A stretch of DNA of 20,724 nt. It comes from a virus. Where the stretch lies: positions 1 to 20,724 of IMG/VR virus record IMGVR_UViG_3300032116_001571, one strand, 5' to 3'. Positions 1-20,724 of this stretch are shown here, in pieces (positions within the stretch are counted from its first letter, which is position 1; each line of letters begins with the position of its first letter). The notes below the pieces were generated by a model. The model was not told where the DNA came from. It did no database searches and was given only the letters and a program-made list of their open reading frames with translations. Both the position numbers and the translations under genes were made by a program.

Positions 1-128
1 TCACCATATATTTTTTTCCACTCAGCACTTCCTGCCGGAACTTCTTTCAACGCTTGTTTTAACTCACGAAGTTTTTTCGTTGAGTCAGCCGAGTTGAGTA
101 TTATATCTATTTCAACTTTCTTTGCCAT
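1..128 (-). CDS. N-terminus of probable tail tape measure protein (partial)
   Basis: An ATG at 128 opens a minus-strand frame that runs off the left edge after 42 codons. It starts MAKKVEIDIILNSADSTKKL and continues with a charged helical stretch. A short beta-strand segment followed by a polar helix with an 'S-A-x-S-x-K-x-L-x-x-L-K' pattern is how many phage tape measure proteins begin. The position fits, because it is the last gene entering a long run of tail genes. A tape measure sets tail length and is packed inside the tail tube. Only the N-terminus is visible, so this is an inference from a short segment and from context. The start lies inside the 3' end of a 52-aa upstream ORF (17-nt overlap), which would favour coupled translation. 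Confidence 0.5.
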   Translation of the reverse strand, partial: MAKKVEIDIILNSADSTKKLRELKQALKEVPAGSAEWKKIYG

Positions 129-270
129 GTAGTTTTTCTTCTTTTGCTATTATGGATAAAATATTTTTGTTCTGTATGAGTTTTGGTAATGCAATTTTTA
201 ACTCATTCAATCTCACATTGATATTTCTATTATTATTTTTTTCCTTATTACTAAATATCTTTATTTCCAT
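112..270 (-). CDS. small hypothetical protein (52 aa)
   Basis: A 53-codon frame reads MEIKIFSNKEKNNNRNINVR and onward to a TGA at 112. Its ATG lies 2 nt after the stop of the 890-aa gene and its stop lies 17 nt inside the putative tape measure gene. This is the close packing seen throughout the block. If it is not a gene, this would be the longest gap in the late block (about 145 nt). The product is basic, rich in Lys, Asn and Ile, and has no membrane segment or motif I recognise. Its place just before the tape measure is where small tail-assembly factors often sit, but nothing in the sequence itself shows that role. Confidence 0.45.
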   Translation of the reverse strand: MEIKIFSNKEKNNNRNINVRLNELKIALPKLIQNKNILSIIAKEEKLHGKES

Positions 271-272
271 AG

Positions 273-2945
273 TTAAACGTTTCTTGATAAACTTGTTTGA
301 TAAGTTTGTATTATTGTGTATAGATTTGATATTTCAGTATTATTTAATCCATTACCGATCGTGACGAATGAATATGTATTTGCATAGTTTTGTATTGCAG
401 TTCCACCATTATTCATGGCCCCAATGTAAACTGGGATATTGATATTTTGTGCACTTGAACTCGTTCCACTTGTCCTCAATGATCCATTTCTATACAAATT
501 ACTCATTGTATTTGCTGTTGATGAAATCAAATATTGACCTTGTGGAAGTGGTGCATTTGCTGTAGATCCACCAGTATTGGAAATACCATAAAATTCTTTT
601 GGTGTTCCATCTTGAGCAATAACAAAATATCTACCACCAGATGATGCTCCAATATAATTTTTTCCAGTTCCAGTCAAAACAGTATTATCTAACATGTAAA
701 TTGAAGCGTGTTGATCATTCAATGTATTATTACTTGGATTAAATGAAGTATTGGCATAAGTATTTGATGCACCATTAGATGTTGCACCAGACGCATTATA
801 AGTCCATCCTGTGCCTTGGAATGATAAATGATATGAACTACTACTAGGATTTTTTGCATCAATTCTTGTTGATCCAGATGTGCCACCAACAAATGGATAC
901 ATTACATCAATCTTAGTATAAAGATTATTACTTTTCAATGAAGTAAATAATGTAAATGTTGCGGCGCTTATTGTTGCACTCATACCTGTTGCTCCACTTG
1001 CAACCAAAGCATTAAGATATGCTTCAGCATCGGCATCATAACCAACTGTTGCTGTTGGTGTAGGAGTAGGAGATCCTGTGTTTGTATTTGTCGGTGTTAT
1101 AGTTTGGGTAGGTGTTGGACTCTTAGTTGGAGTCATTGAATTCGTTGGTGTTTGTGTATTAGTTGCAGTTTGAGAAGGTGTTTGTGTATTAGTTGGAGTT
1201 TGTGTTTGACTTGCTGTATTTGTTGGGGTATTAGTCATTGTTGGTGTATTGGTTGGAGTTAATGATGGAGTAGGTGTAGGTGTTGGGCAAGTATTACAAT
1301 CTGTAATAGATAAAATATAACCAGTTGATCCATTTATTTGCATAACAAATGGACCAGAAATATTATAATAATGATAAGGAGTAGACCCAGCATTATATGG
1401 AGTTGTTAAACTAGAATCTGAATAAATTATACTTCCAACATCTGGGAATGTATCTCCTGTTGCTGGTAAATAAACTGTTTGTGGACTTGGCATTCCATAT
1501 TGACATGCATTGCACGCATTAGTAAAGCCTGCACTTTCTAAATTAAATGAAAAATATGCTCTCGTTGGAGTAGGCGTTGGTGTTTTTGTTTGTGTAGGTG
1601 TTGGTGTATTTGACGCAGTATTACTTGGTGTTGCTGTTTGTGTAGGTGTAGGAGTTTTAGTGGAAGTAATTGAAGGAGTATTTGTTGGAGTTTGTGTTTG
1701 TGTTGGAGTTTGTGTGGCAGTATTACTTGGCGTTGGTGTATTAGATGGAGTGAGTGTAGGTGTAGGGGTAATACAATATAATAATTCAATTGAATAACTC
1801 CAACCACCAAATGTAGTTTGACCTGTTCCTATTTGTGGGTAAACTAAGTCTCCACTTGTATAACCTGTTGCAATGTAATCTATATTTACAGAATTTTGGA
1901 ATGTTCCACAGTTAGGAAGTGGATTAGAATTTGACAACACAAAATATTCCAATTTATTAGGATCAGAAATATTATACCATATTCTTCCAAGTCCAGCATC
2001 TTGGATCCAGAATGACCAATTATTTCCATTGAGTGGTCCACAATCCATTTGTAGATTTCCTTTTCTATAAATTCCTGTTCTAGTTGTTCCACTTTGTAAT
2101 GTATAATTTCCTGTAAATCCTGATATTCCACCAGTTCCTGAGAAATACAATTTCTCACATTCAGGATCAAAAGTTGTTTGTGTTGGCGTTTGTGTTATTG
2201 TTGGTGTTTGTGTGTTAGTATTAGTTGGCGTTTGTGTATTAGTTGATGTTATTGTAGGAGTAGGTGATTGTGTATATGTAGGAGTATTTGTTGGAGTTTG
2301 TGTTTGTGTTGGAGTTTGCGTTGGTGTAGATGTCCTTGTTGCAGTTATACTTGGGGTCGGTGCAAATGGTGTTAATGTTGCTGTAGGAGTCATTGTTGGT
2401 GTTGGTGTAATGAATGGACATAATGGATAATTTGGATTTACTGATGAAATAACCCAATCATTATATGTTGTAGATACACAACCTGTTTCTGTATAAACAA
2501 AATTTAACCTTGGATAAATAAATTCTGTAAATGTGTCTCCTGAATACAATATAACATTTTGTGTTTGTGTTCCATTTGTCATTGTAAAAGTTAGATCAGG
2601 ATGCCCTGTAAATCCACCAGAAGTTGAGTCAATACTAAATAACCATTTTCCATAAGTGTCAAAATAAGTAAGTCCATCATTTGGACATTGAAATGGAGCA
2701 TTGAAATAAGTTTGACCTGTAAAAATACAATACGTTGGATTTGTTGGACTTGGTGTTGGTGTAATTGCAAGGCATGACCCAGATAATTCTAGACCATTTA
2801 AATTGAGTAATGGTTTTGAATCATCCATACATATACTTTGACCATAAGTGAGAGTATAATAGCCAACAGTTCCATCACAAGTTGTGCCTGAAATATTTTT
2901 ACTGCCACCGTATGTATCATTATGTATGTATGTATTGCAACTCAT
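273..2945 (-). CDS. modular tail-fibre/adhesin-like protein with Thr/Pro linkers
   Basis: An 890-aa protein built from four modules separated by Thr/Pro/Ser/Gln/Asn-rich linkers. Module 1 covers about 1-176, module 2 about 259-391, module 3 about 462-552, and a C-terminal domain covers 635-890. The linkers are at about 177-258, 392-461 and 553-634. Each of the first three modules is Cys-, Tyr- and Gly-rich. The C-terminal domain has the look of a concanavalin/LamG-like jelly roll found in phage fibres ('YPFVGGTSGSTRIDAKNP', then 'NDQHASIYMLDNT' and a late 'YIGAMNNGG'). No signal peptide is visible. It lies between the large baseplate-type protein (18-nt gap) and the tape measure region, which suggests a receptor- or glycan-binding virion protein. 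The domain assignment is by pattern only. Confidence 0.6.
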   Translation of the reverse strand: MSCNTYIHNDTYGGSKNISGTTCDGTVGYYTLTYGQSICMDDSKPLLNLNGLELSGSCLAITPTPSPTNPTYCIFTGQTYFNAPFQCPNDGLTYFDTYGKWLFSIDSTSGGFTGHPDLTFTMTNGTQTQNVILYSGDTFTEFIYPRLNFVYTETGCVSTTYNDWVISSVNPNYPLCPFITPTPTMTPTATLTPFAPTPSITATRTSTPTQTPTQTQTPTNTPTYTQSPTPTITSTNTQTPTNTNTQTPTITQTPTQTTFDPECEKLYFSGTGGISGFTGNYTLQSGTTRTGIYRKGNLQMDCGPLNGNNWSFWIQDAGLGRIWYNISDPNKLEYFVLSNSNPLPNCGTFQNSVNIDYIATGYTSGDLVYPQIGTGQTTFGGWSYSIELLYCITPTPTLTPSNTPTPSNTATQTPTQTQTPTNTPSITSTKTPTPTQTATPSNTASNTPTPTQTKTPTPTPTRAYFSFNLESAGFTNACNACQYGMPSPQTVYLPATGDTFPDVGSIIYSDSSLTTPYNAGSTPYHYYNISGPFVMQINGSTGYILSITDCNTCPTPTPTPSLTPTNTPTMTNTPTNTASQTQTPTNTQTPSQTATNTQTPTNSMTPTKSPTPTQTITPTNTNTGSPTPTPTATVGYDADAEAYLNALVASGATGMSATISAATFTLFTSLKSNNLYTKIDVMYPFVGGTSGSTRIDAKNPSSSSYHLSFQGTGWTYNASGATSNGASNTYANTSFNPSNNTLNDQHASIYMLDNTVLTGTGKNYIGASSGGRYFVIAQDGTPKEFYGISNTGGSTANAPLPQGQYLISSTANTMSNLYRNGSLRTSGTSSSAQNINIPVYIGAMNNGGTAIQNYANTYSFVTIGNGLNNTEISNLYTIIQTYQTSLSRNV
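1044..1289 (-). repeat. Thr/Pro linker repeat, third in the 890-aa gene
   Basis: About 82 codons of degenerate short repeats, visible on the plus strand as GTTGGTGT, GTTTGTGT and GTAGGTGT units. They encode PT, NT, QT and ST dipeptides and join module 3 to the C-terminal LamG-like domain. The repeat is coding and in frame throughout. Confidence 0.85.
1563..1772 (-). repeat. Thr/Pro linker repeat, second in the 890-aa gene
   Basis: About 70 codons of the same degenerate Thr/Pro-encoding repeat, joining modules 2 and 3. The opposite strand of this stretch is also open and reads as a Val/Gly/Cys repeat, which is a by-product of the repeat composition. Confidence 0.85.
2172..2417 (-). repeat. 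Thr/Pro linker repeat, first in the 890-aa gene
   Basis: About 82 codons of Thr/Pro/Gln/Asn-rich repeat joining modules 1 and 2. Nearly identical sub-blocks (for example QTPTQTQTPTNTP) recur in the linker at 1563-1772, so recombination between linkers could swap or delete modules. Confidence 0.85.
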
Positions 2946-2964
2946 TTTTTATAAATATATTTTT

Positions 2965-5900
2965 TTAACATGCATTTTGCCCATCAACTGTTATGTAAAC
3001 AAATTCAGCACCTGAACTCAATACGGTATGATTGTAATTACAACCAAAACCTCCAGGTCCACTAGGACATACTGTTGTAGATCCTGCAATTGCTTGTGTA
3101 TTTGAATCTGTAAATTCAACTGTGTCTCCAATTTGTAGACCATTTATTGTATAAAAATACAAACATGAACTTGTTGTAATTGGTCCAATATTTGCAGGGG
3201 TTCCCATATTTACAGAATAAGTTAAATCACCTGTTGATTGATTATTGATATACTTTGCATAAATATAAAGATCAGTCCCACTTGCACTTGGTGATGGAGT
3301 TGGTGTATTACTTGCAGTAATTGAAACTGTTGGTGTAGGAGTAGGTGTTGTTCCAATTGTAGGAGTTGGTGTAGGTGATTCTTGATTTGTAGGTGTAGGT
3401 GTAGGAGTTATACAATTTGTTGAACAAAGATTATCATACGTCACGGTACCTGGCCCTGTCATCGTTCCATATCTAACTCCGCCACCACCACAATTTACAT
3501 TGAATGTTTCACCAGGAATAACAAAATAATCGAGTGTTATTCCATCACAATCTTGCCATATTACAAGACCATATCCTGTTGCTTGGAATGTTGTTTCATA
3601 ACATTCAATACAAGGAGTTGTTGAAGGAGTAATTGATACAGTTGGAGTATTAGATGGTGTTATTGAAACTGTAGGTGTCATTGTTGGAGTTGGTGTAGGC
3701 GGCACATAATTACAATCAGTGCAATCAGTATAGCCAGAAATTTCAATCCAATCCGTTATTGAACTATATGTTTGACCAACAGCGTAGACACACTCAGTCA
3801 ATGTTGTTGCACTATTTTGTATTTTATATGACGCACTACCACCACTCAATACATAAGATGTTGAAACAAAATTATATGTTGTGGCTGAATCAACACAACT
3901 AAGACCTGAGAAAAAGAAAAATCTAGAATCACCAGGTTCTTCTTGAATTATATTAAAACCTGTTCTACCCGTGCAACCACAATCAGGGTATAATCCAACT
4001 AATTGTTGTGTATATCCTGAAGATAAATAATAGTGATTATATGTTCTAGTTGAATCATATTGACCAATTTGAACATTATAACAACCTAAATAATTTAGGT
4101 CATCTGTAAATAATTTAACATAGTTTCCTGCATAAGCATAAAGATTATACATTAAATCACTATTGGAATATAATGTGGATCCTGAAGCACAAGGTATTAA
4201 ATCATAATATAAAACCGGGTGTGATTGATATTCTCTGGTCAGTTTCACTAATTCAATATCACATATACTTGGTTCAAGGGCATTGAAGTTTGATATTTTA
4301 TTGATTCTAAAATATGTGTTATTGATAATAATTCTTTCATTCCATCTCAACTTTTGTATGTCTTGTGGATATAAATAAATCTTGGCTGAATAAATTTTAT
4401 TTTCTTCTGAAATTATATCTTGAACATAATCTTCATAATAAACATTATACAAATCATCTGCAATAAATGAAAATTCAGATGGTGTAATATTTGTTCTATC
4501 TTCACCTCTAAAATTTGTATAATGACTAAATCCTGTATATGAGAATGGATATGTTGTAAATCTATTTATATTACTCCAACGGTCTTGTTGGTATTCATCC
4601 ATATACCAATATTGATATGATGCCCCTTCATAAACTGTTCCACAAGTAGTTCCAGAATTTGTAATTGTAATGCTTAGTGGCGGAAGATAAGGGACTGCTT
4701 GTCTCAAACTTGATGGATCTGCACAACCAGGAATTGAATTTGACCCAGGATATAAATAAAGGTCTTGTTGGACACCAAAACAATCTGTATAACTTACACC
4801 ATAAGGAGGATAAGATAATGATGTAGATAGATTAAATGTAATTCCAGATGTGCAACTAGATGAACCAGTTGTTTGACCAGTTCCACCAATAAGACCATAG
4901 TTATCATTTGGAATTGTTGGACCTCTAAAAATAACTTTAGGTAAAATTTTGAATGGAACAAAAGTTTGTTGTGTTTGGCCAGACTTATCTATAGTTTTTA
5001 CTTTTGACATTGATTCAAGAGTAATCAATGGGACATAGGCGTTTTGAACTGTAATTTCTATTGGACTTGAGAATAAATAAGTAAATTTTGTTGTTTCATC
5101 TTTATATTCTAATCCTAATTGGAATCGATCTGTCCCAAATATTCTATTTGTTTGTGTTTTAAAATCTTGATTGGCATAATCTTGATCTAATCTAAATTCA
5201 TATTCAAGTGTTCCATTAACAAGTTCTGTAGTTGGATAAAGATTTTGTGTTGCAGAAAAATCTATCTTTGTTGTCCAATCTAATGTATCTCCTTTACCAA
5301 TATAATCTACTATTGGTTCAACTATTAGTTTATCAGGATCATCTGGGTTTGGAACAACAACTAAATTGAAATACTTATTTATGCTTGTCAAAAAATCAAT
5401 TTGCTTATAATCATTATCTGGAAATTCAATATCATAATTCACTGTTGATCCAGTTGGAATATATCTCTGTGAACTTATAATTTGGAAATTAAAATTACTA
5501 ATTGTTGCATATTCACCTTGGAAATAAAATTGAATATTTGATGTTCCAGTAAAATTAAATGTTTGATCAAAACTAACTTGTGTTGTAATTGGCTCTGTGC
5601 AAAAATAATTTGAGTATATTACTGTTTGTTGTGTGCCATCATCAAAAGTCAAATAAACAAGTGGTATAATGAAACTGAATTGATCACATGGTTGTGTTCT
5701 ATTTACATCGAAAGTAAATCTGAATGTATATGTTCCAGAAAATTCTTCTGGTAAAACTAAGGTTGTTGTATTTGCAGATAATCCCAATGTATTACAAGTA
5801 AGACCTGATGATGGATTTGTATATGTTGGAGTATAAATACTAAGTGTTGGTGTTGGATCTATATTTGTATATGTATAACACGGAATAATTGCATTTCTTG

Positions 5901-6720
5901 AAAATATACTTTCATCAACAAATTTCAAAGGCATATAAAACCTTTTGAAATATGCTGTGTCCATGAATTCACTTTGTAATTGATAACCTGCTTCTCTGAA
6001 AATAGATTCATATAACTCTCTAATTTGTAATGCAGGTTTGAAATAATAATTGTGTACTGGTGTTCCTGAATAATCAAAAAATGGCGTCACGGGGGCATAA
6101 ACCGTAGAACCTGTTGTATATTCAACTGGTGTGAATTGTATTAAAGGTGTTTCGTCAAAATTAAGTGTTGTTCCACTCACATACTCATACCCAATATTAA
6201 ATAACCCCCAAAAAGTTTTTCCATTTTGATATGAATAATTTGTATTTCCTGTTAATGGAAATAAATTTGGATCTAAGTTTGAATAATTGATTACATTATC
6301 ATCATATGGATGACTCAAATAAGATAAATCTAAATCAAACAAATATTTGTCTCCAATATTTGCCATTAAATCTCCAACTTGATTATAGAAGGTGCACTGA
6401 TAAATTATTTCACCATTGGCAACCGTCACGCCGTTGAGTCTAATATATCCTTGTAAAATGAGATAACCATCCCATAATAATTGTGCTTCAAATTTATTAT
6501 TAGGGTTAAATGTTGTTGGAATGGAATTTAGATCAAAAAAGAAATTGAATATCTCATTATTTTGCTTGGATCCAGGGACTGAAAATGCCTTGGAATAAGA
6601 TGAATTTTTTTTGGTTATATCTTGTAATTCTGCAAATGATAGAGATAGAAGTATTGGTTCATTTTGATATAAATCAATGAATTTACTTTCACCTTGTATG
6701 ATTGTTCTTATTTGGAGCAT
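2965..6720 (-). CDS. large tail/baseplate-associated virion protein
   Basis: A 1251-aa protein. The first 130 or so residues carry a signature I associate with a tail/baseplate family of Bacteroidota phages: a polar 'FIDLYQNEPILLSLSFAELQ' segment, then 'SKAFSVPGSKQNNEIFNFFF', then a 'LLWDGYLILQGYIRLNGV' strand-rich stretch. The body to about residue 1000 is long, Tyr/Thr/Gly-rich and probably beta-structured. The C-terminus holds two Thr/Pro linkers (about 1006-1036 and 1104-1149) separating two small Cys-rich modules (about 1037-1103 and 1150-1251), like those in the 890-aa protein next door. It is 1 nt from the 547-aa gene upstream. Probable role: a structural component at the tail tip or baseplate, with the C-terminal modules displayed outward. 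The role is inferred from family resemblance and context. The enzymatic domains common in tail-tip proteins are not evident. Confidence 0.6.
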   Translation of the reverse strand: MLQIRTIIQGESKFIDLYQNEPILLSLSFAELQDITKKNSSYSKAFSVPGSKQNNEIFNFFFDLNSIPTTFNPNNKFEAQLLWDGYLILQGYIRLNGVTVANGEIIYQCTFYNQVGDLMANIGDKYLFDLDLSYLSHPYDDNVINYSNLDPNLFPLTGNTNYSYQNGKTFWGLFNIGYEYVSGTTLNFDETPLIQFTPVEYTTGSTVYAPVTPFFDYSGTPVHNYYFKPALQIRELYESIFREAGYQLQSEFMDTAYFKRFYMPLKFVDESIFSRNAIIPCYTYTNIDPTPTLSIYTPTYTNPSSGLTCNTLGLSANTTTLVLPEEFSGTYTFRFTFDVNRTQPCDQFSFIIPLVYLTFDDGTQQTVIYSNYFCTEPITTQVSFDQTFNFTGTSNIQFYFQGEYATISNFNFQIISSQRYIPTGSTVNYDIEFPDNDYKQIDFLTSINKYFNLVVVPNPDDPDKLIVEPIVDYIGKGDTLDWTTKIDFSATQNLYPTTELVNGTLEYEFRLDQDYANQDFKTQTNRIFGTDRFQLGLEYKDETTKFTYLFSSPIEITVQNAYVPLITLESMSKVKTIDKSGQTQQTFVPFKILPKVIFRGPTIPNDNYGLIGGTGQTTGSSSCTSGITFNLSTSLSYPPYGVSYTDCFGVQQDLYLYPGSNSIPGCADPSSLRQAVPYLPPLSITITNSGTTCGTVYEGASYQYWYMDEYQQDRWSNINRFTTYPFSYTGFSHYTNFRGEDRTNITPSEFSFIADDLYNVYYEDYVQDIISEENKIYSAKIYLYPQDIQKLRWNERIIINNTYFRINKISNFNALEPSICDIELVKLTREYQSHPVLYYDLIPCASGSTLYSNSDLMYNLYAYAGNYVKLFTDDLNYLGCYNVQIGQYDSTRTYNHYYLSSGYTQQLVGLYPDCGCTGRTGFNIIQEEPGDSRFFFFSGLSCVDSATTYNFVSTSYVLSGGSASYKIQNSATTLTECVYAVGQTYSSITDWIEISGYTDCTDCNYVPPTPTPTMTPTVSITPSNTPTVSITPSTTPCIECYETTFQATGYGLVIWQDCDGITLDYFVIPGETFNVNCGGGGVRYGTMTGPGTVTYDNLCSTNCITPTPTPTNQESPTPTPTIGTTPTPTPTVSITASNTPTPSPSASGTDLYIYAKYINNQSTGDLTYSVNMGTPANIGPITTSSCLYFYTINGLQIGDTVEFTDSNTQAIAGSTTVCPSGPGGFGCNYNHTVLSSGAEFVYITVDGQNAC
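3274..3411 (-). repeat. Thr/Pro linker near the C-terminus of the 1251-aa protein
   Basis: About 46 codons of Thr/Pro-rich repeat (residues about 1104-1149) between two small modules. It uses the same degenerate units as the linkers in the 890-aa and 558-aa genes. Confidence 0.8.
3613..3705 (-). repeat. Thr/Pro linker in the 1251-aa protein
   Basis: About 31 codons (residues about 1006-1036). A VSITPS(N/T)TP unit appears twice in tandem here, and a VSITASNTP variant recurs in the linker at 3274-3411. Confidence 0.8.
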
Positions 6721-6721
6721 A

Positions 6722-8365
6722 TTATATTGCTAAATCGTATTGTCTATATGGAGTTTGTCTCACTTCCATTGTATATTGGAAAATCCTCTGATATTTTTGT
6801 TGGAATACTTTAACATCTTTATTTAAAATATTACATGGAATTAAATAGGGGTAAATGAAATCTTGATTGTTTGATGGCAACCAATTATCCATAATCATAT
6901 AAACATACGGAGATAACAATAATTCTTCAATGATAACTCCATCATTTTGTAAAACATATCCACTATCAATTGTCATTATCTCATCTGCATAACCAAAAAA
7001 TACTGTCTCACTTGAATCATAAGATTGTCTATTCCACCACTTTGTATTTAATGATTTTTGTTGTGAATATGTTTTTTTATTTGGTGCATATCTTTTTTCA
7101 CTTTTCTTTGTAAATGTGTATGTGTCCCATATACCATTACGGGTCATAAATAGAAATGAAATAGGATCATTCAAACATTCTTCACCTACCATTTTATATT
7201 GAACTATTTCACTTGAACCATATACATCATAATCATAATTTAATACACCATTTGTTAAATAAATTGCCACATCAGAATCTGTTCTTATAGTTGGGTTTGG
7301 TTTAAAAACTCCATACGCAATTCTTTGTTGTAGGTAAGAATATGGGGCAACTGTTTGTAAATTGAGTCTTGATGTAAAATCTATTTTGTTGGATTGTATT
7401 GTGTCATAATTATATTGACCATTGCCTTGAGTTTTTTGCAAATACATTATTCCACCAACTTGTGTTGTATTGTTGTATAATGGATTTCCACCATACATGA
7501 AACCAATTACAATTGGACATTTATAATAATGTGTTCTCCACCTTGTTTGATAAACATTGGATCCAAGGATTGTCATTGGGATTGTTTCACTACCAAAGGT
7601 TGACATAAATTCTCCTCTTGTAGATCCGGTTGACATTTGCCAATCATAAACTTTTGTATCAAGATAATTATATTGACCAGTTAAATTATTTCCTGAATAA
7701 TAATATTTTGTTGAGAGTTGTTTGTTATCCATAACTCCTGGCCATATCATTACACCATATGGTTGTGTCTCAGCAGAGTAAGGAGATATGGTTCCACCTG
7801 TATAAGATGTATATGCAGAATAATTTGTTGGTATGATTGTATTAGTTGTTCCACCAGACGTAAACTGGACACCAAAGAGACAACGATATTCATTGATCTG
7901 ATAGATATTACTAAACCCTTCATAACCTCCATTAAAACCATTAGAAAATGAAATGGTTGATGTTCTATCATTGACAATAGTTGCTTGTGATGTGTTGGCA
8001 CTAATTGATGTTGTTTGTGAATTTGCAACTCTAACCAAATATGGATCCATTAACTCAGTCCCTGTAATACCAGTTGTAGAAATTCCACCTAAGTTTCTAG
8101 GATTTTTATCTACTAAGTTAACAATGATTGTTTCAACATTGAAAATGCAATGACCAACTTCATTTACTGGAACCAATAATCTTGCAACTTTCCCTGAGTC
8201 TTGTGTTGATCCACTGTCATTGAGATATGGATTTTTATAGATGTCAACAACTAATCTTATATCAGTATAAGCAGAGTAATCATTCATTTGTATGTTCCAT
8301 GTGTGATCAGCATGTGATCTGGTCATACCCAATGGCATTTGTTTTATTTGTAGATTTAAACTCAT
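6722..8365 (-). CDS. tail structural protein of unknown function
   Basis: A 547-aa protein rich in Tyr, Asn, Thr and Gly, with no membrane segment or catalytic motif visible. It starts MSLNLQIKQMPLGMTRSHAD, and its ATG overlaps the TGA of the upstream gp10-like gene as ATGA (4 nt), a coupled-start arrangement that fixes the start. It ends 1 nt before the 1251-aa gene. The partnership of this gene with the 1251-aa gene, and the C-terminal 'YQRIFQYTMEVRQTPYRQYD', suggest a baseplate or tail-tip component made stoichiometrically with its neighbour. I do not recognise a named domain, so the structural role rests on context, size and composition. Confidence 0.55.
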   Translation of the reverse strand: MSLNLQIKQMPLGMTRSHADHTWNIQMNDYSAYTDIRLVVDIYKNPYLNDSGSTQDSGKVARLLVPVNEVGHCIFNVETIIVNLVDKNPRNLGGISTTGITGTELMDPYLVRVANSQTTSISANTSQATIVNDRTSTISFSNGFNGGYEGFSNIYQINEYRCLFGVQFTSGGTTNTIIPTNYSAYTSYTGGTISPYSAETQPYGVMIWPGVMDNKQLSTKYYYSGNNLTGQYNYLDTKVYDWQMSTGSTRGEFMSTFGSETIPMTILGSNVYQTRWRTHYYKCPIVIGFMYGGNPLYNNTTQVGGIMYLQKTQGNGQYNYDTIQSNKIDFTSRLNLQTVAPYSYLQQRIAYGVFKPNPTIRTDSDVAIYLTNGVLNYDYDVYGSSEIVQYKMVGEECLNDPISFLFMTRNGIWDTYTFTKKSEKRYAPNKKTYSQQKSLNTKWWNRQSYDSSETVFFGYADEIMTIDSGYVLQNDGVIIEELLLSPYVYMIMDNWLPSNNQDFIYPYLIPCNILNKDVKVFQQKYQRIFQYTMEVRQTPYRQYDLAI

Positions 8366-8949
8366 TCTTCGTCTGTTATTGTTATTTTTTCTATGATTAC
8401 TTGATTATCAATAAATGCCGCAATATCTCTTGCTGCTTCTTCTAATATATTTTCTGCCGCACCTCTTAAATTTGATGGTAGATTATTTGGAAAGTCAGCA
8501 AATATATTTTCTAAATCATCTAATCCTCTATCATAAATATCTGTTGGTCTTATACCATACTTAAATATATTAGTTTGTATCGCCCACGCAAGTTCTAGAT
8601 TTGTCATTGAACGAAATCTTCCTCTTCTATCTCTATTTCTTCCTCTAAGTCCTCTAATATCGATCCATTCTAAAAGTGCATTGAGTGGGACACGTTTTGT
8701 ATATGGTTGTCTACCCTGATTTACAAATTTGAAATAATCCACATATTCAAGAACAGCAACAGGATTTCCTTGTTCATCAATTTCAACATCACCAGTAATT
8801 GAATTGTATAATTGACCACTAGCAATTTTATTTGACTGTCCTCTTTCAGGATTACCATATGGATAATCTTTTGCTGCAACTCTTTCTCTGAGTTTATCAA
8901 CAAAAAGTTTAACCATGATCTTTAATGCTTCTTCAGAATATTCCCACAT
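8362..8949 (-). CDS. HK97 gp10-like neck/tail-completion protein
   Basis: A 195-aa protein with the pattern of the HK97 gp10-like family. An N-terminal amphipathic helix is followed by 'SGQLYNSI' (about 44-51), a strand ending in 'EYVDYFKFVNQGRQP' (about 68-82), and 'ALLEWI' (about 91-96) leading to a basic loop (RGLRGRNRDRRGRFR). These proteins sit at the head-tail interface or act as minor tail components. The C-terminal 60 residues, acidic then helical, go beyond the usual family core. It lies 1 nt after the 268-aa gene and overlaps the 547-aa gene by 4 nt. A T4-type neck protein is an alternative. Confidence 0.55.
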   Translation of the reverse strand: MWEYSEEALKIMVKLFVDKLRERVAAKDYPYGNPERGQSNKIASGQLYNSITGDVEIDEQGNPVAVLEYVDYFKFVNQGRQPYTKRVPLNALLEWIDIRGLRGRNRDRRGRFRSMTNLELAWAIQTNIFKYGIRPTDIYDRGLDDLENIFADFPNNLPSNLRGAAENILEEAARDIAAFIDNQVIIEKITITDEE

Positions 8950-8950
8950 A

Positions 8951-9757
8951 TTACTTAATACATCTTAAAGCAAATCCCATAATGTATGGATTCACACCTG
9001 TGTTTATTGCTCCATCAGTGGTTGAGAATGATGTTTGGAAATTGGTTGTCCCGTTCAAAATATAACATGGAATATTATTATTTGTTCCAATACCAGCAGA
9101 AGTTGCGTTTACAGATCTATTTCTCACAAGCCCATTTTGGAAACCCATCAATGAAGCGGTAGGACTTACAGAAATAGCATTTTGTGAATACCTAATGGTA
9201 GGCGTTACGCCAGAATTAGAAATTTTCATAACCATGTAATACCAACCACCACCAGATCCTGAAAAAGAAAGTGTTGATGGTAAATTAGTTTGAACAAAAA
9301 ATATTCCACCTGGTGATGTTGACAGTGTTATTCCTGACATGATCAATTGGTAGGGGATTACTCCTGTTTGAGATGAATATTGTGTATTATAAAAAGCAAC
9401 ATCTACAACATCAGTCGTGGTTGTTGCAGAAACAATTGAATAGGTAATTGCCGAATAATCATATTTACCTGTGTCATAAAATAAGAAAGCATTTAGTTTA
9501 TTTTGTTGGTTTGCTTGTGGGACAACCGCGGCAGAAAGAAATCCAGGTCCCATATAATCAGGAATGAAATTTGCTGATGAGGTCATTGGAAACACATTTG
9601 GTGCAGACAAGAAGTTTGTTGCAATTCTTGTTCCTGTGTCATTACCCAAGCCATCTTGAATTTGTTGAGGAGTTGATGTTATACCTGATGTTGAGTCGGC
9701 TAGTTTGATTAAGCCTTGGTATGTTGATTGTATTGTTTGTCCACTTAAAGTAGGCAT
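8951..9757 (-). CDS. probable fibre-type virion protein
   Basis: A 268-aa, Ser/Thr/Gly-rich, almost Cys-free protein. The N-terminus (MPTLSGQTIQSTYQGLIKLA, then 'TPQQIQDGLGNDTGTRIATN') looks like the capsid- or tail-attachment segment of trimeric fibres in Bacteroidota phages. The remainder alternates short hydrophobic and polar stretches typical of beta-rich fibres. It sits between another beta-rich protein and the gp10-like gene. Probable role: a surface fibre or decoration protein. The exact site (head or tail) cannot be told from the sequence. Confidence 0.5.
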   Translation of the reverse strand: MPTLSGQTIQSTYQGLIKLADSTSGITSTPQQIQDGLGNDTGTRIATNFLSAPNVFPMTSSANFIPDYMGPGFLSAAVVPQANQQNKLNAFLFYDTGKYDYSAITYSIVSATTTTDVVDVAFYNTQYSSQTGVIPYQLIMSGITLSTSPGGIFFVQTNLPSTLSFSGSGGGWYYMVMKISNSGVTPTIRYSQNAISVSPTASLMGFQNGLVRNRSVNATSAGIGTNNNIPCYILNGTTNFQTSFSTTDGAINTGVNPYIMGFALRCIK

Positions 9758-9780
9758 ATTATTTTGTTTTAATTTTTAAT

Positions 9781-10347
9781 TTATACTTGTGTCATCGTTA
9801 TAATAACTGATGGTGTTTCTGGTCTTGTTGGATTTGTTTGTGCACCAGCGGCAACAAGAAAAGCATTTGTATTTGTTGTTGACCACATAATTTCAATGTA
9901 TTCACCAGCATTTAATTCTTCAACAAAATTCCATGCCGCAACCAATAGATTATTATTATTTGCAAGCGTCACGTCAGTATTTGAATAAGCAATATTTGTT
10001 CCATTTTTTCTAAACCAAATTGAAACAATACCAGCAGATCCTCCTGATTTGTCTAGTTGAACTGAAAATTGGACATTAAATGTTCCTCCACTTTCAGTAG
10101 TTATTTTTGATCCATCAACCACTGTTATACCTTGACCGAATGCCGTTGTTTCTGCACTCATCGCATAAGCGGATGTTGTTGTTGCCGCAGTTTGAGACAC
10201 AGTTGAATAAAATGATCCATGTAAATTTCCAAGTCCAATATAAGGTGATTTTACTTGGTATGTTGTTCCACTTGCAACACAAACAAAAAGTGTGTCTTTT
10301 GTAATTGCTGTTGTTGATGGTAATTGACTAATTGGTAAGTTTGCCAT
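9781..10347 (-). CDS. C1q/TNF-like jelly-roll virion protein
   Basis: A 188-aa protein. Residues 1-35 form an N-terminal anchor-like segment (MANLPISQLPSTTAITKDTL). Residues about 40-188 follow the pattern of C1q/TNF-like jelly rolls in phage structural proteins. The landmarks are 'GSFYSTVSQTAA', 'GGTFNVQFSVQLDKSGG', 'VSIWFRKNGTNIAYSNT', 'LLVAAWNFVEELNAGEYIEI', and a terminal 'SVIITMTQV'. Such domains usually trimerise and decorate fibres or baseplates. It follows the 558-aa gene by 1 nt and precedes the other fibre-type gene by 23 nt. The fold call is by pattern; no enzymatic role is implied. Confidence 0.6.
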   Translation of the reverse strand: MANLPISQLPSTTAITKDTLFVCVASGTTYQVKSPYIGLGNLHGSFYSTVSQTAATTTSAYAMSAETTAFGQGITVVDGSKITTESGGTFNVQFSVQLDKSGGSAGIVSIWFRKNGTNIAYSNTDVTLANNNNLLVAAWNFVEELNAGEYIEIMWSTTNTNAFLVAAGAQTNPTRPETPSVIITMTQV

Positions 10348-10348
10348 A

Positions 10349-12025
10349 TTAAGTTATTATAATTTTGTCGTTATTTTCTTGTAAGATATAATCCAAGTTT
10401 TCTTGTAATAAATAACTTGGACAGTTATCCCATGTAATATATTCTTGATTCCATTGATCAGCATTCTCATTCCAAATACATTCGTTTATTACTACAACTG
10501 GTGTTGAAGAAGGTGTTGGAGTAAATGTTGGTGTTATTGATGGGGTTGGTGTTGGTGTAGAAGTTTCTGTATTTGTTGGAGTAATAGACGGAGTAGGTGT
10601 AGGTGTATTTGTTTCTGTATTTGTTGGAGTTTGAGTTTGTGTTGATGTTATTGATGGAGTATTTGTTATTGTTTGTGTAGGTGTAAATGAAGGGGTAGGT
10701 GTAGGTGTATTTGTTTCTGTATTTGTTGGCGTGTTTGTTGGAGTAGAAGTAGTGGTTGGTGTATTTGTATTGGTTGCAGTCGGTGTATGAGTTGGTGTAT
10801 TAGAAGGAGTTGATGTTTGAGTATTTGTAGGTGTTTGAGTTGGGGTTGGTGTATTTGTAGATGTATTCGTTGGGGTCTGAGTTGTTGTAGGAGTATTAGT
10901 ATTAGTTGGTGTTTGAGTAAGTGTTGGAGTCAGTGATGGTGTTGGTGTGAGTGTTTCAAATGGATAAAACGCAGCATCACAGCGGTCAAGTGGTGTCATA
11001 ACTTGGATCTGGATATTTGCACTCCAACCGCCAAGTAAATCATGATATTTTTCAATGAATGGAACACAAACAACAGGTTGATCCAAATAATACTCTTTAT
11101 TAAAATTACCAAGTGAATCTTCAACACTAAGTCTAAATTGACCTATAATATCATCCATTATTTGTAATGTATCACTCAATACATCTACTTGATTATTTAA
11201 ATCTCTTTCAATAATATCAGACACAATCAAATCAAAATTATAAGTCATGTGTGTTGATTGTTGTTCAACATTTCCTGGTATGACATATAAATAAGGATAA
11301 ACTACGGCATTATCACTAGGATTATCTTGTTTTAGTCTTTGATCCACATTATAACTAAATTCACCAAGATCACCATAACCAAATGAATTTAATTGTTTGT
11401 GATAATTGGCTAATAACTGAAAATCATCAACAATTGTTTTGTGATTTATTCCAGCCAAATGAAATACAGGAGATCCAGTAAATGTATTATATGCGGCAGC
11501 ACAACGATCTAATGGTGAAATTGTCTCAACTTTTAATTCAGCATTCCAACCATTTGTCATGTCTGCATACTTCTCAATAAATGGTATACAATTGATTGTT
11601 TCAGTTATAAAATATTTTCTATAATAATCTCCTTGAGATTGTTCAACAGAATATTTGAATTGACTAATTACATCTTGTAATATTTGCAATGTATCAGAAA
11701 CTGTATCAACAAGATTTGTATTATCTCTGAATACAATATCCATTACAAGAGTGTTGAAATTCCACTCTTTATATCTTAAATTATTTACAACTTTTGATGG
11801 AACAACAAATAACAAAGGATACAATGGTGATTGATCATGTGTATTTTCTTGTGCTTGTCTTTGTTGTTGAAGATATGTGATATACTCCAAATTACCAAGA
11901 CCAAATGAATTTAATTGCTTGTGTTTCTGTGTTAGATAATAGAAATCATCAGCAAATGATCTGAGATTTACTGTATCTGGAAGTGGAGAAACAGTTGGTG
12001 TTGGCGTTGGAGTTGGCGTTGGCAT
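10349..12025 (-). CDS. tail-terminator-like protein, duplicated domain with long Thr/Pro linker
   Basis: A 558-aa protein. After an odd start made of PTPTPTPTPT (residues 2-11) come two tandem copies of one domain, about 21-182 and 196-356. Each copy has '(D/V)DF..L...HKQLNSFG.G(N/D)L' near its start, then 'YP.L.V(V/I)P', '(V/L)SDTLQI..D(V/I)I.QF', 'C(I/V)PFIEKY.D' and 'PLDRC.AA' at its end. A Thr/Pro linker (357-509) and a 49-residue Trp/Asn/Gln-rich tail follow. The short alpha/beta domain with a 'YP.L.V.P' strand and an 'SDTLQI' helix resembles tail terminator or tail-completion proteins. That is a family-level inference; the duplication is seen directly. The ATG shares one base with the stop of the overlapping -1 frame upstream (TAATG). 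Confidence 0.5.
   Translation of the reverse strand: MPTPTPTPTPTVSPLPDTVNLRSFADDFYYLTQKHKQLNSFGLGNLEYITYLQQQRQAQENTHDQSPLYPLLFVVPSKVVNNLRYKEWNFNTLVMDIVFRDNTNLVDTVSDTLQILQDVISQFKYSVEQSQGDYYRKYFITETINCIPFIEKYADMTNGWNAELKVETISPLDRCAAAYNTFTGSPVFHLAGINHKTIVDDFQLLANYHKQLNSFGYGDLGEFSYNVDQRLKQDNPSDNAVVYPYLYVIPGNVEQQSTHMTYNFDLIVSDIIERDLNNQVDVLSDTLQIMDDIIGQFRLSVEDSLGNFNKEYYLDQPVVCVPFIEKYHDLLGGWSANIQIQVMTPLDRCDAAFYPFETLTPTPSLTPTLTQTPTNTNTPTTTQTPTNTSTNTPTPTQTPTNTQTSTPSNTPTHTPTATNTNTPTTTSTPTNTPTNTETNTPTPTPSFTPTQTITNTPSITSTQTQTPTNTETNTPTPTPSITPTNTETSTPTPTPSITPTFTPTPSSTPVVVINECIWNENADQWNQEYITWDNCPSYLLQENLDYILQENNDKIIIT
10499..10957 (-). repeat. long Thr/Pro linker repeat in the 558-aa gene
   Basis: About 153 codons of degenerate Thr/Pro/Ser/Asn/Gln repeat, the longest such tract in the window. 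Larger units also repeat: a block containing NTETNTPTPTPS occurs twice, and a close variant NTETSTPTPTPS follows. This indicates tandem expansion at the DNA level. Confidence 0.85.
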
Positions 12026-12297
12026 TAGTCTATTTCTTTAATTTGCTTATTCCTTTCTTGATTAAGGTCGTTAATGTAAGAAAGATGGTTAAGACAGGTA
12101 ATAAGACTAAGGTCAGTAATGCTGTCAATTTTCCAAACTTTGTCTTGGGCAAGGAGAGATATGCACGAATACCAGCCCCAAAACTTGATAAAACTATTTT
12201 CAGTCTCATCATCTGCCACATTATCTTGTTGTTTAAATAAACCGGTGTAAGTTCTTGCAATACTTTCTCTAAATTTATTAAAAAAAAAACTGATCCT
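12025..12297 (-). CDS. overlapping -1 frame, probable frameshift extension of the chaperone-like gene
   Basis: Inside the 3' end of the 246-aa gene, the -1 frame is open for 90 codons from just after a TGA (12298-12300) to a TAA at 12025-12027. The product contains 'SFIKFWGWYSCISLLAQ' then 'LITCLNHLSYINDLNQERN'. I associate this Trp-Gly-Trp-Tyr pattern with the C-termini of tail-assembly-type proteins in Bacteroidota phages. The frame opens exactly at a run of ten T (12280-12289), where a -1 slip would join it to the upstream gene and give about 248 aa. Its stop overlaps the next ATG as TAATG. The stretch 12061-12180 is about 39% GC, above its surroundings, as expected under double coding constraint. 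It could instead be translated on its own from an ATG at 12219 (64 aa), or the run could be miscounted. Confidence 0.6.
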   Translation of the reverse strand, partial: RISFFFNKFRESIARTYTGLFKQQDNVADDETENSFIKFWGWYSCISLLAQDKVWKIDSITDLSLITCLNHLSYINDLNQERNKQIKEID

Positions 12298-12770
12298 TCA
12301 ACATACTTTAATGGAAGATCTTTAAATGACTCAATTCTCTTTTTGAAATTACTTTGAGAATATTCTGTGTTTTTTTCAACATATAAATATGCGGCAAGTT
12401 CACTTAGATTTGCAATTCTATAATTTTCATCTTTGCCAAGAAATGTGTCAATATCTACAAATTGACCAAACGTTATTTTTTCTATATCCACAATTTGATA
12501 CTCAACTCCTTTATGTGTTATGTATGGATAATATTCTTGATCTTCATCATTCAAATAACTTTGTATAATGGATCCAATATGTGCTATGGTTGTGGCGTCA
12601 GTTTCAAGTATTTCTTTTTCATCTATTCCTGAAACCTTGGAAATCATTTTGACATACATTTCTTGTTCAGTAAGAAGATCTTTCATTTTCATTATTTCAG
12701 CCCAGTTGGAAACTGTTGGTTCGTTGAGAACATATTTCTTTCCTTTAAAGTCAATGTAATTAGTGGTCAT
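12030..12770 (-). CDS. tail-assembly-chaperone-like protein (zero frame)
   Basis: A 246-aa protein starting MTTNYIDFKGKKYVLNEPTV. I prefer this ATG over one 11 codons upstream (12803), which would overlap the terminase gene and add a poorly protein-like MFIDKKKIFNN. The first 160 residues are a soluble, mostly helical domain ('EPTVSNWAEIMKM', 'ITFGQFVDIDTFLG', 'SELAAYLYVEK', 'YVEGSVFFLI'). They suit a protein that binds another tail component during assembly. The zero-frame C-terminus ends in a hydrophobic stretch (about 214-237) and a Lys-rich tail, so on its own it looks membrane-associated. That part is shared with the -1 frame described at 12025-12297. Lambda gpG/gpGT is the model for one gene giving two C-termini. 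Confidence 0.6.
   Translation of the reverse strand: MTTNYIDFKGKKYVLNEPTVSNWAEIMKMKDLLTEQEMYVKMISKVSGIDEKEILETDATTIAHIGSIIQSYLNDEDQEYYPYITHKGVEYQIVDIEKITFGQFVDIDTFLGKDENYRIANLSELAAYLYVEKNTEYSQSNFKKRIESFKDLPLKYVEGSVFFLINLEKVLQELTPVYLNNKIMWQMMRLKIVLSSFGAGIRAYLSLPKTKFGKLTALLTLVLLPVLTIFLTLTTLIKKGISKLKK
12280..12289 (-). promoter_or_regulatory. candidate -1 ribosomal frameshift site (T10 run)
   Basis: On the minus strand the zero frame reads GTT TTT TTT TTA, giving a T TTT TTT slippery heptamer of the X XXY YYZ type. After a one-base backward slip the ribosome enters the 12025-12297 frame. I did not identify a clear downstream stimulatory hairpin by eye. A homopolymer sequencing error here would produce the same picture. 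Confidence 0.45.
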
Positions 12771-12792
12771 ATTATTAAATATCTTTTTTTTA

Positions 12793-13932
12793 TCAATAAA
12801 CAAAAGTTCCTGTATTTCTCATAACTTTCATTTGTAAAACATACCTGATTGCGTCAAGCAAATGGTTATTCTTATCTTCTGGTTCATCTAAATTATTGCC
12901 ATTTTTATCTTGTTTCCATTGATACATTTGTAATTCTTCAATTAAATGTTGTGAGTTTGCTTCAACATAAAATTTGCTTCTTTTGATTAAATCAATTCCT
13001 GCAAGTATGGTATCTTTTTTAACTGGCTTAGAGTTTATACCATTTCTATTTAACTCTGCAATGGCCTGTGGGTTCGCACTATCACAAATAAAATCATCAG
13101 TTAAATTGATTCCAAGATCTTTGATCTTATAAATAAAATCAGGGATTGTTATATTTTTTAAATATAATAGTTCTTTACAATAAATTGAATCATTTAACTT
13201 GTGAACACTAATCAATACACTTGGATCATTATACCCGAAATCTATTCCATAAGCCAATAACTTTGCACCTTGAGGTAAATCATAATAAAATTGATGGTGT
13301 GTAAATACCGCCCTAGTTGGAATTCCTTTCTCACCGAGCCCAAAAACACGCCACAAATTTGGATCACGATCTTTTAATTTTTCAATTTCATCTATTTGTG
13401 TTTGTGGAAGAAATGGATTGTCTTTATATGTTGTAATGGTATAAAATACATCTGGTTGACCTTCTAAATCATATAACCAACTCTTCCATAAACTTGGGTT
13501 GAAATCCATTGTTATACGATCAGAAGTTCTAAGAATCAATTGAACGTATTCATCATAAGTTATTTCTGTGGCTTCATTTACAAATAAATAATCTCTCTTT
13601 CTACCTCTGAGTTTTGTTTCATCATCACAACTAAACCATTCAATTATATTTGTTCCAAGTTCATAATAACCATCACTTACATGCCATTTATCTGGATCAT
13701 ACACACCAAATAATTGTAAAATTTCTTTTAAATCTCTCAACACGGATCCTTTGAGTGCAGGAAGTGTTTTTCTAACAATTGATAAAACTTTATTGTCTTC
13801 TTGAATTAGTTTATAAACCCAATAAATTAAAATGTTATAAGTTTTGCTGGCACGACTTGATCCTTGAAATATACAAACACGTTTGTCAGTTGAAATTAAA
13901 TCTTGAAAAACTCTTGTTGTTTGTATCTTCAT
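12793..13932 (-). CDS. terL: terminase large subunit
   Basis: A 379-aa DNA-packaging motor protein that hydrolyses ATP and cuts concatemeric DNA at the portal. The ATPase part shows a Walker A loop 'QGSSRASKT' (residues 23-31), a Walker B-like 'YLFVNEATE' (115-123) with Glu120 as the likely catalytic carboxylate, and a coupling motif 'MDFNPS' (142-147). The RNase H-like nuclease part shows Asp231 in 'GIDFGYNDPS', Asp284 in 'ICDSANP' and Asp360 in 'HLLDAIRYV'. These are the three metal-binding acids expected. The layout fits the PBSX/Terminase_3-like group, somewhat shorter than many relatives. The start is fixed by an ATGA overlap with the 41-aa gene upstream. The terminase small subunit lies two genes further upstream. 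Confidence 0.93.
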   Translation of the reverse strand: MKIQTTRVFQDLISTDKRVCIFQGSSRASKTYNILIYWVYKLIQEDNKVLSIVRKTLPALKGSVLRDLKEILQLFGVYDPDKWHVSDGYYELGTNIIEWFSCDDETKLRGRKRDYLFVNEATEITYDEYVQLILRTSDRITMDFNPSLWKSWLYDLEGQPDVFYTITTYKDNPFLPQTQIDEIEKLKDRDPNLWRVFGLGEKGIPTRAVFTHHQFYYDLPQGAKLLAYGIDFGYNDPSVLISVHKLNDSIYCKELLYLKNITIPDFIYKIKDLGINLTDDFICDSANPQAIAELNRNGINSKPVKKDTILAGIDLIKRSKFYVEANSQHLIEELQMYQWKQDKNGNNLDEPEDKNNHLLDAIRYVLQMKVMRNTGTFVY

Positions 13933-14054
13933 CTACCTTGACCTCTATATTTTGAAACACTTTTATCCTTGGGTCCTTTGGATTTTTTTGCCTTTCTACC
14001 TTTTCTTTTACCAAATGATATTTTTCTTGAATCTAATGATTTTGTTTTTGCCAT
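13929..14054 (-). CDS. small, very basic protein (41 aa) coupled to terL
   Basis: A 42-codon frame starting MAKTKSLDSRKISFGKRKGR and ending in RGQGR. About 40% of its residues are Lys or Arg and there are no acidic clusters. It starts 1 nt after the methyltransferase stop and its TGA overlaps the terL ATG (ATGA). This leaves no unexplained bases in the block and argues strongly that it is a gene. Short Lys/Arg-rich proteins next to the terminase recur in Bacteroidota phages, to my knowledge without an assigned function. Nucleic-acid binding during packaging is a reasonable guess from charge alone. Its size explains why automatic calling often misses it. Confidence 0.75.
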   Translation of the reverse strand: MAKTKSLDSRKISFGKRKGRKAKKSKGPKDKSVSKYRGQGR

Positions 14055-14055
14055 A

Positions 14056-14676
14056 TTATCTTTTTACAAATACACCACCAATATAACCACCGTGAGTTAT
14101 TTCATATTCATATCCATGTTCTTCGATCCACTCTTTAAATGCAAGTCTTTCATGAAAATCATATTCACTTTCTCCACCGTGCCAATCATCAAAACGTATA
14201 AAAATTTCTTTCCAATCACAAGCAGCCAAGAATTTTAATGAACTTACTGTTGGTTCATATATGTCAACATCAACATTTGCAAAAGCAATTTTTTGTAAGA
14301 TCCCATGTTGATAAGGATGCTCCAATTTGTGAACATCTTTTACGATCAATTGGATATTTGGTCTTTGAGATAATTTTTGTATTGCTTCATCAATTGTTTT
14401 TGGAATATGACCTGCTTGATAATCAGGATGCCCCAAAGCAAATTGACCTTCAGTCCAATTACTTGACGTTGGAAGGGGTTGATTACTCGCTTCAAGACCT
14501 TCAAAATGGTCTATTGTATAAATGGTTCTGTCAGGAAATTGTGATGCAAGGTATAATGCACTTTCACATGAAAATGTTCCAAATTCAATTATGTCTCCTT
14601 GAAGACCATATTTATCTACCATTTCTTTTACAACATGAAGATCACATCTTTCCATGTTGGGATTTGTTTCAATCAT
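14056..14676 (-). CDS. TylF/macrocin-O-methyltransferase-like SAM methyltransferase
   Basis: A 206-aa class I SAM-dependent methyltransferase with the TylF pattern. Motif I is 'IIEFGTFSCESA' (29-40) and the adenosine-ribose acid lies in 'TIDHFEGL' (54-61). Next come 'NVDVDIYEPTVSSL' (134-147), an Asp-rich metal/substrate motif 'RFDDWHGGE' (161-169), and 'AFKEWIEEHG'. Family members methylate sugar hydroxyls. In phages they may modify host or virion glycans, or hypermodified bases. It sits between the terminase small subunit (8-nt overlap) and the 41-aa gene, an unusual place for a glycan-modifying enzyme. The fold call is strong; the substrate is unknown. Confidence 0.8.
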   Translation of the reverse strand: MIETNPNMERCDLHVVKEMVDKYGLQGDIIEFGTFSCESALYLASQFPDRTIYTIDHFEGLEASNQPLPTSSNWTEGQFALGHPDYQAGHIPKTIDEAIQKLSQRPNIQLIVKDVHKLEHPYQHGILQKIAFANVDVDIYEPTVSSLKFLAACDWKEIFIRFDDWHGGESEYDFHERLAFKEWIEEHGYEYEITHGGYIGGVFVKR

Positions 14677-15055
14677 TGTTTTTCATTTTAGTTGTTATTA
14701 TTTCAATCTCAATTTTATCATTGAGAGTTTTACCATTAGACGTGATATCCAGTGATTCATTAGGTTTACCATACACACGGTTTAATAATGTCTCTATTGA
14801 ATCCAGATAACCCTTAGAGATTGATTTTTTTATTGCACTTGCAATTGTCTTTTCAAATACCGTTGAGTTGGAATCATCTAATATTTCATTCAATTGTTTT
14901 TCAGTTAATGACACCATGTATTGTATTATATCTACAATTTGACTCTTTGAATACGCAGTTGTTTTCATCAAAGTTGGATGAAGTTTTTTTGGTCTTCCAT
15001 TTGGATTTCCTGACTCACCTTTTTTCCATCTTGGTTCTATTTTTTTATAACCCAT
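14669..15055 (-). CDS. probable terminase small subunit (DUF5681-like N-terminus)
   Basis: A 128-aa protein. The N-terminus 'WKKGESGNPNGRPKK' (10-24) is the DUF5681 motif found on phage terminase small subunits and related DNA-binding proteins. A helical middle region follows (about 37-95), ending 'LLNRVYGKPNESLDI', a common end of small-terminase-like cores. The C-terminal 25 residues are polar. Small subunits bind the packaging site and feed DNA to the large subunit. The location two genes upstream of terL supports the call. It overlaps the methyltransferase by 8 nt, so the whole group should be co-translated. Confidence 0.75.
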   Translation of the reverse strand: MGYKKIEPRWKKGESGNPNGRPKKLHPTLMKTTAYSKSQIVDIIQYMVSLTEKQLNEILDDSNSTVFEKTIASAIKKSISKGYLDSIETLLNRVYGKPNESLDITSNGKTLNDKIEIEIITTKMKNND

Positions 15056-15067
15056 ATAAATTGTTTT

Positions 15068-15367
15068 TTAGTTGTTTTCAAAATCATCTAATTGTCTTCT
15101 AAGATGATCTATTCTTTTTTTTATTCTAAGCCAACCATCACCAGAATAACCATGTGGAAATTGTTCATCGAAATGTTCATTATGAAAATCTATAACCCAA
15201 TTTTTTTCATTATCACTTTGGATCCTTGAGATAAAATAATCATTACATCTATTTAAATTCTCTCTTGTATATGGTAATGGTATTTTTTCTGTTATGGTAT
15301 TTACACCATTTACTCTAACCACGTTTGGTTTCTTTATTGTTGGTGCTTGTTTGCAATTACAACCCAT
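15068..15367 (-). CDS. hypothetical protein with N-terminal Cys motif
   Basis: A 99-aa protein starting MGCNCKQAPTIKKPNVVRVN. The CNC pair at residues 3-5 right after Met-Gly is eye-catching. The rest is polar with aromatic clusters ('NWVIDFHNEHFDEQF') and a helical C-terminus ('RIKKRIDHLRRQLDDF'). I do not recognise a family. Two cysteines are too few for a classic zinc site in a monomer. It overlaps the sigma-like gene by 11 nt and lies 12 nt before the terminase small subunit, so it belongs to the same transcript. Confidence 0.7.
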   Translation of the reverse strand: MGCNCKQAPTIKKPNVVRVNGVNTITEKIPLPYTRENLNRCNDYFISRIQSDNEKNWVIDFHNEHFDEQFPHGYSGDGWLRIKKRIDHLRRQLDDFENN

Positions 15368-15848
15368 TTTCTAAAAATTTAATTCTCCTTTTATTTAATA
15401 TCCTTCTAACTTTATTTATATCTCTTGACACACTATTGATGGGTATTGTAGTTCTTTGGCTTAGTTTTGTTATACTACAATTTTCTTCAATATAGAGTTC
15501 AAATAATTTTCTATAATACCAATCAATTTTTTTTAATTCATTTTTTACCCATTCAAGATCAACATATTCTTTAATTGGATCATCAATAATTTCAATCTTT
15601 TGAGTAAATTCACTAAATTTATGTTTACCATAAGTATAATAATATGGGCTTGACTTGGAAAAAAAATTATTCTTTACAATCTTTGAGAAGAAATATAATT
15701 TTTCTTTATCAGGAATTTCTTTCAATCTCTGATTAGTTAAAAATTGCTCAACACATATTTGAAATAAGTCAAGATCATTCTTTTTTGAAATTGCATTTAC
15801 AATCTTTTTCATTTCTTTTATGTTATTATTGATCCAATCATCAATCAT
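15357..15848 (-). CDS. sigma-factor-like transcription regulator
   Basis: A 163-aa protein. The N-terminal half is helical with 'DLDLFQICVEQFLTN' (25-39) and 'KLYFFSKIVKNNFFSKSSPY' (50-69), which resembles a reduced sigma region 2. The C-terminal part, about 122-155 ('CSITKLSQRTTIPINSVSRD', then 'INKVRRILNKR'), reads as a helix-turn-helix like sigma region 4. I relate it to small sigma-like proteins of Bacteroidota phages placed before the terminase genes, comparable in role to T4 gp55. It is the first gene of the long minus-strand block, so it may switch on late transcription with host RNA polymerase. Role inferred; a plain HTH repressor or activator is the alternative. Confidence 0.6.
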   Translation of the reverse strand: MIDDWINNNIKEMKKIVNAISKKNDLDLFQICVEQFLTNQRLKEIPDKEKLYFFSKIVKNNFFSKSSPYYYTYGKHKFSEFTQKIEIIDDPIKEYVDLEWVKNELKKIDWYYRKLFELYIEENCSITKLSQRTTIPINSVSRDINKVRRILNKRRIKFLENGL

Positions 15849-15889
15849 ACTAAATATAAATATTGCCTAGATACAATATATTTATCATT

Positions 15890-16291
15890 ATGGATAAGAA
15901 AATATGTAAAGCCTGCAACATTGAAAAGCCAATTAAACAATTTTACAAGAATAATGTATTCAAAGATGGATATGACAGTAGATGTAAAATTTGCAAAAGT
16001 CAGAATAAAAAAATTTATAAAGGAGATGGTGATTGGAAAAAAGTTAAACCATATCAACAAAAATGGGAAGATCAATTCAATATAAAAGCCGCACATAAAG
16101 AAGACTTTTTATTGATGTATGAATTCATAACCAAAATTGGGTATGATGTAAATCAAGACGTTCATCAACAGTTTTGTGATAAACACAATTTGAAATATAA
16201 AAAAAGAGTAAAAAAGATTTATAACTTATTTCTTCCAGATGGATCAAGAAATCCGAATGTTTATGAAAATAAAAAAAATAAAAATATTTAA
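15890..16291 (+). CDS. small zinc-finger protein (HNH-associated type finger)
   Basis: A 133-aa basic protein starting MDKKICKACNIEKPIKQFYK. A TTG 9 codons upstream is a poorer start. Four cysteines (6, 9, 32 and 35) form CxxC...CxxC, with 'EKPIKQFYKN...KDGYDSRCKICK' between and around them. This is the zinc-ribbon pattern usually attached to phage HNH endonucleases and recombination regulators. The remaining 95 residues have no clear HNH motif, only a Lys-rich tail. It is the only plus-strand gene between two minus-strand groups, with 41 nt to the divergent sigma-like gene, and it ends before a strong terminator. It may be a DNA-binding regulator or a reduced homing-endonuclease relic. Confidence 0.65.
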   Translation: MDKKICKACNIEKPIKQFYKNNVFKDGYDSRCKICKSQNKKIYKGDGDWKKVKPYQQKWEDQFNIKAAHKEDFLLMYEFITKIGYDVNQDVHQQFCDKHNLKYKKRVKKIYNLFLPDGSRNPNVYENKKNKNI

Positions 16292-16391
16292 TTGGGTATA
16301 AAAATTTTTATATTTAACTAAGACAACTACGGAACTCTATTTATCCATTGTTTTACCTAAATTCAAAAAATGCTCCTTCGTGGTTTGTCAA
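16292..16391. other. intergenic stretch with AT palindrome
   Basis: No gene seen here. A perfect 16-bp palindrome TATAAAAATTTTTATA lies at 16297-16312, just after the zinc-finger gene. CTCCTT at 16373-16378 is complementary to AAGGAG at 16393-16398, inside the ascending arm of the terminator. An alternative hairpin competing with the terminator is therefore possible, though weaker. Confidence 0.4.
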
Positions 16392-16424
16392 AAAGGAGGA
16401 CTTAATGTCCTCCTTTCTTTTTTT
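16392..16424. terminator. strong bidirectional intrinsic terminator
   Basis: A perfect 10-bp stem AAAGGAGGAC (16392-16401) and GTCCTCCTTT (16407-16416) with loop TTAAT. A T-rich tail (CTTTTTTT) follows on the plus strand, and five T on the minus strand. It separates the convergent zinc-finger gene (plus) from the 89-aa gene (minus), whose stop is 6 nt away. Confidence 0.88.
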
Positions 16425-16692
16425 ATTCTTGTGTCAATATTGTTTTTTCAATCTCATTCATTACTTCAATTTCATCATTAGTTGGAAGACCATATGTATC
16501 AATATAGTGTTTGATAAAATTGTAAGTATAATCTTCTTCATTTACCATTTTTGTTCCAGTGATATATGTCATTAAAAATGGCATATTACTTATTTTCTCC
16601 CATTGTTTATTTGACATTGTATATCCATCTTCCAAAAGTCTTTCCATTACAATTTGTTTGATAGAATCATTTTTTTGAGTTAAATTTTCCAT
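16423..16692 (-). CDS. hypothetical protein (89 aa)
   Basis: Starts MENLTQKNDSIKQIVMERLL. Predicted mostly helical, slightly acidic and soluble, with a conserved-looking middle 'MTYITGTKMVNEEDYTYNFI'. I do not recognise a family. It is 14 nt downstream of the 73-aa gene and ends at the terminator, so the two genes should form a short minus-strand transcript separate from the late block. Such short two-gene units near an early region often encode host-takeover factors, but nothing here shows this directly. Confidence 0.7.
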   Translation of the reverse strand: MENLTQKNDSIKQIVMERLLEDGYTMSNKQWEKISNMPFLMTYITGTKMVNEEDYTYNFIKHYIDTYGLPTNDEIEVMNEIEKTILTQE

Positions 16693-16706
16693 GATGTGTG
16701 TTTATA

Positions 16707-16928
16707 CTATTTTTTAATTTCAGGTGATTCTTGATAAACCCTTTCACTTCTAATGGTGTTCTGGGTATCACCATATATCTCATCAAGTTGATCATTATCT
16801 AAAAGATCAAATTCTTCTGATGAAATATATTTTTTTAATAAATATTGTTTGTAGTCTTCATCAAGATCAATTGAGTCATCTATTGGATCTTGTTCTTTTG
16901 AAAAGTAATAATGTTTTAATTTGCCCAT
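16707..16928 (-). CDS. hypothetical acidic protein (73 aa)
   Basis: Starts MGKLKHYYFSKEQDPIDDSI. I chose this ATG because the upstream in-frame TTG (16946) lies within the putative -7 promoter box at 16944-16951. After a basic N-terminus the protein is strongly acidic ('DDSIDLDEDYKQYLLKKYIS', 'EEFDLLDNDQLDEIYGD'). It has no recognisable domain. It is the first gene of a two-gene minus-strand unit with its own promoter. Strong negative charge is common in phage inhibitors of host proteins, which is only a hint. Confidence 0.65.
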   Translation of the reverse strand: MGKLKHYYFSKEQDPIDDSIDLDEDYKQYLLKKYISSEEFDLLDNDQLDEIYGDTQNTIRSERVYQESPEIKK

Positions 16929-16943
16929 ATGTTCTATTTTGGA

Positions 16944-16951
16944 CAAATATA
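16944..16951 (-). promoter_or_regulatory. Bacteroidota-type -7 promoter element
   Basis: TATATTTG on the minus strand matches the Bacteroidota -7 consensus TAnnTTTG exactly, about 16 nt before the ATG at 16928. No clear TTTG -33 box is seen upstream. The same octamer occurs before the gene at 20255. Confidence 0.55.
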
Positions 16952-17010
16952 GAATAAAAGAATTATTAGAAGTAATTAAGAGAATTTAATTTTTTATCTC
17001 TTGAAAAGGT

Positions 17011-17240
17011 TTGAGTAAGTGAGTGCCTTACCAGAATTTTATATCTGGTTGACACTCAGATCCTGAAATAGGAAGAGGTTTTATCATCAGTGAAAGATAA
17101 AACTAGAAGACAACTTTTTGATATTCACTTATCAACCGTATTATACCTTTCTTCTTTGTGCTGGTATTGATCTTATCATACGGGCCCTGGTAAATCTTAA
17201 TTACATTCCAACGCCACGTAGATAACCCCGCCATTGGAAC
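17011..17240. ncRNA. putative structured RNA with kissing-loop hairpins
   Basis: No gene is seen between 16952 and 17349, but several perfect stems are. (1) TGAGTG (17020-17025) pairs with CACTCA (17053-17058), enclosing ACCAGA (17030-17035) and TCTGGT (17044-17049). (2) TCCT/AGGA at 17061-17073. (3) GTTTTATC (17078-17085) pairs with GATAAAAC (17096-17103). (4) TTGATA (17118-17123) pairs with TATCAA (17130-17135). (5) TTCCAA (17206-17211) pairs with TTGGAA (17234-17239). The 6-nt loop of hairpin 4 (TTCACT) is the exact complement of AGTGAA (17089-17094) in the loop of hairpin 3, which would allow a kissing interaction. GC is about 37% overall and 45% in 17161-17240, above the surroundings. 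The strand is not determined, and no known RNA family is recognised. Confidence 0.5.
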
Positions 17241-17308
17241 TATACAAATAAATATAATGATTCATAAAAAAGTAAAACACAAAAAAAATTTTTCTCAACC
17301 CATTTTAC

Positions 17309-17334
17309 TTTGTAAATGGAAGTATTTATATTTA
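17309..17334 (+). promoter_or_regulatory. weak candidate promoter for the right-hand operon
   Basis: TTTG (17309-17312) and TATATTTA (17327-17334), a one-mismatch version of TAnnTTTG, lie 15 nt before the ATG at 17350. The 14-nt spacer is shorter than usual. Confidence 0.3.
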
Positions 17335-17349
17335 TACAAAGGTAAAATT

Positions 17350-17550
17350 ATGGGTAATCTTATATTATCAAGCACAACTGTCTTCACTGAATGGGATATC
17401 AATGATATCTTAGAACAAAAAACTAGATCCAAGGATTGGGATTTAGAAACAATCAATCAATACAATACTGACAACACTATTGGTCCATATTGTGATGGAC
17501 TTACTTATCTTGAAATTGAAGTATTAAATAACTTACAATATGCAAAATAA
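17350..17550 (+). CDS. hypothetical protein (66 aa)
   Basis: Starts MGNLILSSTTVFTEWDINDI. An earlier in-frame ATG at 17257 would add 31 residues of low-complexity Lys-rich sequence and lies upstream of the candidate promoter, so I prefer the ATG at 17350. Visible features are an acidic, helix-prone stretch ('WDINDILEQKTRSKDWDLET') and 'IGPYCDGLTYLEIEVL'. I do not recognise a family. It overlaps the next gene by 11 nt and would be the first gene of the nucleotide-metabolism operon. Confidence 0.65.
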   Translation: MGNLILSSTTVFTEWDINDILEQKTRSKDWDLETINQYNTDNTIGPYCDGLTYLEIEVLNNLQYAK

Positions 17551-17812
17551 TATCCTACTACAAGCAAATGAAATTGTCTATTCACGTAGTGAAGAAAAAA
17601 CAAGACAATATGGTGATTTCATTGAATCAATGACTAGAATGTCTAGGATTGCCACAGAGATGTGTAATAAAGAAATAACAGTAGAAGATTGTTATAAGAT
17701 AATGGTGGCCTTAAAATTATCCAGAGAGGCATATAGTCATAAAGAAGACAACTTATTAGACATAGTCGCATATCTTGCATCATTAAATGAATATCAAAAA
17801 ACAAAACAATGA
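17540..17812 (+). CDS. DUF6378-like phage protein
   Basis: A 90-aa helical protein with the pattern 'RSEEKTRQYGDFIESM' (16-31), 'EDCYKIMVALKLSREAYSHK' (48-67) and 'DNLLDIVAYLASL' (69-81). I associate this with small phage proteins (DUF6378) of unknown function, often next to dNTP-pool genes. The paired acidic helices recall the all-alpha NTP pyrophosphohydrolase fold, but a full ExxE/ExxD site is not evident, so enzymatic activity should not be assumed. It overlaps the upstream gene by 11 nt and the methyltransferase gene by 4 nt (ATGA). Confidence 0.65.
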   Translation: MQNNILLQANEIVYSRSEEKTRQYGDFIESMTRMSRIATEMCNKEITVEDCYKIMVALKLSREAYSHKEDNLLDIVAYLASLNEYQKTKQ

Positions 17813-18576
17813 AAAAAATTTCAACGAAAAATTACAACACAACTGATTTAGATCCTGAAACAACATTTGAAAGACATGTGTTTCATAGAGATCAATTTGC
17901 CCATTATTTAAGATGGACACACATTCTCAAAGAAAGTAAAATTGGAGAAACAATTGTTGACTTTGGTTGTGGTAAAGGCAATTTATTAGAAGTCCTTTAT
18001 AGAAATAGATTCAAGTGTAAAAAATTTATTGGTATTGATATTAGAAAACTAACCATAGATAAAGCCAATGAAAAATACAATATGGTTGATTGGGCAGAAT
18101 TTTTATGTATGGATCTTGTAAAAGAAGATTCAATATTTCAACAGTTTCAAGCAGATAAAGTTTGTTCTTTTGAAGTTGCTGAGCACGTTGGAAGACAAAA
18201 TATTGATTTATTCTTGCAAAATTTCAAGGCATGTGGAAATTCAACTGCAACATATTATTTGTCTACACCCAATTATGATGAAAAGGTAGGGGCAGCAGGA
18301 AATCATACCTATGACTCAGGTGATGGTAGAGGAGTTGCAGTTCAAGAATTTGGATATGATGAATTAAAAACACACCTTGAAAAATATTTTACAATCAAAA
18401 CACATTTTGGAACTTTTGCTTCTCAATCAGATTATAAACCAGTTATGAATGAATGGCAAAAAAATATGTTTAATGAACTAACAAAATATTATGATTCAAA
18501 TCTTATTTCAAATATAATGGCACCATTTTTTCCAAAACAATCCAGAAACATTTTGTGGGTATTAAACAATAAATAA
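17809..18576 (+). CDS. class I SAM-dependent methyltransferase
   Basis: A 255-aa protein with a Rossmann-type methyltransferase core. Motif I is 'IVDFGCGKGNLLEVL' (49-63), the ribose-binding acid lies in 'FIGIDIRKLTIDKANEKY' (73-90), 'FLCMDLV' is at 98-104, and motif IV-like 'CSFEVAEHVG' is at 119-128. The region 'LSTPNYDEKVGAAGNHTYDS' (151-170) resembles small-molecule or glycan methyltransferases more than DNA methylases. No DPPY or PC motif of DNA methyltransferases is seen. The substrate is unknown. Being in an operon with pyrimidine nucleotide enzymes, it may act on a nucleotide or base. It is a different family from the TylF-type enzyme in the late block. Confidence 0.8.
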   Translation: MKKISTKNYNTTDLDPETTFERHVFHRDQFAHYLRWTHILKESKIGETIVDFGCGKGNLLEVLYRNRFKCKKFIGIDIRKLTIDKANEKYNMVDWAEFLCMDLVKEDSIFQQFQADKVCSFEVAEHVGRQNIDLFLQNFKACGNSTATYYLSTPNYDEKVGAAGNHTYDSGDGRGVAVQEFGYDELKTHLEKYFTIKTHFGTFASQSDYKPVMNEWQKNMFNELTKYYDSNLISNIMAPFFPKQSRNILWVLNNK

Positions 18577-18592
18577 ATAAAAAACAAAAATC

Positions 18593-19174
18593 ATGTTAAG
18601 TATTAAACACACTCTCGCGTCATCTCATGACTACAAACCAACCATCACCATTGGTGAAGTAAAAAAATTAGTTGGTGAAAATCCTAGTGAAGAAATTTTA
18701 TTGTATTACAATGACTATAATTGTAGTATAAGTTATAAATCTTCAAGAGGAGGTAAAACGTATTATGCACAAAGCAAATTACCTAAACACATGCCACTTC
18801 CTAAAATTGGTCTTCCAATTTATTACAATGTAAGTCTTGTCAAAAAACCTAAAACAGTTCTCAATGATCTCAATTTGGATCTACAAGCAATTAGAGATTG
18901 GGCACAACAAAGAGGATTATATGAAAAAGGTGATCCTAAAACACAGACTATTAAATTACAAGAAGAAGTAGGTGAACTTGCAAAAGCAATATTGAATAAT
19001 AACAAATCTGAGATTATTGATTCACTTGGTGATATTGTTGTTGTTCTTACAAATCTTGCTCACCTTTGTGATCTTAAACTAGAAGATTGCATTAAACTTG
19101 CTTATTCAGTAATCAAAAATAGAAAAGGGACCATGATCAATGGGACTTTTGTAAAAGATGGAAGTGCATACTAA
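18593..19174 (+). CDS. MazG-like nucleotide pyrophosphohydrolase with N-terminal extension
   Basis: A 193-aa protein. Residues about 95-178 form a MazG-like all-alpha NTP pyrophosphohydrolase. The visible motifs are 'WAQQRGLY' (103-110), the metal-binding 'KLQEEVGELAKAI' (121-133, with Glu124/125 and Glu128), and 'IIDSLGDIVVVLTNLA' (141-156, with Asp143 and Asp147). Such enzymes remove pyrophosphate from NTPs or dNTPs; T4 gp56 dCTPase is a relative in fold. Residues 1-94 are a polar extra region I do not recognise, with 'ITIGEVKKLVG' and a Tyr-rich middle. Position before the dCMP deaminase (17-nt overlap) and gp42-like gene suggests dCTP or dUTP hydrolysis. Substrate choice cannot be read from the sequence. 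Confidence 0.8.
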   Translation: MLSIKHTLASSHDYKPTITIGEVKKLVGENPSEEILLYYNDYNCSISYKSSRGGKTYYAQSKLPKHMPLPKIGLPIYYNVSLVKKPKTVLNDLNLDLQAIRDWAQQRGLYEKGDPKTQTIKLQEEVGELAKAILNNNKSEIIDSLGDIVVVLTNLAHLCDLKLEDCIKLAYSVIKNRKGTMINGTFVKDGSAY

Positions 19175-19571
19175 ATATAAATTTTATTTAGATCTTGCAA
19201 TCCAGATTTCAAGTGCATCATATTGTGAGAGAAATAAAGTCGGTGCTTTACTTGTTAAAGATGATAATATTATTTCTTTCGGATATAATGGAACTATAAG
19301 AGGATTTGATAACAAGTGTGAAGATCATAATAATAAAACCACTCCTTGGGTTCTTCATGCAGAAAGTAATGCCATAACAAAATGTGCCAAATCCAATTAT
19401 AGTTCCAGTGGTGCAACTTTATACACAACAATCAGTCCATGCATTGAATGTGCCAAACTTATTATCCAAAGTGAAATAAAAGAAGTCATATATTTGCATG
19501 AATACAGAGATATTTCTGGGATAAACTTATTAAAAAAAGCAAATATAGATGTTTGGCAATATATTCACTAA
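19158..19571 (+). CDS. deoxycytidylate (dCMP) deaminase
   Basis: A 137-aa zinc-dependent deaminase converting dCMP to dUMP for thymidylate synthesis. The zinc and proton-shuttle motif 'HAES' (His67, Glu69) and the second zinc motif 'SPCIECAKLI' (Cys95 and Cys98) are intact. 'SASYCERNKVGALLV' (19-33) and 'GYNGTIRGFDNKCE' (42-55) are typical of the ComEB/T4 cd branch, and the latter separates it from free cytidine deaminases. It is slightly short for the family but ends naturally. It overlaps the MazG-like gene by 17 nt and the next gene by 23 nt. A related activity on other cytosine nucleotides is the only serious alternative. Confidence 0.88.
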   Translation: MEVHTKYKFYLDLAIQISSASYCERNKVGALLVKDDNIISFGYNGTIRGFDNKCEDHNNKTTPWVLHAESNAITKCAKSNYSSSGATLYTTISPCIECAKLIIQSEIKEVIYLHEYRDISGINLLKKANIDVWQYIH

Positions 19572-20196
19572 TTCACAAGAAGCGTTTGAGTATTACTTTG
19601 ATCAAATCATTGAATATGGTGAGATAGTAAATGATACAAAAGTATTGTATAACGTTGGATTTACAATCTTACTTCCAGAAGATAATAAGATCACAACTCC
19701 ATGGAGAAAATGGAGTCAAAATTATGCAGAATATGAATGGGATTGGTATTTGAGTAAAAACCCAAGTGCAGTTGAGATTTCAAAACGTGCACCAATATGG
19801 AAAAATATGATGGATCATAATGGCAATGTAAATTCCAATTATGGTTATCAATGGTCAAGGAATAATCAACTCGAAAAAGTAGTTGAAATGCTTAGAAAAG
19901 ATCCTACAACAAGAAGGGCAAGCATTTCTTTATATGATGGAAAAGAAATAGACTTATACACAAAAGATACAGTTTGCACATACGCAATCAATTTCTACAT
20001 AAGTAATCAAAGATTAAATATGCAAGTTATGATGAGATCCAACGATCTTGTTTTTGGATTTTGTAATGATCAATATTGTTTTAGTGAATTACAAAAATTG
20101 GTTTCAAGAGAAGTAGATTATGAAATTGGATCTTATTTTCATTATGCTTGTAATATGCATGTTTATAGTAGACACTATGATATGAAACAAAAATAA
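19549..20196 (+). CDS. thymidylate-synthase-superfamily enzyme, probable dCMP hydroxymethylase
   Basis: A 215-aa pyrimidine C5 one-carbon transferase. The catalytic Cys143 lies in 'DTVCTYAINFYI' and the phosphate-binding Arg pair in 'DPTTRRAS' (122-123). 'RSND' is at 163-166 and 'HVYSRHY' at 204-210. It matches T4 gp42 as I recall it at several places: 'NSNYG' (95-99), 'MRSNDLVFGF.ND' (162-174) and 'HVYSRH'. Asp174 falls where ThyA has the uracil-selecting Asn (Asn177 in E. coli) and where gp42 has Asp, which favours dCMP. If so it makes 5-hydroxymethyl-dCMP for modified DNA. The alternative is a divergent phage thymidylate synthase. It starts inside the deaminase gene (23-nt overlap). The product is about 30 residues shorter than gp42. 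Confidence 0.75.
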   Translation: MFGNIFTNSQEAFEYYFDQIIEYGEIVNDTKVLYNVGFTILLPEDNKITTPWRKWSQNYAEYEWDWYLSKNPSAVEISKRAPIWKNMMDHNGNVNSNYGYQWSRNNQLEKVVEMLRKDPTTRRASISLYDGKEIDLYTKDTVCTYAINFYISNQRLNMQVMMRSNDLVFGFCNDQYCFSELQKLVSREVDYEIGSYFHYACNMHVYSRHYDMKQK

Positions 20197-20220
20197 TTTT
20201 TTTACTTTCAAACAAAAGGT

Positions 20221-20228
20221 TATATTTG
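20221..20228 (+). promoter_or_regulatory. Bacteroidota-type -7 promoter element
   Basis: TATATTTG, an exact TAnnTTTG match, lies in the 58-nt gap after the gp42-like gene and 26 nt before the ATG at 20255. The gap and the promoter suggest that a new transcript starts here. Confidence 0.55.
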
Positions 20229-20254
20229 CACTCTAACAATCAAAAACTATAAAC

Positions 20255-20539
20255 ATGAGAACATTAGATGAAATCTACTTTGAACTTAAAAATCACCCTG
20301 ATTGTATTCAATTAGAAATTATTGATAAAGACCGAATAGTTGAAGATGTGAGAGATGCAATAGAATGGCTACATGATGGTATTTTAGATGAAGATGAAAA
20401 AGATGAACTCGCTGAACAATGGTTTGAAGAACATAGGCAAATTCTTAAACTAAGATTTACAAACTTCTATGAACAAGAAGATGGAAATTGGTTATTACTT
20501 TATTCGAAAATTGAAGAGTGGTTAGAAAATAAAAAATAA
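20255..20539 (+). CDS. hypothetical acidic protein (94 aa)
   Basis: Starts MRTLDEIYFELKNHPDCIQL. Strongly acidic, predicted helical, with 'DAIEWLHDGILDEDEKDELA' (34-53) and a Trp-rich end ('GNWLLLYSKIEEWL'). There is no membrane segment and no family I recognise. It is preceded by its own -7-like element and followed after 5 nt by another gene, so it probably leads a new transcript. Confidence 0.75.
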   Translation: MRTLDEIYFELKNHPDCIQLEIIDKDRIVEDVRDAIEWLHDGILDEDEKDELAEQWFEEHRQILKLRFTNFYEQEDGNWLLLYSKIEEWLENKK

Positions 20540-20544
20540 CAAAT

Positions 20545-20724
20545 ATGAAAAATCCTAAGTATATGAAGATTGATGAATTACATGATTATGTAATTTCATT
20601 GCCAATGACTGAATCTAACCGTAAATTTTTCGACACACTCGATAGATCAAAAGTTAGACTCCAAAAGAAAACTTATCTTGACATAATTCAATTTTTAGAA
20701 AAAGATAAAGAAAATTTTTTTCTC
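20545..20724 (+). CDS. hypothetical protein (partial, runs off the right edge)
   Basis: An ATG at 20545 opens 60 codons without a stop up to the window end, starting MKNPKYMKIDELHDYVISLP. The visible part is basic and helix-prone ('RSKVRLQKKTYLDIIQFLEK'). I do not recognise it from this fragment. The 5-nt spacing to the gene upstream indicates the same transcript. Confidence 0.65.
   Translation, partial: MKNPKYMKIDELHDYVISLPMTESNRKFFDTLDRSKVRLQKKTYLDIIQFLEKDKENFFL

Follow-up and report, generated by a model that had tools for sequence, protein, structure and literature searches.

GOLLD and ROOL are found in phages or prophages. Together with OLE, they are described as ornate, large structured noncoding RNAs of bacteria that use loop-loop contacts (PMC12286853). 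Small phage-encoded RNAs can also be directed against the host, as are the Racr RNA anti-CRISPRs, which are solitary mimics of CRISPR repeats (PMC10651486). Other anti-defence loci carry a linked homing endonuclease, SegB, that promotes change at the locus (PMC13096335), and comparative surveys published in 2010 (PMC2864571) and 2021 (PMC8040213) have described candidate structured RNAs.

The RNA reported here, which we term type A, resembles each of these in part. Like GOLLD, ROOL and OLE, it is a structured noncoding RNA with loop-loop contacts; it differs from them in its length (~230 nt), in its occurrence in Bacteroidota and in trading places with other RNAs at a fixed slot, and their Rfam models matched nothing in the window or the homologues searched. 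In the role that we propose, it would be, like Racr, a small RNA that a phage encodes and directs against its host. Its three tertiary contacts set it apart from Racr, a distinction made at the level of the fold, and the complexity of the modelled fold makes a CRISPR-repeat mimic of the Racr kind unlikely. The slot is comparable to the SegB loci as an accessory locus beside an endonuclease gene, but what changes hands here is an RNA gene that follows a shared promoter, and the endonuclease is only a presumed participant. As with the candidates of the 2010 and 2021 surveys, type A is a covarying RNA of unknown function that emerged from comparative genomics; it is distinguished from them at the level of Rfam families, and not of motif lists outside Rfam.

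The window is a 20,724-nt stretch of viral DNA from IMG/VR. Divergent gene sets flank the region of interest (17011-17240), which is located 5' of the right-hand operon. A sequence-only reading had proposed that this region encodes a structured phage RNA of a new kind, with hairpin loops complementary to one another, possibly a leader of the right-hand operon that switches between two folds. The motifs behind that proposal are all in place: TTCACT at 17124, AGTGAA at 17089, ACCAG at 17030, TTACCAG at 17028, CTGGTAA at 17187, the three copies of CTGGT (17045, 17161 and 17187), and GTTTTATC at 17078 with GATAAAAC at 17096. The region is indeed richer in GC than its surroundings (37.4%, against 31.1% for the window) and free of genes, with no open reading frame of at least 50 aa between 17005 and 17250. 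Folding energies were only modestly better than those of shuffled controls on both the plus strand (z -1.88; 5 of 200 shuffles as good) and the minus strand (z -2.43; 3 of 200). Folding energy alone would not have sufficed, and we accept a structured RNA because covariation, described below, decides the matter. Large proteins with long TPTPT-rich threonine/proline repeats are encoded elsewhere in the window (273-2945, 2965-6720 and 10349-12025).

The view that the RNA belongs to no known family also stood. Rfam 15 returned 0 matches in the window at gathering thresholds, a lax search of the region returned one chance match (E 2.4), and across 37 homologue or slot loci Rfam identified only two tRNAs, both elsewhere in the sequences. 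A literature search yielded no description of type A, candidate RNAs published outside Rfam lying beyond this comparison. On comparative sequence evidence, then, the region encodes a structured RNA on the minus strand that has no Rfam relative. Its features, and those of the flanking sequence, are as follows.

17248-17256, minus strand: -7-like promoter box TATATTTAT of the Bacteroidota type TAnnTTTG, upstream of the RNA.
16995-17243, minus strand: type A RNA, ~230-250 nt, 5' end near 17243, left bound approximate; supported by covariance model and covariation, with the strand from G.U pairs and a promoter box upstream.
17206-17239, minus strand: hairpin P6 (17234-17239 with 17206-17211) and its loop L6; almost all pairs show compensatory changes across 16 sequences.
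17187-17217, minus strand: pseudoknot PK3, pairing J56 (17187-17190) with L6 (17214-17217); covariation in 16 sequences.
17136-17183, minus strand: hairpin P5, comprising P5a (17178-17183 with 17136-17141) and P5b (17163-17167 with 17143-17147); covariation.
17106-17154, minus strand: pseudoknot PK2, pairing L5 (17150-17154) with a junction (17106-17110); covariation.
17119-17134, minus strand: hairpin P4 with loop AGUGAA; paired in 100% of cells.
17078-17103, minus strand: hairpin P3, whose 10-nt loop includes UUCACU; all 7 pairs covary.
17061-17073, minus strand: small hairpin P2, traced by eye in homologues only.
17021-17057, minus strand: hairpin P1 (GAGTG/CACTC with inner ACCAG/CTGGT on the plus strand), traced by eye in homologues only.
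16707-16928, minus strand: first gene downstream on the RNA strand, 73 aa from its ATG, of no family.
15890-16291, plus strand: zinc-finger, endonuclease VII-like gene with PHROG matches to endonuclease VII, HNH and Lar-like proteins (HMM and scan).

Near-identical copies of the region were uninformative, and divergent homologues were needed. These were collected by nhmmer searches with terminase and neighbour-gene loci and by scanning IMG/VR and 84,980 genomes for loop-based patterns, and were confirmed with covariance models. Type A is present in ~40 sequence records from phages and bacteria of the Bacteroidota, comprising IMG/VR phages, several of which have related terminase genes, and seven Bacteroidota genomes or MAGs. 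Bacterial copies are rare (1/395, 4/299, 1/64 and 1/197 of the genomes sampled; the filters may have removed weak matches, and the 4/299 include one partial match, L264), and several adjoin integrases, serine recombinases or restriction-modification genes. Three of them (L252, L255 and L262) share an integrative element with a tyrosine integrase, a short tyrosine recombinase and a NikA-like small protein, to which L252 and L262 add a ParB/DNA-methylase gene. BLASTN against isolated phages and plasmids detected no homologue, and no isolate in the collections searched carries type A. The loop motif CACGTAGATAACCCC was rejected as a family marker, its matches beyond the nearest relatives of the window resembling chance.

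The shared fold spans ~230 nt and comprises five core helices (P6, P5a, P5b, P4 and P3), two outer hairpins, a loop-loop kiss and two pseudoknots. Among 26 distinct sequences, 96.8% of 817 cells were paired and 28 of 32 pairs had changed on both sides; double changes occupied 243 cells, compared with 66.4 in shuffled alignments and 27-43 when partners were slid. The stems are thus kept by compensatory change well beyond both controls, and covariation support for the fold is overwhelming. PK2, which joins loop L5 (17148-17162, holding the near-invariant AGCACAAAG) to the junction, was paired in 99.2% of cells with all five pairs covarying, in an alignment fitted to a model that included P3, P4 and P5 and neither PK2 nor the kiss; RNAalifold also found it unprompted on a MAFFT alignment. 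PK3 was scored on 16 sequences in which it and P6 were delimited by hand: three of its four positions were paired in 16/16 sequences and the fourth in 14/16, with several pair types, and the window and L089 each keep only three of the four pairs. An additional helix between AAGUUG and the 3' tail CAACU was inconsistent by eye and was dropped.

The complementary hairpin loops are real. The kiss between P3 and P4 (17089-17093 with 17125-17129) was paired in 98.4% of cells, with three of five pairs covarying, and its sequence changes in a compensatory fashion. It was almost invariant (AGUGA/UCACU) in the first set of homologues, while L265 has AGUGG/CCACU, L263 has CUUAAA/UUUAAG, and copies retrieved with a pattern that ignored both loops have AAUGC/GCAUU, AAGGA/UCCUU and AAGGG/CCCUU; four of the five pairs are retained in L281, L282 and L285. 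The proposed switch fared differently. The 7-bp pairing of TTACCAG with CTGGTAA exists in the window, and L089 and others lack it, with no ACCAG at the corresponding site in L089. The pairing that is conserved for J56 (CCAG on the RNA) is with the P6 loop, in the pseudoknot, and not with the TTACCAG stretch at 17028. We therefore rejected two mutually exclusive folds, the alternative pairing being specific to the window and not conserved.

Two observations place the RNA on the minus strand. The second pair of P4 reads A.C on the plus strand in most homologues and G.U on the minus strand, and over the 32 core pairs G.U cells numbered 26 on the minus strand, against 7 for the mirror image (A.C); the p-value of 0.0007 for this asymmetry is not literal, since the cells come from related sequences. 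Plus-strand models were dropped after this test. In 25 of 26 copies, the TATATTTAT box is found on the minus strand at a distance of 54-69 nt upstream of the core, and it occupies a fixed slot in 23 of 26, compared with 6% in shuffles. A TTTGAC element (-33) stands 17-19 nt upstream of the box, clear in many relatives and weak in the window, and we take the pair to resemble the Bacteroides promoter TTTG/TAnnTTTG, of which the TAnnTTTG consensus appears in published papers. L263 reads TATATTTGT, a full match.

A covariance model search of other terminase relatives recovered none with type A; they have other sequences behind the same promoter, which led us to the slot's other RNAs. Among phages, the slot is linked to the zinc-finger endonuclease VII-like gene, which lies within ~1.5 kb of type A in nearly all copies with enough flank, the RNA being either downstream and co-directional or divergent. 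Scanning for this gene gave 80 loci, with 24 type A, 17 type E, 8 type B, 5 type D, 2 type C and 24 unassigned; 32 of the 80 thus contain one of four unrelated structured RNAs, and no locus contains two types. Type E (~105 nt) has a covarying 8-bp pseudoknot, three helices with 24 double-change cells (6.5 in shuffles) and an intrinsic terminator at its end. Types B, C and D are represented by few sequences and show weaker covariation. None of types B-E is in Rfam. The candidate structured RNAs were assigned to these loci.

Type B: L316, L373-L375, L349, L314 and L012/L370.
Type C: L041, L015, L014, L064, L338 and L358.
Type D: L340, L343, L348, L354 and L379.
Type E: L321, L332, L310 and others.

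Close relatives exchange the RNA as a unit behind the shared promoter for unrelated structured RNAs. Over 2,379 bp that cover the gene and promoter, L319 and L320 share 99.75% identity, then part at the promoter end into A and E, respectively; L351 and L354 break in the same way after the promoter, into E and D. L377 and L370 have homologous flanks on both sides, and only 260 versus 393 nt differ (A versus B). In each pair, closely matching sequences differ in the cassette from a shared boundary onward. Nor does type A follow the tree of the neighbouring protein: on a quick zinc-finger tree with many open forks it needs 16 changes, against a random mean of 15, while all RNA labels taken together are somewhat clustered (29 changes, 35.9 when shuffled).

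The sequence downstream of type A varies. In the phage group of the window, a gene begins ~95-145 nt past the core in most copies and no terminator is visible, which makes read-through likely and a role in cis possible; the L278-L298 group has other small genes there. At L289:4865-4939, and in L298, L282, L288, L296 and L291-L293, a hydrophobic microprotein of 20-27 aa with a basic RKRR-like end is encoded directly after the RNA; its likeness to small membrane toxins or holin-like peptides is confined to size and composition. Tracts of ACTAG/TACTAGA repeats, with up to 10 CTAG per 400 nt (~1 expected), occur ~60-300 nt 3' of the core in phages and bacterial elements alike (L254, L255, L262, L252, L050, L131 and L265). 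The divergent copy at L263:8121-8991 lies just upstream of an apparent type I restriction hsdM gene; a terminator-like hairpin replaces its P2, and a 13-bp competing pairing, GCTTTTTTCTGAG/CTCAGAAAAAAGC, gives what looks like a terminator/antiterminator arrangement. In the window, a strong inverted repeat, AAAGGAGGACTTAATGTCCTCCTTT, stands between A and T runs at 16390-16425 and is likely a bidirectional terminator.

We considered several explanations for these features. A cis-acting, folded 5' UTR of the left (minus) operon, regulating the small gene that comes next and the packaging genes behind it, would account for the spacing and read-through in the window's group and for an operon that holds a weakly sigma-like gene and terminase. 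We regard it as unlikely: a riboswitch or cis leader should keep a constant position 5' of a constant gene and a conserved alternative fold, whereas the downstream genes differ by group and no such fold is conserved. In addition, bacterial L253 and L255 lack a nearby downstream gene on the same strand, type A has terminators after it in L089 and L265, and the slot can hold other RNAs that finish in a terminator, as type E does, all of which favours a stand-alone RNA. The sequence-only reading had placed a leader on the other side, and the region does lie 5' of the right-hand operon; G.U asymmetry and the promoter box put the RNA on the wrong strand for this, the alternative pairing is not conserved, and a leader or riboswitch of that operon is barely credible.

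Proximity to the zinc-finger gene in either orientation would suit an RNA partner of its product, for example in an RNA-guided or RNA-regulated nuclease. We consider such a ribonucleoprotein improbable, as the RNA types are dispersed across the tree of the protein, L319 and L320 combine identical proteins with different RNAs, and no zinc-finger gene was seen near the bacterial copies. Very improbable, too, is a DNA-level origin, packaging site or recombination site that merely resembles an RNA. Such an element would sit well in an intergenic position beside packaging genes, followed in some homologues by a CTAG-rich tract, but DNA hairpins would not favour G.U over A.C (26:7), the kiss and pseudoknots covary, and orientation relative to genes varies.

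The reading that we favour, as probable on the sequence comparisons, is that type A is a stand-alone, trans-acting, exchangeable structured RNA of phages and mobile elements, most likely directed at the host. Host RNA polymerase would transcribe it during infection, the transcript would fold into a compact object and act in trans on a host component, and the linked endonuclease may drive exchange of the cassette. Rapid swapping, scatter among unrelated mobile elements and linkage to an endonuclease fit an accessory, host-directed role, and replacement by unrelated RNAs at fixed boundaries is expected from diversifying, host-imposed selection. Counter-defence specifically is our leading guess, and a tentative one, for which the support from swapping and from nearby restriction-modification genes is circumstantial; host takeover or superinfection control could fit equally. 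We searched for a target site or protein partner and found none. It is plausible, short of probable, that Bacteroidota phages maintain a dedicated locus with a constant promoter, at which at least five unrelated RNA classes are shuffled by recombination in the manner of anti-CRISPR protein genes, as an RNA-based, exchangeable counter-defence locus, and that type A has also moved into bacterial integrative elements.

These analyses add a class of structured RNA with three tertiary contacts supported by covariation and no Rfam relative. They also expose a phage locus at which whole noncoding RNA genes, and not proteins, are swapped downstream of a single promoter. Should these RNAs target the host, counter-defence or takeover by means of RNA could be tested directly in Bacteroidota phages, for which natural swap pairs such as L319 and L320 provide ready comparisons.
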